Assembly: GCF_000299935.1 (NCBI RefSeq)
Contig: NZ_AMRL01000001.1
Location: 1-64,000, forward strand
Length of the DNA: 64,000 nucleotides
Reading direction: 5' to 3'
Origin: Oceanibaculum indicum P24
GTDB taxonomy: Bacteria; Pseudomonadota; Alphaproteobacteria; Oceanibaculales; Oceanibaculaceae
Made by a program: the position numbers and the translations under genes. The notes below the pieces were generated by a model. That model saw nothing but the letters and a program-made list of their open reading frames with translations. It did not search any database and was not told where the DNA came from. How positions within the stretch are numbered: position 1 is the stretch's first letter; the number at the start of each line of letters is the position of its first letter. Positions 1-64,000 of the stretch are shown here, one piece after another.

Positions 1-171
1 GGCCCGCCGCTATCCACCGGCTGGCAGGTCACCTGCTGGAAGAAGGCGAAGGAAAAGGCCTTCGCAGCCCCGCGCGAGGTGGTGCTGATGCGGCTGCGCC
101 GCGCCCGTGAGCTGGGTATGACCTACCAGCAATACACCGCCATCCTGCTCGACAAGGGTAAGGTGCCGTAG
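1..171 (+). CDS. C-terminal end of an unrecognised protein (5' partial)
   Basis: Frame 1 is open from the first base to a TAG stop at 169-171 and gives 56 residues, ending in LLDKGKVP. The segment is basic in the middle (RLRRARE) and looks like a helical C-terminal tail. There is no domain I can name. The start lies outside the window, so length and function cannot be judged. It is followed by about 50 bp and then a palindromic repeat, so it probably ends a transcription unit. Coding assignment rests on the open frame and codon use like its neighbours. Confidence 0.55.
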   Translation, partial: GPPLSTGWQVTCWKKAKEKAFAAPREVVLMRLRRARELGMTYQQYTAILLDKGKVP

Positions 172-225
172 GGAATCCTGCCCCCGATACCCTTCGAGAC
201 GCCTGCCTGCCGCTATACTCTTTCC

Positions 226-324
226 GTCACCCCCGCAATTGTTGCGGGGGTCCAGACTTCAGCTTGCTGGATATCTGTCGAGTTGGGCTGAACCCTGGAT
301 TCCCGGCACAAGGCCGGGAATGAC
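226..324. repeat. Mosaic palindromic repeat, copy 1 (two hairpins)
   Basis: The element begins GTCAC and ends TGAC. It holds two strong hairpins: CCCCCGCAA-TTG-TTGCGGGGG at the left and TTCCCGGC-ACAAG-GCCGGGAA at the right. TCCAG follows the first hairpin and CTGGAT precedes the second. A second element with the same plan lies at 33539-33647. This is the layout of dispersed intergenic palindromes common in alphaproteobacteria. It sits between two 3' ends, so it may also end transcription from both sides. Confidence 0.7.
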
Positions 325-372
325 GACGGGAAATGAGGAGTCACACTGAGCGCAATACTCCCTACCCACTCC

Positions 373-1659
373 TCAGCGGAAGCTGCGATCCGGACGGTAG
401 GGCGCAAGGTCGAATTCCGAGCCACGCCCGGCGACCAGATCGGCCACCACGCGCCCTGTAAGCGGCCCCAGCGACAGGCCCATATGGCCGTGTCCGAAGG
501 CCAGCACCGTGTTCGCATAGCGCGGCGAGCGCCCCACCACAGGTTTCGAATCCGGCGTCGAGGGACGGTAGCCCAGCCATTCGCGCGTGACCTCCGCCTG
601 GCCGATGGCGGGCAGTACCTCCTTCGCCAGTTCCAGCATGCGGCGGATGCGGCGGAAATCGGCCGGCGCATCCAGCCCCGCCAGCTCCACGCCGCTGGTC
701 AGGCGCAAGCCTTCCTGCATCGGCGCCAGCACATAGGACTGGTCGGCGATCAGCGTTGGCCGCCCGACCGTCGGCGTGCCGTCCGGCAGCTTCAGGTTCA
801 GGTGATAGCCGCGCTCCGTATCCAGCGGCACCGGCGCGCCAGCCTCCGAAGCCAGCGCCTTCGACCAGGCGCCGGCCGCGATCACCAGCCGGTCCACCGG
901 ATGGATGGCGAGGTCGGTCACCACCTTCTCCGGCCCATTCGGCCCGATTTCCAGCCGGCGGACGGTCTCCTGCAGGATGGTGCCGCCATTGCGCCGGAAA
1001 TGTTCGGCATAGGCGGTAATCAGCTTGTGCGGCAGCGACACGAAGCCGGCATCGGGCTGGAAGATGCCGCGGGCGAAGCGCCGTTGCAGATGCGGTTCGA
1101 GCTGGCGCACCTCGTCACTGTCCAGCACCTGGAAATTCACGCCGCAGCCGGTCATCAGCTCGCGGTCGAAGGCGGTGCCAGCGAAGCCCTCCTCGCTGCC
1201 ATAGAGCTTTAGCCAGCCGACACGGCGGATGATGTCCTCCGCCCCGGTCAGCTTCACCAGCTCCTCATGCGCGATCAGCGCCCGGCTGACCAGGGGCAGA
1301 AGCTCACGCGAAATCTGCCGGACACGCCCCGCATCGCCGGCCTGCAGGAAGCGGATCAGCCAGGGTGCGATCTGCGGCAGGTACCGCCAGCGGATAGCGA
1401 ACGGCCCCGCCGGGTCCATCAGCATCTTCGGCACCTTCTTCCACAGCCCCGGCATGGCGGTCGGCGTCACGCCACCGGTGGCGATGACCCCGGCATTGCC
1501 GAGCGAGGTACCGGTCCCCGGCGGTTTCGGGTCGATGACCGTGACCTTGTGGCCGTCGCGCTGCAGGTAGAGGGCGGCGCTCATGCCGACGATACCGGCA
1601 CCGATGATGGTGACGTTACGGGGAGCGATTGGGGGGGCGACAGGTTGAGACGAGGACAT
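373..1659 (-). CDS. FAD-dependent D-amino acid dehydrogenase-like oxidoreductase
   Basis: A 428-aa flavoprotein of the DAO/DadA family. The N-terminus has the Rossmann dinucleotide motif GAGIVG at residues 20-25, followed by the acidic end of strand 2 (VTVID). The C-terminus has the family's RPSTPD...VVGRSP...FGHGHMGLSLGP block that completes the FAD site. DadA-type enzymes deaminate D-amino acids and pass electrons to the respiratory chain at the inner membrane face. Length is normal (DadA is about 430 aa). The exact substrate cannot be read from sequence, and glycine, sarcosine or hydroxyproline oxidases share this fold. It stands alone and is transcribed away from the MFS gene upstream. 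Confidence 0.85.
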   Translation of the reverse strand: MSSSQPVAPPIAPRNVTIIGAGIVGMSAALYLQRDGHKVTVIDPKPPGTGTSLGNAGVIATGGVTPTAMPGLWKKVPKMLMDPAGPFAIRWRYLPQIAPWLIRFLQAGDAGRVRQISRELLPLVSRALIAHEELVKLTGAEDIIRRVGWLKLYGSEEGFAGTAFDRELMTGCGVNFQVLDSDEVRQLEPHLQRRFARGIFQPDAGFVSLPHKLITAYAEHFRRNGGTILQETVRRLEIGPNGPEKVVTDLAIHPVDRLVIAAGAWSKALASEAGAPVPLDTERGYHLNLKLPDGTPTVGRPTLIADQSYVLAPMQEGLRLTSGVELAGLDAPADFRRIRRMLELAKEVLPAIGQAEVTREWLGYRPSTPDSKPVVGRSPRYANTVLAFGHGHMGLSLGPLTGRVVADLVAGRGSEFDLAPYRPDRSFR

Positions 1660-1786
1660 TCGGGAACCGCGCGGCAGGAAAATCGGTCCGGAACCTTAGC
1701 CATATCCCGCGTTAATGTTCTAGACTGTTTCCCTGATAGCCGGCGGCCTCGCCCGTCAGAAATTCCCCAGCCTGACGAACGGACCC

Positions 1787-3097
1787 TTGCGACAGACAAT
1801 CACCACACTCAGCGCCCTCCTGCTCTCGGTCGGCATCTTGCTGCTGGGTTCCGGCCTGCAAGGCACCTTGCTGGCCGTGCGCGGCAATCTGGAAGGCTTT
1901 CCGCCCTCGATGATCGGCATGATGATGTCGGGCTATTTCGCCGGCTTCATCGCCGGCTGCGTGCTGGGCCCGCATATCGTGCGCCGGGTCGGCCATATCC
2001 GTGCCTTCTCCGTCTTTGCCGCCGTCGCCGCCTCGGTCTTCCTGCTGCATGCGCTGGCGGTCGATCCCTATGTCTGGACCGGCTTGCGCGCCATCACGGG
2101 CCTGTGCCTTGCCGGGCTCTACATGATCATCGAGAGCTGGCTGAACGAGCGCAGCCCGAACGAGCTGCGCGGCTCCATCATCTCGATCTACCGCATCGTC
2201 GATCTGACGGCGACGACTGGCGGGCTGCTGCTGCTGACGCTAGGCGACCCGCAGGATTATCCGCTGTTCTGCCTGGGCGCCATCCTGATCTGCCTGGCGC
2301 TGGTGCCGGTCGGCCTGACCCGCAGCGCCGTCCCCGCCCCTATCGGTACGGTGAAGATCAGGATCGGGCGTCTGTACCGCCTGTCGCCGCTTGGCGTGGT
2401 CGGCTGCTTCGGCTTCGGTGTGGTCAGCGGCGCCTTCTGGGGCATGGGGCCGATCTTCGCCCAGGCCGGCGGCGTGCCGCTGTCGGGCGTGGCCTTCTTC
2501 ATGGCCGCGGTGATGATCGGCGGCGCTGTCGCGCAATGGCCGGTCGGCTGGCTGTCGGACCGGTATGACCGCCGCACCATCCTGGCCGGCACCGTGTTCC
2601 TGGCCAGCCTGTCCGGGCTGATCCTGATCGCGCTGTACGGCATGCCGCAGCAGTTCCTGCTGGTGGGCTCCGCGCTGTTCGGCGCGCTGATGATCCCGGT
2701 CTATTCGCTGTGTATCTCGCACGCCAACGACTATATGGAGCCCGGCGACTTCGTCGAGGCCTCCTCCGGCCTGCTGCTGCTGAACGGCGCCGGCGCGGTG
2801 GTCGGGCCGCTCGTCGCCTCGATCCTTATGGAGGCAACGGATGCCCGCGCGCTGTTCGCCTTTACCGCCCTTGTCCATGCCGGCATGGGCGGCTTCGCGC
2901 TGTACCGCATGACCCGCCGCCCGCCGAAACCGGCCGAGGAGCAGGGCGACTTCATCGCCGTGCCGCGCAGCACGCCGGCAGTCTTCCAGCTCGACCCGCG
3001 CGCCGAGGAAGAAGAGCCAGAGGGCGAACCAATGGCCTCGACGCCGATGGCCTCACCACCGGACGATCCCGCGCCGCCGGAGGAAACGCAGCGCTGA
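1787..3097 (+). CDS. MFS transporter, YcaD-like
   Basis: A 436-aa polytopic membrane protein with about 12 hydrophobic segments. The first segment (LLLSVGILLLGSGLQGTLLA) and the loop with GYFAGFIAG resemble the YcaD/UPF0226 branch of the major facilitator superfamily. The conserved inter-helix motif appears as WLSDRYDRR near residue 265. The start is a TTG with no strong ribosome-binding site, chosen because it gives the shortest N-terminus before helix 1. The last 50 residues are a Pro/Glu-rich cytoplasmic tail. The substrate is unknown. It is divergent from the oxidoreductase and lies 58 bp before the next permease, with which it may be co-transcribed. Confidence 0.8.
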   Translation: MRQTITTLSALLLSVGILLLGSGLQGTLLAVRGNLEGFPPSMIGMMMSGYFAGFIAGCVLGPHIVRRVGHIRAFSVFAAVAASVFLLHALAVDPYVWTGLRAITGLCLAGLYMIIESWLNERSPNELRGSIISIYRIVDLTATTGGLLLLTLGDPQDYPLFCLGAILICLALVPVGLTRSAVPAPIGTVKIRIGRLYRLSPLGVVGCFGFGVVSGAFWGMGPIFAQAGGVPLSGVAFFMAAVMIGGAVAQWPVGWLSDRYDRRTILAGTVFLASLSGLILIALYGMPQQFLLVGSALFGALMIPVYSLCISHANDYMEPGDFVEASSGLLLLNGAGAVVGPLVASILMEATDARALFAFTALVHAGMGGFALYRMTRRPPKPAEEQGDFIAVPRSTPAVFQLDPRAEEEEPEGEPMASTPMASPPDDPAPPEETQR

Positions 3098-3155
3098 TTG
3101 CCAAGGGCGCGAAAAGGGTCCAGAAGGGATCATCCTTCCCTTCGGGCGTTCCCGC

Positions 3156-4388
3156 ATGAGCGATACTGTCGATGTCGGCCTGATCCTGGCGGTCTTCGCC
3201 GCGACCTATATCGGCATGGCGCTGGGGCGCTTCCCCGGCCTCAGCATCGACCGTGCGGGCATCGCCCTGCTGGCTGCCATCGTACTAGCGGTGACGGGTG
3301 CTGTGACGCCCGCCGGCATTCTGGACGCCATCGACTTCCCGACCCTGTTCGTGCTGTTCGGGCTGATGATCCTGTCGGCGCAGTTCGATGCCAGCGGCTT
3401 CTACGACTGGTGTTCGCTGCGCATCGCCGGCCTCGAACGCTCCCCGGTCTGGCTGCTGGGTGCCGTCGTGGCCACCTCCGGCCTGCTGTCGGCGGTGCTG
3501 GCGAACGATGTGGTGGTGTTCGCGATGACGCCACTGCTGTGCGCCGGGCTGCTGGCGCGCGGCCTCGACCCCCGGCCCTATCTGATTGGTCTTGCCGGTG
3601 GTGCCAATGCCGGATCGGCGGCGACGCTGATCGGCAACCCGCAGAACATCCTGATCGGCCAGACCGGCGGCCTCGATTTCTGGGCCTTCCTCGCCGCCTG
3701 CGCGGTCCCGGCGCTGATCGGGCTGGCCAGCGTGTTCCTGATCATCTGGCTGGTCTGGCGCGGCCGGTTCGAGGCGGATATGCCTCCTGTCCCGGCGCTC
3801 CCAATCCAGCCGTTGGACCGCGCGCATCTGCTGAAAGGAATAGTCGCGGTAACCGCCCTGCTGGCGCTGTTCGCCACGCCGCTGCCGCATGCCGTCAGCG
3901 CGCTGATCATTGGTGGCGCGTTGCTGGTCAGCCGGCGGCTTGAGACGCGCGCCCTGTTCGCCAAGGTGGACTGGCCGCTGCTGGTGCTGTTCGCCGGCCT
4001 GTTCGTGGTGACCGAGGCGCTGGCCGCGACCGGCCTGCCGAGCCGCGCCGTCGATCTGCTGGCAGCAAGCGGCTTCTACCCCGACCGGCTGGCCGTACTG
4101 GCGCCGGTCGCCATCCTCGGCAGCAACACCATCGGCAATGTGCCGGCGGTGATCCTGCTGCTTTCGGTCTGGCCGGACCTGACGGCGGAGACGCTCTATG
4201 GCCTTGCCATCCTGTCCACGCTGGCCGGCAATCTGCTGATCGTCGGCAGCCTGGCCAACATCATCACCGTGGAACGCGCGAAGAGCGCCGGCGTGCGGCT
4301 GGGCTTCGCCGAACATGCGCGCTGCGGCATCCCGATGACGCTGCTGTCACTGGCCGGTGCCGGCCTGTGGCTGTGGTTCAGCGGCTGA
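3156..4388 (+). CDS. SLC13/ArsB-type anion permease
   Basis: A 410-aa membrane protein of the ion-transporter superfamily that includes CitMHS, ArsB and NhaD. Features seen are about ten hydrophobic segments, two inverted halves, the motif NDVVVFAMTPLL near residue 115, and the conserved GNPQNILIG near residue 165, which is typical of ArsB/SLC13-like permeases. The substrate could be a dicarboxylate, citrate, arsenite or sulfate. No ars or dicarboxylate genes lie nearby to decide. It converges on the Nif11-type peptide gene with only 7 bp between the stops. Confidence 0.8.
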   Translation: MSDTVDVGLILAVFAATYIGMALGRFPGLSIDRAGIALLAAIVLAVTGAVTPAGILDAIDFPTLFVLFGLMILSAQFDASGFYDWCSLRIAGLERSPVWLLGAVVATSGLLSAVLANDVVVFAMTPLLCAGLLARGLDPRPYLIGLAGGANAGSAATLIGNPQNILIGQTGGLDFWAFLAACAVPALIGLASVFLIIWLVWRGRFEADMPPVPALPIQPLDRAHLLKGIVAVTALLALFATPLPHAVSALIIGGALLVSRRLETRALFAKVDWPLLVLFAGLFVVTEALAATGLPSRAVDLLAASGFYPDRLAVLAPVAILGSNTIGNVPAVILLLSVWPDLTAETLYGLAILSTLAGNLLIVGSLANIITVERAKSAGVRLGFAEHARCGIPMTLLSLAGAGLWLWFSG

Positions 4389-4395
4389 TGACTGC

Positions 4396-4692
4396 TTACG
4401 CAGGGCGACCACTCATATCGCCGTCAAGCAAGTAACGTTGGATAATCTCGAAAGCAGTGCGCCCTGCGGTTCCGCCGGCAACCGCTTCCAGCTGCTCGTC
4501 GGACAGTGCGCCCCCTTCTGCTGACGCGGCGTGCACAACCTGCTCAATATCCGCCCCCTCGACCGCATAGCCGTGCTGCGTGGCGAACGCTGCCAGATCG
4601 GCGGGCTGGCGGACTGCCGACCGCACCGCATCGGCAAGATCAGCATCGTTCGCCAGGTCGCTCAGAAACCGCTCCATCTCTGCTTTACTCAT
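4396..4692 (-). CDS. Nif11-class RiPP precursor peptide (orphan)
   Basis: A 98-aa peptide with a Nif11-like leader: MSKAEMERFLSDL at the start, a helical AFATQHGYAV region, and the leader terminus LSDEQLEAVAGG ending at residues 73-74. The 24-residue segment after GG would be the core; it has no Cys, one Ser, two Thr and three Arg. An upstream in-frame start would add seven residues, but GGGAG lies seven bases before the ATG used here, so this start is preferred. Nif11 leaders direct peptides to lanthipeptide, cyclodehydratase or radical-SAM enzymes. None of these, and no peptidase-ABC exporter, occurs in the window. Family assignment is firm; function and any modification are open. Confidence 0.8.
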   Translation of the reverse strand: MSKAEMERFLSDLANDADLADAVRSAVRQPADLAAFATQHGYAVEGADIEQVVHAASAEGGALSDEQLEAVAGGTAGRTAFEIIQRYLLDGDMSGRPA

Positions 4693-4800
4693 GATTATTC
4701 TCCCGGATTTCAAACTGGGAGAAGCATCTCAGACAAGACGGCAGGACACTGTGCAGAACGTCCCGGCACGACTGCCCATTCGTTCTGCGATACTAAAAGA

Positions 4801-5466
4801 TCAGGCGAGCAGCGCCGGGATATCTGTGAGGAAGCGGATGGCATGGCGCGGCTGCACACCCAGCTCCTCCATCTGGCCGGTGCTGCGCTGGATCCACACG
4901 CTCTCGAAGCCGTAATGGCTGGCGCCGGCCACATCGAAGCCGTTGGAGGAGACGAACAGGATCTCGTTCGCCGGCAGGCCCAGCGTGTCGGTGACGATCT
5001 TGTAGGCCGCGTCATGCGGCTTGAAGACCCGCACCGGATCGACGCTGATGACAGCCTCCAGCAACGTGTCGAAGCGGGCATTGCTTACCACCGCGTCCAG
5101 CATGGCCGGACTGCCGTTGGAGGCGATGGAGAGGCGGATGCCCATCTCCTTCAGGCGCTTCAGCGCCTCGGCCGCCTCGGCATGCGGGGAGAGCCGCAGA
5201 TATTCCCCCATCAGCCGGTCGAGATCGGCCTCGACAGGAGTGACCCCCTGGTTTTTCAGGGCATAGACCAGCGCATCGCGCGTGACCGCCCAGAAATCCT
5301 CATAGCGGCCCATCAGGCTGCGCAGCCAGGTATATTCCAGCTGTTTCAGCCGCCAGAGCTGTGACAGTGCCGCGCCCTTGCCAGGAAACATCTCCTCGCA
5401 GAGCGCGCGCACCGAATGGACATCGAACAGCGTGCCATAGGCATCGAAGGCGATGGCCCTGGCCAT
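4801..5466 (-). CDS. Haloacid dehalogenase, type II-like HAD hydrolase
   Basis: A 221-aa HAD-superfamily enzyme with the L-2-haloacid dehalogenase signature FDAYGTLFD (nucleophile Asp8), SNGSPAML (motif II Ser/Asn), VFKPHDAAY (motif III Lys) and SSNGFDVAGA (motif IV). Type II enzymes displace halide from L-2-haloalkanoates through an aspartyl ester, and length fits (220-230 aa). The N-terminus is set at the Met just before the HAD motif, because a longer start would overlap the small gene upstream. The gene begins 4 bp after the stop of the 42-aa membrane peptide, so the two are probably one operon. Physiological substrate is not proven; many such proteins act on other small molecules. Confidence 0.85.
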   Translation of the reverse strand: MARAIAFDAYGTLFDVHSVRALCEEMFPGKGAALSQLWRLKQLEYTWLRSLMGRYEDFWAVTRDALVYALKNQGVTPVEADLDRLMGEYLRLSPHAEAAEALKRLKEMGIRLSIASNGSPAMLDAVVSNARFDTLLEAVISVDPVRVFKPHDAAYKIVTDTLGLPANEILFVSSNGFDVAGASHYGFESVWIQRSTGQMEELGVQPRHAIRFLTDIPALLA

Positions 5467-5470
5467 GGTT

Positions 5471-5599
5471 CTAGAGCCGCACCGACCCGTGCGAGGACTG
5501 ATAGACCTTGCCGACATTCGGGTTGATGCTGGTCAGCAGCACGCCAGCGCCGATGGTGATGACCAGCAGCGCGATGACACTCGCCAGAAACGCCTTCAT
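5471..5599 (-). CDS. Small single-pass membrane protein (42 aa)
   Basis: A short gene starting MKAFLASVIALLV and ending HGSVRL. One hydrophobic helix spans about residues 4-23 and is followed by a polar tail (SINPNVGKVYQSS). A strong ribosome-binding site (GGGGGGAG) lies just upstream of the ATG, and the stop is 4 bp before the HAD gene, which supports a real translated gene. No cysteine is present and no known family is claimed. It could be a membrane regulator or a small subunit; the sequence does not say which. Confidence 0.7.
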   Translation of the reverse strand: MKAFLASVIALLVITIGAGVLLTSINPNVGKVYQSSHGSVRL

Positions 5600-5665
5600 G
5601 ATACTCCCCCCTTCATGTAGCGGGCCTAGTTGGACCCAGTTTAGCATTGTTCACCCGATCGCACC

Positions 5666-6982
5666 TCATGGCGTGGTGACCTGGCGCAGATAGGCGATCA
5701 GGGCGTCGCGATCCTCCTGACGCACCAGCTTCTGCAGCGGCATCTTGCTGCCGGGCGTCACCACATCCGGGCCTTTCGTGAACAGGTCGCCAATGGTCTC
5801 GGCGGTCCAGACGATGTCGCTGTCGAGCAGTGCCGGCGAATAGGGATAGCCCTCGACCGTGCCGGCCTTACGGCCGAAGATACCGTGCAGCGTCGGCCCG
5901 GCGCGGTTGCCGCCATCGGCCGTCACCGTATGGCACGGCCCGCAGCGCCGGAAGATGGCCGCCCCCTTATCCTGCGGTGCGGCGGCGGTGACTGCCGCCG
6001 TCTCCACCGGTTCGCCCCCCGAGTCGCCCAAAGGCTGGCCGGTGGCCGCATCCCACAGCCGGACCACCGAATCATTGCCCGCCGCCAGCACGCGCTTGCC
6101 GTCCGGCGTGTAGGCCAGCGCCCAGACCGGCCCGCCGCGTCCGGCCAGTGCATGGACCGGCTTTTCCTCGCCGGCCTTCCACAGCCGCACCATGCCGTCA
6201 ATGCCGCCGCTGGCGAAGCCCTTGCCATCCGGCGCCACCGCGATATCGAGGACCGGCCCCTTATGGGCGATGCGGCGGCTGGTCTCCTCGCCCGTTGCGG
6301 TGTTCCAGCGCCGCACCGTCTCGTCGGACCCGCCGCTGAGCAGCGCGCCATCGGGCAAATATGCCAGCGCATTCACGCTGAATTCGTGGCCCGTCATCTC
6401 CCGCAGCAGGCGGCCATCAGCCAGATTCCACAGCCGGATGATCCCATCATAGGCCGCAGTGGCGAGCATCGTGCCGTCGGGCGAGAAGACGGCGTCGTTC
6501 ACATTGCTCTGGTGCCCCTCGAAACGCTGAATCAGGCTGCCATCCGCCGTGCTCCACAGCGCCGCCGAGCCGTCCCAGCCGGCCGAGGCGATCACCTTGC
6601 CGTCCGGGCTGAGGGTCAGCGCCACGATGCGGCCGGCATGGGCTTCCACCACCCGGGCCGGCTGCGTGTCGCCGAAGCGCCAGAAGATCAGCTTGCCATC
6701 ATCTCCGGCGGTCGCCGCCCGCTGCCCGTCCGGCAGAACCACGACCGCGTTCACCGCCGCCTCATGGCCATGGAGGATCGCATTCGCCTCGCCGCGGTCC
6801 AGCGACCAGAGAATGACCGAATAGTCGAAGCTGGTGGTTACCGCCCGCTGCCCGTCGGGGGCCACGGCAACGCCCCGGACCGGCCCGCCATGGCCAGAAA
6901 GCTGGGCATACGCAGCCGATGACAGGGCGGACAGGCCCAGGATCAGGACAGACAGGACCGAGAGGACAGGGCGAAAGACCAT
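5666..6982 (-). CDS. Exported WD40 propeller fused to a c-type cytochrome
   Basis: A 438-aa protein with a Sec signal peptide (hydrophobic core LSVLSVLILGLSAL, cleavage near AYA-Q). Seven WD40 repeats follow; each has a GH or AH start, a PDG turn and an LW/FW/RW end, and together they suggest a complete seven-bladed propeller. The last about 100 residues form a monohaem cytochrome c domain with CGPCH, GPTLHGIFGRKAG and the axial Met in SKMPLQ. It would sit in the periplasm. As the last gene downstream of the formate dehydrogenase subunits, it may accept electrons or hold the complex to a partner; that role is inferred from position only. Confidence 0.8.
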   Translation of the reverse strand: MVFRPVLSVLSVLILGLSALSSAAYAQLSGHGGPVRGVAVAPDGQRAVTTSFDYSVILWSLDRGEANAILHGHEAAVNAVVVLPDGQRAATAGDDGKLIFWRFGDTQPARVVEAHAGRIVALTLSPDGKVIASAGWDGSAALWSTADGSLIQRFEGHQSNVNDAVFSPDGTMLATAAYDGIIRLWNLADGRLLREMTGHEFSVNALAYLPDGALLSGGSDETVRRWNTATGEETSRRIAHKGPVLDIAVAPDGKGFASGGIDGMVRLWKAGEEKPVHALAGRGGPVWALAYTPDGKRVLAAGNDSVVRLWDAATGQPLGDSGGEPVETAAVTAAAPQDKGAAIFRRCGPCHTVTADGGNRAGPTLHGIFGRKAGTVEGYPYSPALLDSDIVWTAETIGDLFTKGPDVVTPGSKMPLQKLVRQEDRDALIAYLRQVTTP

Positions 6983-6999
6983 GCTGCCCGGCTCCCCGC

Positions 7000-7404
7000 T
7001 CAGTTGCGCGGGGCGGGCCGGTTGGTCATGCGGCGCATCTCGCTGCCGGAGGAATCGAGGCGCGCCTCGTAGGAATCCGTGGCGGAGGTCTCATAGCCGG
7101 TCGTGCGATGCTCAAAAGCCGAGATGAGATTGCCGGTCATCGGATCGACCAGCAACGTCGTCACCATGAAGGCGGCATTGCCTGCCCCCTCCCCGGTGCG
7201 CATCACCTTGGCGGCATAGACGGGCTTGCCATCATGTTCCGCCAGCCGGACATCCAGCACGCGGACATTGTACGTCTCCGCCAGCTTCTTGCCGGCCTCA
7301 TCCGTGCTGAGCTGCGCCACAGCCGGAGCAGCCATCGCGCCGAGGCAAAACAGGGCCAGGCCCGCTGCGGCGGCAAGGGAGTTTCGGCGGATAAGACGCG
7401 GCAC
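7000..7404 (-). CDS. Small exported PepSY-like protein
   Basis: A 134-aa protein. I place the start at a GTG that has GGAG eight bases upstream and gives a clean signal peptide (MPRLIRRNSLAAAAG, cleavage near AVA-Q). A longer in-frame start overlaps the end of the FDH gamma gene and puts a polar 22-residue extension before the signal. The mature part resembles PepSY-type domains: a helix (DEAGKKLAETY) followed by strands with VYAAKVM and VDPMTGNLI, where PepSY domains read 'D..tG.v'. It lies between FDH gamma and the WD40-cytochrome gene and is probably co-transcribed. The exact role is unknown. Confidence 0.65.
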   Translation of the reverse strand: MPRLIRRNSLAAAAGLALFCLGAMAAPAVAQLSTDEAGKKLAETYNVRVLDVRLAEHDGKPVYAAKVMRTGEGAGNAAFMVTTLLVDPMTGNLISAFEHRTTGYETSATDSYEARLDSSGSEMRRMTNRPAPRN

Positions 7405-7466
7405 GGGGACTACTCCATCGGTTCCGGAGGGCTGCGGAGAGGCAGCTTCGGTCAATCGTCGTCTGG

Positions 7467-8564
7467 TCAATCGTCGCCGGGGGCGGGTGCGCCACGCGCG
7501 GCCCCACGGGCTTTGCGCTCCTCTTCCTTCACCTCATCGACCCACAGCGAATGATGCTCCTTTGCCCAATTCTCGTCCACCATACCGCTGCCCATCGCAT
7601 CGAAGGCACCTTCCATGCCGACCGTGCCGATATAGATGTGAGCGATAATGAGGACCAGCAGCACCAGCGCGACGATGGCGTGCCACAGCTGCGACAGCTG
7701 CATCTCCTGCATCATCGTCAGGTTTTCCGGCAGGCCGAAGCCGAAGACATTCAGCGCGGCGAAGGTCTTGCCGAAGAAGGCGAACTCGAACGGGAACATC
7801 AGCGCCAGGCCGGACAGGCTGACTGAAATGCCGCCCAGCACCACGGCCCAGAAGATGATCTTCTGGCCGGCGTTGAACTTCTTTGCCGGCGGGTGCTTGT
7901 GCTTGGAGAAGATACCGCCGCCCTGGGCGAACCAGGTGAGGTCCAGCTTGCTCGGGATGTTGTCCTTGATCCACAGCACGAGGATCAGAACGATGCCCAG
8001 CATGAAGGCAAAGGAAATGTAGTTGTGGACATATTTGCCGGCGAGGCTGATGGCGGAGAACGCCTCCGGCCCGATCACCGGCAGCAGCACATAGCGGCCA
8101 TAGAGGATGTTCAGGCCGGTCAGGCCCAGCGCGATGAAGCTGACGGCGGTCAGCCAGTGCGAGAAGCGCTCCAGACCGTTAAAGCGCTCGATCAGCCGGC
8201 CGCTCTTGCCATGCTCGATGCGGATACGGCCGCGCACCACGAAGAACAGCGCCAGCAGACCCAGCATGCCGACCATGCCCCACACGCCCCAGGTGGAGAG
8301 CGGGCCGTTGCGGAAGGCACGCCAGTTCTCGCCTTCCGACTGGATCAGCACACCGGCCTTCTTGTCGGGGATCGAGACATAGCCCTGCTCGCCCTGGCGG
8401 ATCGCGCGCCAGACGTCGGACTTGCCGGCATCGGCGGGAGCCTGCTGGGCATGGGCACCGGCAGCGATGCCCGTCAGCCGTTCCGCAGCCGGCATGCCGC
8501 CCAGCAGCAGCACGGCCAGCGACAGGATGGCGAAGAGACGCGGGATGAAATTCCGGACGTTCAT
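7467..8564 (-). CDS. Formate dehydrogenase gamma subunit (cytochrome b556)
   Basis: A 365-aa protein. The start at MNVRNF is set by GGGGAG about ten bases upstream. It has an N-terminal signal-like helix, a periplasmic stretch, then four membrane helices of the FdnI/FdoI cytochrome b type. His residues expected to hold the haems include ERFSHW, AGKYVHNY and SQLWHAIVA. It passes electrons from the beta subunit to membrane quinone. The C-terminal tail (ENWAKEHHSLWVDEV) is typical of the family. It follows a small lipoprotein and the beta subunit in one operon. Confidence 0.9.
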   Translation of the reverse strand: MNVRNFIPRLFAILSLAVLLLGGMPAAERLTGIAAGAHAQQAPADAGKSDVWRAIRQGEQGYVSIPDKKAGVLIQSEGENWRAFRNGPLSTWGVWGMVGMLGLLALFFVVRGRIRIEHGKSGRLIERFNGLERFSHWLTAVSFIALGLTGLNILYGRYVLLPVIGPEAFSAISLAGKYVHNYISFAFMLGIVLILVLWIKDNIPSKLDLTWFAQGGGIFSKHKHPPAKKFNAGQKIIFWAVVLGGISVSLSGLALMFPFEFAFFGKTFAALNVFGFGLPENLTMMQEMQLSQLWHAIVALVLLVLIIAHIYIGTVGMEGAFDAMGSGMVDENWAKEHHSLWVDEVKEEERKARGAARGAPAPGDD

Positions 8565-8583
8565 GTCTTGCGCTCCCCTGACC

Positions 8584-8829
8584 TTACATCCACTGCTTTT
8601 CGGCACGCTTGTTCAGCTGTTCGACGGTCGAGGGGTCCAGCTTCTCGCCATCGACGACCTTGCCGATATAGTTGCCCTTGTCGAACAGCAGGATGCGGCC
8701 CTGCTCCTCCTCACGGCACCCCTGCAGCAGGAAACCCGCCACAAGCAGCAGGGACACGGCCATCAGGCCGGACACCCTTTTCATCTCGCCGCGCCGGTTC
8801 TCGCCGGCTCCGATCAGTGCCTTGAGCAT
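8584..8829 (-). CDS. Small lipoprotein in the formate dehydrogenase operon
   Basis: An 81-residue frame. The hydrophobic stretch GLMAVSLLLVAGFL is followed by the lipobox LLQGC, so the mature form is a short acidic lipoprotein (CREEEQGRILLF...EKQWM). Two starts are possible: this one has GGGGG upstream, and an internal Met 15 residues later gives 66 aa with a shorter signal peptide. The gene lies between the beta and gamma subunits. Similar tiny lipoproteins occur in FDH operons of relatives, but I know of no assigned function. Confidence 0.65.
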   Translation of the reverse strand: MLKALIGAGENRRGEMKRVSGLMAVSLLLVAGFLLQGCREEEQGRILLFDKGNYIGKVVDGEKLDPSTVEQLNKRAEKQWM

Positions 8830-8944
8830 GGATCGACCCCCATCCTGTCTCTTGCTTCTTCTTCTGCTTCTTCCACCGGATCGGGATATCGGGACCGCCA
8901 GCCTAAGGCAGACGGCCCCGTCATCCGGTACAGCCAGCGGCGTA

Positions 8945-9544
8945 TCAGCCGCCGGCCTTTGCCTCGTAGGCCGTGCCCCAGCCCCAGGCGCCCGACCCGA
9001 AGCCGCGGGCGACGACGCGCTCGCGGTAGATGTCGGACACCACGTCGCCGTCACCGGCCAGCAGCGCCTTGGTCGAGCACATCTCGGCACAGAGCGGCAG
9101 CTTGCCTTCGGCGATACGGTTGCGGCCGTACTTGTGGAACTCCGCCTCGGAATTCGCGGCCTCTTCCGGACCGCCGGCGCAGAAGGTGCACTTGTCCATC
9201 TTGCCGCGGGTGCCAAAATTGCCGGCCTGCGGATACTGCGGCGCGCCGAACGGGCAGGCATAGAAGCAGTAGCCGCAGCCGATGCAGGTGTCCTTGTTGT
9301 GCAGGACGATGCCCTCGGCGGTGGTCACGAAGCAATCGACCGGGCAGACCGCCTTGCACGGCGCATCAGAGCAGTGCATGCAGGCCACCGAGATCGACTT
9401 CTCGCCGGGCTTGCCGTCATTGATGGTGACGACGCGGCGCCGGTTGATGCCCCAGGGCACCTCGTGCTCGTTCTTGCAGGCGGTGACGCAGGCGTTGCAT
9501 TCGATGCAGCGCTCGGCGTCGCACAGGAATTTCATGCGGGCCAT
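8945..9544 (-). CDS. fdh3B: Formate dehydrogenase beta subunit, 4Fe-4S (FDH3 type)
   Basis: A 199-aa ferredoxin-like electron-transfer subunit. Cysteine groups are CIECNACVTAC (Cys13, 16, 19, 23), CMHCSDAPCKAVCP, CIGCGYCFYACP and a CTFC...CAEMC pair, which together bind four 4Fe-4S clusters. It moves electrons from the molybdopterin alpha subunit to the cytochrome b subunit. No C-terminal membrane anchor is visible, which separates it from E. coli FdnH and fits the short FDH3 type. It lies 18 bp after the alpha gene. Confidence 0.92.
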   Translation of the reverse strand: MARMKFLCDAERCIECNACVTACKNEHEVPWGINRRRVVTINDGKPGEKSISVACMHCSDAPCKAVCPVDCFVTTAEGIVLHNKDTCIGCGYCFYACPFGAPQYPQAGNFGTRGKMDKCTFCAGGPEEAANSEAEFHKYGRNRIAEGKLPLCAEMCSTKALLAGDGDVVSDIYRERVVARGFGSGAWGWGTAYEAKAGG

Positions 9545-9562
9545 ATCTTACGTCTCCCCTTC

Positions 9563-12445
9563 TTATGCGCGCTCGATGCGGCAGAGCGTGGTCTTGGTTT
9601 CCTGCATCTGCGTCACCGAGTCATAGCCATAGGTCTGTGCGGTGTTGGTCGATTCACCCAGCACATACGGATCGGCACCCTGCGGGTATTTCGCCCGCTG
9701 ATCCTTGCCCTGGAACTTGCCGCCGAAATGGAAGGGCATGAAGGCCACGCCCTTGCCGACGCGTTCGGTCAGCATTGCCATCACATGCACCTTGCCGCCT
9801 TCCGGACCGTGCACCCAGACCATCTGGCCGTCCTTGATGCCGAGATTGTTGGCATCGACCGGATTGATCTCGACGAACATGTCCTGCTGCAGCTCGGCTA
9901 GCCACGGGTTCGACCGGCTCTCGTCACCGCCGCCCTCATATTCGACCAGACGGCCGGAGGTGAGGATGATCGGGAACTCCTTCGAGAAGTCGTTCTTCTG
10001 GATCGACTCGAAGAGCGTCGGCAGGCGATGCATCTTGCGGTCCTTGTAGGTCGGATAGTCGGCCACAAGGTCGCGGCGCGGCGAGTAGAGCGGCTCGCGG
10101 TGCAGCGGAATCGGGTCCGGGAAGTTCCACACCTCGCAGCGCGCCTTGGCGTTGCCGTAGGGGGCGCAGCCATGCTTGATGGCAACGCGCTGGATGCCGC
10201 CCGACAGGTCGGTCTTCCAGTTCACGCCGCCGATCTTGTCGCCGCCGACTTTCTGGATCGCCGCCATCTCGTCAGCGGTCAGATCCTTGTCCCAGCCGAG
10301 CTTCTGCAGCATCGCCATGGTGAACTCGGGATAGCCGTCCTCGATCTCCGAACCGACCGGCCAGGAGCCTTCGGCCAGCAGCGTCTCGCCATTGCGTTCC
10401 ACGCCATAGCGGGCGCGGAAGCCCATGCCGCCCTCGGCGACCGGCAGCGAGATATCATAGAGGTTGGCCGAGCCCGGATGCTTCATCTCCGGCGTGCCCC
10501 AGCACGGCCAGGGCAGGCCGTAGAAATCGCCATCGGCCGGACCGCCCTTGGCGCGCAGGCTGACTTTGTCGAAGGTGTGCTGGTTTTCCATGTGCATCTT
10601 CAGCCGTTCCGGCGACTGGCCGGTATAGCCGATGGTCCACATGCCCTTGTTCCATTCGCGGGTGATGTCCTCGATGTTCGGCTCGTTGCCGTCCACCTTG
10701 ATGTGCTTGAACATCTCCTTGTCGAAGCCGAATTTCTTGGCGAACAGATACATGATCTCGTGATCGGTCTTCGCCTCGAAGATCGGATCGACCACCTTCT
10801 CGCGCCACTGCAGCGAACGGTTCGACGCGGTGACGGAGCCATAGGTCTCCATCTGCGTCGCCGCCGGCAACAGGTAGCAGCCATCCTTGCGGTCGTGCAG
10901 CACGGCGGAGACCGTCGGCACCGGATCGATGACGACGAGAAGGTCCAGCTTCTCCATCGCCTTCTTCATGTCCGGCAGGCGGGTCTGCGAGTTCGGCGCA
11001 TGACCCCAGAACACCATGGCGCGGACATTGTCCGGCTGGTCCATGTTGCCCTTGTCTTCCAGCACGCCGTCGAACCAGCGCGACACCGGAATGCCGGACC
11101 GCTCCATCAGCTCCTTCGACTTGAACTTCTTCAGCAGATAGTCGTAGTCCACGTCCCAGACGCGGGCCCAGTGCTGCCAGGAACCGGTCGCCAGGCCGTA
11201 ATAGCCGGGCAGCGAGTCCATCAGCACGCCGAAATCCGTGGCGCCCTGGACGTTGTCATGGCCGCGGAAGATGTTGGTGCCGCCGCCGGCCACGCCGACA
11301 TTGCCCAGCGCCAGCTGCAGGATGCAGTAGGCGCGGGTGTTGTTGTTGCCGTTGGTGTGCTGCGTGCCACCCATGCACCAGACCAGCGTGCCGGGCTTGT
11401 TGGTCGCCATCAGGCGTGCAACGCGCTTCAGCTGCGAGCCGGGAACGCCGGTGACGCGCTCGACTTCCTCAGGCGTCCACTTCGCGACCTCCGGCCGGAC
11501 CTTGTCCATGCCATAGACGCGCTTGGCGATGTATTCCTTGTCCTCCCAGCCATTCTCGAAGATGTGCCAGAGGATGCCCCAGATCAGGGCGACGTCGGTG
11601 CCCGGACGGAAGCGCACGAATTCATCAGCATGCGCGGCCGTGCGGGTGAAGCGCGGGTCGCACACGATCAGCGGCGCGCCGTTCTGCTCCTTCGACTTCA
11701 GGATGTGCTGCAACGACACCGGATGGGCTTCCGCCGGGTTGCCGCCGATGAAGAACATCAGGCGGCTGTTCATCATGTCGTTGTAGCTATTGGTCATCGC
11801 ACCATAGCCCCAGGTGTTCGCGACACCGGCGACCGTGGTGGAGTGGCAGATGCGGGCCTGATGGTCGATGTTGTTCGTGCCCCAGAAGGCGGCGAACTTG
11901 CGCATCAGGTAAGCCTGCTCGTTGCTGTGCTTGGCCGAGCCCAGCCAATAGACCGAATCGGGGCCGGACTGCTCGCTGATCTGGAGCATCTTGTCGCCGA
12001 TCTCGCTGATCGCCTGCTCCCAGCTCACGCGGGTCCACTTGCCGTCAACCAGCTTCACCGGATATTTCAGCCGGCGCTCGCCATGGGTCAGCTCGCGGAT
12101 CGACGCGCCCTTGGCGCAGTGCGACCCCATGTTGAACGGGCTGTCGAAGCCGGGCTCCTGCCCGGTCCACACACCGTTCTGCACCTCGGCGATCACCGTG
12201 CAGCCCACCGAGCAGTGGGTGCAGACCGTCTTGGCGGTCTTGATCTCGCCGCCGAAGGCCGGGTTGGCCGCCGGCGCCTTACGCACCATGCCGCCGGTAA
12301 AGGCACCAGCCATCGCCACGCCGCCAGCCGCGAGGCCGGAGCGCTTCAGGAAGGTACGGCGGTCAATGGCGCCGCCGGTGAGGCTGGCCAGCGCCTGGCT
12401 GAGGCGCGGACGGGCCGCTACTGCATCCGATTTTTTCTTGAGCAT
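9563..12445 (-). CDS. fdhA: Formate dehydrogenase alpha subunit (molybdopterin, Cys type)
   Basis: A 960-aa catalytic subunit oxidising formate to CO2. A twin-arginine signal (DRRTFLKR, Arg29-Arg30) shows export of the folded enzyme. Cys75, Cys78, Cys82 and Cys110 bind the first 4Fe-4S cluster. Cys200-His201 in RICHSTTVAG stand at the metal-ligand position that is selenocysteine in E. coli FdnG; here it is an ordinary TGC cysteine, so no Sec machinery is needed. The C-terminal part carries the molybdopterin dinucleotide-binding domain (ILTSGRLVEYE...VWVHGPEGG). Length fits the FDH3/FdnG class. GGGAG precedes the ATG. The operon order is Tat mini-protein, alpha, beta, lipoprotein, gamma. Confidence 0.95.
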   Translation of the reverse strand: MLKKKSDAVAARPRLSQALASLTGGAIDRRTFLKRSGLAAGGVAMAGAFTGGMVRKAPAANPAFGGEIKTAKTVCTHCSVGCTVIAEVQNGVWTGQEPGFDSPFNMGSHCAKGASIRELTHGERRLKYPVKLVDGKWTRVSWEQAISEIGDKMLQISEQSGPDSVYWLGSAKHSNEQAYLMRKFAAFWGTNNIDHQARICHSTTVAGVANTWGYGAMTNSYNDMMNSRLMFFIGGNPAEAHPVSLQHILKSKEQNGAPLIVCDPRFTRTAAHADEFVRFRPGTDVALIWGILWHIFENGWEDKEYIAKRVYGMDKVRPEVAKWTPEEVERVTGVPGSQLKRVARLMATNKPGTLVWCMGGTQHTNGNNNTRAYCILQLALGNVGVAGGGTNIFRGHDNVQGATDFGVLMDSLPGYYGLATGSWQHWARVWDVDYDYLLKKFKSKELMERSGIPVSRWFDGVLEDKGNMDQPDNVRAMVFWGHAPNSQTRLPDMKKAMEKLDLLVVIDPVPTVSAVLHDRKDGCYLLPAATQMETYGSVTASNRSLQWREKVVDPIFEAKTDHEIMYLFAKKFGFDKEMFKHIKVDGNEPNIEDITREWNKGMWTIGYTGQSPERLKMHMENQHTFDKVSLRAKGGPADGDFYGLPWPCWGTPEMKHPGSANLYDISLPVAEGGMGFRARYGVERNGETLLAEGSWPVGSEIEDGYPEFTMAMLQKLGWDKDLTADEMAAIQKVGGDKIGGVNWKTDLSGGIQRVAIKHGCAPYGNAKARCEVWNFPDPIPLHREPLYSPRRDLVADYPTYKDRKMHRLPTLFESIQKNDFSKEFPIILTSGRLVEYEGGGDESRSNPWLAELQQDMFVEINPVDANNLGIKDGQMVWVHGPEGGKVHVMAMLTERVGKGVAFMPFHFGGKFQGKDQRAKYPQGADPYVLGESTNTAQTYGYDSVTQMQETKTTLCRIERA

Positions 12446-12478
12446 TGTCTTCTCCCGCTCCCTACTGGCTGCCGGCGC

Positions 12479-12682
12479 TTAATAGCGGGCCAGCTTGTAG
12501 AAGGTCTTCACATGCTGGGTTTCGCGATAGCCCTTGTGGTCGCCGACCGTCTCACTGACCTCGGCGGCCTCGGCCTCGCTGCCGCCCGCGACGGCCATGG
12601 CAGCACCTGCCACGGCACCGACACTGGCGACGCGCAGGAAGTCGCGGCGATGCGCCGAAACCGGCTTGTCTTGCTGCTTCAT
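12479..12682 (-). CDS. Formate dehydrogenase-associated Tat-signal mini-protein
   Basis: A 67-aa protein that is mostly a twin-arginine signal (HRRDFLRVASVGAVAGAAM) followed by about 30 polar residues ending YRETQHVKTFYKLARY. This matches the short 'formate dehydrogenase region TAT target' family found directly upstream of FDH alpha genes. A strong GAGGAGG ribosome site precedes the ATG. It is the gene before fdhA, 33 bp away. Its role in maturation is unknown; family and context make the call secure. Confidence 0.85.
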   Translation of the reverse strand: MKQQDKPVSAHRRDFLRVASVGAVAGAAMAVAGGSEAEAAEVSETVGDHKGYRETQHVKTFYKLARY

Positions 12683-12762
12683 GATGCGTCCTCCTCAACC
12701 CTCAAAAAACGTACAACCCGTTCAAAACTCTGTCCGGCTTGCGCCAGTCGCTTACGATTCCG

Positions 12763-13380
12763 TCACGCTTCCATCCCGAAAGCGTCGCGTTCGATATCGA
12801 TCAGCAGCCGGCCGATCGTCCCGACCGGCTGATACAGCCGCGCATGGCGCGCCCGCTCCAGATCGCCGAAAAAGCGGCCGGCCCAGGGGGACAGATGCCG
12901 CTGGAAAAACTCGTTCTGGACCGCAAGCGGGGCCGGCGTGCCGAAGCTGCCGGCAATTAGGCCGGCCATCATCTCGCACAGCGCGGCGATGTGATCTTCC
13001 GGCTCCTTCACGTCCTCGGCGCGCGCAATCCCCAGGCGCGCCATGTCGCCGCGCAGATGGGCCAGCGGCTTTTCGTTCAGGAACCCGGTCAGATAATAGG
13101 AGCCGTAGGGCATCAGCTCGCCCCGCCCCACACCGATGAAAAGATTGAAATATTCTTCTTCCGCCTGGGAAGGCGTGGTCTGCTGGGCGAGACGAGACAA
13201 AACGCCAAGCGCGCGCCCCATGTCGGTCCCGTCATCCTGGCTGTCGAAACCGGCGGCAAGGGACAGCGCGACCTGATCGGCCGGCGCCGCCAGAAAGCGC
13301 GCCAGAAAGCCGTACCAGTTGGCCCGCAGAAGGTCTTCTTCCGCCATCATATGCTGAATATGCGCAGCCGCGTCAGGCAT
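12763..13380 (-). CDS. TorD/DmsD-family Tat proofreading chaperone
   Basis: A 205-aa, largely helical protein of the TorD family. Family features seen are LLRANWYGFLARFLAAP near the N-terminus, EEEYFNLFIGVGRGELMPYGSYY in the middle (the E-Y-x-x-L-F-x-G and P-Y-x-S-x-Y motifs), and DHIAALCEMM later. These chaperones bind the Tat signal and apo form of molybdoenzymes until the cofactor is loaded, so FdhA is the natural client. It appears to head the fdh operon: a GntR-type operator and a dyad lie 50-105 bp upstream of its start. Confidence 0.88.
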   Translation of the reverse strand: MPDAAAHIQHMMAEEDLLRANWYGFLARFLAAPADQVALSLAAGFDSQDDGTDMGRALGVLSRLAQQTTPSQAEEEYFNLFIGVGRGELMPYGSYYLTGFLNEKPLAHLRGDMARLGIARAEDVKEPEDHIAALCEMMAGLIAGSFGTPAPLAVQNEFFQRHLSPWAGRFFGDLERARHARLYQPVGTIGRLLIDIERDAFGMEA

Positions 13381-13432
13381 CTGCGTCGTTTCGCTCCCTC
13401 AACACCAAATCCATGTGGCACCCCATTGTTTT

Positions 13433-13456
13433 TCCGCCTTATTCATCCTAGGCGGA
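13433..13456 (-). promoter_or_regulatory. Inverted repeat TCCGCCT-N10-AGGCGGA upstream of the fdh operon
   Basis: Perfect 7-bp arms separated by ten bases, 52 bp upstream of the TorD-family start. The same arms recur 47 bp upstream of the polyferredoxin gene at 14936-14957. On both templates the downstream flank is A-rich. A protein-binding site or leader hairpin is likely; its factor is unknown. Confidence 0.5.
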
Positions 13457-13469
13457 CCGGGTGTGCCTT

Positions 13470-13484
13470 ATTGGTCTTACCAAT
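13470..13484. promoter_or_regulatory. GntR/PdhR-type operator upstream of the fdh operon
   Basis: The 15-bp perfect palindrome ATTGGTCTTACCAAT (outside the 3-base spacer) matches the FadR/PdhR-subfamily pattern ATTGGT-N3-ACCAAT. It lies 89 bp before the TorD-family start codon. A near copy is at 14905-14919. No GntR gene is in the window. Confidence 0.65.
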
Positions 13485-13620
13485 AGCCTATGCCAATCAA
13501 ATTCCAAGGTCTAGCAGAAACGGCAGGCGGCCGAGCGGTGGTGGCAAGTTCTGAGGAACATCGGAACAGAAAATCGCAAATGATAATCGATCTTAATTGA
13601 GTAATGATGGCGTTGTTAAA

Positions 13621-14328
13621 TTAAGAACGATTATCACTCTTATCTTCGGACTCCTGTTCGGTAGCCACACCTTCCGGTGATGTCTCCTCATCCGCGACCG
13701 CGGCTGTGGCCTGTTCAGGCGCCTTCTCCGGCTCACCCTGCTCCGGCGCTCCATCGGTTTCCGGCGAGCTGGATTCCACCTCGCTCCCGTCCTGCTCGGC
13801 TGCGGCCTCGGCCTCCTCAGCATCGATCCGCGCCTGCCGCGAAGCGGTATAGACGGAATGATTCTCTGCCAGTTCCTCATCGGTCAGAAAGCCGCGCCCG
13901 ACCTGATAGGAGCTTTTCATGCCCTCGATAACCGTCGCCGCGTCGGTGAAATCCTCCTCGTAATCGTTCAGCCCGTCCAGGCAGGCGAAGACCGGATCGG
14001 AGGTCCAGAGCTTGCGCAACGCCCTGCGCTGCAGCGTCTTCGGCACTTCCTTGCGCAGGAACTGCGTGAAGTCGGACTCGACTGTCAGGCTATCGATATC
14101 GGGCAGGGAATCGGCATCGAACGCTGCCTCCTGCGGCTGCTGATCGCTTCGCGCCGGCTGTACCGCCTGTTGCTGAGCCGGCGCTTCCGGCGGCAAGGCT
14201 GCCTGCCGGGTTTCCTCCGCACGATCGTCCTGTATTACCGGCGCAGCACCACCACGTCGCCCCGGCGCTTGGGTGCGGGCCTCCTGCTTCAGCCGCGACC
14301 AGCGCGACAGGAACGGGCGCTCAGCCAT
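13621..14328 (-). CDS. DUF3306 protein of the formate dehydrogenase locus
   Basis: A 235-aa protein. The start at MAERPFLSRWSRLKQEAR has GGGGGG just upstream; this N-terminus is typical of DUF3306. A conserved core (DSLTVESDFTQFL, LRKLWTSDPVFACLDGLNDYEEDFTDA) is followed by a long low-complexity tail rich in Glu, Ala and Ser. The gene overlaps the end of the DUF3305 gene by eight bases, so the pair is translationally coupled. DUF3305 and DUF3306 occur together beside FDH genes in alphaproteobacteria; biochemical function is unknown. Confidence 0.85.
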   Translation of the reverse strand: MAERPFLSRWSRLKQEARTQAPGRRGGAAPVIQDDRAEETRQAALPPEAPAQQQAVQPARSDQQPQEAAFDADSLPDIDSLTVESDFTQFLRKEVPKTLQRRALRKLWTSDPVFACLDGLNDYEEDFTDAATVIEGMKSSYQVGRGFLTDEELAENHSVYTASRQARIDAEEAEAAAEQDGSEVESSSPETDGAPEQGEPEKAPEQATAAVADEETSPEGVATEQESEDKSDNRS

Positions 14329-14863
14329 GACGCCCCCCTTCCCGGATCGGCTTGCCATAGGCATCCAGCGGCAGCGGCGAGTCGGGCCGCTTCTCCTTGT
14401 GCTTGTCGCGCTGGCGCTTCACGAAGGGCTGCTCCACATGGTTGCCGTCGATGAAATCCTGCATCCAGCCCATCACCATTTCCGGCATCGCCACCGGTTC
14501 GACGATCTCGTCACCGCTGATCAGATACTCCTCCGCCTCATAGGGCGAGACGGTGACAAGCAGCGGCTGGAAGGCGAACTCCTCCGGCGCATCGGGATCG
14601 CGGCGCAGCACGATATAGACGACCGGCTGCTCCATCGACAGATTGTGCAGATAGGCCGGTGTCTGCGTCCGGTATAGCCAGACCGGCAGCGTCGCCGCGT
14701 GGTAGCGCACCCAGCCTTCGCCCCGCACCATCTCGGTCCAGCCCTCAACATCCGGCGCACCAGGAATGACGGCGACCGGCTGGAACCGCCAGTCCTGCCA
14801 GGGGCTTGCCGATTTGTGGCGTTCGATGACGATGCCCATCGGCATCGAGATATCCTTGCTCAT
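14321..14863 (-). CDS. DUF3305 protein of the formate dehydrogenase locus
   Basis: A 180-aa cytosolic protein with the DUF3305 features MGIVIERHKSASPWQDWRFQPVAV near the start, and GWVRYHAATLPVWLYRTQTPAYLHNL followed by PVVYIVLRRDP in the middle. It is the first gene of a two-gene unit with DUF3306. The promoter region up to the divergent polyferredoxin gene holds a GntR-type palindrome at 14905-14919. It is known only as an FDH-linked gene and is probably needed for assembly or regulation of the enzyme. Confidence 0.87.
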   Translation of the reverse strand: MSKDISMPMGIVIERHKSASPWQDWRFQPVAVIPGAPDVEGWTEMVRGEGWVRYHAATLPVWLYRTQTPAYLHNLSMEQPVVYIVLRRDPDAPEEFAFQPLLVTVSPYEAEEYLISGDEIVEPVAMPEMVMGWMQDFIDGNHVEQPFVKRQRDKHKEKRPDSPLPLDAYGKPIREGGRHG

Positions 14864-14904
14864 CGCTCCTCCCGAGCGTGCGGCGCGCGTGGCTATTGCC
14901 CGCG

Positions 14905-14919
14905 ATTGGTCTTACCACC
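14905..14919. promoter_or_regulatory. GntR/PdhR-type operator in the divergent DUF3305/polyferredoxin promoter
   Basis: ATTGGTCTTACCACC keeps 13 of 15 bases of the perfect site at 13470-13484, including the whole TTGGTCTTACCA core. It is 41 bp from the DUF3305 start and 85 bp from the polyferredoxin start, so one regulator could act on both units. Confidence 0.6.
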
Positions 14920-14935
14920 AGTATATAGCGCAACA

Positions 14936-14957
14936 AGGCGGAATGATGTATCCGCCT
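14936..14957 (+). promoter_or_regulatory. Inverted repeat AGGCGGA-N8-TCCGCCT upstream of the polyferredoxin gene
   Basis: Perfect 7-bp arms with an eight-base centre, 47 bp before the start codon at 15005. The arms are those of the dyad upstream of the fdh operon, in swapped order. An AAAAAC stretch follows in both places. Confidence 0.5.
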
Positions 14958-15004
14958 GTAAAAACCAAGAATGACAGCAAACGACCGATGACCGAGGAAC
15001 ACCC

Positions 15005-17059
15005 ATGACGGACGCCCAGCGCCGCATTCTCGCCTGCACCTGCCGGGGTACCATGCCGCTCGACGGCAAGGCTCTGAACACGGCCTGCGGCCAGGCCGTC
15101 GGCGATGTCCACGAGGAGCTGTGCCGCGCCGGAATCGACAGCTTCCGCCGCACCGCCGCGCAGGGCCATCCCTTCATCGTCGCCTGCACCCAGGAAGCGC
15201 CGCTGTTCGCCGAGGTGATGGGGGAGGATGGCAGCGACGCCGCCATTTCCTTCGTGAATATCCGCGAACAGGCCGGCTGGGCCGAGCAGGCCCGGAACAC
15301 CACGCCCAAGATGGCCGCCCTGCTGGCCGAGGCGATGGTGGAAATCGAGCACGCCACCAGCGTCACCCTGAAGTCGGAAGGCGTGTGCCTGATCTATGGC
15401 CGTGACGAGCAGGCCATCGAAGCTGCACGCCAGCTTGCCGGGCGGCTCGACGTCACGGTGCTGCTGTCGAAGCCGGGCGACATCATCCCGCCGCGGCTGA
15501 TGGACATCCCGATCTTCAAGGGCAGCATCGCGCGCGCCGCCGGCCATCTCGGCGCCTTCGAGATTGTGGTGGACGATTACGCGCCGCTGATCCCCTCCTC
15601 CCGCGAGGCGCTGGCCTTCGAGGCCGGCAAGAATGGCGCTTCCTCGCGCTGCGACCTGATCCTGGACCTGACCGGCGGGTCGCCGCTGTTCCCGTCGCAT
15701 GAGCGGCGCGACGGCTATTTCCGCCCCGACCCCGGCAATCCGGCGGCGGTGCAGAAGGCGCTGTTCGACATGACCGACCTGGTCGGCGAATTTACCAAGC
15801 CGCGCTATGTGAATTTCCAGGCCGATCTGTGCGCGCATGGCCGCAACCACAAGACCGGCTGCACCCGCTGCCTGGATGTCTGTCCGGCCTCGGCGATCAG
15901 TTCCGCCGGCGATGTGGTTGCCATCGATCCCTATCTGTGCGGCGGCTGCGGCGCCTGCCACAGCGTCTGCCCGACCGGTGCCACCAGCTATGCCATGCCG
16001 CCCAGCACCTCGCTGCTGGCGCGGCTGCGCACCCTGCTCTCCACCTACCGCGATGCCGGCGGGCGCAAGCCGGTGATCCTGGTGCATGACGAGCGGCACG
16101 GCGCAGACCTGATCTCGCTGATGGCGCGGTTCGGACGCGGCCTGCCGGCCAATGTCATCCCCTTCGCGGTGAATGAGGCGACGCAGACCGGTCTCGACCT
16201 GCTGACCGGCGCGCTGGCCTATGGCGCCAGCCATGTCGCGGTGCTGGTCTCCACGAAGAAGCAGGGCGAGCTGGCGGGCCTCGCCCAGCAGGCCGGCCTC
16301 GCCGAGACGATCATGGCCGGCCTCGGCTATGACAGCGGCCGCGTCACGGTGCTGGTCGAGGACGATCCCGACGCGCTGGAAGCGCTGCTCTACGCCCTGC
16401 CGGGGCTGGATCCCGCGCAGGCCGGCGACTTCCTGCCGATGGGCGGCAAGCGCGCCATGCTGTCGCTGGCGCTGGGGCATCTGCACGATGCCGCCCCGGC
16501 CCCGGTCGATATGCTTCAGCTGCCCGCCGGCGCGCCCTTCGGCGCCGTGAAGATCGATACCGAGGGCTGCACCCTGTGCCTGTCCTGCGTCAGCGTCTGC
16601 CCGACCGGCGCCCTCACTGATGATCCCGACCGGCCCTTCCTGGGCTTCCAGGAGGATGCCTGCGTGCAGTGCGGCCTGTGCAAGGCGACCTGCCCGGAAA
16701 AGGTGATCGCACTGGAGCCCCGCATTAACTTCACCGCCGAGGCGCGCGCCGTCCTGCCGATCAAGCAGGAGGAGCCGTTCGAGTGCGTACGCTGCGGCAA
16801 GCCGTTCGGCACCAAGGGCTCGGTCGAGCGCATCGTCGCCAAGCTGCAGGACCACCCGATGTTCCAGGACCCTGCAGCGCTGGAGCGCATCAAGATGTGC
16901 GAGGATTGCCGCGTCATCGTGCAGTTCGAGAACGGGAACAACCCGTTCGCCGGCAAGGCACGGCCGCTGACCCGCACCACCGACGATTATCTGCGCGAGC
17001 GCGAGGAAGGCCTCGCCGAGGGCACCCTCGCCGGCAAGGACGATCCGAAGAAGACATAA
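15005..17059 (+). CDS. Large 4Fe-4S polyferredoxin of the formate dehydrogenase locus
   Basis: A 684-aa cytosolic iron-sulfur protein. The N-terminal CTCRGTMPLDG is followed by about 250 residues without cluster motifs. A first ferredoxin pair (CTRCLDVCP, CGGCGACHSVCP) sits near residues 285-325 and a second (CTLCLSCVSVCP, CVQCGLCKATCP) near residues 523-565. Two CxxC pairs (CVRCGKPF, CEDCR) close the protein. GAGGA precedes the ATG. This family accompanies FDH/DUF3305 loci and probably handles electrons or sulfur during FDH function or maturation; direct evidence for a reaction is lacking. It is divergent from the DUF3305-DUF3306 pair and shares its regulatory region. Confidence 0.85.
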   Translation: MTDAQRRILACTCRGTMPLDGKALNTACGQAVGDVHEELCRAGIDSFRRTAAQGHPFIVACTQEAPLFAEVMGEDGSDAAISFVNIREQAGWAEQARNTTPKMAALLAEAMVEIEHATSVTLKSEGVCLIYGRDEQAIEAARQLAGRLDVTVLLSKPGDIIPPRLMDIPIFKGSIARAAGHLGAFEIVVDDYAPLIPSSREALAFEAGKNGASSRCDLILDLTGGSPLFPSHERRDGYFRPDPGNPAAVQKALFDMTDLVGEFTKPRYVNFQADLCAHGRNHKTGCTRCLDVCPASAISSAGDVVAIDPYLCGGCGACHSVCPTGATSYAMPPSTSLLARLRTLLSTYRDAGGRKPVILVHDERHGADLISLMARFGRGLPANVIPFAVNEATQTGLDLLTGALAYGASHVAVLVSTKKQGELAGLAQQAGLAETIMAGLGYDSGRVTVLVEDDPDALEALLYALPGLDPAQAGDFLPMGGKRAMLSLALGHLHDAAPAPVDMLQLPAGAPFGAVKIDTEGCTLCLSCVSVCPTGALTDDPDRPFLGFQEDACVQCGLCKATCPEKVIALEPRINFTAEARAVLPIKQEEPFECVRCGKPFGTKGSVERIVAKLQDHPMFQDPAALERIKMCEDCRVIVQFENGNNPFAGKARPLTRTTDDYLREREEGLAEGTLAGKDDPKKT

Positions 17060-17112
17060 GGGCGCGGCATTCGGACGCGTTTTGGTCCAAATCCTCTTTG
17101 CGGTCTTTTACC

Positions 17113-17138
17113 TGTTAATATTCAAATATATATTAACA
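17113..17138. repeat. AT-rich inverted repeat between polyferredoxin and DUF2892 genes
   Basis: TGTTAATAT and ATATTAACA form perfect 9-bp arms around an eight-base centre. It lies 57 bp before the small membrane protein gene. It could be an operator or part of its promoter; there is no run of T that would make it a terminator. Confidence 0.45.
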
Positions 17139-17194
17139 ATGTGAGGCAGCCGCCGGATCGGCCGGCCGGCTATTCAAAGCCAAGGGGGTTCAAC

Positions 17195-17398
17195 ATGACG
17201 CAGAATGTTGGCGGTATCGACCGCACTCTCCGTATCGTCGCCGGTCTGGCGATCCTGTCGCTGCTGGTGCTGCTGGACGGCAACGAACGCTGGTGGGGCC
17301 TTCTCGGCCTAGTGCCGCTGACGACCGCCCTGCTGCGCTGGTGCCCGGCCTACACGCTGATCGGCGTGAACACCTGTCCGGCCAGGACCGCCGACTGA
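17195..17398 (+). CDS. DUF2892 small inner-membrane protein
   Basis: A 67-aa protein with the DUF2892/YgaP-C pattern: NVGGIDRTLRIVAGLAIL at the N-terminus, a second helix (WWGLLGLVPLTTALLRWCPAY) and the conserved end CPAYTLIGVNTC. AGGGGG precedes the ATG, so the 18-residue upstream extension of the open frame is not used. Such proteins form membrane helices next to rhodanese or sulfur-transfer proteins or occur alone. It ends 19 bp before a strong bidirectional terminator. Confidence 0.85.
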   Translation: MTQNVGGIDRTLRIVAGLAILSLLVLLDGNERWWGLLGLVPLTTALLRWCPAYTLIGVNTCPARTAD

Positions 17399-17417
17399 AC
17401 CGGCGAACCCAACAACG

Positions 17418-17452
17418 AAAAGGCCGGCTCCGTTTCCCGGAACCGGCCTTTT
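17418..17452. terminator. Bidirectional rho-independent terminator
   Basis: AAAAGGCCGG...CCGGCCTTTT forms a GC-rich stem flanked by A on one side and T on the other. It lies between the convergent DUF2892 gene and ccoP and can serve both strands. Confidence 0.85.
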
Positions 17453-17473
17453 CTCCCCCTCTACGACCTTGTG

Positions 17474-18349
17474 CTATTCACCGCCGCCCAGCGCGTGGAC
17501 ATAGACAGTCAGCTGCTTGATCGTCGAGTCGTCCAGCCGCCCGGCCCAGCCCGGCATGACACCGAATCGGGCATTGGTTATCGATTCGACCACCTTCGCC
17601 TTGCTGCCACCATAGAGCCAGATATCGTCGGCAAGGTTGGGTGCGCCCAGCTCCCGCATGCCCTCGCCCTTCTCGCCATGGCAGGCAGCGCATTGCGCGA
17701 CGAAAATCTCCTCGCCCCGCCCTGCTGCCGCCTTGTCGGTGCCGTGGCCGCTCAGCGACAGGACGTATTCCGCAACGTCGTTGATCTCCTCACGGTTCAG
17801 GATGCCATCGCGGCCGAAGCGCGGCATCTCCGAATAGCGCGCATCGGCACTGCTGTTCCGGATGCCGTGCAGGATGGTGTACTGGATATCTTCCAGCGCG
17901 CCGCCCCAAAGCCATTCGTCATCGACCAGCACCGGGAAGCCGGTATTGCCGGAGCCGCCGGCACCGTGACAGCCCGCGCAATTATCCGCGAAGGCGACGC
18001 GGCCGCCGGCCAGCGCGAAGGACAGCAGGTCGGCATCGCCACGGATTTCCTGCAGCGAGGCGCTGGCGATACGGTCATGCATGACCGCCTGGTCGGCACG
18101 CTTTGCGGCGATCTGCTCCTTGATCTCCTCGCGCTGCACATAGCCCAGCACGCCCTTGGTGTAGCCGCCGCCCATCAGGTTCGGCCAGGCCGGGTAGAGC
18201 ACCCAGTAGCCGATTGCCCAGATAATGGTGGCGTAGAAGGTGTACATCAGCCATTTCGGGGCCGGGTTATCCAGCTCGCGGATGCCGTCCCACTCATGGC
18301 CTGTTGTTTCGGTATCGGTCACCGGGTCCTTGATACGGTTGGTCGCCAT
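17474..18349 (-). CDS. ccoP: cbb3-type cytochrome c oxidase subunit III (dihaem)
   Basis: A 291-aa CcoP. One N-terminal membrane helix (about residues 34-56, MYTFYATIIWAIGYWVLYP) is preceded by the usual HEWDGIRELDNPAPKW. Two haem c sites follow: CAGCH at 124-128 and CAACH at 220-224, with axial Met in SEMPRFG and GVMPGWAGR. It takes electrons from cytochrome c and feeds CcoO and CcoN. The start at MATNRIKDP gives the family's length, and a longer frame would overlap ccoQ. It begins 4 bp after the ccoQ stop. Confidence 0.95.
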   Translation of the reverse strand: MATNRIKDPVTDTETTGHEWDGIRELDNPAPKWLMYTFYATIIWAIGYWVLYPAWPNLMGGGYTKGVLGYVQREEIKEQIAAKRADQAVMHDRIASASLQEIRGDADLLSFALAGGRVAFADNCAGCHGAGGSGNTGFPVLVDDEWLWGGALEDIQYTILHGIRNSSADARYSEMPRFGRDGILNREEINDVAEYVLSLSGHGTDKAAAGRGEEIFVAQCAACHGEKGEGMRELGAPNLADDIWLYGGSKAKVVESITNARFGVMPGWAGRLDDSTIKQLTVYVHALGGGE

Positions 18350-18353
18350 CGCC

Positions 18354-18530
18354 TCACTCCTTCCCGCTGCCGTTGCCGTTCTCGTCGCGCAACGGGATCT
18401 GGCTTGCCTCGTCATATTTCCTGCGGCCTCCGGGGCGCAGCGTCCAGAGCACCAGGCCGACGAACAGCATCATCAGCCACAGGCCCCAATAGCCGCGCAG
18501 AAACCCCGCGATTTCCTGAAGGATTTCCAT
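18354..18530 (-). CDS. ccoQ: cbb3-type oxidase subunit IV
   Basis: A 58-aa protein, MEILQEIAGFLRGYWGLWLM at the start, one membrane helix up to LVLWTLRP, then a polar tail (KYDEASQIPLRDE). Its position between ccoO and ccoP and the LRPGGRRKYDEAS end match CcoQ, a small subunit that stabilises the complex, notably in the presence of oxygen. Spacing is 6 bp from ccoO and 4 bp to ccoP. Confidence 0.9.
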   Translation of the reverse strand: MEILQEIAGFLRGYWGLWLMMLFVGLVLWTLRPGGRRKYDEASQIPLRDENGNGSGKE

Positions 18531-18536
18531 CGCGCC

Positions 18537-19274
18537 CTACTGCCGCAGATCGTCGAGATCGTGGGCGCTGAAGTCGACCAGCGTGCCCAGCATCTGCATG
18601 TAGGCGACCAGCGCATCCATCTCGGTCAGCCGCTTCGGATCGCCGTCGAAATCCCCGACCACCGCCTTCGGATAGCGCGCCTGCAGGGCGGCATGGTCGC
18701 CCTCCGGGTCGGCCTGGGCCAGAAGGTCGGCCTTTGCCTCGGCAATCATCTCGTCGGTGTAGGGCACACCCACCCGGCGCAGCGCCACCAGATGGCCGGC
18801 GATATCGTCGGTGCGGATCAGCTTATCCGCCAGGAACGGATAGGCCGGCATCACCGATTCCGGCACCACGGCGCGCGGATCGATCATGTGCACCACATGC
18901 CATTCGTTGGAGTATTTGCCGCCGACACGCGCCAGATCCGGGCCGGTGCGCTTGGAACCCCACTGGAACGGATGGTCGTACATGCTCTCCGCCGCCAGGC
19001 TGTAATGGCCATAGCGCTCGACCTCGTCGCGGAACGGACGGATCTGCTGGCTGTGGCAGGCATAGCAGCCTTCGCGGATGTAGATGTTGCGGCCGACCTG
19101 CTCCAGCGGGGTATAGGGGCGCACGCCCTTCACCCGCTCGATGGTGGTCTCGATCGTGTAGAGCGGCACGATCTCCACGATGCCGCCGATCGAGATGGTC
19201 AGCAGCACGAGGACCAGCATCAGCAGGCCGTTCTTCTCAAGCCGCTCATGGCTGAACAATGCGGTTTTCGCCAT
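18537..19274 (-). CDS. ccoO: cbb3-type cytochrome c oxidase subunit II (monohaem)
   Basis: A 245-aa CcoO with an N-terminal membrane anchor (residues about 16-37), the family motif [23 protein letters not shown] with the haem c site CYACH at 70-74, and [18 protein letters not shown]. The axial Met lies in SVMPAYPFL. It receives electrons from CcoP and hands them to the haem b of CcoN. The gene follows ccoN by 15 bp. Confidence 0.95.
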
Positions 19275-19289
19275 TGGTCTGATCCTCGC

Positions 19290-20765
19290 TTACTCGGCCG
19301 GGCGCAGCGCGCCGCTGCGCGGCGTGGCGGCAATCGGCAGCTCCGCGCGGGTATCGCCGCGCACCGTGCGCACCAGGTTGTAGACCATGATCAGCGCGCC
19401 CAGCAGGAACAGCACCCCGCCCAGCGCCCGGATCACATAGAAGGGATGCATGGCCGCCACGGTCTCGACGAAGGAGTACTGCAGGAAGCCGAGATGGTCG
19501 TAGGCGCGCCACATCAGACCCTGCATGATGCCCGACACCCACATCGCGGTGATGTAGAGCACGATGCCCAGCGTCGCGATCCAGAAATGCCAGCCGACGA
19601 GGCGCAGCGAATACAGCTCCTCACGCTTCCACAGCTTGGGCACCAGGTAATAGACCGCCCCGAAGCTGATGAAGGCGACCCAGCCCAGCGCGCCGGAATG
19701 CACATGGCCAACCGTCCAGTCGGTATAGTGCGACAGCGCGTTCACCGCCTTGATCGACATGACCGGCCCCTCGAAGGTGGACATGCCGTAGAAGGCGACG
19801 GCGGTGACCAGGAATCGCATCACCGGGTCGGTCCGCAATTTGTCCCACGCCCCCGACAGGGTCATGATGCCGTTCACCATGCCGCCCCAGGACGGCACCC
19901 ACAGCATGATCGAGAAGGTCATGCCCAGCGTCTGCGCCCAGTCCGGCAGTGCCGTGTAGTGCAGGTGATGCGGGCCGGCCCAGATGTAGAGGAAGATCAG
20001 CGCCCAGAAATGGATGATCGACAGCCGGTAGGAATAGACCGGCCGCTCGGCGCGCTTGGGCACGAAATAATACATCATGCCGAGGAAGCCGGCGGTCAGG
20101 AAGAAGCCGACCGCGTTATGGCCGTACCACCATTGCAGCAGTGCATCCTGCACGCCCGAGGCCGCCGAATAGCTCTTCAGCCCGAAGAACGAGACCGGCA
20201 TCGCCAGGTTGTTGAAGATGTGCAGCACCGCGATGGTGATGATGAAGGCCATGTAGAACCAGTTGGCCACATAGATGTGCGTCTCTTTGCGGGTCAGCAC
20301 GGTGCCCATGAAGATCACCAGATAGACGACCCAGACCAGCGTCAGCCACAGATCGACATACCATTCCGGCTCGGCATATTCCCGGCCCTGGGTCACGCCC
20401 ATGACGTAGCCCAGCGCCGCCATGACGATGAAGAACTGGTAGCCCCAGAACACGAAGCGCGCCAGCGACGGCCCGCCGAACAGGGCGGTGCGGCAGGTCC
20501 GCTGCACCACATAGAAGGAAGTACCCAGCAGCGCGTTGCCGCCGAAGGCGAAGATCGCCGCCGAGGTGTGCAGCGGGCGCAGCCGCCCGAAGGTGGTGAA
20601 CTCGATCCCCAGATTGAGGGCCGGAAAGGCCAGCTGGAAGGCAATGTAGGTGCCCGCCAGGAAGGCAACGACGCCCCAGAACACGGTGGCGATCACGAAC
20701 AGCCGGACGACTTCCTCGTCATATGCCGGGCTGATATCAGCCGGTTTCATGGCGACAGCGCTCAT
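19290..20765 (-). CDS. ccoN: cbb3-type cytochrome c oxidase subunit I
   Basis: A 491-aa, 12-helix haem-copper oxidase core. Haem b and CuB ligand regions are visible ([59 protein letters not shown]). It lacks the glutamate and tyrosine motif of aa3 oxidases, as cbb3 enzymes do. It reduces O2 with high affinity and pumps protons. Its ATG overlaps the stop of the small membrane gene upstream (ATGA), so the two are coupled. An FNR-type box lies upstream of the whole unit. Confidence 0.96.
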
Positions 20766-20977
20766 GGCACGGTTTCCCCAATCTTGTCGGCAGGCTGCTT
20801 CTTTGCTGCGTCGAAGCTGCGCCGCATCAGGTCGAAGACGAACAGGCAGGCAAAGCCCAGCAGCCCCAGCCCGAAGATATAAAGGGCGCTATCGCGCGTG
20901 CCGGCGGCCAGGAACAGCCCCAGCACCCCCAGCACGGCGACGACCGCGCCCAGCGGCCACATCAGTGGATCCTTCAT
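20762..20977 (-). CDS. Small two-helix membrane protein coupled to ccoN
   Basis: A 71-aa protein: [20 protein letters not shown], a second helix ([18 protein letters not shown]) and a short basic tail ([11 protein letters not shown]). It overlaps ccoN by four bases. Small hydrophobic genes at this place occur in other alphaproteobacterial cco operons; I do not know an assigned role. It could help assembly of CcoN. GGGGGTG upstream supports the start. Confidence 0.7.
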
Positions 20978-21029
20978 CGCAATGCACCCCCGCGATTCGT
21001 GCGTTTGAATTGGCGATTGAAAAAAATGG

Positions 21030-21818
21030 TCACGCTTCCTCGATCTCGATCAGGTCGCGATAGGCATGCCAGCTCGCGAAGCCGATCAGCGGGAAGGTGA
21101 CAAGAAGCCCGACATAGGCGACCGCGATGCCGGCGCCGATGAACAGGGTGACAAGCGCCCCCCAGCCGATCATCACCAGCGGGTTGCGCACGACAGCCTT
21201 CAGGCTGGCCAGCACCGCCGTGACCGCGTTCACGTCGCGGTCCAGCAGCAGCGGGATCGACACCACGCTGATCGCCAGGGTCAGCGCCGCCAGCACGCCA
21301 CCAACCAGCGTGCCGACGATCAGGAAGGGCAGCCCCTCCGCCGACAGCAGCGTGCTGGAGATCAGCAGCTCCCAGCTCGGCGGCTGGGTCCCGAAGAACA
21401 GCGCGAAGATCAGGAAGGCCAGCCTGATCCAGGCCAGCAGCAACAGCATCAGCACCACGCCGACGCCCATGATCTGCCCCGGATTGGCCTTCCAGGCCGT
21501 CATCGCGTCGCCCAGCGTCGGCCGGATGCCGTAGGACAGCTTGCGGCTGACCTCATACAGGCCGACCGCCAGCACCGGCCCCACCAGCATGAAGCCGGCG
21601 GCCAGCGGCAGCACCAGATAGAACAGCCCCAGCAGCCACAGCCCCAGCGTCAGCAGGAAGCTGCCGACGACGAACAGCGCGCCATAGGCCAGGGCCACGC
21701 CCGGCACCGCCTGGAAATCGCGCCAGCCGGCCGACAGCCACGCCCACGGACGATCCGGCGCAATTGGCCGGATGGTGATCCGCAACGCGCCACTTCCAGA
21801 AGAAACCGCTTCGCTCAT
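21030..21818 (-). CDS. DUF2189 integral membrane protein
   Basis: A 262-aa protein with about six hydrophobic helices. The N-terminal IRPIAPDRPWAWLSAGWRDFQAVPGVALAYG is the DUF2189 signature, and the end (FPLIGFASWHAYRDLI) is also conserved. The start at MSEAVSS has GGAGGGGGGA seven bases upstream; a longer frame would run through the FNR box. It is the first gene leftward from the FNR-type site and is probably the head of the cco structural unit (52 bp to the next gene). Function unknown; many such genes lie near respiratory oxidases. Confidence 0.85.
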   Translation of the reverse strand: MSEAVSSGSGALRITIRPIAPDRPWAWLSAGWRDFQAVPGVALAYGALFVVGSFLLTLGLWLLGLFYLVLPLAAGFMLVGPVLAVGLYEVSRKLSYGIRPTLGDAMTAWKANPGQIMGVGVVLMLLLLAWIRLAFLIFALFFGTQPPSWELLISSTLLSAEGLPFLIVGTLVGGVLAALTLAISVVSIPLLLDRDVNAVTAVLASLKAVVRNPLVMIGWGALVTLFIGAGIAVAYVGLLVTFPLIGFASWHAYRDLIEIEEA

Positions 21819-21873
21819 GAAAGTCCCCCCTCCAGGATTTCCCGCACTATCGTTCAGGTGGCAGGCGGTTGCC

Positions 21874-21887
21874 TTGATCTGGATCAA
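21874..21887. promoter_or_regulatory. FNR/FixK box between the divergent cco units
   Basis: TTGATCTGGATCAA is a perfect TTGAT-N4-ATCAA palindrome. It is 55 bp from the DUF2189 start and 72 bp from the TauE/SafE-family start. On the leftward strand a GATAGT at 21852-21847 sits where a -10 would fall for class II activation. Confidence 0.88.
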
Positions 21888-21959
21888 TGAGTTTTTGCAG
21901 CGCAACAACGCATGATCGCGCTGTATCCCCATCCCCTGCACACGCTATATTAGAATATC

Positions 21960-22745
21960 ATGCTTCTGGACTCCGATCCGCTCCTTCTCGAACTGCTCGC
22001 CGCAGGCTATGCCCATTGCGCCAGCGCGGTTTCGGGTGTGGTCTCGACGCAGGGCGGCCTGTTCGGCGGCATGTTCCTGGCCGGGCTGGTGGGCAGTGCG
22101 GCGCATTGCGTCGGCATGTGCGGCCCGTTCGTGCTGCAGCAGGCGGCGGATCGCGCGCAGTCGGTCCCGGCCGCGCGGATGAGCGAATTCACCCGTATCT
22201 CCGGTGCCTTGCTGCTGCCCTATCATCTGGGACGCCTCACCACCTATGCGGCACTTGGCGCCGGTGTAGCGGCACTGACCGGCAGTCTGGCGCAGCTGTC
22301 ATGGTTCGGCTGGCTGCCGTCCCTGCTGCTGGCGCTGGCGGCGCTGTTGTTCCTGGCGGTGGCGCTGGAACGGCTCGGTCTCCTCCGGCGCCTGCCGGTT
22401 CCCGCAGTGGCGGTTCCCTGGTCCGGCTGGGTCAGCCGCACCGCCGCGCCCCTGCTGCGGGGCGGCGGCGCGCTGCGCGGCTATCTGCTGGGTCTGGTGC
22501 TTGGCTTCATTCCTTGCGGCCTGCTGTATGGCGCCTTTGCCGCCGCCGCCGGCACGGCCGATCCGCTGGCCGGCGGGCTGGCGCTCCTCACCTTCGGGCT
22601 TGGCACCGTTCCGGCGCTGATCGGCGTCGCGCTGGCCGGCGGCCTCGCCTGGCGGCGCTGGCAAGCCCCCCTCACCCCGGTTCTGCCGCTGCTGATGCTG
22701 GTCAATGCCGGCATGCTCGGCTACCTCGCCTGGAGCATGGCCTGA
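21960..22745 (+). CDS. Sulfite exporter TauE/SafE-type membrane protein of the cco assembly operon
   Basis: A 261-aa protein with six to seven helices. Conserved cysteines occur in AAHCVGMCGPFV near residue 45 and in LGFIPCGLLYGA near residue 180, which is the pattern of the UreH-like/TauE-SafE family genes often found with ccoGHIS. Cys pairs in membrane helices suggest metal (copper) handling or thiol transfer for oxidase assembly; this is an inference. It is the first gene rightward of the FNR box and shares the TGATG stop/start overlap with ccoG. Confidence 0.8.
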   Translation: MLLDSDPLLLELLAAGYAHCASAVSGVVSTQGGLFGGMFLAGLVGSAAHCVGMCGPFVLQQAADRAQSVPAARMSEFTRISGALLLPYHLGRLTTYAALGAGVAALTGSLAQLSWFGWLPSLLLALAALLFLAVALERLGLLRRLPVPAVAVPWSGWVSRTAAPLLRGGGALRGYLLGLVLGFIPCGLLYGAFAAAAGTADPLAGGLALLTFGLGTVPALIGVALAGGLAWRRWQAPLTPVLPLLMLVNAGMLGYLAWSMA

Positions 22746-24220
22746 TGAATACGCATCATATCAGCGCCGACACGCATGAACTGCCGCATCCGCCGGAACA
22801 GGAAAAGCCGCGCAAGGCGCTGTTCGCCAACCGGCCGAAAGCCTATCCGAAATGGATCGTCGGCCGCTTCCGCCGGATGAAGTGGGCGGTCATGGCGCTG
22901 CTTCTGGGTCTGTATTACCTGGCCCCCTGGCTGCGCTGGGACCGCGGGCCCGGCGCGCCGGACCAGGCGATCTTGGTCGATATGCCCGGTCGCCGGCTGT
23001 ATTTCTTCTTCCTCGAGATCTGGCCGCAGGAAGTCTATTACCTGACCGGCGTGCTGATCCTTGCCGCCGTTGGGCTGTTCCTCGCCACCTCGCTGCTGGG
23101 CCGGGTCTGGTGCGGCTTCACCTGCCCGCAGACGGTGTGGACCGATTTGTTCCTGATGGTGGAACGCTTCGTGGAGGGTGACCGCGCCCAGCGCATCCGG
23201 CTGGACAATGGTCCGCTGACCCTCAACAAGATCGCAAGGAAAGTCACCAAGCATCTGATATGGCTGGCGATTGCGGTTGCCACCGGCGGTGCTTGGATTT
23301 TCTATTTCAACGACGCGCCGACCCTGATGGGCGACATCCTGCGCTTCGATATCTCGCCCACCATCCTGTTCTTCGTCGGCCTGTTCACCGCCACCACCTA
23401 TCTGCTGGCCGGCATCGTGCGCGAGCAGGTCTGTGTCTATATGTGTCCCTGGCCGCGCTTTCAGGCGGCAATGCTGGACGAGCATTCGACCACCGTCACC
23501 TATCAGGCCTGGCGCGGCGAACAGCGCGGCCCGAAGCGCAAGACGGAAAGCTGGGAGGGACGCGGCGACTGCATCGACTGCAACCAGTGCGTCCAGGTCT
23601 GTCCGACCGGCATCGACATCCGCGACGGCCAGCAGCTTGACTGCATCGGCTGCGGCCTGTGCATCGACGCCTGCAACGAGGTGATGACGAAGATCGGCCG
23701 ACCCGGCGAGCTGATCACCTTCGACACGCAGATGAACCAGACCGCCCGCGCGGCGGGCCAGCCCACCAGCGGGCTGCACATCTTCCGCCCGCGCACACTG
23801 ATCTATCTCGCCGTGCTGGCCATCGTCGGCGGCGTCATGCTGGCCAGCCTGATGAGCCGCAGCGATGCCGACCTGTCGGTGCAGCGCGACCGCGTGCCGC
23901 TGTTCGTGCAGCTTGGCAATGGCCGCATCCAGAACAGCTACACGCTGAAGATCCTGAACAAGGAGCGCGCCGACCGCAGCTTCGAGATGACGATCCCCGC
24001 CCTGCCGCAGGCGGAATTGTCGCTCGTCGGCCATGAGGAGGAGGCCGGCCAGGCCGCCACCCTGACCGTGAAGCCGGACAGCGTCGGCAGCTACCGCATC
24101 CATGTCCGCATGCCGCGCGAGGCGCTGCAGGGGGCGAGCACGCCGGTCAGCTTCCTTCTGCGTGACGCGACGACCGGTGAGTCCTATTCTATCGACACTG
24201 TATTCCTGGGGCCGAAATGA
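22745..24220 (+). CDS. ccoG: cbb3 oxidase accessory protein, membrane 4Fe-4S ferredoxin
   Basis: A 491-aa protein. The true start is the ATG overlapping the upstream TGA; the open frame extends further 5' but that part is antisense or out-of-frame to the TauE-type gene. Features seen are helices around GYKx-type polar loops, CGFTCPQTVW and CVYMCPWPRFQ (cysteines facing the metal site), two clusters (CIDCNQCVQVCP and CIGCGLCIDACN), and a C-terminal periplasmic domain after SLMSRSDADL. CcoG (RdxA/FixG) is linked to copper reduction during cbb3 assembly. It overlaps ccoH by four bases. Confidence 0.95.
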   Translation: MNTHHISADTHELPHPPEQEKPRKALFANRPKAYPKWIVGRFRRMKWAVMALLLGLYYLAPWLRWDRGPGAPDQAILVDMPGRRLYFFFLEIWPQEVYYLTGVLILAAVGLFLATSLLGRVWCGFTCPQTVWTDLFLMVERFVEGDRAQRIRLDNGPLTLNKIARKVTKHLIWLAIAVATGGAWIFYFNDAPTLMGDILRFDISPTILFFVGLFTATTYLLAGIVREQVCVYMCPWPRFQAAMLDEHSTTVTYQAWRGEQRGPKRKTESWEGRGDCIDCNQCVQVCPTGIDIRDGQQLDCIGCGLCIDACNEVMTKIGRPGELITFDTQMNQTARAAGQPTSGLHIFRPRTLIYLAVLAIVGGVMLASLMSRSDADLSVQRDRVPLFVQLGNGRIQNSYTLKILNKERADRSFEMTIPALPQAELSLVGHEEEAGQAATLTVKPDSVGSYRIHVRMPREALQGASTPVSFLLRDATTGESYSIDTVFLGPK

Positions 24221-24738
24221 GCATGACCGACCGCCTGCCCGACGGCATGAGCACCACCGGAGAGCACCGGCGCGGACGCTGGTATCCCTGGCTGTTCGTC
24301 GGCTTCTTCGCCGTGGTGTTCGCCGTCAACGCCATCATGATCGGCATCGCGCTCTCGACCTGGACGGGGCTTGAGACCCGCGATCATTACCGCAAGGGGC
24401 TGGCCTATAACGACGTCATCGACAGGCAGGCCGCCCAGCAGGCACGCGGCTGGCAGGTATCGCTCGGCTGGACGGCGCTGGAAGCTACGCGCGGCGAGCT
24501 GAAAGTCACCCTGCAGGACGGCAGCGGCAACCCGATCAATGGTGCGGGCGTGGTGGTGGAACTGCGCCGCCCGACCGATGCCGGGCTCGACCGGCTGGTA
24601 CCGCTGGTGGCGCGCGGCGACGGCTTCTATGCGGCGCGCGAGACGCTGCCCGCGGCCGGCAACTGGAATGCCCGGCTGGTGATCCGTAACGGCGACGACA
24701 CCCATATCCAGATGGAACGGCTCTGGATCGCCGAATAG
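24217..24738 (+). CDS. ccoH: cbb3 oxidase assembly protein FixH/CcoH
   Basis: A 173-aa protein with one N-terminal membrane helix (WYPWLFVGFFAVVFAVNAIM) and a periplasmic beta-domain with the FixH features TRDHYRKGLAYND and GWQVSLGW. CcoH interacts with the cbb3 subunits and is needed for stable assembly. It starts at ATGA overlapping ccoG and ends 17 bp before ccoI. Confidence 0.92.
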   Translation: MSMTDRLPDGMSTTGEHRRGRWYPWLFVGFFAVVFAVNAIMIGIALSTWTGLETRDHYRKGLAYNDVIDRQAAQQARGWQVSLGWTALEATRGELKVTLQDGSGNPINGAGVVVELRRPTDAGLDRLVPLVARGDGFYAARETLPAAGNWNARLVIRNGDDTHIQMERLWIAE

Positions 24739-24755
24739 GCGACACCGGGCCCGCC

Positions 24756-27110
24756 ATGACCGAGTCCTGCCTGCATTGCGAACAGCCGATCCCTGACGGA
24801 TTTCCGGCTGCGGCGCAATTCTGCTGTAACGGCTGCGAGGCGGCCTATCACACCATCCGGGGGCTGGGGCTCGACACCTATTACGCCCGGCGCAGCATCG
24901 ACCCCGCCCTCGCCCCGCCGCAGCCGGAGGAAGATGCGCCGGCGCGCGATTACGCCGCCCTCGTCCAGCACGGCGATGACGGCATCGACCGGCTTTACCT
25001 GATGGTGGACGGGCTGCATTGCGCGGCCTGCGTCTGGCTGATCGAAAGCGTGCTGGCCCGGCATGCCGGCGTGGTCGCGGCGCGCCTCAACATGACGACG
25101 CGCCGGCTGCGCCTGGAATGGCGGGCAGCGGAGGCCGAGCCGAACGCGCTGGTCGCGGCGATTACCGCGCTGGGCTACCGCGTTGCCCCCTTCGACCCCG
25201 CCCGGCTGGCCGACACGCAGTCGCAGACCGAACGCACGCTGCTGCGCTCGCTGGCGGTTGCCGGATTCGCCGCCGGCAATGTGATGCTGCTGTCGGTCGC
25301 CATCTGGGCCGGCCATTTCCAGGATATGGGGCCGGCAACGCGCGACCTGATGCACTGGGTCTCCGCGCTGATCGCCCTGCCCGCCATCGCCTATGCCGGC
25401 CAGCCCTTCTTCCGTTCCGCCCTCTCAGCACTTGCCGCCCGGCGCACCAACATGGATGTGCCGATCTCCATCGGCGTCGTGCTGACGGCGGGGGTCAGCC
25501 TGCTGGAGACGATGCGCGGCGGGCCGCACGCCTATTTCGACAGCGCCATCACGCTGCTGTTCTTCTTGCTGATCGGCCGCTATCTGGATGCCCGCGCGCG
25601 CGGCAAGGTGCGCGGCACGGCGGAGCATCTGCTGGCGCTGAACGCCAGCGCCGTCACGGTGCTGCAGGCGGATGGCGGCACGAAGCTTCTGCCGGTCGAG
25701 CGCGTCGCTCCCGGCATGATCGTGCTGGTGGCGGCCGGTGCGCGCGTGCCTGTGGACGGGCGGATCACCGATGGGCAGTCCGATCTGGATACCAGCCTGA
25801 TCACCGGCGAGAGCCTGCCCGGCACCGCCGGTCCCGGTAACATGGTCCATGCCGGCACGCTGAACCTGACCGCGCCGCTGAAGCTGACCGTCACGGCGGT
25901 CGGCGAGGGCACGCTGCTGGCCGAGATCGTCCGCCTGACGGAGACCGCCGAGCAGGGCCGCGCGCGTTATGTGGCGCTGGCCGACCGTGTCTCGCGGCTC
26001 TATGCGCCGGTGGTGCATCTTCTGGCGCTCATCGCCTTCCTCGGCTGGATCGCGCTGGGTGGCCTCGCCTGGCAGCCGGCGCTGATGATCGCGGTGGCCG
26101 TCCTCATCATCACCTGCCCCTGCGCGCTGGCGCTGGCCGTGCCCTCGGTGCAGGTGCTGGCGACCGGGCGGTTGATGCGGCGCGGCATCCTGCTGAAATC
26201 AGCCACCGCGCTGGAACGTCTGGTGCAGATCGACCGGGTCGTCTTCGACAAGACCGGTACGCTGACACTGGGCCGGCCGGAGCTGATCGATACCGACATG
26301 CCGCCGGAAATCCTTGAGCTGGCCGCCCGCATCGCCGCCGCCAGCCGGCATCCGCTGGCGCAGGCACTGGTGAAGGCGGTGCCGGGCGCAACCGCGCCAG
26401 ACGGTGTTCGGGAAGAGCCGGGCGCCGGACTCGCCTGGGGCGATATAAGGCTGGGCAGCCGGCGCTGGACCGGCGTATCCGGCGATACGGCAGCCGATTC
26501 GGATGGGCCGGAGCTCTGGCTGGCGCGACCGGGCGAGCCGCCGGTGCGCTTCCGCTTCCGCGATACGCTGCGCGCCGATGCCGCCGAAGTTGTCGCGACC
26601 TTGAAGGCGCGCGGGGCCACACTCTCCCTACTGTCGGGCGACCGGCCGGGCAGTGTCGAGGCGACGGCGCACGCCGCCGGCATCGTGGACTGGCGCGCGG
26701 AATGCCTGCCAGCGGACAAGGTGACGGCGATCCGCGCCTGGGTCGATGCCGGCGAAAAGGTGCTGATGGTGGGCGACGGGCTGAACGACGCCCCGGCGCT
26801 GGCGGCGGCCACCGTCTCGCTGTCGCCGGCCAGCGCGGCGGAGATCAGCCAGAACGCCGCCGACGCGGTGTTTCAGGGTGAGCGCCTGTCGCCAATCCTG
26901 GAAATCCTGGCGGTGGCGACGAAGGCCGACCGGCTGGTCCGGCAGAACTTCGCCATCGCGCTCGGCTATAATATGCTGGCGGTGCCGCTGGCGATGGCCG
27001 GCCATGTGACGCCGCTGATCGCCGCGATTGCCATGTCCAGCTCCTCCATCCTGGTCATCGGCAACGCGCTGAGGCTGAACTGGGGACCAAAGGACGGAAA
27101 CCGCGCATGA
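24756..27110 (+). CDS. ccoI: Copper-translocating P1B-type ATPase for cbb3 assembly
   Basis: A 784-aa P-type ATPase. An N-terminal zinc-ribbon-like cysteine block (CLHCEQ...FCCNGCEAAYH) is typical of FixI/CcoI. A metal-binding domain with LHCAAC (Cys89, Cys92) follows, then the CPC transport motif at 454-456, the phosphorylated Asp498 in DKTGTLT, the HP motif in SRHPLAQAL and GDGLNDAPAL. It exports copper to the periplasm for loading CcoN CuB. It overlaps ccoS by four bases. Confidence 0.95.
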   Translation: MTESCLHCEQPIPDGFPAAAQFCCNGCEAAYHTIRGLGLDTYYARRSIDPALAPPQPEEDAPARDYAALVQHGDDGIDRLYLMVDGLHCAACVWLIESVLARHAGVVAARLNMTTRRLRLEWRAAEAEPNALVAAITALGYRVAPFDPARLADTQSQTERTLLRSLAVAGFAAGNVMLLSVAIWAGHFQDMGPATRDLMHWVSALIALPAIAYAGQPFFRSALSALAARRTNMDVPISIGVVLTAGVSLLETMRGGPHAYFDSAITLLFFLLIGRYLDARARGKVRGTAEHLLALNASAVTVLQADGGTKLLPVERVAPGMIVLVAAGARVPVDGRITDGQSDLDTSLITGESLPGTAGPGNMVHAGTLNLTAPLKLTVTAVGEGTLLAEIVRLTETAEQGRARYVALADRVSRLYAPVVHLLALIAFLGWIALGGLAWQPALMIAVAVLIITCPCALALAVPSVQVLATGRLMRRGILLKSATALERLVQIDRVVFDKTGTLTLGRPELIDTDMPPEILELAARIAAASRHPLAQALVKAVPGATAPDGVREEPGAGLAWGDIRLGSRRWTGVSGDTAADSDGPELWLARPGEPPVRFRFRDTLRADAAEVVATLKARGATLSLLSGDRPGSVEATAHAAGIVDWRAECLPADKVTAIRAWVDAGEKVLMVGDGLNDAPALAAATVSLSPASAAEISQNAADAVFQGERLSPILEILAVATKADRLVRQNFAIALGYNMLAVPLAMAGHVTPLIAAIAMSSSSILVIGNALRLNWGPKDGNRA

Positions 27111-27295
27111 GCGTCCTGCTCTACCTCATCCCTGTCGCGCTGGCGCTCGGCCTTGCCGGGCTGATCGCCTTCCTGTGGGCGCTGCGCAACGGCCAGTTCG
27201 AGGATCTGGACGGCGAAGGCAGCCGCATCCTGTTCGACGAAGAGGACAAGCCGGCAAAACGCAAGAGGCCGGAGGACGAACCCCCGGCCTCCTGA
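27107..27295 (+). CDS. ccoS: cbb3 oxidase assembly protein
   Basis: A 62-aa protein: one helix (MSVLLYLIPVALALGLAGLI), then AFLWALRNGQFEDLDGEGSRIL, the CcoS/FixS signature, then a charged tail. It is needed for cofactor insertion into cbb3 oxidase. It ends the operon and converges on the peroxiredoxin gene with 19 bp between stops. Confidence 0.94.
   Translation: MSVLLYLIPVALALGLAGLIAFLWALRNGQFEDLDGEGSRILFDEEDKPAKRKRPEDEPPAS
27255..27291 (-). terminator. Probable terminator of the peroxiredoxin gene
   Basis: GAGGCCGG and CCGGCCTC form an 8-bp stem with an 11-base loop inside the last codons of ccoS. On the leftward strand it is followed by TTGCGTTTT, so it fits termination of the gene ending at 27315. 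Confidence 0.45.
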
Positions 27296-27314
27296 TGCCT
27301 GCAATGGCGGCCGA

Positions 27315-27875
27315 TCAGGCGGCCGCGGTGTGGTCGATCACCTCGCCGCGCGCCGGATAGTCGTTCTTGATGACGAAATCGAGCGCCCCCAGGATTTCCT
27401 GAAAGTTCGGCCGGGCGAAGGGCATGGTCTGCACTGTGCCGAAATAGAGCGTGCCGTCCGGCCGCACCAGGAACAGGCCCGGCTCGCTGAACAGCGCCGG
27501 CTCCACCACGCCGGTCGAGGTCTTGCCCTTGCTGGTGGAGATATACAGCCCCCACGCGCGGGCTTCCTCCAGCGGCAGGCCATAGGCGACCCGCAACCGG
27601 TCGAGCTTCCAGACCGCCTTGGCCTCGTCCGCGCGCTCCCCGCTGTCGGAGGAGATCGCCACGACATCCACGCCGCGCTCGGCGAAGGCCTCCAGCTTGC
27701 TCTGCAGGTCGGCGAGATAGCGCCCGCAGATCGGGCAGTGCAGCCCGCGATAGAACACCACCAAGGTGAAATTGGCGGGCTTCGTCTCGCCCAGCGTGAA
27801 GCGTCCGCCGCCAGCCAGCGGCAGATCGAGCGCCGGCACCTTCTGGCGCGGCATCAAGGGGGTGATGGAACTCAT
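27315..27875 (-). CDS. Peroxiredoxin-like AhpC/TSA family protein
   Basis: A 186-aa thioredoxin-fold protein. Active-site region FYRGLHCPICGRYL holds Cys47 and Cys50, a CPxC arrangement seen in the PRX-like2/AhpC-TSA subgroup rather than the PxxxTxxC of classical peroxiredoxins. The segment ISSDSGERADEAK follows as in the family. It probably reduces peroxides or disulfides in the cytosol. The start at MSSITPLMPR has GGGAG ten bases upstream; a longer frame adds 13 residues. Confidence 0.82.
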   Translation of the reverse strand: MSSITPLMPRQKVPALDLPLAGGGRFTLGETKPANFTLVVFYRGLHCPICGRYLADLQSKLEAFAERGVDVVAISSDSGERADEAKAVWKLDRLRVAYGLPLEEARAWGLYISTSKGKTSTGVVEPALFSEPGLFLVRPDGTLYFGTVQTMPFARPNFQEILGALDFVIKNDYPARGEVIDHTAAA

Positions 27876-28013
27876 GACCGGATACTCCCGATGAGATTGC
27901 TGAAGATGACGCACAGCTAATCATCCCGGGGGGTCGGCTGCCAGACTCACCCGCTTCACTATCCCGTGAAAGCGGCCGCATCGGCGCGAAAATGACAGCA
28001 ATTTTAGCGGTTA

Positions 28014-28027
28014 TTGACGCACATCAA
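28014..28027. promoter_or_regulatory. FNR/FixK-type box upstream of the universal stress protein
   Basis: TTGACGCACATCAA fits TTGAY-N4-RTCAA. It lies 60 bp before the start at 28088, a normal distance for class II activation, and it would fall inside the gene if the longer open frame were used. Confidence 0.65.
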
Positions 28028-28087
28028 GGAATAGCCGGATACCGTCTGATCCAATGGCAGGGACATCATAACCGTTGGACCTGCCCG

Positions 28088-28918
28088 ATGATCGGCACCA
28101 TCCTGACCGCCACTGATCTGTCACCCCGCGCCGGTGCAGCCGTGCAGCGGGCGCTGGCGCTGAAGCGGGAGCATGCCTGCGCGCTCGTCATCGCGCATAT
28201 CATCGACCGGCCGACATCCTCGCTCGATGTCGAGCGCCGCTCCAGGACGGCCTTCAAGACCATCGACGGGCAGCTGCAGGAACTGCCGCCCGAGGAGCGC
28301 GAGGATATCGCGATCAAGGTGACGACCGGCACCCCGCAATGGGAGCTGGGCCGGCTGGCCCATATGCACCGCAGCGAACTGGTCGTCCTTGGCCGGCATG
28401 AACCCAGGGGCGGGCACGATCTGCTGGTGGGCAGCACGGCGGAAGGGCTGGCCCGCGACGGCAATTGCTCCCTGCTGGTCGTCGCGGACAATAGACCGGC
28501 GGCATACCGCAAGGCCGTGCTGGGAATCGATATGTCGATCTATGCGCGCTTTGCCGTGTCGATGGTCCTGAGGCTCGCCCCACAGGCCGAGCTTGTCTGC
28601 GTGCATGCCCTGCAAGGTGCGGCGACGGAGGCGGCGGGCCAGGCCGCGCAGGCCGCCTTATCCGAATTCATGGCCGACACGCTGGGCAAGCTGCTGCCCC
28701 CGGATCAGCAGCAGGCGACGGCCAGCCGGATGGAACTGGTCGTCCGCACCGGCGAACCGCACAGCGTGCTGTCCGGCATCGCCCGCGAGAGGCAGGCTGA
28801 CCTTCTGGGCGTCGGCATGCGCGGCCGTCCCGCGTCGCTGCGGGCCGGGCTGGGCAGCACGGCGCAGCGGCTGCTGAACGAGCCACCCTGCGATGTGCTG
28901 GCCGCGAATGCCTGGTAG
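28088..28918 (+). CDS. Tandem universal stress protein (UspA family)
   Basis: A 276-aa protein with two Usp domains. The first starts MIGTILTATDLSPRAGAAVQRAL and contains ELVVLGRHEP...LLVGSTAEGLARDGNCSLLVV, with the ATP-binding type G-x-x-x-x-x-G-S pattern. The second starts VLGIDMSIYARFAV and ends LLGVGMRGR...LGSTAQRLLNEPPCDVLAA. Two-domain Usps typically respond to oxygen limitation or membrane stress. The start is set downstream of the FNR-type box. A short polar protein of this sort is cytosolic. Confidence 0.86.
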   Translation: MIGTILTATDLSPRAGAAVQRALALKREHACALVIAHIIDRPTSSLDVERRSRTAFKTIDGQLQELPPEEREDIAIKVTTGTPQWELGRLAHMHRSELVVLGRHEPRGGHDLLVGSTAEGLARDGNCSLLVVADNRPAAYRKAVLGIDMSIYARFAVSMVLRLAPQAELVCVHALQGAATEAAGQAAQAALSEFMADTLGKLLPPDQQQATASRMELVVRTGEPHSVLSGIARERQADLLGVGMRGRPASLRAGLGSTAQRLLNEPPCDVLAANAW

Positions 28919-29026
28919 TACCAGTTGCGCGAATCCTCTGTTCGCGCCGATCTCCGCATCCTATAACGCCTGTTCGATCAATCGCGCCGCCCCTTCAGGC
29001 GGCCAATAAGGACAGTGGAGAAACGC

Positions 29027-29464
29027 ATGCTGGATATGACCCTGGAAACCGCCTCACTGATCGCCGACGAGACCCTGCGCAAGGGCCGCGAGATGAAGTT
29101 CGCCCCGCTGACCGTGGCCGTGCTCGACGCCGGCGGCCAGCTGAAGGTGCTGAAGCGCGAGGATGGCTGCAGCCTGCTGCGCCCGCAGGTCGCCATGGGC
29201 AAGGCGGCGGCGACACTGGGCTTCGGCTTCGGCGGGCGGGAGCTGGCGCGCCGCGCCGCCAAGATGCCGGCGCTGTTCAACTCGCTGACCGCCATGTCGG
29301 AAGGCAATTTCGTGCCGCTGCCCGGCGGCGTGATCGTGAAGAACAAGGATGGCCGCATCCTGGGCGCGGTGGGCGTCACCGGCGACGTGTCGGAGAATGA
29401 CGAGCTGTGCGCCGTGCACGCCATCGAGAAGGCCGGCCTCGTCGCCGATACCGGCGGCGAGTAA
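29027..29464 (+). CDS. GlcG/HbpS family haem-binding-like protein
   Basis: A 145-aa protein of the DUF336 (GlcG/HbpS) family: LTVAVLDAGGQLKVLKREDG near the start, ...MGKAAATLGFG, FVPLPGGVIVKN and GRILGAVGVTGDVSENDE. No signal peptide is seen, so it is cytosolic. GGAG at 29017-29020 sits seven bases before this ATG, while the earlier in-frame GTG lacks a site. HbpS binds haem and senses redox state in streptomycetes; here the role is unknown. Confidence 0.85.
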   Translation: MLDMTLETASLIADETLRKGREMKFAPLTVAVLDAGGQLKVLKREDGCSLLRPQVAMGKAAATLGFGFGGRELARRAAKMPALFNSLTAMSEGNFVPLPGGVIVKNKDGRILGAVGVTGDVSENDELCAVHAIEKAGLVADTGGE

Positions 29465-29482
29465 GGGCGGCGCGTAAGCCTG

Positions 29483-31108
29483 CTATGCCGCTTCGAGCGC
29501 CGGGCGCGTCCCGGCCTCGAACGGCGCCTTCAGCGCCATTTCGCGCAGCAGCCAGACCAGCCGTTCGAACAGGCCGGTCAGCTGCAGCAGCCCCATCTTC
29601 TCGTCGCGATCGAGCTCCAGCGCGGCATCGTTGAAGAAGCTGCGTCGCACCCCTTCCATCAGCTCGCCCCGGTCGCCGGTGATCCGTTCGATCAGCGCCA
29701 TATCGTCGGGATCGTCGCCGGCCATCGCCTCGACATAGGATAGCAGCAGCGCATCCAGCCCCTCGGTCAGCGCCTCGCGGATCGCCGCCAGCGCCGTGCT
29801 GTCTTCCAGCAACGGTGCAGCCGCGGCAAACTCGTACAGCACCGCTTCTATCGAACCCAGCCGGTCATGCCGGTCCACGATGCGATAGACCCGCTCATGG
29901 CTGTCCGCCGTCAAATCGCCCTCCGCCAGCCCGGCGATATAGGGCTTCGTCTGGCCATGCACCGAGACGAACGCCTTGTGCAGCGCCTCCAGCCGTGCCT
30001 TGCGGGCCGGCGTTTCGGCCTGCCGCAACAACTCCGCATAGCGCGGCAGCCGCTCCAGCAGGCGCAGCTGCTCCTTCTCGGTCAGCAGGATGGCGGTCGC
30101 GGAATCGCGGGCCGTCTCCGGGCTGAGATAGGCGAGCTGGCTGTCGCTCTCCTGCGGCGAGGGCGGGCAGCGACGGGCCAGCAGCTGCTCCACGAGGCCG
30201 ATCAACGGGAACAGGAACAGCGCCGTCACACTGTTGAAGACGAGGTAGCTGAGCGCCAGCTGCTGCGGCACATCGGAGGAGACTGCCCGCAGCAGCGCCA
30301 TGACCAGCGGCACGCCGAAAACATGCTCGGCAACGAACAGCGCCAGTAGCAGGACGCAGCCGGTCAGGTTGAAGCCAAGCTGGAACAGCGCCATGCGCCG
30401 CGCCGTCCCCTGCACCCCGCCGGCCAGCAGATAGGTGACGATGCCGCTGCCCAGGTTGGTGCCATAGATCACCAGCATCGCCTGCTCGAAACTGAACAGC
30501 CCGCTACCCAGAAAGCCGATACCCAGCAGTGCCACGGTGATGGAGGATTGGCAGGCCGCCGACAGAGCAGCCCCGATCAGGAAGGCCGCCGACAGCGAGC
30601 CATTGAGGGTTGCCATCAGCGCCATCACATCGTCGGACTGGGCGAGCGGCACCGTACCGGACTTTAGCAGCACCAGCCCGTAATACAGCAGGCACAGGCC
30701 GAAGATGGCACTCAGCGCCGCCTTCCAATGCTGCAGCCGGCCCTGCGTCAGCAGAATTCCGGTCAGCCCCAGCGCCAGCATGACGACGATGCGGATATCC
30801 AGCGTGACCAGCAGCAGGATGAGTGCGCTGCCGATATTGCCGCCCATCAGGATCGGCAGGGCGCGGCGCGGCTCGATCATGCGCGCCGTCAGCAGCCCGA
30901 CCAGGATGAAGGTGACGATGGCGGTGCTTTGGATCATCGCGCCCAGCACCGCGCCCCAGGACAAGCCCAGCAGGGGATAGGCGGCGACGCGCGACAGGAT
31001 CAGCTGCACGCTGCGCCCGACCATGTTGCGCAGGTTGGAGGTCAGCAGATCCTTGCCGACAAAGAACAGCCCCAGGCCAGCCAGAATGCTGGCAAGAGTC
31101 AACGCCAT
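29483..31108 (-). CDS. Na/Pi cotransporter family protein with PhoU-like tail
   Basis: A 541-aa protein. The N-terminal about 310 residues hold the two inverted Na/Pi repeats, each with the diagnostic QS pair: GAMIQSTAIVTF and SAACQSSITVALLGIG. The C-terminal about 210 residues are helical and PhoU-like. Such NptA/YjbB-like proteins move phosphate with sodium, and YjbB of E. coli exports it. No pho genes flank it. It begins 130 bp left of a strong hairpin. Confidence 0.85.
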   Translation of the reverse strand: MALTLASILAGLGLFFVGKDLLTSNLRNMVGRSVQLILSRVAAYPLLGLSWGAVLGAMIQSTAIVTFILVGLLTARMIEPRRALPILMGGNIGSALILLLVTLDIRIVVMLALGLTGILLTQGRLQHWKAALSAIFGLCLLYYGLVLLKSGTVPLAQSDDVMALMATLNGSLSAAFLIGAALSAACQSSITVALLGIGFLGSGLFSFEQAMLVIYGTNLGSGIVTYLLAGGVQGTARRMALFQLGFNLTGCVLLLALFVAEHVFGVPLVMALLRAVSSDVPQQLALSYLVFNSVTALFLFPLIGLVEQLLARRCPPSPQESDSQLAYLSPETARDSATAILLTEKEQLRLLERLPRYAELLRQAETPARKARLEALHKAFVSVHGQTKPYIAGLAEGDLTADSHERVYRIVDRHDRLGSIEAVLYEFAAAAPLLEDSTALAAIREALTEGLDALLLSYVEAMAGDDPDDMALIERITGDRGELMEGVRRSFFNDAALELDRDEKMGLLQLTGLFERLVWLLREMALKAPFEAGTRPALEAA

Positions 31109-31229
31109 GGACAGCCCGCCCTTCCCAGATGCCCCGTGCGGATCAGCGGCGGATAGTGTCGCAGCGCCCGGCGCCGCGCAATGAAGCGGTCGATGAATTT
31201 TTCATGACAGGACAAGGGCTGGAGAACAC

Positions 31230-31260
31230 AAGAAAAGACCGGGAACCCGAAGGTTCCCGG
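31230..31260 (-). terminator. Rho-independent terminator (leftward)
   Basis: CCGGGAACC-TTCG-GGTTCCCGG is a perfect 9-bp stem with a stable TTCG loop, followed on the leftward strand by TCTTTTCTT. It lies 208 bp beyond the end of the TAXI gene. Confidence 0.8.
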
Positions 31261-31467
31261 CCTATCCCGCAGGCCGCCCATTGGCGACTAACCCAAACGG
31301 CCCGCGAAGCCCGATAACGATTCCTGATTTGCGTCCCGCGCCGGTGCATGACACCAGGCATTGCGAGGGCGAATACCATCCTGGAACCAGAATATCCGGC
31401 GGTTCGCGGTCCGGAAAATTGATTGTTTTGGTCAAACCAATCGCAAAAAGCGATTGCCCGAAGTGCC
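31261..31467 (-). other. Non-coding stretch between TAXI stop and terminator
   Basis: About 207 bp with no supportable ORF. It holds a hairpin CAATCGC-AAAAA-GCGATTG at 31438-31456 and, overlapping it, the palindrome TTGGT-CAA-ACCAA at 31428-31440. The stretch ends at the terminator. It could be a long 3' untranslated region of the TAXI gene or the body of a small RNA of about 190 nt; no convincing promoter is visible. The 31109-31229 part beyond the terminator carries the leader of the Na/Pi gene and nothing else I can name. Confidence 0.4.
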
Positions 31468-32433
31468 TTACAGCAGCCCCTTCTCCGTCAGGTAACGGAC
31501 TACGCCCGGATGGATCATCGCCTTGTCCGGCGCGCCTTCCGCCGTGTTGGCCGGCGTCGTCTCCGCCGCCTGATCGAGCTTCGCCGTCAGGGCCGGGCCG
31601 GCCTTGTCGATGGCCGCGATCAGCCGGTAGGCGACATCCTCCGACAGGTCGGTGCGGGTCAGCACGAAATTCCAGGAGCCTACGGTCTGCACCGCCCCCG
31701 CCTGGCCGGCATAGCTGCCGGCGGGCAGCCGCATCGGTTTCAGGAAACTGTGCTTGGCCCGCACCTGCGCCACCTGTTCCGGCGTCAGGCCGATGAACCG
31801 GGCGCCCGCCGGCCCTTCCGACACCTTCACGAAGCCCGGCCAGCCGACGCCGGCACCCCACAGCGCCACCGCCTCCCCGCCGATCACCTTGGGCGGGGAC
31901 TCCGAGGCGCGCTTCACGAAGACCGCGTCGAAATCGCGCCGCATGTCGAGGCCCAGCCCATCCAACACATAATTCGCCATGACGACGAGGCCGGATGCTT
32001 CGGTGCCGAACACCACCGTCCTGCCCTTCAGATCTTCGATGCTGCGCGCCTCCACATCGCCACGCACGGCAAAAACGCCGGGACTGGAATACATCGCCGT
32101 CAGGATTTTCAGCTCCGACTTCGGCTGGCCGATCCCTGCCAGCGCCTCATAGGCGGAGGTACCCTGTACCAGCGCGATATCCAGCTCGCCCTTTTCCAGC
32201 AGCGGCAGATTCTCACCCGTCCCGCGGGTCGAACGCGGTTCGACCTTCAGACCCGGATCGGCAGCATTGATCGCCTCGGCAAGCGCATTGCCATACAGGC
32301 TGAATCCGCCGCCCTGGGTCGAGGTGCCCAGCGTCACACCAACCGGCTCCGCTGCCGCCTGGGGAACATTCGTCATCGCTGTCGCCATCAGCACTGCCAG
32401 AAAGGCACCAACAGACTTGCGCATCCTTTTCAT
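31468..32433 (-). CDS. TAXI-family TRAP transporter solute-binding protein (orphan)
   Basis: A 321-aa periplasmic binding protein with signal peptide (MRKSVGAFLAVLMATAMT, cleavage near AAA-EP). TAXI hallmarks are seen: VTLGTSTQGGGFSLYGNALAEAIN at the mature N-terminus, TGENLPLLEKGELDIALVQG, and the KGRTVVFGTEASG segment. TAXI proteins bind glutamate or other small acids and feed a fused DctQM membrane protein. No such membrane partner is in the window, so it is either an orphan or works with a distant permease. Confidence 0.88.
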   Translation of the reverse strand: MKRMRKSVGAFLAVLMATAMTNVPQAAAEPVGVTLGTSTQGGGFSLYGNALAEAINAADPGLKVEPRSTRGTGENLPLLEKGELDIALVQGTSAYEALAGIGQPKSELKILTAMYSSPGVFAVRGDVEARSIEDLKGRTVVFGTEASGLVVMANYVLDGLGLDMRRDFDAVFVKRASESPPKVIGGEAVALWGAGVGWPGFVKVSEGPAGARFIGLTPEQVAQVRAKHSFLKPMRLPAGSYAGQAGAVQTVGSWNFVLTRTDLSEDVAYRLIAAIDKAGPALTAKLDQAAETTPANTAEGAPDKAMIHPGVVRYLTEKGLL

Positions 32434-32691
32434 GGCCTCCGCTCCATCGTTTTAACCGTTGCGGAGTGAAATGGGCTGGTAAGCGGTGCTGTCAACTTTT
32501 TGGCCATCTGCGCAAGAATTGGTCAGGACAGCGGGCGGAAATGCTCCTACGCTGGGCGAATAGCCCCAGATGAGCGCACAGAATGCCAGCGTCGGGCTGG
32601 CCTGCCGTGCATGGCACGGCGATTGCTGACAGGTGAACGCCGCCCCGTTCGCGTGGGCACCCTTATTCAGGCAAATCTGGGAGATTGCGAC

Positions 32692-33519
32692 ATGAAACTA
32701 CTGGCCGGCGCGACCTGCGCCCTGCTGCTCGCCGCTGCCGCTGTGCAGGCGGAGCCGCTGAAGACCGGCGTGGACGGCACCTTCGCACCGCACGCCATGC
32801 CGAATCTGAGCGGCGGCGTCGAGGGCTTCAATATCGACCTCGCCAACGAGATCGGCAAGCGCACCGGGCGCGGCGTGACCATCGAAGCCACCCAGTTTTC
32901 CGGCCTGCTGCCGGGCCTGCAGGCCGGCACCTATGATTTCATCGCCGCCCCGACCACGGTAACCAAGGAGCGTGCGGAGAACCTGTTGTTCACCGAAGGC
33001 TACCTGAACACCGACTACCAGTTCGTCACCAAGGCCGGCACGCCGGACATCAAGGATCTGGCCGAACTGAAGGACAAGGTGATCGCGGTCAATCGCGGCT
33101 CCGCCTACGACAGCTGGGTGCGCGGCCTCGCCGACCAGATCGGCTGGAAGGTCGAGACCTTCGGCACCAACACCGATGCGATCCAGGCGGTGATTTCCGG
33201 CCGCGCCTACGCCAATGTCGCCGGCAACACGGTCGCCGCCTGGGCGGTGAAGAAGAACCCGCAGATCAAGCTGTCCTACCTGCATTCCACCGGCCTCGTC
33301 TGGGCCGCGCCGATCCGCAAGGACAATGCCGAAATGCGCAAGCTGGTGGAGAACGCCATCGAGTGCATGAAGCTGGACGGCACCATGGCCGCGATGCACG
33401 AGAAGTGGTTCGGCACCAAGCCGGCGGCCGGCTCCGCAGCGGTCACGGTCTATCCGGGCTATGGCGTGCCGGGGATGACCGGCTACGACCCGACCGAACA
33501 CACCCCGTCCTGCGGCTGA
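32692..33519 (+). CDS. Amino-acid ABC transporter substrate-binding protein
   Basis: A 275-aa periplasmic protein of family 3 solute-binding proteins. Signal peptide [20 protein letters not shown]; mature chain with [50 protein letters not shown] and [16 protein letters not shown]. The conserved TxxR arginine of family 3 is replaced here by TKERAE context. GGGAG precedes the ATG, so the 64 upstream in-frame codons are not used. It heads an operon with an ATPase and two permeases, with a repeat element in the 154-bp gap. Substrate is probably a polar amino acid or a related compound. Confidence 0.88.
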
Positions 33520-33538
33520 TCGTTTACGACCCCTTCCT

Positions 33539-33647
33539 GTCATGCCCGGGCCTGACCCGGGCATCCAGGGGCGGCGCCTTGCCTGAGGCGGTGCACAACC
33601 GTCCAGGCCGGTGAAGGCTGGATTGCCGGGTCAAGCCCGGCAATGAC
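33539..33647. repeat. Mosaic palindromic repeat, copy 2, inside the ABC transporter operon
   Basis: Same plan as 226-324: starts GTCA, first hairpin TGCCCGGG-CCTGA-CCCGGGCA, then TCCAG, a variable centre, CTGGAT-like GCTGGAT, and second hairpin TTGCCGGG-TCAAG-CCCGGCAA before TGAC. It lies between the binding-protein gene and the ATPase gene. Confidence 0.75.
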
Positions 33648-33673
33648 ATTTCTGTTGAGTTAGGAGTCCCCAC

Positions 33674-34417
33674 TTGTCCAACCCCGCCGCCATGCTGGAT
33701 ATTGCCGGCCTGCGGAAGAATTATGCCGACCTCGAAGTGCTAAAAGGCATCGACCTTGCGGTGGCGCCGCAGGAGCTTGTGTTCGTCATTGGCCCGTCCG
33801 GCTCCGGCAAGAGCACGCTGCTGCGCTGCTGCAACCTGCTGGAAGTGCCGGACGAGGGGTCGATCCGCGTCGATGGCGTGGAGCTGCTGGATCCGCAGAC
33901 CGACATCAACCGCATGCGCCAGCGCATCGGCATGGTGTTCCAGTCCTTCAACCTCTACCCGCATATGAGCGTGCTGGCGAACGTCATGCTGGCGCTGCGC
34001 AAGGTGCTGAAGAAAAGCAAGGCTGAGGCACGCGAGATCGCCGAGGCAGCGCTGGCGCGCGTCGGGCTGGCCGACAAGCTGGACTCCTACCCCGCCCAGC
34101 TGTCCGGCGGGCAGCAGCAGCGCGCGGCGATTGCCCGCGCGATGGCGCTGGAGCCGAAGATCATGCTGTTCGACGAGCCGACCTCCGCGCTGGACCCGGA
34201 ACTGGTCGGCAGCGTGCTGCAGGTGATGCATGAACTGCGCGACGCCGGCATGACCATGATGGTGGTCAGCCACGAGATGCGCTTTGCCCGCGACGCCGCC
34301 GACCGCGTGGTGTTCATGGATGGCGGGGTGATCGTCGAACAGGGCCCGCCGGCCGCGATATTCGGATCGCCCGGGCACGAGCGCACCCGCGCCTTTCTCG
34401 CGAACTTCCAGGCGTAA
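33674..34417 (+). CDS. Amino-acid ABC transporter ATP-binding protein
   Basis: A 247-aa ATPase of the GlnQ/HisP type. Walker [10 protein letters not shown] (about residues 39-47), Q-loop [10 protein letters not shown], signature LSGGQQQR, Walker B IMLFDEP and the H-loop SHEMRFAR. The start is TTG with AGGAG seven bases upstream; the in-frame ATG at codon 7 has no such site. It powers import through the two permeases that follow. Confidence 0.94.
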
Positions 34418-34421
34418 CGCC

Positions 34422-35105
34422 ATGAGCGGGCTGGATATTTTCCTCGACGCCTTCTTCAACCAGAAGGTCATCGACAGATACCTGCCGGATATCCTCTGGG
34501 GCATGGTGGTGACCGTGCAGGCCGCCGCCGCGGTGGTCGTCACCGGCATCCTGGCGGGTCTGCTGCTGGCGGCGATCCGCAGCTTCCACATCAGGCCGCT
34601 CAACTGGATGATCGTCGGCTTCGTCGACATCTTCCGCGCGCTGCCGCCGCTGGTCGTCATCCTGATCGTCTATTTCGGGCTGCCCAATGTCGGCATCAAC
34701 CTGTCCAGCTTCGCCGTGCTGTGGCTGGTGCTCTCGCTGGTGCTGGCGGCATTTTCCGAGGAAATCTTCTGGGCCGGCATCGCCTCGATTCGCAAGGGCC
34801 AGTGGGAAGCCGCGCGCTCGACCGGCCTGACGCTCGCCCAGACGCTGGCCTACATCATCCTGCCGCAGGCGGTGCGCCTGACCGTGCCGCCGCTGACCAA
34901 CCGCACCATCGCCATCACCAAGAACACGGCGCTGGGGGCGGTCATCGGCGTGCCGGAAATACTGATGCAGGCGCAGACCGCGCAGAGCTTTTCCGGCAAT
35001 GCGACGCCGCTGCTGCTGGGCTCGCTCGCCTATGTCGCGCTGTTCGTGCCGGTGGTGATCCTGGGGCGCTGGCTGGAAACCCGCTTCGCCTGGGACCGGG
35101 CGTAG
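34422..35105 (+). CDS. Amino-acid ABC transporter permease 1
   Basis: A 227-aa inner-membrane permease of the HisM/GlnP type with about five helices. The EAA loop reads GQWEAARSTGLTLAQTLAYIILPQAVRLTVPPLTN, which contacts the ATPase. The DIFRALPPLVVIL segment is also typical. It starts 4 bp after the ATPase stop. It pairs with the next gene to form the heterodimeric pore. Confidence 0.93.
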   Translation: MSGLDIFLDAFFNQKVIDRYLPDILWGMVVTVQAAAAVVVTGILAGLLLAAIRSFHIRPLNWMIVGFVDIFRALPPLVVILIVYFGLPNVGINLSSFAVLWLVLSLVLAAFSEEIFWAGIASIRKGQWEAARSTGLTLAQTLAYIILPQAVRLTVPPLTNRTIAITKNTALGAVIGVPEILMQAQTAQSFSGNATPLLLGSLAYVALFVPVVILGRWLETRFAWDRA

Positions 35106-35114
35106 GAGCCACGC

Positions 35115-35780
35115 ATGGACCTGCTGCTCGACCAGTTCTTCAACATCGACATCATGCGCCAGGTGCTGCCACTGCTGCTGCGCGGGCTGGGCATGACGCT
35201 GCTGCTGTGCCTCGCGGTGATCCCGCTGGGCCTTGTCGGCGGCCTCGTGATCGCGCTGGTCTGCCGCAGCCGCTACCGACCGTTGCGCTGGGCGGCCTTC
35301 GCGCTGGTCGATTTCTTCCGCGCCGTGCCGCCGCTGGTGCTGCTGATCTTCATCTATGCCGGCCTGCCCTTCGTGGGGGTGCGCCCCTCGCCCTTCCTGG
35401 CGGTGTGCCTGGCCTTCTTCCTGAACACCGGCGCCTATTACGGCGAGATCTACCGCGCCGGCATCGAAAGCATCGGCAAGGGCCAGTGGGAAGCGGCGCG
35501 CAGCAGCGGCCTGACGCTGCCGCAGACACTCACCTACGTCATTATCCCCCAGGCCGTGCGCAACGTGCTGCCGGACCTCGTCTCCAATACGGTCGAGGTA
35601 GTGAAGCTGACCTCCATCGCCAGCGTGGTGGCCCTGCCGGAACTGCTCTACGCCGCCGACATGGCACGCTCCGTCACCTACAACCCGTCCAGCCTGGTGC
35701 TGGCGGCGGCGATCTATCTGGCACTGCTGTGGCCCTGCGTCAGGCTGCTGAGTCGGCTGGAGCATCGCGCCGGGCGCTGA
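35115..35780 (+). CDS. Amino-acid ABC transporter permease 2
   Basis: A 221-aa permease, paralogous to the one before, with FFRAVPPLVLLIFIYAGLP and the EAA loop GQWEAARSSGLTLPQTLTYVIIPQAVRNVLPDLVSN. It lies 9 bp downstream. Its last 41 bp overlap, on the other strand, the 3' end of the YcaQ-like gene; both frames look real. Confidence 0.93.
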   Translation: MDLLLDQFFNIDIMRQVLPLLLRGLGMTLLLCLAVIPLGLVGGLVIALVCRSRYRPLRWAAFALVDFFRAVPPLVLLIFIYAGLPFVGVRPSPFLAVCLAFFLNTGAYYGEIYRAGIESIGKGQWEAARSSGLTLPQTLTYVIIPQAVRNVLPDLVSNTVEVVKLTSIASVVALPELLYAADMARSVTYNPSSLVLAAAIYLALLWPCVRLLSRLEHRAGR

Positions 35781-36990
35781 GGGCATGGCGCAACGGCCCG
35801 GCCAGATCTCCATCGGCGCCGGCCTCCACCCGCTCCAGCCCCAGCCAGCGCGCCATACGGTGCAGTTCTTCGGCCAACGGGCCGGCGATCTTTCGGTGGT
35901 CCTGCCCGGCTTCGGCATGGGCGGCATGGACGCGCAATGTATGCGCCGCGCGGTCCGCCTTGGCATCCACCCGCGCCACCAGCCGGTCACCCAGCAGGAA
36001 GGGCAGCACGTAATAGCCATACTGGCGCTTTTCCTGCGGCGTATAGAATTCCAGCCGGTAGCGGAAGCCGAAGAGACGTTCCGTGCGGTCGCGCTCCCAC
36101 ACCAGCGAATCGAAGGGTGAGAGCAGCGCCTGCGCCTTCACCCGGCCCGGTAGCCGCGCCTCCCGGTGCAGATAGGCCTGGTGTTTCCAGCCAGAGACGG
36201 TGACCGGCAGCAGCTCGCCCGCCTCCACCAGCTCTGCCAGCCGCGCCCTGGCATCGGCGACGTCGAGACGGAAATAGTCGCGCAGGTCACGCTCCGTCGC
36301 CACACCCATCGCCTGCGCCGACAGCCGCATGAGTTCGCGCTGGGCATCACCCTCCGAAGGTGTCGGGGTTTCGACGATGGCGGGCGGCAGCACGCGCTCC
36401 GTCAGGTCATAGACGCGCTCGAAATTGCGCCGCGTGGCAGTGGTGACGATGCCGGCCCAGAACAGCCATTCCATGGCGATCTTGCCGTCGCTCCAGCCCC
36501 ACCAGGCGCCGCGCGATTCGCCGGCCATGCTGAGTTCCGACGCGCCCAGCGGCCCACGGTCGCGCAGCTCCGCCAGCACCTCCTTCAGATAGGGCTGCCG
36601 CTCCCGGCCAAACCGCGCGAGGCTCTTGTACAGCCCTTCCCCACGCTCGGCCCGCGCCATGCGCCAGCGCATCAGCGGCTGCAGTTCCAACGGCAGGAGG
36701 GAGGCCTCATGGCCCCAATATTCGAACAACCCGCGTCGCTTGCCGCGATAGGCATGGCGGTCCAGCAGATCGTGTTCGTAATGGCCGAGGCGGGAGAAGA
36801 TCGGCAGATAGTGTGAGCGCACCAGCACATTCACCGAATCCATCTGTAGCAGGCCGATTCGCTCGAACGCGCCGCGCAGATGCCGCACCGCCACGGCAGC
36901 CGGTTGGCGCCCGCCAAAACCCTGCGCCGCCAAGGCGACACGCCGCGCCTCCGCCGGTGTCAGCCGGCCCATATCCTTCCAGACAGCCAT
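35740..36990 (-). CDS. YcaQ-like winged-helix protein (crosslink-repair glycosylase family)
   Basis: A 416-aa protein of the HTH_42/YcaQ family. The N-terminal part has LTPAEARRVALAAQGF and LLQMDSVNVLVRSHYLPIFSRLG, then WGHEASLLPLEL and the core FDSLVWERDRTERLFGFRYRLEFY...GYYVLPFLLGDRLVARVD typical of the family. E. coli YcaQ unhooks DNA interstrand crosslinks. The family's catalytic QxD motif appears as QMD (residues near 48-50). The start at MAVWKDMG is preferred over an upstream frame of 30 codons because GGGAAAG lies upstream and conserved sequence begins here. Confidence 0.85.
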   Translation of the reverse strand: MAVWKDMGRLTPAEARRVALAAQGFGGRQPAAVAVRHLRGAFERIGLLQMDSVNVLVRSHYLPIFSRLGHYEHDLLDRHAYRGKRRGLFEYWGHEASLLPLELQPLMRWRMARAERGEGLYKSLARFGRERQPYLKEVLAELRDRGPLGASELSMAGESRGAWWGWSDGKIAMEWLFWAGIVTTATRRNFERVYDLTERVLPPAIVETPTPSEGDAQRELMRLSAQAMGVATERDLRDYFRLDVADARARLAELVEAGELLPVTVSGWKHQAYLHREARLPGRVKAQALLSPFDSLVWERDRTERLFGFRYRLEFYTPQEKRQYGYYVLPFLLGDRLVARVDAKADRAAHTLRVHAAHAEAGQDHRKIAGPLAEELHRMARWLGLERVEAGADGDLAGPLRHALSARRDAPADSAA

Positions 36991-37054
36991 TTTCGCTTTC
37001 CCATCGCCAATCCGACTCAGGGAGTTTGGAACAAAAACGGAACCTTGGGAAGGG

Positions 37055-38785
37055 TCAGCCGGCGAAACGCCGCTCAGCACTGGCGTCCTGATAAAGCACG
37101 CACCGGTTTCGACCGCTGCGCTTGGCCATGTAAAGCGCCTCGTCGGCCCGGGCGATGCCCGCCATCATGTCTGGATCGGACTGGTTGACGGCTGCAACGC
37201 CGATGCTGACCGTGATGCTGACCAGAACCGATTCGACCGACACCGGGTTGCTCTCGATGCGCTTGCGCAACCGTTCCGCCAGTTTCAGCGCGCCGCCCAG
37301 CGGGCTGGCCGACAGGATGGCGATCTCCTCGCCGCCCAGCCGGCAGATCACATCCTCGCCGCGCGCCACCGCCAGGCATTGCCAAGCAATGGCCTGAAGA
37401 ACCTTGTCGCCAATCGGATGCCCATGCAGATCGTTCACTGCCTTGAAGTGATCGATATCGAGCAGCATAACCGACAGCTCGCCGCCGGTTTCCCGCATGC
37501 GGGTCATCAAGTGTCGCCCGCGCGCCTCCAGGCCGCGGCGGTTCAGCAGCCCGGTCAGCGCATCGCGTTCCGCCAGCTCGATCAGGCTTTCATTGACGGC
37601 CTGCAATTCCGAGGTCTTCTCGGCGACGCGGCTTTCGACCTGGCTTTCCATCTGCTCGACAGCACCCTCCGCCCGCTGCAGGCGGCGGACCAGGGCGCGC
37701 AGCGATTGCGACAGTGCAATCATCTCGCTGCTGCCGAACAGCCGAGGCAGATTGGCCTCGTGCGGGTCGCGGCCCAGCGCCTCCGCCGTGGCGCGCAGCG
37801 TATTCAGCGGCGAAGCGAGGCGGCGCGCCGTCAGCCATCCCAGAATGGTCGCTAGGCTCGCCAGCAACAGGCCGACCAGAATGATCACATATTGCAGCCG
37901 GACAACCGGCGCCAGCGCCCTCTCCGCCGGCTGGAAAGACAGCACGACCCAGCCCAGCCCCTCATAGTCCTTGTACCCTTCGGTGGCACGGTAGCCGATG
38001 ATGCTGTCATGGCCATTCACCGTCTCGCGCACGAAGCCGTTCTTTCCCGCCCGCGCCTGCCGGAAGGATGCGAGTTCGGAATAATCCTGCCCGAACGGTC
38101 CACCGACCAGCACCTTGCCGTTCTGATCGAGGATCATGAAAGAGCGCTGCTCGGCCAGATCGTCATTCGACTGCGTGCTGTTGCGCACCTCCCGCAGCCA
38201 CTCCGCCGACAGGTGTGCGCCAAGCACGCCGGCAACCTTGCCATCGCGTGTGAGGATCGGCGCCGCGACATCGATGAAGCGCAACGGCTCCAGATCGCTT
38301 GCGCCCAGCAGCTTGGCCAGCAGCATCGCATCATGCACATCGCCGACGAAGGGGCCGTTCAGGGCGCCCTTGAACCAGTCCCTGGCGCTGACATTCACAC
38401 CCACCAGCATATCGCCAGTCGATGCCCGGACCGTGCCATCGGGCTTCACGATGCCGATCCAGCTGTACAGCGGATAGGTCTTCTTCATCCGGTCGAGCAG
38501 GGCAGCAAGCTGCCGGTCCGATGCCTGCTCCAGATTCAGGATGAAATGCATGTTGGACAGGTTCACGACATCGCGGAAACGCTCGTACATGCCATTGTCG
38601 AGCGCCTTCTGCATGATCGTGGCGCGCACGGCGAGATCAGTGCCGATCCGGTCCTGCAGGCGACGCGTGGTATAGGAATCGATAGCGAGAGTGGACAAAA
38701 ACACAAGTGCCGCCATCAGCAGCCCGATGGCGATACCAAGCTGCGTTGGCAGCGACAGACGGTCCAGGAAATGTGACGGGCGCAT
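37055..38785 (-). CDS. Membrane diguanylate cyclase with double Cache sensor
   Basis: A 576-aa protein. Membrane helix 1 at about 17-37; a periplasmic sensor of about 250 residues with dCACHE features (YPLYSWIGIVKPDGTVRASTGD..., GVNVSARDWFKGAL); helix 2 near residue 290-310; a HAMP-like segment (ARRLASPLNTLRATAEAL); a coiled coil; and a C-terminal GGDEF domain with RDALTGLLNRRGLE, DIDHFKAVNDLHGHPIGD and active-site GGEEI. The I instead of F at the fifth place of the loop is a small variation; catalytic residues are kept. It makes c-di-GMP in answer to an outside ligand. A long hairpin lies in the leader. Confidence 0.9.
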   Translation of the reverse strand: MRPSHFLDRLSLPTQLGIAIGLLMAALVFLSTLAIDSYTTRRLQDRIGTDLAVRATIMQKALDNGMYERFRDVVNLSNMHFILNLEQASDRQLAALLDRMKKTYPLYSWIGIVKPDGTVRASTGDMLVGVNVSARDWFKGALNGPFVGDVHDAMLLAKLLGASDLEPLRFIDVAAPILTRDGKVAGVLGAHLSAEWLREVRNSTQSNDDLAEQRSFMILDQNGKVLVGGPFGQDYSELASFRQARAGKNGFVRETVNGHDSIIGYRATEGYKDYEGLGWVVLSFQPAERALAPVVRLQYVIILVGLLLASLATILGWLTARRLASPLNTLRATAEALGRDPHEANLPRLFGSSEMIALSQSLRALVRRLQRAEGAVEQMESQVESRVAEKTSELQAVNESLIELAERDALTGLLNRRGLEARGRHLMTRMRETGGELSVMLLDIDHFKAVNDLHGHPIGDKVLQAIAWQCLAVARGEDVICRLGGEEIAILSASPLGGALKLAERLRKRIESNPVSVESVLVSITVSIGVAAVNQSDPDMMAGIARADEALYMAKRSGRNRCVLYQDASAERRFAG

Positions 38786-38795
38786 CGAGTCCTAA

Positions 38796-38869
38796 CCGAG
38801 AGAGTACGCATTCTTTCTAACGCTTAGATATTAACAAATATATAAGCGCGTATTCACGTATTCTCTCGG
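38796..38869 (-). promoter_or_regulatory. 74-nt hairpin in the leader of the diguanylate cyclase gene
   Basis: Outer arms CCGAGAGAATACG and CGTACTCTCTCGG pair at 12 of 13 positions, and inner arms CGCTTATATATT and AATATCTAAGCG pair around a TGTT loop with one mismatch. The structure ends 10 bp before the ATG at 38785, just upstream of a likely AGGA ribosome site. It could be a structured regulatory leader or a large operator. Confidence 0.55.
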
Positions 38870-38927
38870 TCGATCCCGGCCAGTCCTTGTTTTATATTTG
38901 AATTTCAAAAGATAGACGCCGAGCAGC

Positions 38928-39491
38928 CTAGCGCAGCTTGCCGAGTGCAGCCGTGAAGCCCTTCAGCGATACCGGCAGATCGACCGCCTTGCCGCCGCCG
39001 TCATTCACCGAGACTGTCAGTGTCGTGCCGGCACGCAGGGCGGCCAGATCGACCTCGGTCATCTGCCAGGGGGCGATGCAGCCCTGCGGCTCGCAATGCC
39101 GGTAGGGGATCGTCTTGGGCGCACCCTGATCGATCTTCAGCGAGATGCCGGCAGGCAGCAGCACGCCCAGCGGCAGCACGAGTACCGCCTGTGGCGCTTT
39201 CTCCCCGGTATAGCCGACAACCATCACCAGCACCTCGCGCTTGGTATTGCGGTCGGACAGAACCTGGACCATTTCGCAGCGCTTCGGCTGGCCGGCCTGC
39301 GGCTCCAGGCAGCGGACCACCCAGTCCTGCACCTGTTCGCGGGTCTGCTTCGGCGCCTGCTGCTGGCCGGGCGCCAGCCCGGGAGCCGTACCGGGCGCCG
39401 GCGCGGTCTGGGCAAAAGCCGGAACAGACAAGAACGCCGCAAATGCTGCCGACAGAACGGCGAGGCGGCGGACGAAAAGAGCGGAGGACAA
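38928..39491 (-). CDS. Invasion-associated locus B (IalB) family protein
   Basis: A 187-aa exported protein. Signal peptide (VRRLAVLSAAFAAFLSVPAFA-Q), a Pro/Ala/Gln-rich linker, then the IalB domain: QVQDWVVRCL, RCEMVQVLSDRNTKREVLVMVVGY, LPLGVLLPAGISLKIDQG and YRHCEPQGCIAPW with a conserved Cys pair. The start is a TTG placed eight bases after GGAG; a GTG two codons earlier would overlap that site. IalB proteins are common periplasmic or surface proteins in alphaproteobacteria, most not linked to invasion. Confidence 0.85.
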   Translation of the reverse strand: MSSALFVRRLAVLSAAFAAFLSVPAFAQTAPAPGTAPGLAPGQQQAPKQTREQVQDWVVRCLEPQAGQPKRCEMVQVLSDRNTKREVLVMVVGYTGEKAPQAVLVLPLGVLLPAGISLKIDQGAPKTIPYRHCEPQGCIAPWQMTEVDLAALRAGTTLTVSVNDGGGKAVDLPVSLKGFTAALGKLR

Positions 39492-39507
39492 GATCACTTC
39501 TCCATGG

Positions 39508-39548
39508 AAAAAACCGAACCCTCGCGCATGCCTATCACGCGAGGGTTC
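39508..39548 (-). terminator. Rho-independent terminator of fpr
   Basis: AACCCTCGCG and CGCGAGGGTT form a perfect 10-bp stem; on the leftward strand GGTTTTTT follows. It separates fpr from the IalB gene. Confidence 0.85.
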
Positions 39549-39609
39549 ATCAACGCTATCGCGTCATTGTGGCGACCGCACGGCAGCCTGTTTATTGCTC
39601 GACGCCAGC

Positions 39610-40380
39610 CTATTGTTCGACGAAGGCCTTCTCGACGACATAGTGGCCCGGTTCCGACTGGCTGCCCTCGACGAAGCCCTTGCCTTCCAGGATCACGCGC
39701 AGATCGGCCAGCATGGCGGGGCTGCCGCACAGCATCACACGGTCATGCTCCTTATCCAGCGGTGGCAGGCCCAGATCGCTGAACAGCTTGCCGGTCTCGA
39801 CCAAAGTGCTGATGCGTCCGGTGTTGCGGAACGCCTCGCGGGTGACGGTCGGGTAGTAAAGCAGCTTGCCCTGCACCATCTCGCCGAAGAACTCGTTGTT
39901 TGGCAGGTCGGCAATCACGTCCTTGTAGGCAAGCTCCGCCACTTCGCGGCAGCCATGGACCAGCACCACCTTCTCGAAGCGCTCATAGGCCTCCGGGTCC
40001 TTGATGATGCTCATGAACGGTGCCAGGCCGGTGCCGGTGCCCAGCAGATAGAGACGCTTGCCCGGCAGCAGATTGTCCTGCAGCAGCGTGCCGGTCGCCT
40101 TGCGGCCGACAAGCACCGTGTCGCCGGGCTGGATATCCTTCAGCCGCGAGGTAAGCGCGCCATCCGGCACCTTGATGCTGAGGAATTCCAGCTGCTCCTC
40201 GTAATTGGCGCTGACCATGCTGTAGGCGCGCAGCAGCGGCTTGCCGTTCAGCTCCAGCCCGATCATGGCGAACTGGCCATTCAGGAAGCGAAAGGACGGA
40301 TCGCGCGTCGCGGTGAAGCTGAACAGCGTGTCGGTCCAGTGATGCACGCTGGTCACGGTCGCCTTCATCAGATTGCTCAT
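39610..40380 (-). CDS. fpr: Ferredoxin-NADP+ reductase
   Basis: A 256-aa flavoenzyme of the bacterial FNR class. FAD site RAYSMVS (residues about 51-57), NADP site TGTGLAPFMS near residue 115 and CGSPAML near residue 220, ending YVVEKAFVEQ (aromatic and acidic end as in bacterial FPRs). It passes electrons between NADPH and ferredoxin or flavodoxin, often as an oxidative-stress function. Length matches E. coli Fpr. It stands alone between two terminators. Confidence 0.93.
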   Translation of the reverse strand: MSNLMKATVTSVHHWTDTLFSFTATRDPSFRFLNGQFAMIGLELNGKPLLRAYSMVSANYEEQLEFLSIKVPDGALTSRLKDIQPGDTVLVGRKATGTLLQDNLLPGKRLYLLGTGTGLAPFMSIIKDPEAYERFEKVVLVHGCREVAELAYKDVIADLPNNEFFGEMVQGKLLYYPTVTREAFRNTGRISTLVETGKLFSDLGLPPLDKEHDRVMLCGSPAMLADLRVILEGKGFVEGSQSEPGHYVVEKAFVEQ

Positions 40381-40449
40381 CCGGTCCGTCCGCCTTCCTT
40401 GCTGATAATTGTACGTACACGAACAAATTGTTAAGACTTACTCTTAAAT

Positions 40450-40478
40450 AAAGACACCCCTGTTTAGCAAGGGGTGTA
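40450..40478 (-). terminator. Probable terminator of the PAS-domain gene
   Basis: ACACCCC and GGGGTGT form a 7-bp stem with a ten-base loop; on the leftward strand CTTTATTTAA follows. It lies 57 bp past the stop of the PAS gene. Confidence 0.6.
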
Positions 40479-40534
40479 TGCCGCAATTTTTGAATAGGGT
40501 CCATGCGGCGCAATGGCATGGGGCCATGCGGGGA

Positions 40535-41065
40535 TCAGTTGGGCTTGAAGCCCATGACGGCGATTATCGCCTCGACCCGCCCGTCCTCTCCGGCTAGCGG
40601 AAGCAGGAGGCGTTCATAGGGAATGAAGTCGCGGCCCGGAATTGGCATCTGAAGCTGGGCATAGGCCGGCTGGCAGTTCAGGGCGACCTCGGAGAAGGCG
40701 GCCATCATTCTGGGGAAGACAGTGCTGTCATAGACATCCTCGAAATATTTCCCGGTCGAATCGCGATTATACCGCTGGACGACGCCGGTGCCGACAAGCC
40801 GGAACTCGAAGCGCGGCCGTTCCGAACCCTGCTCGTCTGAAACCCAGTGAACATTGTAGAGAACCAGCCAGGGCAGGACAGCCGTCGGTATATCGAGCGG
40901 ATCGATCGCGGACCGGGACGGTGGCAAGGTCCCTACGAATTTCCCGCGCCAGTAATCGAACATCTGGCGATGATGCGGATGGGTCAGCTTCCTGGAGAAG
41001 CTGGCGATGGAAGGATTCGACGTCGCGGTGTCACGATCCTTCGACGATCTGCCATCCTTCACCAT
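40535..41065 (-). CDS. PAS_5-domain protein
   Basis: A 176-aa protein with a single domain of the PAS_5 (DUF1488-unrelated, alphaproteobacterial) type: YWRGKFVGTLPPSRSAIDPLDIP, LPWLVLYNVHWV, RFEFRLVGTGVVQRYNRDSTGKYFEDV and LLLPLAGEDGRVEAIIAVMGF. There is no output domain, so it acts by binding a partner or only stores the sensor fold. Proteins of this type are numerous in Rhodospirillales. It is flanked by its own terminator and is monocistronic. Confidence 0.83.
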   Translation of the reverse strand: MVKDGRSSKDRDTATSNPSIASFSRKLTHPHHRQMFDYWRGKFVGTLPPSRSAIDPLDIPTAVLPWLVLYNVHWVSDEQGSERPRFEFRLVGTGVVQRYNRDSTGKYFEDVYDSTVFPRMMAAFSEVALNCQPAYAQLQMPIPGRDFIPYERLLLPLAGEDGRVEAIIAVMGFKPN

Positions 41066-41170
41066 CGCGCCTGTTCCTGTCCGGCATTATTCATGCTCAC
41101 TTATATCAGATAATTTGCTTTTTAGACAAAAACAGAGGGGTCCAGGGGAAGATAGACCTCAATACAGGCA

Positions 41171-42580
41171 TCATTCCCAGCCTGGTGCTGTCTGCTTGTG
41201 CCAGTCCGTGGCCGCCTGGAAGGCATGGCCGATGCGCAGCGCCAGCGCGTCGTCATGCGGCCGGCAGACGATCTGCAGCGAAACCGGCAGCCCTGCCGCA
41301 TCCAGCCCCGCCGGCAGCGCCAGCGCACACCAGCCGAAATAGCTGACCATGCGGGTGAAGCGCCCGAGGATCAAGCTGCCCTCATCCACCGCCTCCACCG
41401 GAATGGCGCTGATCGGCAGGGTCGGGGTCAGCAGCGCATCCATCCCGTCGATACTGGCCTGCCAGCGCCGGGAGCTGTCGATACGGTCCTGCAACAGCGC
41501 GATATAGTCGGCGGCCAGCAGCGGCTTGCCGGTCAGGATGCGCTGCTTGGTGTGCTGGCCGATGGGCAGGCTCTCATCCTCCAGCAGGTGTCGCAAATTG
41601 CTGTACCCCTCCGACATGATGGTGAGGAAGCTGCGCGGCTGCACATCCTCGCAGCGCTCCGGCGGCGCGATCTCATGGATACTCGCCCCCTGCCCCTCCA
41701 GTGCCTTCAGCGCCGCGCGGTAGGCGGCCAGAACGCCGTCAGCCACGCCATCCAGATGCGCACCGGGCAGCACGCCGAAGCGCATGCCGGCAATGCCGAG
41801 GCCGATCCCGTCCAGCACATCGGCTGCCGGCGGCAGGTCCAGCGTCGCCGGGTCCAGCGGATCGGGGCCGGCAATCGCGGCGTGGATCAGGGCCGCATCC
41901 CGCGCGGTGCGGACCATCGGCCCCAGCGAATCCTGATTATGCGCCAGCGGCATGGTGTTGGCGTTGCTGACCCGGCCATGCGTCGGCTTCAGCCCGGTCA
42001 ACCCGCACAAGGCGGCGGGAATACGGATCGAACCGCTGGTGTCGCTGCCGATGGCCGCTGGCGCCAGCGCCGCCGCCACAGTGACGCCGGAACCGCTGGA
42101 GGAACCGCCAGGCACGCGGTGCACCTCCCTGTCCCAGGGATTACGCGGCGTACCGAGATACTGGTTGGTGCCCCAGCCACCGCAGGCGAACTCCACCATA
42201 TGCGCGCGGCCGATCAGCACCATGCCGGCGGCGCGCAGCCGCTTCACAACAGTTGCTGTCTCCTTTGGCCGCCGGTCCTTCAGCGCCAGCGATCCGCCCG
42301 TGCCCGGCTGGCCTGCGACATCGCACAGATCCTTCACCGCGATGGGGATGCCATGCAGCGGCCCGGCCACCGCACCGGCGCGGCGCAGCGCATCGGCGGC
42401 ATCCGCCTCTGCCCGCGCCGCATCGGCATCGACATGGATCAGCGCGTTCAGCGCCGGGTTGTGACGCGCGATACGGTCGAGATACAGCTCCGTCAGCTCG
42501 CGTGCGCTGACAGCGCCATCGGACAGGGCGCGCGAGAGGGTGGAGAGGTCGGCATGCGCCAGATCGGCAGGCTGCGTCAT
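41171..42580 (-). CDS. Amidase signature family hydrolase
   Basis: A 469-aa amidase. The catalytic triad is Lys83 (GIPIAVKD), cis-Ser near 161 (PGGSSSGSG) and nucleophile Ser184 (SDTSGSIR). The rest follows the family, with LCGLTGLKPTHGRVS after the triad. It hydrolyses an amide; the substrate is unknown, and the lack of GatB/GatC neighbours and of the GatA C-terminal pattern argues against GatA. It is divergent from the threonine aldolase gene. Confidence 0.88.
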   Translation of the reverse strand: MTQPADLAHADLSTLSRALSDGAVSARELTELYLDRIARHNPALNALIHVDADAARAEADAADALRRAGAVAGPLHGIPIAVKDLCDVAGQPGTGGSLALKDRRPKETATVVKRLRAAGMVLIGRAHMVEFACGGWGTNQYLGTPRNPWDREVHRVPGGSSSGSGVTVAAALAPAAIGSDTSGSIRIPAALCGLTGLKPTHGRVSNANTMPLAHNQDSLGPMVRTARDAALIHAAIAGPDPLDPATLDLPPAADVLDGIGLGIAGMRFGVLPGAHLDGVADGVLAAYRAALKALEGQGASIHEIAPPERCEDVQPRSFLTIMSEGYSNLRHLLEDESLPIGQHTKQRILTGKPLLAADYIALLQDRIDSSRRWQASIDGMDALLTPTLPISAIPVEAVDEGSLILGRFTRMVSYFGWCALALPAGLDAAGLPVSLQIVCRPHDDALALRIGHAFQAATDWHKQTAPGWE

Positions 42581-42746
42581 CGGTCAGGCTTTCCGCGAAT
42601 TATGGTTTCCTGCCGGAAGCCTAGCCTGCCGCGCCGGCTTTAGCGATACGCCGGTGAAACGGGCTGCCATGCGCGGGAAGCCTTTTCCGGCCGCGCCGGC
42701 AATGCTCTACTACCCACCTCGCCCGCAACGAAGAACGGACCCCGCC

Positions 42747-43811
42747 ATGGCCGCAAATTCCGTCACTGCCACCCCGCGCATCGACCTGTACAGCGACACC
42801 GTCACCCGCCCGACGCCGGGCATGCGCAAGGCAATCGCCGAGGCCGAGGTCGGCAACGAGCAGGCGCGCGAAGACCCGACGGTGAACAGGCTGTGCGAGA
42901 TGGTCGCCGAGTTGCTGGGCAAGGAGGCGGCGATCTTCCTGCCGTCCGGCACCATGTGCAACGAGATCGCCTACCGGGTCTGGGTCGATCATGGCGAGGA
43001 GATCGTGCTGGAGGAGAATTCCCACGCGCTGCATTACGAAACCGGCGGGCCGGCCGCGCTGTCCGGCGCCATGTGCCGTACAATTCGGGGCAAACGTGGC
43101 ATGTTCACCGGCACCGAGCTGGAGGCGGTGATCCGCGTACCCCATGGCTGGCACGGCCAGCGCCAGCGGCTGGTCAGCATCGAGAACACAGCCAATCTGG
43201 GCGGCGGCGCGATCTGGCCACTGGAGCAGATCGAGGACGTGGCGGCGGTCGCGCGCAAGCACGGGCTGAAGCTGCATCTGGACGGCGCGCGGCTGCTGAA
43301 CGCCGTGGTTGCCAGCGGCATTCCGGCGTCAGCCTATGCCGCATCCGCCGATTCCGCCTGGATCGACCTGTCCAAGGGGCTGGGCTGCCCGGTCGGCGGC
43401 GTGCTGGCGGGATCGAGGGACTTCATCGAGCAGGCCTGGCGCTTCAAGCACCAGTTCGGCGGCGCCATGCGGCAGGCCGGCATCATCGCCGCGGCAGGAG
43501 TCTATGCGCTGGAGAACCATGTCGAGCGCATGGCCGAGGATCACGCCAATGCCCGGCTGCTGGCCGAGGGGCTGGCCGGCATCAAGGGCATCGGCATCAA
43601 CCCGAACGAGATCGACACCAACATGGTGTATTTCACGGTTGGCGGCACCGGCCTCACCGAACAAGAATTCGCCCGCCGGCTGCTGGCGGATCACGGCGTG
43701 CGCATCGGCCCGCAGGGCAAGGACCTGATGCGCGCCGTCACCCATCTGGATGTCAGCCGCGCCGATATTGAGGAGGCGATCCGCGCCTGCGCCGCCGTGG
43801 TGAAGGGCTGA
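42747..43811 (+). CDS. ltaE: Low-specificity L-threonine aldolase
   Basis: A 354-aa PLP enzyme. Family blocks: IDLYSDTVTRPTPGMRKAIAEAEVGNE at the start, FLPSGTMCNEIA, HLDGARLLNA and the PLP lysine Lys210 in DLSKGLGCPVGG. It splits L-threonine or L-allo-threonine to glycine and acetaldehyde. The ATG at MAANSVT is used; a longer open frame upstream lacks the conserved sequence. It converges on the next gene with 3 bp between stops. Confidence 0.92.
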   Translation: MAANSVTATPRIDLYSDTVTRPTPGMRKAIAEAEVGNEQAREDPTVNRLCEMVAELLGKEAAIFLPSGTMCNEIAYRVWVDHGEEIVLEENSHALHYETGGPAALSGAMCRTIRGKRGMFTGTELEAVIRVPHGWHGQRQRLVSIENTANLGGGAIWPLEQIEDVAAVARKHGLKLHLDGARLLNAVVASGIPASAYAASADSAWIDLSKGLGCPVGGVLAGSRDFIEQAWRFKHQFGGAMRQAGIIAAAGVYALENHVERMAEDHANARLLAEGLAGIKGIGINPNEIDTNMVYFTVGGTGLTEQEFARRLLADHGVRIGPQGKDLMRAVTHLDVSRADIEEAIRACAAVVKG

Positions 43812-43814
43812 AAA

Positions 43815-44171
43815 TCAGGCGACCGACACGACCTTGAAGGTGTGGGAGTCGCCGTCCGGCTCCGTCACCGTGACGTATTCGCCCGGCTTGAAGAGGTGAC
43901 GGTCGAGCTTGTAGAGCGTCTCGTCATCCTCCTCCCCCTTTTCGTAGGAGAAGGCCCAGCCCTTGCGGGTATGGATCAGCAGCCCCTGGCGGATCGGCTC
44001 CAGCGGCCAGAAGCGAACGATCCGGCAGTCGGTCTTGTGCTGCTTGTAGGCCTCGGCGTCCAGATGCCCGTCCGCCGCCAGCGGCGCGGTGATCTCGTAG
44101 CGATGATCGCCACTGCCATTCGGAAATTCGGCGGACCGCGCCAGTTCCATGCTGATCTTCTTCAAAGCCAT
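43815..44171 (-). CDS. Conserved hypothetical protein
   Basis: A 118-aa soluble protein, MALKKISMELARSAEFPNGS at the start, with DCRIVRFWPLEPIRQGLLIHTRKGWAFSYEKGEEDDE in the middle and a beta-rich end (HLFKPGEYVTVTEPDGDSHTFKVVSV). The GGAG eight bases before this ATG decides against the GTG start nine bases earlier. I do not recognise a named domain. It follows the CBS gene by 22 bp in the same direction, so both are probably expressed from the FNR-type promoter. Confidence 0.75.
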   Translation of the reverse strand: MALKKISMELARSAEFPNGSGDHRYEITAPLAADGHLDAEAYKQHKTDCRIVRFWPLEPIRQGLLIHTRKGWAFSYEKGEEDDETLYKLDRHLFKPGEYVTVTEPDGDSHTFKVVSVA

Positions 44172-44193
44172 TCCGTTCACTCCGTTGCCGGCT

Positions 44194-44616
44194 TCAGATT
44201 CGTTCCCAATAGCCGGTTTCCTCGTCCAATCTGACCTGATCCATCAGCCGGAAATCGCCCCGCGAGACCAGGCCAACGATCTTTCCATCTTTCACCACCG
44301 GCAGGTGGCGGTAGCCGCAATCGCTCATCTGCCGCAACGCGTCCAGCGTGACCCAGTCGGGCGACACGCAGTCCGGCTTTGCCGTCATCACCGCGCTCAA
44401 GAGGGTGCGCCTGCCATCCAGTCCTTTCGCCAGCACGCGGTTCACTGCATCGCGCCCGGTGAAGATGCCAACCGGCCGCTTTTCCTCATCGACCACGATG
44501 ATGGCGCCAATGCGGTGCTTCTGCATGATCTTGCAGGCCTCAAGCACCGTCGCCGTGTCCCGCATCACGATCGGGCTGCGGTGCAGGATCAACTCGGAAA
44601 CCGCAGGTTTCGACAT
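44194..44616 (-). CDS. Two-CBS-domain protein
   Basis: A 140-aa protein made only of a CBS pair: VSELILHRSPIVMRDTATVLEACKIMQKHRIGAIIVVDEEKRPVGIFTGRDAV, then ...VSPDWVTLDALRQMSDCGYRHLPVVKDGKIVGLVSRGDF. The end (EETGYWERI) is polar. CBS pairs bind adenylates such as AMP or NAD and modulate partners. A GGAGGAG ribosome site is present. An FNR-type box lies 97 bp upstream. Confidence 0.9.
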   Translation of the reverse strand: MSKPAVSELILHRSPIVMRDTATVLEACKIMQKHRIGAIIVVDEEKRPVGIFTGRDAVNRVLAKGLDGRRTLLSAVMTAKPDCVSPDWVTLDALRQMSDCGYRHLPVVKDGKIVGLVSRGDFRLMDQVRLDEETGYWERI

Positions 44617-44713
44617 CGTCTCCTCCTCTGGGCCCCCTCCTCTCGCCGCCGGTCGGCCACCACCCTCTCAGTTCCGGTTTTTTCAAGGATAGGTGTGCGC
44701 CAGCGCAGCGTCT

Positions 44714-44727
44714 TTGACCTGCATCAA
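44714..44727. promoter_or_regulatory. FNR/FixK-type box upstream of the CBS gene
   Basis: TTGACCTGCATCAA fits TTGAY-N4-RTCAA, 97 bp upstream of the CBS start. It is the third such box in the window. Confidence 0.65.
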
Positions 44728-44782
44728 TGGGCGCGGGCATCAATGGCCTTCTGGAGTAAAGAGAGCCCCGCTCTATCCGCGG

Positions 44783-46411
44783 TCAGCGCCGCCGGACGTA
44801 TATTTCATACCGATCATATTCGAGGAGCGGCTCATAGTCGAGGAAGCGCTCGGCGAACAGCGGGTTGCGGTTGAAATAGTCTAGATAGCTGAACGGCATT
44901 TCCTCGACGCATTCGGGAATGCCGGCGATCTTGTCCACGATCAGCAGCGACGGCCGGGCCTTGTTAAAGTCTTCCGAGACGGTGCGGAACACCATCGCCT
45001 CATTGTCCGACATGCGCGCGGGGGCGTTATAGATGTCGCCATTGTCATTGCATTCCGCATAGACACCCTGCAGCAGCCACATGCTCTCAAACCGCATGGT
45101 CATCTTCATGCCGGTGTAGTTCAGCAGCGGGAAATGCGGATAGATGCCCGGCGACAGGATCAGGATGCGGTTGTCCAGGCGCTGCGGCGTGATGATATCG
45201 GCCAGCTTCTTCACTTCCGAATCGGCATAGGCAAGCTGCTGCGCGAACGGCACGCGCGCCAGCCCGTGCTGGTAGAACACCAGCAGCATCAGGGCGCTGG
45301 CGAACCAGCGCGCCGGCCGTCGGTCGCCGCGCCGCAGCCAGGCCGTGTTGTCCAGCACCGAGGCAATCGCCGTGCCGGCAAGGAACAGGGTGAAGGCCCG
45401 CGCCGGCAGGGCATGATAGGGCCAGCCCTTGCCCTGCGCATAGGCGGAGATCAGCCCCGCGACGCCAGCCAGGAAGATGACCCGGGAGAGATGTGAGCGC
45501 ACGCCCCAGAAGGCGACAATGCCCAGCAGCGGCAGGATAATCGTCGGCGCCGCAAGGTTGGTGCCGGTCGCCAGGTCGAACAGGTCGGTGTCTGCCACCC
45601 GGCTGTAGAAATCCTGCGCCATCGGCAGCACTTGCGTGAAATATTCCGGCGTCACCAGCACCGCGAACAGCGCATGCGCGACACAGACCGCCAGCACCGA
45701 CCAGGGGGCGGCATCGGTCGCCGTGCTGCGGAAGCCGCGCCGCGACAGCACATAGAGTTCGACCAGCAGCGGGAAGGCCAGGAAATAGGGCTTCATGGCG
45801 AAGCCCAGCCCCGCCATCAGCCCGGTCGCGATGCGCAGGCGGCGCGGCATCTCGATACCGCCGGCGCGCGCGCTGGCCACCAGCAGATAGGGCATGCCCA
45901 GCACCATCATGATGTGCTCGCGCTGGGTGAACATGTAGTTCGGGAACACGATCAGCAGGAACAGCAGCAGCACCGGCAGCAAGGTGGCCGAGAAGGCGCG
46001 ATAGGGCTCCAGGCTGGCCGCCAGCACCGTTCGGCAGGTCTGGAAGGAGGCCAGGATGCCAAAACCCAGCAGCGCCACCAGCATGGTCGGGCCATCAAGG
46101 CCGGTCAGCTTCGCCAGCGCCTGCGGCAACAGGTGCAGCACGAAGACCAGCGGCGTGTTGATGTCGATCGCATCGACATAGAGCTGCCCGCCCTCCAGCC
46201 AGAGTTTCGCGATATAGAGCAGCACCGCCGTATCGTGGTTGATCGGCGGCAGGAAATAGCCGGCAAGCCATATCGCGCAGACGCTTAAGACCAACGTGTG
46301 AAAGACCTGTGACCAGTCGATGCCGGCAATACGGTCGAGCGACGGGTGACCCTGCTGCGCGGTGTCCCGCCGCACCAGATCGTCCGGTGCTGAATCGTTG
46401 GAGTTGTTCAT
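44783..46411 (-). CDS. GT-C-fold membrane glycosyltransferase-like protein (GT39/ArnT type)
   Basis: A 542-aa polytopic protein (about 11-12 helices) with a periplasmic tail. Features of GT39/ArnT-like enzymes: the first loop with NHDTAVLLYIAKLWLEGGQLYVDAID (acidic residues at the active-site position) and a PHFPLLNY C-terminal loop. Such enzymes transfer a sugar from a polyprenyl phosphate to an acceptor. It faces the methyltransferase-GT2-flippase operon across a 287-bp gap. The ATG at MNNSN and a GTG ten codons upstream are both possible; neither has a good ribosome site. Specific donor and acceptor are unknown. Confidence 0.72.
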   Translation of the reverse strand: MNNSNDSAPDDLVRRDTAQQGHPSLDRIAGIDWSQVFHTLVLSVCAIWLAGYFLPPINHDTAVLLYIAKLWLEGGQLYVDAIDINTPLVFVLHLLPQALAKLTGLDGPTMLVALLGFGILASFQTCRTVLAASLEPYRAFSATLLPVLLLFLLIVFPNYMFTQREHIMMVLGMPYLLVASARAGGIEMPRRLRIATGLMAGLGFAMKPYFLAFPLLVELYVLSRRGFRSTATDAAPWSVLAVCVAHALFAVLVTPEYFTQVLPMAQDFYSRVADTDLFDLATGTNLAAPTIILPLLGIVAFWGVRSHLSRVIFLAGVAGLISAYAQGKGWPYHALPARAFTLFLAGTAIASVLDNTAWLRRGDRRPARWFASALMLLVFYQHGLARVPFAQQLAYADSEVKKLADIITPQRLDNRILILSPGIYPHFPLLNYTGMKMTMRFESMWLLQGVYAECNDNGDIYNAPARMSDNEAMVFRTVSEDFNKARPSLLIVDKIAGIPECVEEMPFSYLDYFNRNPLFAERFLDYEPLLEYDRYEIYVRRR

Positions 46412-46530
46412 GATCGGATCGGGGATACGCGCGAAAGCCACTCTTGCCTTAGGGAACGCATCGGCACGGCCAGCGTTGCATCAGGATCATCGCATCTGCC
46501 GCGGAAGCGCGGATAGTGCGCCTTCGCCGC

Positions 46531-46576
46531 GAAAAAAACGAGCGCTTTTTATCAAATAGCGCGCTGATTTTTTCTT
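46531..46576. terminator. Hairpin with flanking A and T runs in a divergent intergenic region
   Basis: AAAAAAA, then AGCGC ... GCGCT, then TTTTTT around a loop form a terminator-like symmetric hairpin. Both flanking genes point away from it, so it cannot end either; it may cap an untranslated RNA or act as an attenuator for the rightward operon. The remaining gap shows nothing else. Confidence 0.4.
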
Positions 46577-46698
46577 AGCGTCCGCAATAAACCCGCGCAA
46601 ATCCATTTGCCGGAAGCTGGGCAGTCATGTCACGCTGCGGTAAATAGGCGCAGGGTCGGCAGGTTTTATCCCAACATCCTACATATCGGCGTTCGGCA

Positions 46699-47427
46699 AT
46701 GGAGCGGGCGGAGTATCGTCGCATGGCGGCGGTCGAGGACGGCATGTGGTGGTTCCGCGCGCTGCGTGCGGGGCTGGCGGAACGTTTGCCGCGTCATGCG
46801 CCCGTCATCCGGCTGCTGGATGCCGGCTGCGGCACCGGCGGGCTGCTGCGCCATCTGGCGACGGTGCGCCCTGACCTCGATTTGCACGGGCTGGAATACG
46901 ATCCGGAAGCTGCGCATATCGCCGCCGCCAAGTCCGGCGCCAGGGTCACCAGCGGCTCGGTCAATGCGATGCCGTTCCCCGATGCCAGCTTCGACATCAT
47001 CGTCAGCACCGATGTGCTCTGCCATGCCGGGGTGGATGAATCCTCCGCGCTGGCGGAGTTCCGGCGCTGCCTGAAGCCGGGCGGCCTGCTGCTTTTGAAC
47101 CTGCCAGCCTATCAGTGGATGGCCTCCGCCCATGACCGCCATGTCCACAATGTGCGGCGCTACACCGCCGGGCAGGCGCGGCAACGCGTCGCGGCGGCCG
47201 GGTTCGGCCCGGTGCAATCAGGCTATTGGAACAGCCTGCTGTTTCCGCTAATGCTGCTGCACCGGATGCTGGCGGCGCGACAGAAGCAGGATAGCGACGT
47301 ATCGTTTTTTCCGCCCTGGCAGGATCGGCTGTTCTTCACCGTTACGGCGGTCGAACGCGGGATGGCCAGACATGGGCTTACCCTGCCTTTCGGCGGTTCC
47401 GTCTGGATATCGGCAACACGGCCATGA
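46699..47427 (+). CDS. Class I SAM-dependent methyltransferase
   Basis: A 242-aa enzyme. Motif I LLDAGCGTGGLLRHL (near residue 40), acidic motif with GLEYDP, DIIVSTDVLCHA and the post-motif FRRCLKPGGLLLLNLPAY follow the class I order. Cytosolic. Its stop overlaps the start of the GT2 gene by four bases (ATGA), so it belongs to the sugar-modification operon and may methylate a sugar or lipid intermediate; substrate unproven. Confidence 0.85.
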   Translation: MERAEYRRMAAVEDGMWWFRALRAGLAERLPRHAPVIRLLDAGCGTGGLLRHLATVRPDLDLHGLEYDPEAAHIAAAKSGARVTSGSVNAMPFPDASFDIIVSTDVLCHAGVDESSALAEFRRCLKPGGLLLLNLPAYQWMASAHDRHVHNVRRYTAGQARQRVAAAGFGPVQSGYWNSLLFPLMLLHRMLAARQKQDSDVSFFPPWQDRLFFTVTAVERGMARHGLTLPFGGSVWISATRP

Positions 47428-48431
47428 GTGCCTCCAAAGCAAGCCCTTCCGAAGCCCCCTCCGCGCCGGCTTCTGACTATCCTTTCGCCCTGTCCATCGT
47501 CGTCCCGGTCTATAATGGCGCGGACAGCGTGCCGGCCCTGGTCGAGGCGCTAAGTGCGCTTGATGTCCCCGGCGGGCTGGAAATCGTGCTGGTGAACGAT
47601 TGCAGCCCAGACAATTCGCTGGAGGTCTGCCGCCGCCTGGCAAAGGAGGCCAGCATCCCGCTGACGGTGGTGAACCTGGCGCGCAATTTCGGCGAGCATA
47701 ACGCCGTCATGGCCGGCCTTGGCCATGCCCGCGGCGCCTACATCATCACCATGGATGACGACCTGCAGAACCCGCCGGAGGAGGTGGTGCGGCTGTGGCG
47801 CTACGCCCATGATAACCACTATGACGTGGTCTATACCTACTACGCCCAGAAGCAGCATGCCGCCTGGCGCAATCTCGGCAGCCGCTTCACCAACTGGTGT
47901 GCCGACATCCTGATCGACAAGCCGAAGGGCCTGTACCTGTCCAGCTTCCGCTGCATGAGCGGCTTTGCCGCCCGCGCCATCCTGGACCATGCCGGCCCCT
48001 TCCCCTATGTGGACGGACTGCTGATGCAGGTGACGCAGAATATCGGGCGGCTGCAGGTCACCCATCTGCCGCGCGCCGCCGGCCGCTCGAACTATACGCT
48101 GCGCCGGCTGGTGCGGCTGTTCCTGTCGATGTTCCTGAACTTCTCGGTGATGCCGCTCCGGCTCAGCACCATGGCCGGCATCGGCATGGCGTCGCTCGGC
48201 CTGCTGGGGTTCCTGATCGTACTGTTCGAGGCATTGGCCGGCGAGACGCCGCAGGGCTGGGCCTCGCTGATGGCGGTCACGCTGCTGCTGGCCGGCGTGC
48301 AGTTGATCATGCTGGGCGTGTTGGGCGAATATCTGGGCCGGCTGTTCCTGACGGTGAACCGCAAGCCGCAATTCGTGGTGCGTGACGTCACCCGCAGCGC
48401 CGCCGCCGAAAAGCCGGGAGAAGCCGCATGA
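47424..48431 (+). CDS. Polyisoprenyl-phosphate glycosyltransferase (GT2, DPM1/ArnC type)
   Basis: A 335-aa GT2. GT-A part: SIVVPVYNGADSVPALVEAL, ...LVNDCSPDNSLEVCR, and ITMDDDLQNPPEE with the DxD-like site, then two C-terminal membrane helices (MASLGLLGFLIVLFEAL and AVTLLLAGVQLIMLGVLGEYLGRLF). This plan is that of ArnC/GtrB-type enzymes, which load a sugar onto undecaprenyl phosphate. It overlaps both neighbours by four bases. Confidence 0.88.
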   Translation: MSASKASPSEAPSAPASDYPFALSIVVPVYNGADSVPALVEALSALDVPGGLEIVLVNDCSPDNSLEVCRRLAKEASIPLTVVNLARNFGEHNAVMAGLGHARGAYIITMDDDLQNPPEEVVRLWRYAHDNHYDVVYTYYAQKQHAAWRNLGSRFTNWCADILIDKPKGLYLSSFRCMSGFAARAILDHAGPFPYVDGLLMQVTQNIGRLQVTHLPRAAGRSNYTLRRLVRLFLSMFLNFSVMPLRLSTMAGIGMASLGLLGFLIVLFEALAGETPQGWASLMAVTLLLAGVQLIMLGVLGEYLGRLFLTVNRKPQFVVRDVTRSAAAEKPGEAA

Positions 48432-48763
48432 CCCTTTCCATCGCCGCGCTCGCCGTCGGCATCCTGATCGGTGTCGCCGGGCAGATGCTGCTGAAGGCCG
48501 GCGCCTCGGGTGATACGCTGCTGAAGCAGTTCCTGTCGCCGCAGTCGATCCTCGGCCTTGGCCTCTATTTCGCGGCGGCGGTCTGCTACATGTATGCGCT
48601 GCGCAAGCTGCCGGTTTCCGTCGCCTTCCCCAGCGTGTCGCTGTCCTACGTCATCGTGGCGCTGCTGGCCTACTGGACGATGGGCGAATCGCTGGGGCCG
48701 CTGAAGCTGGCCGGCATCGCGATGATCGTCGGCGGCGTGTTCCTGATTACCCGGCAGGCGTAA
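48428..48763 (+). CDS. SMR/EamA-type small flippase (ArnE-like)
   Basis: A 111-aa protein with four hydrophobic helices. It matches the ArnE/F-like branch of EamA: AGQMLLKAGASG near the start, YFAAAVCYMYALRKLPVSVAFPSVSLSYVIVALLAYW and MGESLGPLKLAGIAMIVGGVFL. Short SMR-type proteins of this kind flip lipid-linked aminosugars. It is the last gene of the operon and its end lies 5 bp from the DegT-type gene, which faces it. Confidence 0.8.
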   Translation: MTLSIAALAVGILIGVAGQMLLKAGASGDTLLKQFLSPQSILGLGLYFAAAVCYMYALRKLPVSVAFPSVSLSYVIVALLAYWTMGESLGPLKLAGIAMIVGGVFLITRQA

Positions 48764-48768
48764 GGCGG

Positions 48769-49899
48769 TTACGCCGCCTGGCGGCACACATCCCGGATTG
48801 CCTGGATCGCCTGTACTACCTGCGTATCGGCAAGCTGCGGGAACATCGGCAGGCTGAGCACGGACAGCGCCACCGTCTCGGTGCGCGGCAGACCGCCCGC
48901 GCCCAGCGGCACCCGGCCCTTGTAGGCCGGCTGCAGATGCACCGGCACCGGGTAATGCACCAGCGTGCCGACACCCTTCTCGCGCAAGGCGGCCTGCAAC
49001 GCATCGCGCCGGCCCGGCGCCTCCACCACATACTGATGATAGACCGGCACGGCACCCGACCGGGTTTGCGGCAGGCGCAGCCCCTCGGTGCCGGCCAGTC
49101 CCTTGTCGTAGGCAGCGGCAATGGCGCGGCGGCGCGCCGTATCCGCCGGCAGGTGGGAGAGCTTCACGCGCAGGATCGCCGCCTGCAGCGGATCGAGCCG
49201 GCTGTTCATGCCGGCAATTGCGCTGACATAGCGCTCGCGCCAGCCATATTCGCGAAGCTCCTTCAGCGCCGTGGTAAGGACCGGATCGTCGGTGGCAACG
49301 ATGCCGCCATCGCCGATGGCGCCCAGATTTTTCGTCGGATAGAGGCTGTAGGCGGCGATCCGCCCGAACCGCCCGACCATGGTGCCGTCCAGCGTTGCGC
49401 CATGGGCCTGGGAATTATCCTCCAGCACGGCAAGCCCGTACCGGTCGGCAATCGCCATGATCTCGTTCATCGCCGCCGGCTGGCCATAGAGATGGACCGG
49501 AATGATCGCCTTCGGCTTTGGGGCACCGGACGGCCAGGCGGCCAGCGTTGCCGCCAGCTTCTCGGGATCGAGGCCATGGCAGGCATCGACATCGACCAGC
49601 ACCGGCGTGGCCCCCACCAACTCCACCGCCGCCACGGTGGCGACTGCCGTGTGCGAGACGGTGATGACCGCATCCCCCTCCCCCACGCCCAGGGCGCGCA
49701 AGGCGAGGATCAGCGCGTCAGTACCGCTGGCCACCGCCACCGCATGGCGCACGCCGGCGAAGGAAGCGAATTCCTGTTCGAACGCCTCGACCTCCGGCCC
49801 CAGTATGTAGCGCCCGCTGTCCAGCACGCGGGCAATCGCGGCATCGATCTCCGCCTTGCGTTCGAGATAGGCGGCCTTTGGGTCGGTCTGCGGAATCAT
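48769..49899 (-). CDS. DegT/DnrJ/EryC1/StrS-type PLP aminotransferase
   Basis: A 376-aa sugar aminotransferase: PQTDPKAAYLERKAEIDAAIARVL, GPEVEAFEQEFASF, ASGTDALILALRAL, VLEDNSQAHGA with Asp161 contacting the pyridine nitrogen, and PLP lysine Lys190 in YPTKNLGAIGDGG. Such enzymes convert a keto-sugar nucleotide to its amino form, as ArnB does. The start is the ATG at 49899; the longer open frame upstream overlaps the epimerase gene. It is the second gene of a two-gene unit with the epimerase (13 bp apart). Confidence 0.9.
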   Translation of the reverse strand: MIPQTDPKAAYLERKAEIDAAIARVLDSGRYILGPEVEAFEQEFASFAGVRHAVAVASGTDALILALRALGVGEGDAVITVSHTAVATVAAVELVGATPVLVDVDACHGLDPEKLAATLAAWPSGAPKPKAIIPVHLYGQPAAMNEIMAIADRYGLAVLEDNSQAHGATLDGTMVGRFGRIAAYSLYPTKNLGAIGDGGIVATDDPVLTTALKELREYGWRERYVSAIAGMNSRLDPLQAAILRVKLSHLPADTARRRAIAAAYDKGLAGTEGLRLPQTRSGAVPVYHQYVVEAPGRRDALQAALREKGVGTLVHYPVPVHLQPAYKGRVPLGAGGLPRTETVALSVLSLPMFPQLADTQVVQAIQAIRDVCRQAA

Positions 49900-49912
49900 G
49901 GTCAGCTGGCCT

Positions 49913-50923
49913 TCAGAGGTAATGCTCGGCGTTGGTCCGGTAATAGGCGATGGTGCGGCGAAGCCCTTCTTCCAGGTCGATATGCGGCTGCCAGCCCGTG
50001 GCGGCGCGGAACGGCGAGTCGTCGCAGTAATAATCGCCGATATCGATCTTCTTGCGCTCTTCCGGGAAGACTTTGCGCTCGAAGCTGCCAGTACCGGCGA
50101 TGCGCACCAGAAGCTCGGCCAGCTCCAGCAGGCTGACAGCGGGGCAGCCGCCGATATTGTACACCTGCCCAACCGATTCTTCGGAGTTCGCCGTCGCCAG
50201 CAGCGCGTCCACCAGATCCTCGACATAGGAGAAGTCGCGCATCTGGTCGCCGCCCCAGACCTCGAAGCGCGTGCCCTCGATGGCGTGGCGCACCCAGATG
50301 CCCAGGAAGGTCTGCTTGGCGTCGCGGATGCGCATGCGCGGGCCGAACACGTTGGTAAGCCTGAGCGCCGTGGTGCGCATGCCGTAAATCCGGGCATAGA
50401 GCATGTGGTAGCTCTCCGCCGCGTATTTATGCACGCCGTTGATGTCCGGCGGGTTGATCGGATGGGCTTCATCCACCGGCAGGTAGCGCGGCGGGCCATA
50501 GAACTGCCGCGTGCTGCTGAACACCACCCGTGCCGTCGGATTGACCCGGCGGATGAGGTCAAGGAAGCGCAGGTTGGATTCCTGATTGAGCCGCATATCC
50601 TCCAGCGGGTCCTTCATCGAATCCATGTGCGAGGTCTGGCCGGCGATATTGAAGATCACCTTCGCGCCGGCAACCGCGTTCTCGATCTCTGCCGTGGCGC
50701 CGATATCCGCCTCGATCACCTGCAAGGGTGGGCCCTTGCGGTTCACCCGGATCGGATCGGCAATATTGTGGGGGTTGGCGCCATATTGGGAGAGCATCTT
50801 GTCGATCAGCGTCACCTGCGCGCCCAGGGCTTCCAGGCGCAGCGCAAGGTTGGAGCCGATGAACCCCATGCCGCCGGTAACGACGACGGGAAGGTCACGG
50901 CACCAGTCCGTATCGGTTGTCAT
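49913..50923 (-). CDS. NAD-dependent epimerase/dehydratase with an atypical active site
   Basis: A 336-aa extended SDR. NAD motif TGGMGFIGS at residues 16-24; Ser/Thr region FSSTRQFYGP at 136-143; then INGVHKYAAESYHMLY. The YxxxK pair would be residues 162-166, but residue 162 is Asn, so the usual Tyr base is missing (Lys166 is present). I recall the same arrangement in a subgroup of UDP-sugar epimerase-like proteins, so it may be normal for that branch, with another residue acting. It probably provides a sugar nucleotide for the aminotransferase. Confidence 0.84.
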   Translation of the reverse strand: MTTDTDWCRDLPVVVTGGMGFIGSNLALRLEALGAQVTLIDKMLSQYGANPHNIADPIRVNRKGPPLQVIEADIGATAEIENAVAGAKVIFNIAGQTSHMDSMKDPLEDMRLNQESNLRFLDLIRRVNPTARVVFSSTRQFYGPPRYLPVDEAHPINPPDINGVHKYAAESYHMLYARIYGMRTTALRLTNVFGPRMRIRDAKQTFLGIWVRHAIEGTRFEVWGGDQMRDFSYVEDLVDALLATANSEESVGQVYNIGGCPAVSLLELAELLVRIAGTGSFERKVFPEERKKIDIGDYYCDDSPFRAATGWQPHIDLEEGLRRTIAYYRTNAEHYL

Positions 50924-50949
50924 GAGAGGTGTAACCCGCAGTACGAGCT

Positions 50950-50982
50950 AAAACGCCGGGATCATGACCGAAATCCCGGCGC
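50950..50982 (-). terminator. Rho-independent terminator of the MCP gene
   Basis: CGCCGGGAT and ATCCCGGCG form a 9-bp stem; on the leftward strand GTTTTAG follows. It stands between the MCP stop (51045) and the epimerase start (50923). Confidence 0.7.
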
Positions 50983-51044
50983 TTGAGCAGAGGGAATTTA
51001 GGGTTAACGAAAAATCCCTCTCCGATGTTCCCCTCAGGTACCGC

Positions 51045-52994
51045 TTAGGCGGCCTTCACATCCGACAGGAAGCTCTCGACGCGGGCGCTGAGACGCTCCG
51101 ACTGTTCGGCAAGATCTTCCGACGCCGCCCGCACCGAGGCGCTGGCCTGCTCGGTCTCGTCGGAGGATTCGCTGACCTTGGCGATGCTGCGCGTCACCTC
51201 GTCGGTGCCGGCCGCCGCCTGCTCGACATTGCGGGCGATCTCGCGGGTGGCCGCCGTCTGTTCCTCGATGGCCGCCGCGATGGCGGTAGAGGCCTCGTGC
51301 ATCCGCTCGATGATCTGCGTGATGCTCTGGATCGCGGTCACCACCGTCTGCGTCGAATCCTGCACATCGCCGATCTGCTGGCCGGTCTCCTCGGTCGCCT
51401 TGGCGGTCTGGGTGGCCAGGTTCTTCACTTCGGAGGCCACCACGGCGAAACCCTTGCCGGCCTCGCCGGCGCGCGCCGCCTCGATGGTTGCGTTCAGCGC
51501 CAGAAGGTTGGTCTGCTCGGCGATATCCTGGATCAGCCGCACCACCTCGCTGATACGGTCGGCGGTGGTGACCAGCCGGGTGATGCCCTCATTGGTGCGC
51601 TTCGCCTCGGCGACCGCGTCCTGGGCAATATTGGCCGACATGGTGACCTGATCGGAAATCTCGCCGAAGGTGCTGTTCAACTCCTCGGTCGCCGAAGCTA
51701 CAGTCTGCACATTGCCGGCCGCCTGCTGCGCTGCCGTCGAAACCGAGCTGGACTGCGTGTTCAGCATCTTGGCGGCATCGCTCATCGACGCCGAGGTCTC
51801 GATCATGGTCTGCAGGGCAAAGTTCACGCTGCCCAGCACATCCTTCACCTCGCTGTCAAAGGCCTGCGCCAGATGCTGCAGCCGCTCGGCCCGTTCGATC
51901 TGCACGCGCTGGCTTTCCGCCTGCTCCGCCGCCAGCCTGTCGGCCTCGATCATGGAGGTACGGAACACGTCCAGCGCCTGCGCCATCTCGCCCAGCTCGT
52001 TGCGGTAATCGGTGGCCGGTATCTCCACCTCCTTGTCGCCGTCGGCCAGGTGCCGCATGGCGTCCGTCATCCGGCCTACCGGTGCTGCGATGGCGCGCCC
52101 GACCAGGGCGGCAATGAGGATGGACAGGACGATGATTCCGACCACCGCGCCGATGACGATGAGACGTGCCAGATCGGCGATGCTGCGGGCCTGGGTCTCG
52201 GCCGCCTCGTAGGAGGCCTGCACGGCATCGCCCAGCGACGACACCATGGGATCGACGCGCGCGAACTCCGCCTGCAGCGCTTCCTCGGCTGCCTTGATCT
52301 GCACCCGCAGGTCGCCCACGCGCTGCATGTTCTCGACATAGACGGTGAAGCGCTTGATCAGCTCTTCCTTGTCGGCAGCATAGAGGTCGGACCGCTCCAG
52401 CACCTTCTGGAACTCCTCGAAACGCCCCGCGATGGAACGGACGAGGCGCGGATCGACCTGCACCAGGAAGTCCTTCTCGTAACGGCGCATCATCAGCATG
52501 ATCGCGGAAAGCTGGTGATTGCGGAACTCGTCCAGCTTTTCCTCGGCCGCATCGATGGAATTGCGCAGCTCGCCCATCAGGCCGAAACGGTCGGTCAGGC
52601 CGATGGTCTTCCAGGCTTCCGCCAGGGCGCGGAACTGCTTGTCGTAGGAGGCCAGTCCCTCGCGGATTTCCGGCAGCCCGGCGCGGATTTCCTCGCTCAC
52701 CTTCGGCTGCATCTCCTCGATAGCGCCCGAGATCGCCGCCATCCTCTCGGCATGGCTGGCGATGCTTTCTTCCTTCTTGTAGAGCAGGAAATCCTTCTCG
52801 TGACGGCGGGCGTCGAGAAAGGCGTAGCGGATCTGGTCGGACAGCAGCTTGGCCTCGATCGCCCGGTCGGCCTCGCGCTGGTAGCCGCCGCGTATCTGGT
52901 CGCCGACCAGATAAACCGCAGTGAAAATCGCGAAACCGATGACGGCGATCAGCGTAATCAGCTGAACCTGGAAACCGATGCGTAGGGACTTCAT
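51045..52994 (-). CDS. Methyl-accepting chemotaxis protein with HBM-type sensor
   Basis: A 649-aa MCP. Membrane helix 1 at about 10-32, a long helical periplasmic sensor of about 250 residues (helical bimodular type, [22 protein letters not shown]...), helix 2 ([20 protein letters not shown]), HAMP and a signalling domain with the hairpin tip [42 protein letters not shown]-type sequence as in all MCPs. GGAGGGT precedes the ATG. HBM sensors bind small organic acids in several cases. Ligand unknown. No che genes nearby. Confidence 0.9.
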
Positions 52995-53103
52995 ACCCTC
53001 CCAATCCTTTCATTAGGAGAAAGGTGAATTTCCCTACGCTTCTATGTGAACTATCTTAAGAAATCGATAACCATATATTGCATTTATTTTATCTTGCGCG
53101 CGA

Positions 53104-54201
53104 TCAGGAGACGAGTTCCGCGCGCTGTTTTTCCATCTGCTCGAATCGCGCCCAAACACCATTGCCGCCATCCCAGCTGCCGCGGCTGGCGCCCTTGGAA
53201 TATTCCGTCGCGCGCTGCTCGAAGAAGTTGGCGTGCTCCACGCCGTTCAGGATTTCCACCAGCCAGGGCAGCGGGTGCGGCGTGAGCTGCTTGTAGCCGG
53301 TGTCGGTCTTCTCGAAACAGCCGAACACGGTGGGCAGGCGCAGCTGGGTCAGCCGCCAGTCGGCGATGTAGCGGACATAGGCCTTGATGTCCTCGGCCTT
53401 CATCCCCTCGATCTCGCCGATGCCGAAGGCCAGATCGACGAAATTCTCCTCAAGACCCACCATCGTCTTGGCGACGTCGATGATGTCGTCGCGCACGGCA
53501 GGCGTGACCGCGCCGGTCTCCCGGTGCCATTCGTGGAACAGCCGGATGATGCCCTCGCAATGCAGGCTCTCGTCGCGCACCGACCAGGAGACGATCTGCC
53601 CCATGCCGTTCATCTTGTTGTGGCGCGGGAAGTTCAGCAGCATGGCGAAGCTGGCGAACAGCGCCATGCCCTCGGTAAACGCGCCGAACATGGCCAGCGT
53701 GCGGGCGACGTCCGACACCGTCTCCACGCCAAACGTGTGCATGTAGTCGGCCTTGGCGCGCATCTCCGAATAGTCGCGGAACGCCTCGAACTCCGACTGC
53801 GGCATGCCCAGAGTCTTCAGCAGCAGCGCATAGGCGTCGATATGCACCGTCTCCATGTTGGAGAAGGCGGCCATCATCATCTGCAGTTCCAGCGGCTGGA
53901 ACAGCGGGATGTAGCGCTTCAGGTAATTGTCGCCGACCTCGACGTCCGACTGGGTGAAGAAGCGGAAAATCTGCGTCAGCAACGCCCGCTCGGAATCGCT
54001 GACGCGATCCGAGGCCCAGTCCTTGATGTCGCCGCCCAGCGGCACTTCCTCGCCCATCCAGTGGGTCTGCTGCTGGCGCTTCCAGTATTCGTAGGCCCAG
54101 CCATAGCGGTTCACATCATAGGTGCCGGTGGCGGTCAGCAGCCCGACCTTGCCGGTACCGACCAGATCGCGCGGGTTCAGATAACCCAGATTTACTGACA
54201 T
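53104..54201 (-). CDS. nrdB: Class Ia ribonucleotide reductase, small subunit
   Basis: A 365-aa R2 protein. Diiron ligand regions: SDVEVGDNYLKRY, METVHIDAYA (Glu, His; the radical Tyr is four residues after the His), EGMALFASF and RDESLHCEG. It makes the tyrosyl radical for NrdA. The start is the ATG at MSVNLGYL: GAGGAG lies nine bases upstream, inside the last codons of nrdA; a GTG nine bases earlier overlaps that site. The first ten bases overlap nrdA, so the two are coupled. Confidence 0.94.
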   Translation of the reverse strand: MSVNLGYLNPRDLVGTGKVGLLTATGTYDVNRYGWAYEYWKRQQQTHWMGEEVPLGGDIKDWASDRVSDSERALLTQIFRFFTQSDVEVGDNYLKRYIPLFQPLELQMMMAAFSNMETVHIDAYALLLKTLGMPQSEFEAFRDYSEMRAKADYMHTFGVETVSDVARTLAMFGAFTEGMALFASFAMLLNFPRHNKMNGMGQIVSWSVRDESLHCEGIIRLFHEWHRETGAVTPAVRDDIIDVAKTMVGLEENFVDLAFGIGEIEGMKAEDIKAYVRYIADWRLTQLRLPTVFGCFEKTDTGYKQLTPHPLPWLVEILNGVEHANFFEQRATEYSKGASRGSWDGGNGVWARFEQMEKQRAELVS

Positions 54202-56207
54202 GCCAGGCACTCCTCGTAATCGGTTGGGGCCTGGTTATCGAAGGCCGACGTCTCGCCCTCCTCCGCCTTGGCATCCAGCTTGCCGGCGAAGGCGGCACGG
54301 CTGATCGACTTGGAGCGGCAGTAATACAGGCTCTTGATGCCGCGCTTCCAGGCGGACCAGTGCAGCATGTGCAGGTCCCACTTGTCGATGTCGGCCGGCA
54401 GGAACAGGTTCAGCGACTGGCTCTGGCAGATGAAGGGCGCACGGTCGGCCGCCAGGTCGATGATCCAGCGCTGGTCGATCTCGAAGGCGGTGCGGAAGGT
54501 CGCCTTCTCGTCCTCGCTGAGGAAATCGAGATGCTGGACCGAACCTTCCTTCTCCACGATGGACTGCCACACCTCGGCGGTGTTCTGGCCCTTTTCCTCC
54601 AGCATCGTCTCCAGATGGCGGTTGCGCACGGAGAACGCGCCGGACAGCGTCTTGTGGGTGTATATGTTGGCCGGGATCGGCTCGATGCCGGCGCTGGTGC
54701 CGCCGCAGATGATGCTGATGGAGGCGGTCGGCGCGATGGCGATCTTGTGGCTGAAGCGCGCCTTCATGCCGGCATCATGCGCGTCCGGGCACGGCCCGCG
54801 CTCTTCCGCCAGCGCCACCGAGGCGGCGTCGGCCTCGCGGCGGATCTTGCGGAACATCTTGAAGTTCCAGGACTTGGCGAGCGCGCTCTCGAACGGAATG
54901 CCGCGCGCCTGCAGGAAGGAATGGAAGCCCATGATGCCAAGCCCGACGGAGCGCTCGCGCATCGCCGAATAGGTCGCGCGCTCCATGCCGCTGGGCGCAT
55001 TCTCGATGAAATGGGTCAGCACATTGTCGAGGAAGCGCAGCACATCCTCGATGAAGCCCGGCTCCTCGGCCCACTCCTCCCAGGTCTCGACATTCAGCGA
55101 GGACAGGCAACACACGGCAGTGCGCTCCTTCTCCTCCTGGTCCTGACCGGTGACCAGGGTGATCTCGCTGCACAGGTTGGAGGTGGAAACCTTCAGCCCC
55201 AGCTTCTGCTGATGCTTCGGCAGGGCGCGATTCACCGTGTCGATGTACAACAGATAAGGTTCGCCGGTCTGCAGGCGGGTCTCAAGGATGCGCTGCCACA
55301 GCTGGCGGGCATCGACCTTGCGCAGCACCTCACCGGTTTTCGGGCTCTTCAGCCCGAACTGGCCGCCATCGCGCACCGCTTCCATGAACTCGTCGGTCAC
55401 GTTGATGCCGTGATGCAGGTTCAGGCCCTTGCGGTTGAAATCACCCGAGGCCTTGCGGATTTCCAGGAATTCCTCGATCTCCGGATGGTGGATGTCGAGA
55501 TAGACCGCCGCCGAGCCGCGCCGCAGCGAGCCCTGGCTGATCGCCAGCGTCAGACCGTCCATCACATGGATGAAGGGGATAATGCCCGAGGTCTCGCCTG
55601 CCCCCTTCACTGCCTCGCCGATGGAGCGGACCTGGCCCCAATAGGTGCCGATGCCGCCGCCATTGGAGGCCAGCGCGACATTCTCGTTCCAGGTGCGCAC
55701 GATGCCATCCAGCGAGTCCGGCACCGCGTTCAGGAAGCAGGAAATCGGCAGGCCGCGCGTGGTGCCGCCATTGGACAGCACCGGCGTCGCCGGCATGAAC
55801 CACAGGCGCGACATGGCGTCATAGAGGCGCTGGGCATGGCCGATATCGTCGGCGAAGGCGCAGGAGACCCGCGCGAACATGTCCTGATAGCTTTCACCTG
55901 CCAGCAGGTAGCGGTCGGTCAGCGTCGCCTTGCCGAAAGCGGTCAGCAGCGCGTCGCGGTCGCGGTCCAGCTTCAGGTCGGAAGGCTGAGGACGCGGCGC
56001 CAGCGGATAGGGCAGCGGCGCGCGGCGTTCCAGATTCAGGGCCTGCTGATGCGGGAAATCCGGCTCCGGCGGCTGCACGCGCGGGCGCTGCTGCACGGGC
56101 CGAGGCTGTACCGGGCGCGCCTGCGCCGGACGAGACTGGGAAGGCCCGCCCGGAGTCTGCGGAACGAGATTGCCGTCATAGTCGAAATCGAAAGCCAGAG
56201 AGGACAT
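54192..56207 (-). CDS. nrdA: Class Ia ribonucleotide reductase, large subunit
   Basis: A 671-aa R1 protein reducing NDPs. The substrate-site radical Cys lies in SNLCSEITL; the redox Cys pair is in GLPISCFLN and ERTAVCCLSSLN; the C-terminal CLACQ swinging pair is intact. The N-terminus is a Pro/Gln/Arg-rich linker of about 80 residues (SQSRPAQARPVQPRP-like) and no ATP-cone is recognisable, so the usual dATP activity switch appears absent in this protein. The start MSSLAFDFDYD fixes the length. A cobalamin riboswitch lies about 107 bp upstream. Confidence 0.94.
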   Translation of the reverse strand: MSSLAFDFDYDGNLVPQTPGGPSQSRPAQARPVQPRPVQQRPRVQPPEPDFPHQQALNLERRAPLPYPLAPRPQPSDLKLDRDRDALLTAFGKATLTDRYLLAGESYQDMFARVSCAFADDIGHAQRLYDAMSRLWFMPATPVLSNGGTTRGLPISCFLNAVPDSLDGIVRTWNENVALASNGGGIGTYWGQVRSIGEAVKGAGETSGIIPFIHVMDGLTLAISQGSLRRGSAAVYLDIHHPEIEEFLEIRKASGDFNRKGLNLHHGINVTDEFMEAVRDGGQFGLKSPKTGEVLRKVDARQLWQRILETRLQTGEPYLLYIDTVNRALPKHQQKLGLKVSTSNLCSEITLVTGQDQEEKERTAVCCLSSLNVETWEEWAEEPGFIEDVLRFLDNVLTHFIENAPSGMERATYSAMRERSVGLGIMGFHSFLQARGIPFESALAKSWNFKMFRKIRREADAASVALAEERGPCPDAHDAGMKARFSHKIAIAPTASISIICGGTSAGIEPIPANIYTHKTLSGAFSVRNRHLETMLEEKGQNTAEVWQSIVEKEGSVQHLDFLSEDEKATFRTAFEIDQRWIIDLAADRAPFICQSQSLNLFLPADIDKWDLHMLHWSAWKRGIKSLYYCRSKSISRAAFAGKLDAKAEEGETSAFDNQAPTDYEECLACQ

Positions 56208-56313
56208 CGCTACCCCGTCGATCAGGTGGTGACAGGGCAACAGGTCATCCCGCGGGCACAATCCCCCTCCCCGCAAGCGACCCAAAGGACACCCCGCCCA
56301 AGGTCATACGTCT

Positions 56314-56516
56314 GGTCATGGCAGGTCTCCTGGCTTGCGGGTCGCCGTTGCTTGCCCGGCCTTCCCGAATCCCGGCCTCGCTCCGGGCATTCAGTGGCAT
56401 GAAAGGGCAAAAACTCGCCGCTCACAGTTGCGGGGACAGCTCCGGATTTAGCAGAAAGCCCGCCGCACCGAATTCCCGTCTTAGCCCCAAATCTACCGAA
56501 TCGGGGAACCATAACC
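56314..56516 (-). promoter_or_regulatory. Cobalamin (B12) riboswitch upstream of nrdAB
   Basis: Read leftward, the leader has the conserved B12-riboswitch blocks: GGGAATTCGGTG, GAGCTGTCCCCGCAACTGTGA, the B12 box GCCACTG (plus strand 56392-56398), CGGGAAGGCCGGG and the 3' core CAGGAGACCTGCC. P1 closes with GGTTATGG at 56516-56509 against CCATGACC at 56321-56314, pairing over eight positions with one G-T. It is 107 bp from the nrdA start, so it controls a B12-independent enzyme. Confidence 0.93.
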
Positions 56517-56523
56517 ACTAGAT

Positions 56524-56551
56524 ACGGTAGCGGTTATCCCAATACTGTCAA
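56524..56551 (-). promoter_or_regulatory. Sigma70-type promoter of the riboswitch-nrdAB transcript
   Basis: TTGACA (56551-56546) is followed after 16 bases by TACCGT (56529-56524). Transcription would begin about 56517, exactly at the 5' end of the riboswitch P1 stem. Confidence 0.6.
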
Positions 56552-56580
56552 GGCTATTGTGTTCTTGACACGGCGCTTGT

Positions 56581-57651
56581 TCAGGCTGGAAGCAGTGCTT
56601 CCTGACCGATACCGCCGCGCACCGCGCCGGCCTCCACATGGCGCCACAGGACGCTGTGATCCTGCGGCAGCGGGCGGCTGTTCGGCATCGACAGCCAGAG
56701 CCGGAACAGCAGGCGGTCGCGGCCCTGCGTGGCGTCGTCGGTGAAGGGCGTGCGGCCATGATAGACGACATGGTTGTTCAGCAGCTGAATGTCGCCCGGC
56801 TCCAGCACCATCTCGAAGGACAATTCCTCCATCGTCGCCTGGAACAGCGCCAGCGCTTCCTTCTGCGCGTCGGTCATCGGCGGCACGCCGGCGATGAAGG
56901 CCGCCGCCTCGATATAGGTCAGCGAATAGTGGCTGGTCAGCTTGCCGTCGCGCAGCCCGAAGATCGGCAGCGGATAGGCCACCTGCTCCGCCCCTTTCTC
57001 CTCGCCGAAGCGGCTGCGGTAATAGGGCTGGCACAGCACCTCCAGCAGGTCCGGCCGGCGCTCCCGGATGGTGTTATAGACCATGGGGGAGGAGCACAGC
57101 TTGCTGACCCCGCCATTGGCGGCCTGGCGAACGCACAGCAGGCCGACCACATCGCAGCGGTCGGTATGGAAGCGCAGCGCCCCGTTCGACAGGGTGCGGG
57201 CGTAGGAGGACAGGAAGGTGCCATTATCCTTGGTCTGCACCTGGCCATAGCGTTCGCCGACGACGCTCGCCCCCTCGTCACGGATCTCGCGCATCAGTTC
57301 GCCGCGGTTATTCTGGAACAGCGTGTATCCCAGATGCTTGCCGAGGCCGAAATACAGCTTCTTCAGCTGGGCCTCCGAATAGCGCTCCACCGGGATGCGG
57401 CGCAGCTTCACCATGCCGCTGCCATTCTCCAGCTCCTCACGGACCGCCTCCAGCCTGTCGGCCAGCGCGCCCAGCGGGAAGCTCTCGCGGGTGATATCGT
57501 GCCAGGCCATGCCCTGCGCCTCGACATGGGCCAGCGCCGCATCCAGCGCCGCGATGTCCTGGCCCGTCAGCTCGACAATCCAGCGCTCCGACGTCGCCAT
57601 TTCGGCGCCATGCCAGACGCAATCGCCCTCGATCCTCGGTAATGCAGTCAT
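56581..57651 (-). CDS. TauD/TfdA-family Fe(II)/2-oxoglutarate dioxygenase
   Basis: A 356-aa oxygenase. Iron ligands His162 and Asp164 in FHTDRCD and the distal His298 in VVYHGRTPF, with 2-oxoglutarate Arg317 in LLFRLWL. The N-terminus of about 75 residues precedes the barrel. The substrate is unknown (taurine, carnitine, trimethyllysine or secondary metabolites are possible in this superfamily). GGAGGGTGAA precedes the ATG. It is followed by its own regulatory stretch, then the divergent riboswitch region on its left. Confidence 0.86.
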   Translation of the reverse strand: MTALPRIEGDCVWHGAEMATSERWIVELTGQDIAALDAALAHVEAQGMAWHDITRESFPLGALADRLEAVREELENGSGMVKLRRIPVERYSEAQLKKLYFGLGKHLGYTLFQNNRGELMREIRDEGASVVGERYGQVQTKDNGTFLSSYARTLSNGALRFHTDRCDVVGLLCVRQAANGGVSKLCSSPMVYNTIRERRPDLLEVLCQPYYRSRFGEEKGAEQVAYPLPIFGLRDGKLTSHYSLTYIEAAAFIAGVPPMTDAQKEALALFQATMEELSFEMVLEPGDIQLLNNHVVYHGRTPFTDDATQGRDRLLFRLWLSMPNSRPLPQDHSVLWRHVEAGAVRGGIGQEALLPA

Positions 57652-57724
57652 TTCACCCTCCCGCCGGTCTTGATGCCGGTGCCGTCGATCATGTCACGCG
57701 GGAAAGCCGGCGGACAAGATCGCG

Positions 57725-58630
57725 CTACCAGACGAAACGGCCCATCAGATATGTCGGTCGCACAGGCTTGTCGGCGATGAAGCCGCGCCAGGCGGCCTCC
57801 GTCGGCAGCCTGTTCCCGCTCACACCCAGCGCCGCGCCATGAATGCCGTCGGCCACCAGCGCGCTGTCGCAGCGGAAGCGGGCAGCGCCTGCGATGTCGT
57901 GATGCAGCGAATCGCCGACGGCGAGGATGCGCCCCTTGTCGGACAGGCCCAGGCTGGCAAGGCAGCTGCGGTAGATCGGCGGGTAGGGCTTGCCGTGCCA
58001 CTGCACGCGGCCGCCGCGCCGCTCATATTCCTCCGCCACCAGCCCGATGGCCTCGGCCAGCCTGCCGCCATCGACGCGGTGCGTGTCCGGGTTGGCGCAG
58101 ACCATCGGCAGGCCGCGCGCCAGCCCCTGTTCTATCAAGCCTTCATAGGCCTCGAGCAGGCCGGTCTCGCGGGCATCGCCGATCAGCAGCAGGAAATCCG
58201 CCTGACCAACATCCGCCACCAGATCGATATCGACGCCATCCAGGAAGCTCGAATCGCCCGGTCGCTTCGTCGCATAACAGCGGCGGCCAAGGCCGGCATA
58301 GAATTCATCCGCATCGGTCTTGCCCCGGCTGGCGAGGCCGCGCCAGGCATCCTCCCCTGCCGAGATCATCTCGTCATACAGGTCGGGGGTGAAGCCGATG
58401 CGCGCCATCAGCGCGACATTGTAGTCGTTGCGCTTGCCGGAATTGGACAGCACCACCACCCGCTTGCCGGCCTCGCGCAAGGCTTTCAGGCACTCCAGCG
58501 CACCCGGATAGGGCGTTTTGCCGTCATGCAGCACGCCCCACTGATCGAGGATGAAACCGTCATAGCGCCCGGCAACCGCGCCGAGGCCGGTGATCGTCTG
58601 CGTTCCTGCCCAGTTGGCGTCAGCGGGCAT
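57725..58630 (-). CDS. TIGR01459-type HAD hydrolase
   Basis: A 301-aa HAD-IIA-like phosphatase. Motif I GFILDQWGVLHDG (Asp nucleophile near residue 29), motif II VVLSNSGKR, motif III GKPYPPIYRSCL with the Lys, motif IV LAVGDSLHHDIAGA. Length and blocks match the alphaproteobacterial TIGR01459 family. Substrate unknown. Its start lies 3 bp after the stop of the sodium channel gene, so the two are one operon. Confidence 0.88.
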   Translation of the reverse strand: MPADANWAGTQTITGLGAVAGRYDGFILDQWGVLHDGKTPYPGALECLKALREAGKRVVVLSNSGKRNDYNVALMARIGFTPDLYDEMISAGEDAWRGLASRGKTDADEFYAGLGRRCYATKRPGDSSFLDGVDIDLVADVGQADFLLLIGDARETGLLEAYEGLIEQGLARGLPMVCANPDTHRVDGGRLAEAIGLVAEEYERRGGRVQWHGKPYPPIYRSCLASLGLSDKGRILAVGDSLHHDIAGAARFRCDSALVADGIHGAALGVSGNRLPTEAAWRGFIADKPVRPTYLMGRFVW

Positions 58631-58633
58631 GGG

Positions 58634-59437
58634 CTAGCGCCCCTCGCGGCGCAGCGCCGCCACTTCTTCTTTCAGCGCGCGGATTTCGGCGATGATCGCA
58701 TGATGCTCTCCGCCGAGTTCGCTGCGGGTCTCATCCTCCTCCGCCTTGTGCTCCTGCGCCATCGCATCGACGATGATGGCGATGAACAGGTTCAGCACGG
58801 CAAAGGTGGTCAGCAGGATGAAGAGGACGAAGAAGATCCAGGCATAGGGATAGACCTCCATCACCGGCCGCACGATACCCATCGACCAGCTTTCCAGCGT
58901 CATTACCTGGAACAGCGTATAGGTGGAGGCGCCAATGGTGCCGAACCAGTCCGGGAAGCTGGCGCCGAACAGCTTGGTTGCCATCACGGCGGCGACATAG
59001 AACACCAGCGACAGCAGCGCCACCACCGAGCCCATGCCGGGAATGGCGCGCAGCAGCGCATGTACCACCTTGCGCAGCGAGGGCACGACCGAGATCAAGC
59101 GCAGTACACGCAGGATACGCAGCGAACGCAGCACCGACACGCCCTCGCCCGCCGGCATCAGGGTCACGCCGACCACTAGGAAATCGAAGACGTTCCAGGC
59201 ATCGCGGAAGAAGCGCAGGCGATAGACAATCAGCTTCAGCACGATCTCGGCCACGAAGATCGAGAGTGCCAGCCGGTCGAGCGCGATCAGCACCGGCCCG
59301 GCCATTTCCATCGCCACCGCCGAGGTCTCCAGACCCAGGGCGATGGCGTTCACGATGATGACGCCGACGATGAAGTTCTGGAACGTGCGCGATTCGATGA
59401 AAGCCTTCAGCCTGTCCGTCATGTCCGCCCTGTTCAA
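58634..59437 (-). CDS. Bacterial voltage-gated sodium channel (NaChBac/NavAb type)
   Basis: A 267-aa six-helix ion transport protein. Voltage sensor S4 with arginines at 104, 107, 110 and 113 (LRSLRILRVLRLISVVPS). Pore loop LFQVMTLESWS with the filter TLESW at 180-184, which is the sequence of NaChBac and NavAb sodium-selective channels. A C-terminal coiled-coil tail (EIRALKEEVAALRREG) is usual and forms the tetramer. It lets Na+ in on depolarisation. Its role is linked to motility and pH or salt homeostasis in alkaline or marine bacteria. Confidence 0.93.
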   Translation of the reverse strand: MNRADMTDRLKAFIESRTFQNFIVGVIIVNAIALGLETSAVAMEMAGPVLIALDRLALSIFVAEIVLKLIVYRLRFFRDAWNVFDFLVVGVTLMPAGEGVSVLRSLRILRVLRLISVVPSLRKVVHALLRAIPGMGSVVALLSLVFYVAAVMATKLFGASFPDWFGTIGASTYTLFQVMTLESWSMGIVRPVMEVYPYAWIFFVLFILLTTFAVLNLFIAIIVDAMAQEHKAEEDETRSELGGEHHAIIAEIRALKEEVAALRREGR

Positions 59438-59560
59438 CCGGATGCCAATGCGAGGCCTTCATGCCGCGAAGCCGGGATAAAAGCAATCGGGCAACCATCG
59501 GCCACCCGTCATAGGCCACCTGCCATGGGATCGCCCGGATGCTTCTGTTATAGCTGGCCC

Positions 59561-60436
59561 ATGGCTGGCGATACTCCCTCCACATCAAGGCGACGCAAAG
59601 GCATTCCCGCCGCGCTGTTCGCGGTCCTGCTGCTGATCCTGCTGATCGCGTTCATCCCGATGGACAGTGCGGCAGTTGGCGGCGTCCTGCAGGAGGCGAG
59701 CCAGACTCTGAAGGGCTGGGTGGACGATCACCCGATTATCGGCGCCATCGCCTATGTGCTGGCCACCGGCTTCGGCAAGCTGGTGCCACTGCCGGCCGGC
59801 GGGCTGCTGATCCTGAGCGGCGGCTTCCTGTTCGGCACGCTGGTGGGTGGCATCCTGGCCGCACTGGGCGGGGCGCTGAGTGCCGGCATGGCGCTGGTCG
59901 TCAGCCGCCGGCTGCTGACCGGCTTCGTCGAGCGCCGGCTTGGCGGGCGGATCGAGGCGATCCGCTGGATCATCGCCGAGGATGGCTTCAACTATATCCT
60001 GTCGATCAGGCTGATCCCGATCATGCCGGCCTGGCTGACGAACCTGCTGCCGGCCCCCTTCGATATAAAGGTGCGCACGGCCATGCTGGCCACCTTCCTG
60101 GGTGTGCTGCCGATCTCGCTGATCCTGGCCAGCATCGGCGACGGGATCCAGACCCTGACGGCCGAAGCGGAGGATCTGACCCTGTCAGTCCTGCTGCGGC
60201 CCGATATCCTGCTGCCGTTGACCGGTATGGCGGTGCTGGCCCTGCTGCCGGTCGCCGCGAAGCACTGGCGGCGCAAGCGGCTAGCGCCGGCCCCAGCGCA
60301 CCGCCAGCCAGAGCCGCTCATGCAGGATGTAGCACAGCAGACCGGTCGCGGCGGTCACCAGGGCGAAGCCGCCGGCCTCGGCGAAGGAACCGGTCAGGAC
60401 ATAGGCGAGAAGCCCGGTCGTCAGCAGCCCGAGTAG
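59561..60436 (+). CDS. TVP38/TMEM64 family membrane protein
   Basis: A 291-aa SNARE-associated/DedA-like protein. Helices at 12-32, 60-85 (GFGKLVPLPAGGLLILSGGFLFGTLVGG) and later, with the family motif and the ...SIRLIPIMPAWLTNLLPAPFDI block. The frame continues for about 50 residues after the last helix into a Gly/Gln-rich tail that reads antisense through the DUF2061 gene. Family members act in lipid scrambling or membrane homeostasis. The ATG at MAGDTPS is used; the upstream frame lacks a site. Confidence 0.83.
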   Translation: MAGDTPSTSRRRKGIPAALFAVLLLILLIAFIPMDSAAVGGVLQEASQTLKGWVDDHPIIGAIAYVLATGFGKLVPLPAGGLLILSGGFLFGTLVGGILAALGGALSAGMALVVSRRLLTGFVERRLGGRIEAIRWIIAEDGFNYILSIRLIPIMPAWLTNLLPAPFDIKVRTAMLATFLGVLPISLILASIGDGIQTLTAEAEDLTLSVLLRPDILLPLTGMAVLALLPVAAKHWRRKRLAPAPAHRQPEPLMQDVAQQTGRGGHQGEAAGLGEGTGQDIGEKPGRQQPE

Positions 60437-60481
60437 CTGCCAGGAAACGGCCTTCAGGAATGTGCGCAGTCTGGTCTCCAT
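60281..60481 (-). CDS. DUF2061 membrane protein
   Basis: A 66-aa protein: METRLRTFLKAVSWQLLGLLTT, a helix (GLLAYVLTG), second helix (FALVTAATGLLCYILHERLWLAVRWGR). HERLW near the end is the DUF2061 signature. It overlaps the 3' end of the TVP38-like gene by 156 bp on the other strand. An earlier TTG would add 11 residues. Function unknown. Confidence 0.82.
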   Translation of the reverse strand: METRLRTFLKAVSWQLLGLLTTGLLAYVLTGSFAEAGGFALVTAATGLLCYILHERLWLAVRWGRR

Positions 60482-60598
60482 GGATGGCGCGCCTTCGGAA
60501 TATGGGGTGGACAATCGGTGCCCGATATCTGCGCGTATCGCCCCGGCGCGGCAAGGAGAGCATTGTGCGGTTTATCTACAAGAATATCACCTAGCCTC

Positions 60599-60627
60599 GT
60601 TTCGTGATTTTTTTCCTGTTTTGTGAT
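60599..60627 (+). promoter_or_regulatory. Direct repeat upstream of the HTH regulator
   Basis: GTTTCGTGAT (60599-60608) and GTTTTGTGAT (60618-60627) match at 9 of 10 positions, 19 bp apart, with a further ATCAC at 60586-60590 in reverse orientation. Likely an autoregulatory operator. The right copy ends 14 bp before the ATG. Confidence 0.5.
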
Positions 60628-60640
60628 AAGTTTCTTTTCC

Positions 60641-61501
60641 ATGAAGCAAGATAAGCGCCTGTTGTCCCGCCTGTTCCGCGAAAGGCTCGCCTTGTCGCTG
60701 GCGGAACGCGACATGAGCGTCAGCGCGCTGGCGGCACGGGCCGGCGTGGACCGCTCGACCGTGGCGCAACTACTCTCCGCCCCCGATCCGCGCCTGCCGA
60801 ACGGGCTGGTGCTGGCGAACCTGGCCAGCGCGCTGGGGGAGAGCGCCGACTGGCTGCTCGGCCTGTCCAGCCAGCGCGGCGCAGTCACTGATATCGTCGA
60901 ACAGTCGGTACAGGTCGCCGAGGCCGCACGCCACCCGTTCGACGCGCAATTGCGCCGCTGGTACCGCGAGGCCGCCGGCTACAAGGTGCGCCATGTGCCG
61001 CAGACCCTGCCGGACCTGCTGAAGACCCCGGCCCTGCTTGAAGTGGAATATGGTCGCTCCCTCGCCCGCTCCTCCGACCAGGCGATCGCGGATGCCGCTG
61101 TGCAGCTCGACTATATCCGCCAGCCCGATACCGATATCGAGGTGGCCTTCGCAGCGCACCGGCTCACCGACTTCGCCGACGGGGCCGGCATATGGGGCCG
61201 CATGCCGCCGGCCGAACGGCGCCGGGAACTGGAGCAGATGGCACAGATGGCGCGCGACCTGTATCCGTCGCTGCGCGTCTTCCTCTATGATGGACGGGCG
61301 CTCTATTCGGCACCCTTCACCGTATTCGGGCCGGGCCGTGCGGCGCTCTATCTCGGCCAGCGTTTCCTGGTGTTCAGCTCAGCCGTGCATATCCGGCTGA
61401 TGATCCGCCATTTCGACGACCTGATCCGCGGCGCCGTCGTTCAGGCCCACGATTTCGCCGACCATGTCCTGCGGGAGGTCGCGCGCCGGGACTGGCGCTG
61501 A
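60641..61501 (+). CDS. XRE-like helix-turn-helix transcriptional regulator
   Basis: A 286-aa protein. N-terminal HTH (residues about 15-62: RLALSLAERDMSVSALAARAGVDRSTVAQLL, with a second part LANLASALGES) of the XRE type. A C-terminal domain of about 200 residues (QLRRWYREAAGYKVRHVP...) is unrecognised, ending in a predicted alpha-beta sensor. It may sense a small molecule. Target genes unknown; direct repeats in front suggest autoregulation. The ATG is chosen; a GTG six codons earlier is possible. Confidence 0.82.
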   Translation: MKQDKRLLSRLFRERLALSLAERDMSVSALAARAGVDRSTVAQLLSAPDPRLPNGLVLANLASALGESADWLLGLSSQRGAVTDIVEQSVQVAEAARHPFDAQLRRWYREAAGYKVRHVPQTLPDLLKTPALLEVEYGRSLARSSDQAIADAAVQLDYIRQPDTDIEVAFAAHRLTDFADGAGIWGRMPPAERRRELEQMAQMARDLYPSLRVFLYDGRALYSAPFTVFGPGRAALYLGQRFLVFSSAVHIRLMIRHFDDLIRGAVVQAHDFADHVLREVARRDWR

Positions 61502-61506
61502 TCCCC

Positions 61507-62418
61507 CTATTTCTCCGCCATCGCCTCCTTCAGCCAGCCGCGCACCGTCTGGGTGGCGATGTCGGAATCCCGGCGCGGGTGCCATTGCAGGAACAGGTCC
61601 AGCCCCGGCATGTCGATGGGCGGCGGGCGGCCAATCAGCCGGTATTCGCGCGGCACGGTGGACAGGAAGCGGGCCGGCAGCATGGCCAGCAGGTCGCTGG
61701 TCGCCAGCAGGCGCGGGATCGTCATGAAACTGTTCACTGTCACCCGCACCTGCCGCCGCAACCCCATGCCGGCCAATATATCGTCCACCACGCCATGCGG
61801 ATCGCCGCGCGCCGACAGGATGAGGTGCGGATAGGCCAGCCAGCGGGCTAGGTCGAACGCTTCCGCCGCCGGATGGTCCGGTCGCATCGCCACCGCATAG
61901 CTTTCGTAGGACAGCAATTCCCGGCGCATATCCGGCTGCGAGGAGGACAGCACGATGGTAATGGCGATGTCTGCCTCGCCGCGCAAGATCGACTGATCCG
62001 TCCGGTCCGGCCCCAGCCAGGGCAGCACGGCAATGCCCAGCCCCGGTGCCTCGCGCGCCGCCCGCGCATAGAGCCTGGGCGTCAGCAGCTCCGCCGCAAG
62101 GTCGGTCATGACGATGCGCACCGTCTGCTCGATCTGCGAGATGTCGGGCGCAGAGGGCCCAGCGACGATATTCGACAGGTCGGCCAGCGCCTGCCGCAAC
62201 GGTTCGCGCAGGGCGTCGGCCCGCGGCGTCGGCTTCATTGCCGGGCCGGCACGTTCCAGCAGCGGGTCCTTGAACAGGTAGCGCAACCGCTCAAGCGCGT
62301 TGGAAACGGCGGGCTGGGTCAGCCCCAGCCGCTTGGCCGCGCGGGTCACATGCTGCTCCTGCAGCAGGGCATCCAGCGTCACCAGCAGGTTGAGGTCGAG
62401 GTTTCGTAAATTCACCAT
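61507..62418 (-). CDS. LysR-family transcriptional regulator
   Basis: A 303-aa LysR-type protein. N-terminal winged HTH (LDLNLLVTLDALLQEQHVTRAAKRLGLTQPAVSNALERLR), then the PBP2-like effector domain. The NodD-like N-terminus (NLRNLDLNLLVTLDALL) and the TDLAAELL effector start place it in the NodD/NahR-type branch. It is divergent from a small exported protein gene, the usual arrangement for a LysR regulator and its target. Confidence 0.92.
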   Translation of the reverse strand: MVNLRNLDLNLLVTLDALLQEQHVTRAAKRLGLTQPAVSNALERLRYLFKDPLLERAGPAMKPTPRADALREPLRQALADLSNIVAGPSAPDISQIEQTVRIVMTDLAAELLTPRLYARAAREAPGLGIAVLPWLGPDRTDQSILRGEADIAITIVLSSSQPDMRRELLSYESYAVAMRPDHPAAEAFDLARWLAYPHLILSARGDPHGVVDDILAGMGLRRQVRVTVNSFMTIPRLLATSDLLAMLPARFLSTVPREYRLIGRPPPIDMPGLDLFLQWHPRRDSDIATQTVRGWLKEAMAEK

Positions 62419-62421
62419 ATC

Positions 62422-62464
62422 AATAGTCTAACATAATAACTATCCATTGAAGGAATAGTTTAAC
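62422..62464. promoter_or_regulatory. AT-rich repeats in the LysR/exported protein intergenic region
   Basis: AATAGTCTAAC (62422-62432) and AATAGTTTAAC (62454-62464) match at 10 of 11 positions. Between them TAACTATCC with GGAATAGTTTA forms an imperfect dyad. It is a probable LysR binding region. Confidence 0.5.
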
Positions 62465-62534
62465 ACAGCCGATATCCCACTCAACACGACGGGCAACAGA
62501 CCCTTCGTACACACATACGAGAAGGAATATCGTC

Positions 62535-62846
62535 ATGAATGCTATCACCAAGAACGCCCTCCCCGCCCTGCTGGTCGCCGGTTTCGTCGGCCTCGGCATC
62601 ACCTCCGCCAATGCCGCCAACTTCTCCGGCGCCAGCGATGGCGGCCCGACTGTCAGTGTCTCCGGTAACCCGCAGGCCGCGGTTCAGCCACAGATCACCC
62701 TGGTCGACCGTGGCAATGGCCTCAGCGACGCCGGCCCGGTTGCCGTCGTCAGCTACGGCGAAGGCCGCAGCTATGCCAGCACCAGCGTCACCGACGCCCC
62801 GCGCAACGCCCCGGTTGCGCTGGAAGAGATCGACGTGAAGAACTAA
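62535..62846 (+). CDS. Small exported protein, possible LysR target
   Basis: A 103-aa protein with a clear Sec signal (LPALLVAGFVGLGITSANA, cleavage at ANA-A). The mature chain of about 75 residues is polar, Gly/Ser/Val rich, without cysteine, ending ALEEIDVKN. I recognise no domain. It ends 33 bp before a strong terminator and is divergent from the LysR gene. A periplasmic or surface role is likely. Confidence 0.75.
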   Translation: MNAITKNALPALLVAGFVGLGITSANAANFSGASDGGPTVSVSGNPQAAVQPQITLVDRGNGLSDAGPVAVVSYGEGRSYASTSVTDAPRNAPVALEEIDVKN

Positions 62847-62879
62847 GCCCTCCCGCTTCACGTTCCCTCTTCCTGAACG

Positions 62880-62913
62880 AAAAGGCCGGCGCCTTCCCCT
62901 GCGCCGGCCTTTT
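62880..62913. terminator. Bidirectional rho-independent terminator
   Basis: AAAAGGCCGGCGC ... GCGCCGGCCTTTT is a perfect 13-bp dyad including the A/T flanks, loop CTTCCCCT. It lies between the exported protein gene and the cytochrome gene, which converge. Confidence 0.88.
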
Positions 62914-62945
62914 CACATTCTCAAAGCCTCTGTCCGCGAAGCCGT

Positions 62946-63323
62946 TCAGCGCTCCGAGCTGAAATGCTGCTTCAGATAGCCGAGGATCAGTTCCTTGTCC
63001 TCCGGCGGATATTCCGGCATCCCCTGCTTTTCGATCATCCAGTTCCAGAGATCGTCCCAGCGCGCATCCGTCACATGCTGCTGCCTGATGATCGCCGTCG
63101 AATGGCAGGCGGTGCAGGCGTAGAAGGTTTCCTCCGCCCCCTTGCCATCCGGCAGGCCGCCCAGCTCCGGGTTGCCTTCCTCCTGCTTCTGTTGCGGCTT
63201 GCCCGCAGGGCTGCCGGGAGCCAACGGGTTGAAGCCCGGACGGGCCAGCGGATTATAACCCTGCGCCAGGGCGGCACTCACGGGCAGGACCAGAACAAGG
63301 GCAAGGATCGGCAGAATTCGCAT
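62946..63323 (-). CDS. c-type cytochrome, probable SorB-type subunit of sulfite dehydrogenase
   Basis: A 125-aa exported cytochrome. Signal peptide MRILPILALVLVLPVSAALA; haem site CTACH at 70-74; likely axial Met in KQGMPEYPPEDKELIL. It follows, 75 bp away, the molybdopterin oxidoreductase gene, the order of sorA-sorB, where the cytochrome accepts electrons from sulfite oxidation. The start at MRILPIL gives the clean signal; the longer frame adds 14 residues. Confidence 0.82.
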   Translation of the reverse strand: MRILPILALVLVLPVSAALAQGYNPLARPGFNPLAPGSPAGKPQQKQEEGNPELGGLPDGKGAEETFYACTACHSTAIIRQQHVTDARWDDLWNWMIEKQGMPEYPPEDKELILGYLKQHFSSER

Positions 63324-63398
63324 CTGTCGGCATTCCTCAGCAAGGCGAAAGGAAGCCACCCGCATCGCTGCGGGTGGCCAGGTGGGGAAACGGGCCGG

Positions 63399-64000
63399 TC
63401 AGGCCGCGAACATCGCGATACGGTGCATCATGTTGTTGCCGTAGCCGCGCGGGTTCCAGCCCGGCACGGTGGCCGGCTGCATGTGCCCGTCCTTGTCGGT
63501 CGCGCGTGCCCAGACCTCGAAATAGCCCTTCTGCGGCAGGGTCACATTGGCGCGCCAGCGCTGCCAGGCGAAGCCGTTGACCGGCTTCTCCAGCGTGGCT
63601 TCCTGCCAGGTCTGGCCGAAATCGATGGAAACATGCATCGCCTTCACATCGCCCTTGCCGGACCAGGCATGGCCGCGCACCTCGGTCGCCTTGCCAACGC
63701 CGACCTGCACGCCGGTCTCCGGGAAGGTGACCAGCGATTTCACCGGCATCTGCTCCATGACGACCATGTCCGACTTCGGCACTTCCGTGCCCGGCGCCAC
63801 CGGATAGGCCGGCAGGCGGTAGGAATAGCCGGTCATCTTCTCGCCATCATGCTCCTTGTTGCGGAGCGTGATCTTCTGCAGGTACTTGTGCGAGACGGAG
63901 CCCGGATAGCCCGGAATCACGAGCCGCAGCGGGAAGCCGTGCAGCGCCGGAATCGGCTGCCCGTTCATCGCCCAGGCGATCAGGTTGGTCTCCTCCATCG
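63399..64000 (-). CDS. Sulfite oxidase-family molybdopterin enzyme, C-terminal part (5' partial)
   Basis: The frame is open to the right edge and covers at least 200 residues. It holds the end of the molybdopterin domain (IPALHGFPLRLVIPGYPGSVSHKYLQKI) and the Mo-co dimerisation domain (FPETGVQV...VRGHAWSGKGDVKAMHVSIDFGQTW..., VWARATDKDGHMQP). This fits SorA or a related sulfite/thiosulfate-type dehydrogenase. The 5' part and the metal-ligand Cys are outside the window, so the exact class cannot be fixed. Confidence 0.85.
   Translation of the reverse strand, partial: MEETNLIAWAMNGQPIPALHGFPLRLVIPGYPGSVSHKYLQKITLRNKEHDGEKMTGYSYRLPAYPVAPGTEVPKSDMVVMEQMPVKSLVTFPETGVQVGVGKATEVRGHAWSGKGDVKAMHVSIDFGQTWQEATLEKPVNGFAWQRWRANVTLPQKGYFEVWARATDKDGHMQPATVPGWNPRGYGNNMMHRIAMFAA

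Follow-up and report, generated by a model that had tools for sequence, protein, structure and literature searches.

A predicted translational cobalamin riboswitch in the leader of the class I ribonucleotide reductase genes nrdAB of Oceanibaculum indicum

Control of B12-independent isozymes by B12 was reportedly predicted by Rodionov et al. in 2003. Isozymes of B12-dependent enzymes are described as a recognised class of cobalamin-riboswitch targets in a survey that included Rhizobiales, Caulobacterales, and Rhodobacterales and whose main text contains no mention of nrd (PMC3766115). According to the passages of PMC5962746 and PMC4991794 that cite Borovok et al. 2006, the nrdABS operon of Streptomyces has a B12 riboswitch. 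A putative adenosylcobalamin riboswitch was annotated from RNA-seq data upstream of nrdAB in Bacillus methanolicus MGA3 (PMC4342826). In btuB and env8, a kissing loop promotes the formation of a hairpin at the ribosome-binding site, and the change that intervenes between the two is stated as not known (PMC10653944). The B12 riboswitch on nrdAB is therefore already known, and what the locus presented here adds is that the output is probably translational and the distribution wider than expected. A literature search that stopped short of the founding surveys of 2003 and 2006 returned no description of an alphaproteobacterial nrdAB riboswitch, and an earlier listing is possible.

The locus is part of a stretch of 64,000 nucleotides of the genome of O. 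indicum P24 (contig NZ_AMRL01000001.1, positions 1 to 64,000), which is referred to as the window. When the window was scanned with all Rfam families, a cobalamin riboswitch was the sole match above the gathering score. The original prediction had placed a B12 riboswitch in the nrdAB leader and proposed a search of the minus strand with RF00174. The search (cmscan, Rfam 15; gathering cut-off 31.5 bits) bears the prediction out with a match at 56528-56303 that covers the complete model (positions 1-189) with 124.4 bits and an E-value of 8.5e-31. The core pairs of RF00174 are intact in the aptamer (Table 1). The closing helix P1 is present as well; by eye, TGGTTATGG (56517-56509) pairs with CCATGACCA (56321-56313) to form nine pairs, one of them U-G, instead of the eight base pairs counted previously. 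The aptamer ends 95 nt before the start codon of nrdA (56207). The upstream gene in the direction of nrdAB, which encodes a TauD-family dioxygenase, already ends at 56581, and therefore nrdAB is the target of the riboswitch. Judged by its sequence, the B12-sensing RNA switch before nrdAB is genuine, and its ligand is most likely adenosylcobalamin. The genes of the TauD-family dioxygenase (56581-57651) and of a HAD-IIA hydrolase (57725-58630) are located on the same strand and have no evident link to B12.

Table 1. Positions of the predicted regulatory elements and genes in the window and of related features on other contigs
Feature	Position	Strand	Evidence or remark
Probable -35 box TTGACA	56546-56551	-	position of TTGAC kept in relatives
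Weak -10 box TACCGT, or CCGTAT in the register of the relatives	56529-56524, or 56527-56522	-	
Cobalamin riboswitch aptamer RF00174	56303-56528	-	covariance-model match; same place in 4/4 genomes of the genus
L5 kissing-loop bases CCCCGC	56430-56435	-	complementary to L13
L13 bases GCGGGG	56292-56297	-	located in the P13 loop (hairpin at about 56303-56281)
Anti-ribosome-site arm UUGCCCUGUC	56231-56240	-	predicted to pair with 56219-56210
Sequestered strand GACGGGGUAG	56210-56219	-	ribosome site GGGG (56216-56213), paired in the predicted fold
nrdA, class I large subunit, 671 aa	54192-56207	-	NF006577, 1012.5 bits (cut-off 620); PF02867; PF00317
nrdB, class I small subunit	53104-54201	-	NF007186, 505.2 bits (cut-off 237); PF00268
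NrdJ	contig C6		TIGR02504, 591.7 bits (cut-off 399.95)
Long NrdJ	contig C32		NF005736, 2223 bits (cut-off 1737)
Second, only other RF00174 match of the genome	C19:15876-16073	-	shortly before a BtuB-like TonB receptor

A promoter composed of TTGACA and TACCGT had been proposed to start transcription of the leader, and its two boxes fared differently. TTGACA is a probable -35 element by its conserved position, as a TTGAC box is found 22-24 nt before the start of the Rfam match in most of 46 relatives. TACCGT agrees with the -10 consensus in three of six positions, and a promoter consensus scan identified no sigma-70 site in the region and rejected the TTGACA/TACCGT pair. The register of the relatives puts the -10 box approximately two bases further on, just inside the Rfam match, and would place the start of transcription near the beginning of P1, at about 56517.

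Both nrdA and nrdB exceed the curated cut-offs of their NCBIfam families, and therefore the regulated gene encodes a B12-independent enzyme. The start codon of nrdA is the ATG at 56207, and not the start of the longer open reading frame at 56285. The ATG of nrdB at 54201 makes the two genes overlap by 10 nt. NrdA contains the class I barrel and the all-alpha domain, and we take its cysteines 157, 346, and 667/670 to be at the expected catalytic and C-terminal places. Similarly, the NrdB motifs ETVH...Y, FTEG, and RDESLH are presumably those of the metal ligands and the radical tyrosine. The nearest solved structures by sequence are 6dqw for NrdA and 9dws for NrdB, which is the only class I small-subunit (R2) gene found in the genome. 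NrdA and NrdB appear to form an intact class I enzyme. The enzyme had been called class Ia; class I is upheld by the tyrosine, metal-ligand, and cysteine motifs, and the subclass is not established, the ATP-cone being unmatched. An N-terminal ATP-cone is common, albeit not universal, in class Ia NrdA, and the Pfam results for NrdA include no match to it (PF03477). NrdA may therefore be without the usual switching of activity by dATP, which riboswitch control could partly replace.

The genome contains three genes for large subunits of ribonucleotide reductases: nrdA of the window and two genes for NrdJ. The class II enzyme that had been predicted elsewhere in the genome is thus present twice, above the family cut-off in both cases. 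The TonB receptor that follows the second cobalamin riboswitch of the genome has TIGR01779 (TonB-B12) as its best family, with 310.6 bits, which is below the cut-off of 599.7. CbiC/CobH (PF02570) and CbiJ/CobK (PF02571) are without a match in the assembly, which is 98% complete, even though the genome has three features that depend on B12 or are linked to it. The two unmatched corrin-ring genes suggest B12 auxotrophy, short of proof. Since CbiC and CbiJ are unmatched and the other riboswitch precedes a gene resembling those of B12 receptors, the signal sensed at nrdAB is probably scavenged B12. Most likely, the organism scavenges B12 and has one B12-free reductase besides two that depend on B12.

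The leaders of related nrdA genes contain a nearly invariant block downstream of the aptamer, CGGGCGGGGTG followed by CCCG, which corresponds to the P13 hairpin. L5 and L13 retain all six of their pairs in 43 of 46 non-redundant leaders, and where the bases have changed, the changes include compensated ones such as CUUCGC/GCGGAG in locus L042 and UCCCGC/GCGGGA in Wenzhouxiangella. P13 itself is weak in the window. Further downstream, the ribosome site GGGG is positioned five bases before the ATG of nrdA, within the hairpin listed in Table 1. The stems at this place in the relatives are very different in sequence yet paired, as in CUCUCC/GGAGAG, CCUCCG/CGGAGG, and GACCCCC/GGGGGUC. Several bases of the 5' arm differ in a sister genome (L093), and all of them are still paired. 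Single-sequence fold z-scores of the hairpin are weak, with a mean of -0.5, and its significance was judged instead by exchanging the arms among the 46 sequences. The arm upstream of a ribosome site is a better pairing partner for it than the arms of other leaders; in the four settings of this test, which ignores kinship, p was 0.008 in the first and z was -4.2, -5.1, and -2.2 in the others. The expression platform is predicted to be a hairpin that sequesters the ribosome site, and the leader points to translational rather than transcriptional shut-off.

The same riboswitch could turn nrdAB off at the level of transcription, by premature termination, for example Rho-dependent, in the leader or early in nrdA. 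Streptomyces nrdABS provides a precedent for transcriptional control, judging by the title under which PMC5962746 cites Borovok et al. 2006, and an mRNA with a sequestered ribosome site can be exposed to Rho. However, the nrdAB leader contains no intrinsic terminator and its conserved element is the ribosome-site hairpin, and termination is an unlikely explanation. A different type of control would be coupling to an upstream open reading frame, as in metE of Mycobacterium tuberculosis. The candidate frame of 24 codons starts at the ATG 56319 behind AGGAG, with a good ribosome site, AGGAGACCTGCC-ATG, and interplay of B12 riboswitches with upstream frames has been described (PMC11260477). Nevertheless, AGGAGACC belongs to the aptamer consensus and other relatives do not preserve the frame, which makes such coupling very improbable. 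A leader peptide at 56319 was rejected, as neither the sister genome L093 nor Oceanibaculum pacificum (GTAAC) has the ATG. A consensus NrdR box, ACACWATATATWGTGT, has no match within three mismatches in the window. The preferred reading, to which we give a probability of about 0.75, is that the cobalamin riboswitch of the nrdAB leader functions as a translational OFF switch with a presumed response to B12. If control is translational, a constant level of nrdAB mRNA with and without cobalamin would not alone contradict regulation by the riboswitch.

In the proposed mechanism of this OFF switch, adenosylcobalamin would fill the aptamer and L5 would dock onto L13. The docking of L13 would leave the C-rich arm downstream available for pairing with the G-rich ribosome site. 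With the ribosome site closed, NrdA would not be made, and neither would NrdB, which is probably coupled to NrdA through the 10-nt overlap of the genes. NrdAB would then be off while B12 is available, and the B12-using enzymes encoded elsewhere in the genome would take over. When B12 is missing, the sequences of L13 and P13 would compete for the arm, the ribosome site would be open, and NrdAB would take the place of the idle class II enzymes.

Structure ensembles predicted for the platforms are consistent with a competition for the arm. L13 pairs with the anti-ribosome-site arm with a mean probability of 0.41. When L13 is blocked in silico, the pairing between the arm and the ribosome site increases on average from 0.53 to 0.82; among 45 leaders it goes up in 27 and down in 3. 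The effect is stronger than that of other 7-nt blocks (Wilcoxon p = 7e-7), although among the 30 leaders with a change, L13 was the single most effective block in only 17. It is possible, as a tentative model of these ensembles, that the same six nucleotides of L13 choose between L5 and the anti-ribosome-site arm, and that the docking itself frees the arm. If true, the choice made by L13 would directly explain, for this subfamily, how a filled aptamer changes the expression platform. The hairpin of the window itself is so stable that it is predicted to be closed whether or not L13 is free, and therefore switching in this leader would need to take place co-transcriptionally, ahead of hairpin formation.

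Each of the four genomes of the genus has the riboswitch directly before nrdA (four genomes were sampled of the GTDB order), and the nearest named relative is O. pacificum. The loci of 80 named relatives of NrdA were scanned with Rfam; 77 of them could be assessed, and 58 have the aptamer ahead of nrdA on the coding strand. Locus L023, which is cut by a contig end, and two loci with too little upstream DNA were left out of the 77; in L023 the aptamer is still visible by its 3' end. The carriers belong to Rhodospirillales, to Rhizobiales including Bradyrhizobium and Pseudolabrys, and to the gammaproteobacterial genus Wenzhouxiangella, and the titles of some metagenome-assembled genomes among the relatives are plainly misassigned. 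The spacing between the aptamer and the start codon is 88-132 nt in nearly all relatives. On the tree of NrdA, the presence of the riboswitch requires 8 changes, compared to 17.2 when the labels are shuffled, which fits ancestral presence followed by losses. On the comparison of these leaders, the arrangement is old and widespread in alphaproteobacteria and is no oddity. The original view that it is known mainly in actinomycetes has to be given up, given the 58 carriers and the report from B. methanolicus.

Individual loci deviate from the common arrangement. In Magnetospirillum fulvum (L089, 1719-1910) the riboswitch is approximately 590 nt from the start of nrdA, compared to about 100 nt elsewhere, and something may be inserted between the two. 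The nrdA aptamer of L042 reaches only 34.4 bits, and a second riboswitch with 129 bits is located upstream of it in the opposite orientation (2180-2389 and 951-1146). Additional cobalamin riboswitches near nrdA, also in the opposite orientation, are found in L022 (1764-1944, minus strand) and L015 (1-151, minus strand), indicating that other B12-controlled genes adjoin nrdAB in some genomes. A table of similarities among the aptamers does not separate the switches of nrdA from those of btuB.

The co-occurrence with class II enzymes was evaluated in a broader sample, since these enzymes are nearly universal in the closer set, where they are present in 28/28 genomes with the riboswitch and 21/22 without it, giving no contrast. 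The broader sample comprised 115 alphaproteobacterial genomes of different families, 47 of which encode a close NrdA, and the riboswitch precedes nrdA in 7 of these 47. All 7 genomes with the riboswitch encode a class II enzyme, compared to 14 of the 40 without it (Fisher p = 0.0018, with kinship ignored).

Both NrdAB and NrdJ are kept without a recognisable riboswitch in L016, L017, and L019, and in L032, L043, L049, L050, L053, L055, L056, and L067. These groups are natural controls for the loss of the riboswitch. They also show that relatives can dispense with a recognisable aptamer and retain both enzymes, which, together with the weak P13, would allow the aptamer of the window to be a relic in decay that has lost its control of nrdAB in its host. 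However, the aptamer scores 124 bits with its core intact, it is kept throughout the sampled genus, and the substitutions in the sister genome leave the ribosome-site hairpin paired, so that decay is hardly credible and a functional OFF switch is preferred.

If B12 represses NrdAB, the synthesis of DNA precursors changes its enzyme class with a vitamin that is probably taken from neighbours. The breadth of the distribution, from Oceanibaculum to Bradyrhizobium and Wenzhouxiangella, makes the rule testable in tractable species, and the rule could help to predict the reductase at work in water or soil that is poor in B12. For studies of how translational cobalamin riboswitches switch, the set of compared leaders provides targets, namely L5, L13, and the anti-ribosome-site arm.

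Like nrdABS of Streptomyces, as described by the citing papers PMC5962746 and PMC4991794, the locus has a cobalamin riboswitch ahead of a class I nrdAB operon, and the genome also encodes NrdJ. The Streptomyces system is from an actinomycete and transcriptional as reported, whereas the leader in the window has a conserved ribosome-site hairpin; furthermore, nrdS is absent and the genome encodes two NrdJ proteins. B. methanolicus MGA3 is a Firmicute in which the target, nrdAB, is the same, and the mechanism was not tested there (PMC4342826). The repression of a B12-independent isozyme by B12 is shared with the metE riboswitches of M. tuberculosis and Priestia megaterium, although the pair of enzymes differs; the metE switch of P. 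megaterium is transcriptional and that of M. tuberculosis involves an upstream open reading frame. In its predicted architecture and proposed OFF response to ligand, the leader resembles the translational cobalamin riboswitches of Escherichia coli btuB and env8 (PMC10653944), in which an L5-L13 kissing loop is coupled to a ribosome-site hairpin. The targets of those two are a transporter and a metagenomic leader, whereas the target in the window is a ribonucleotide reductase.
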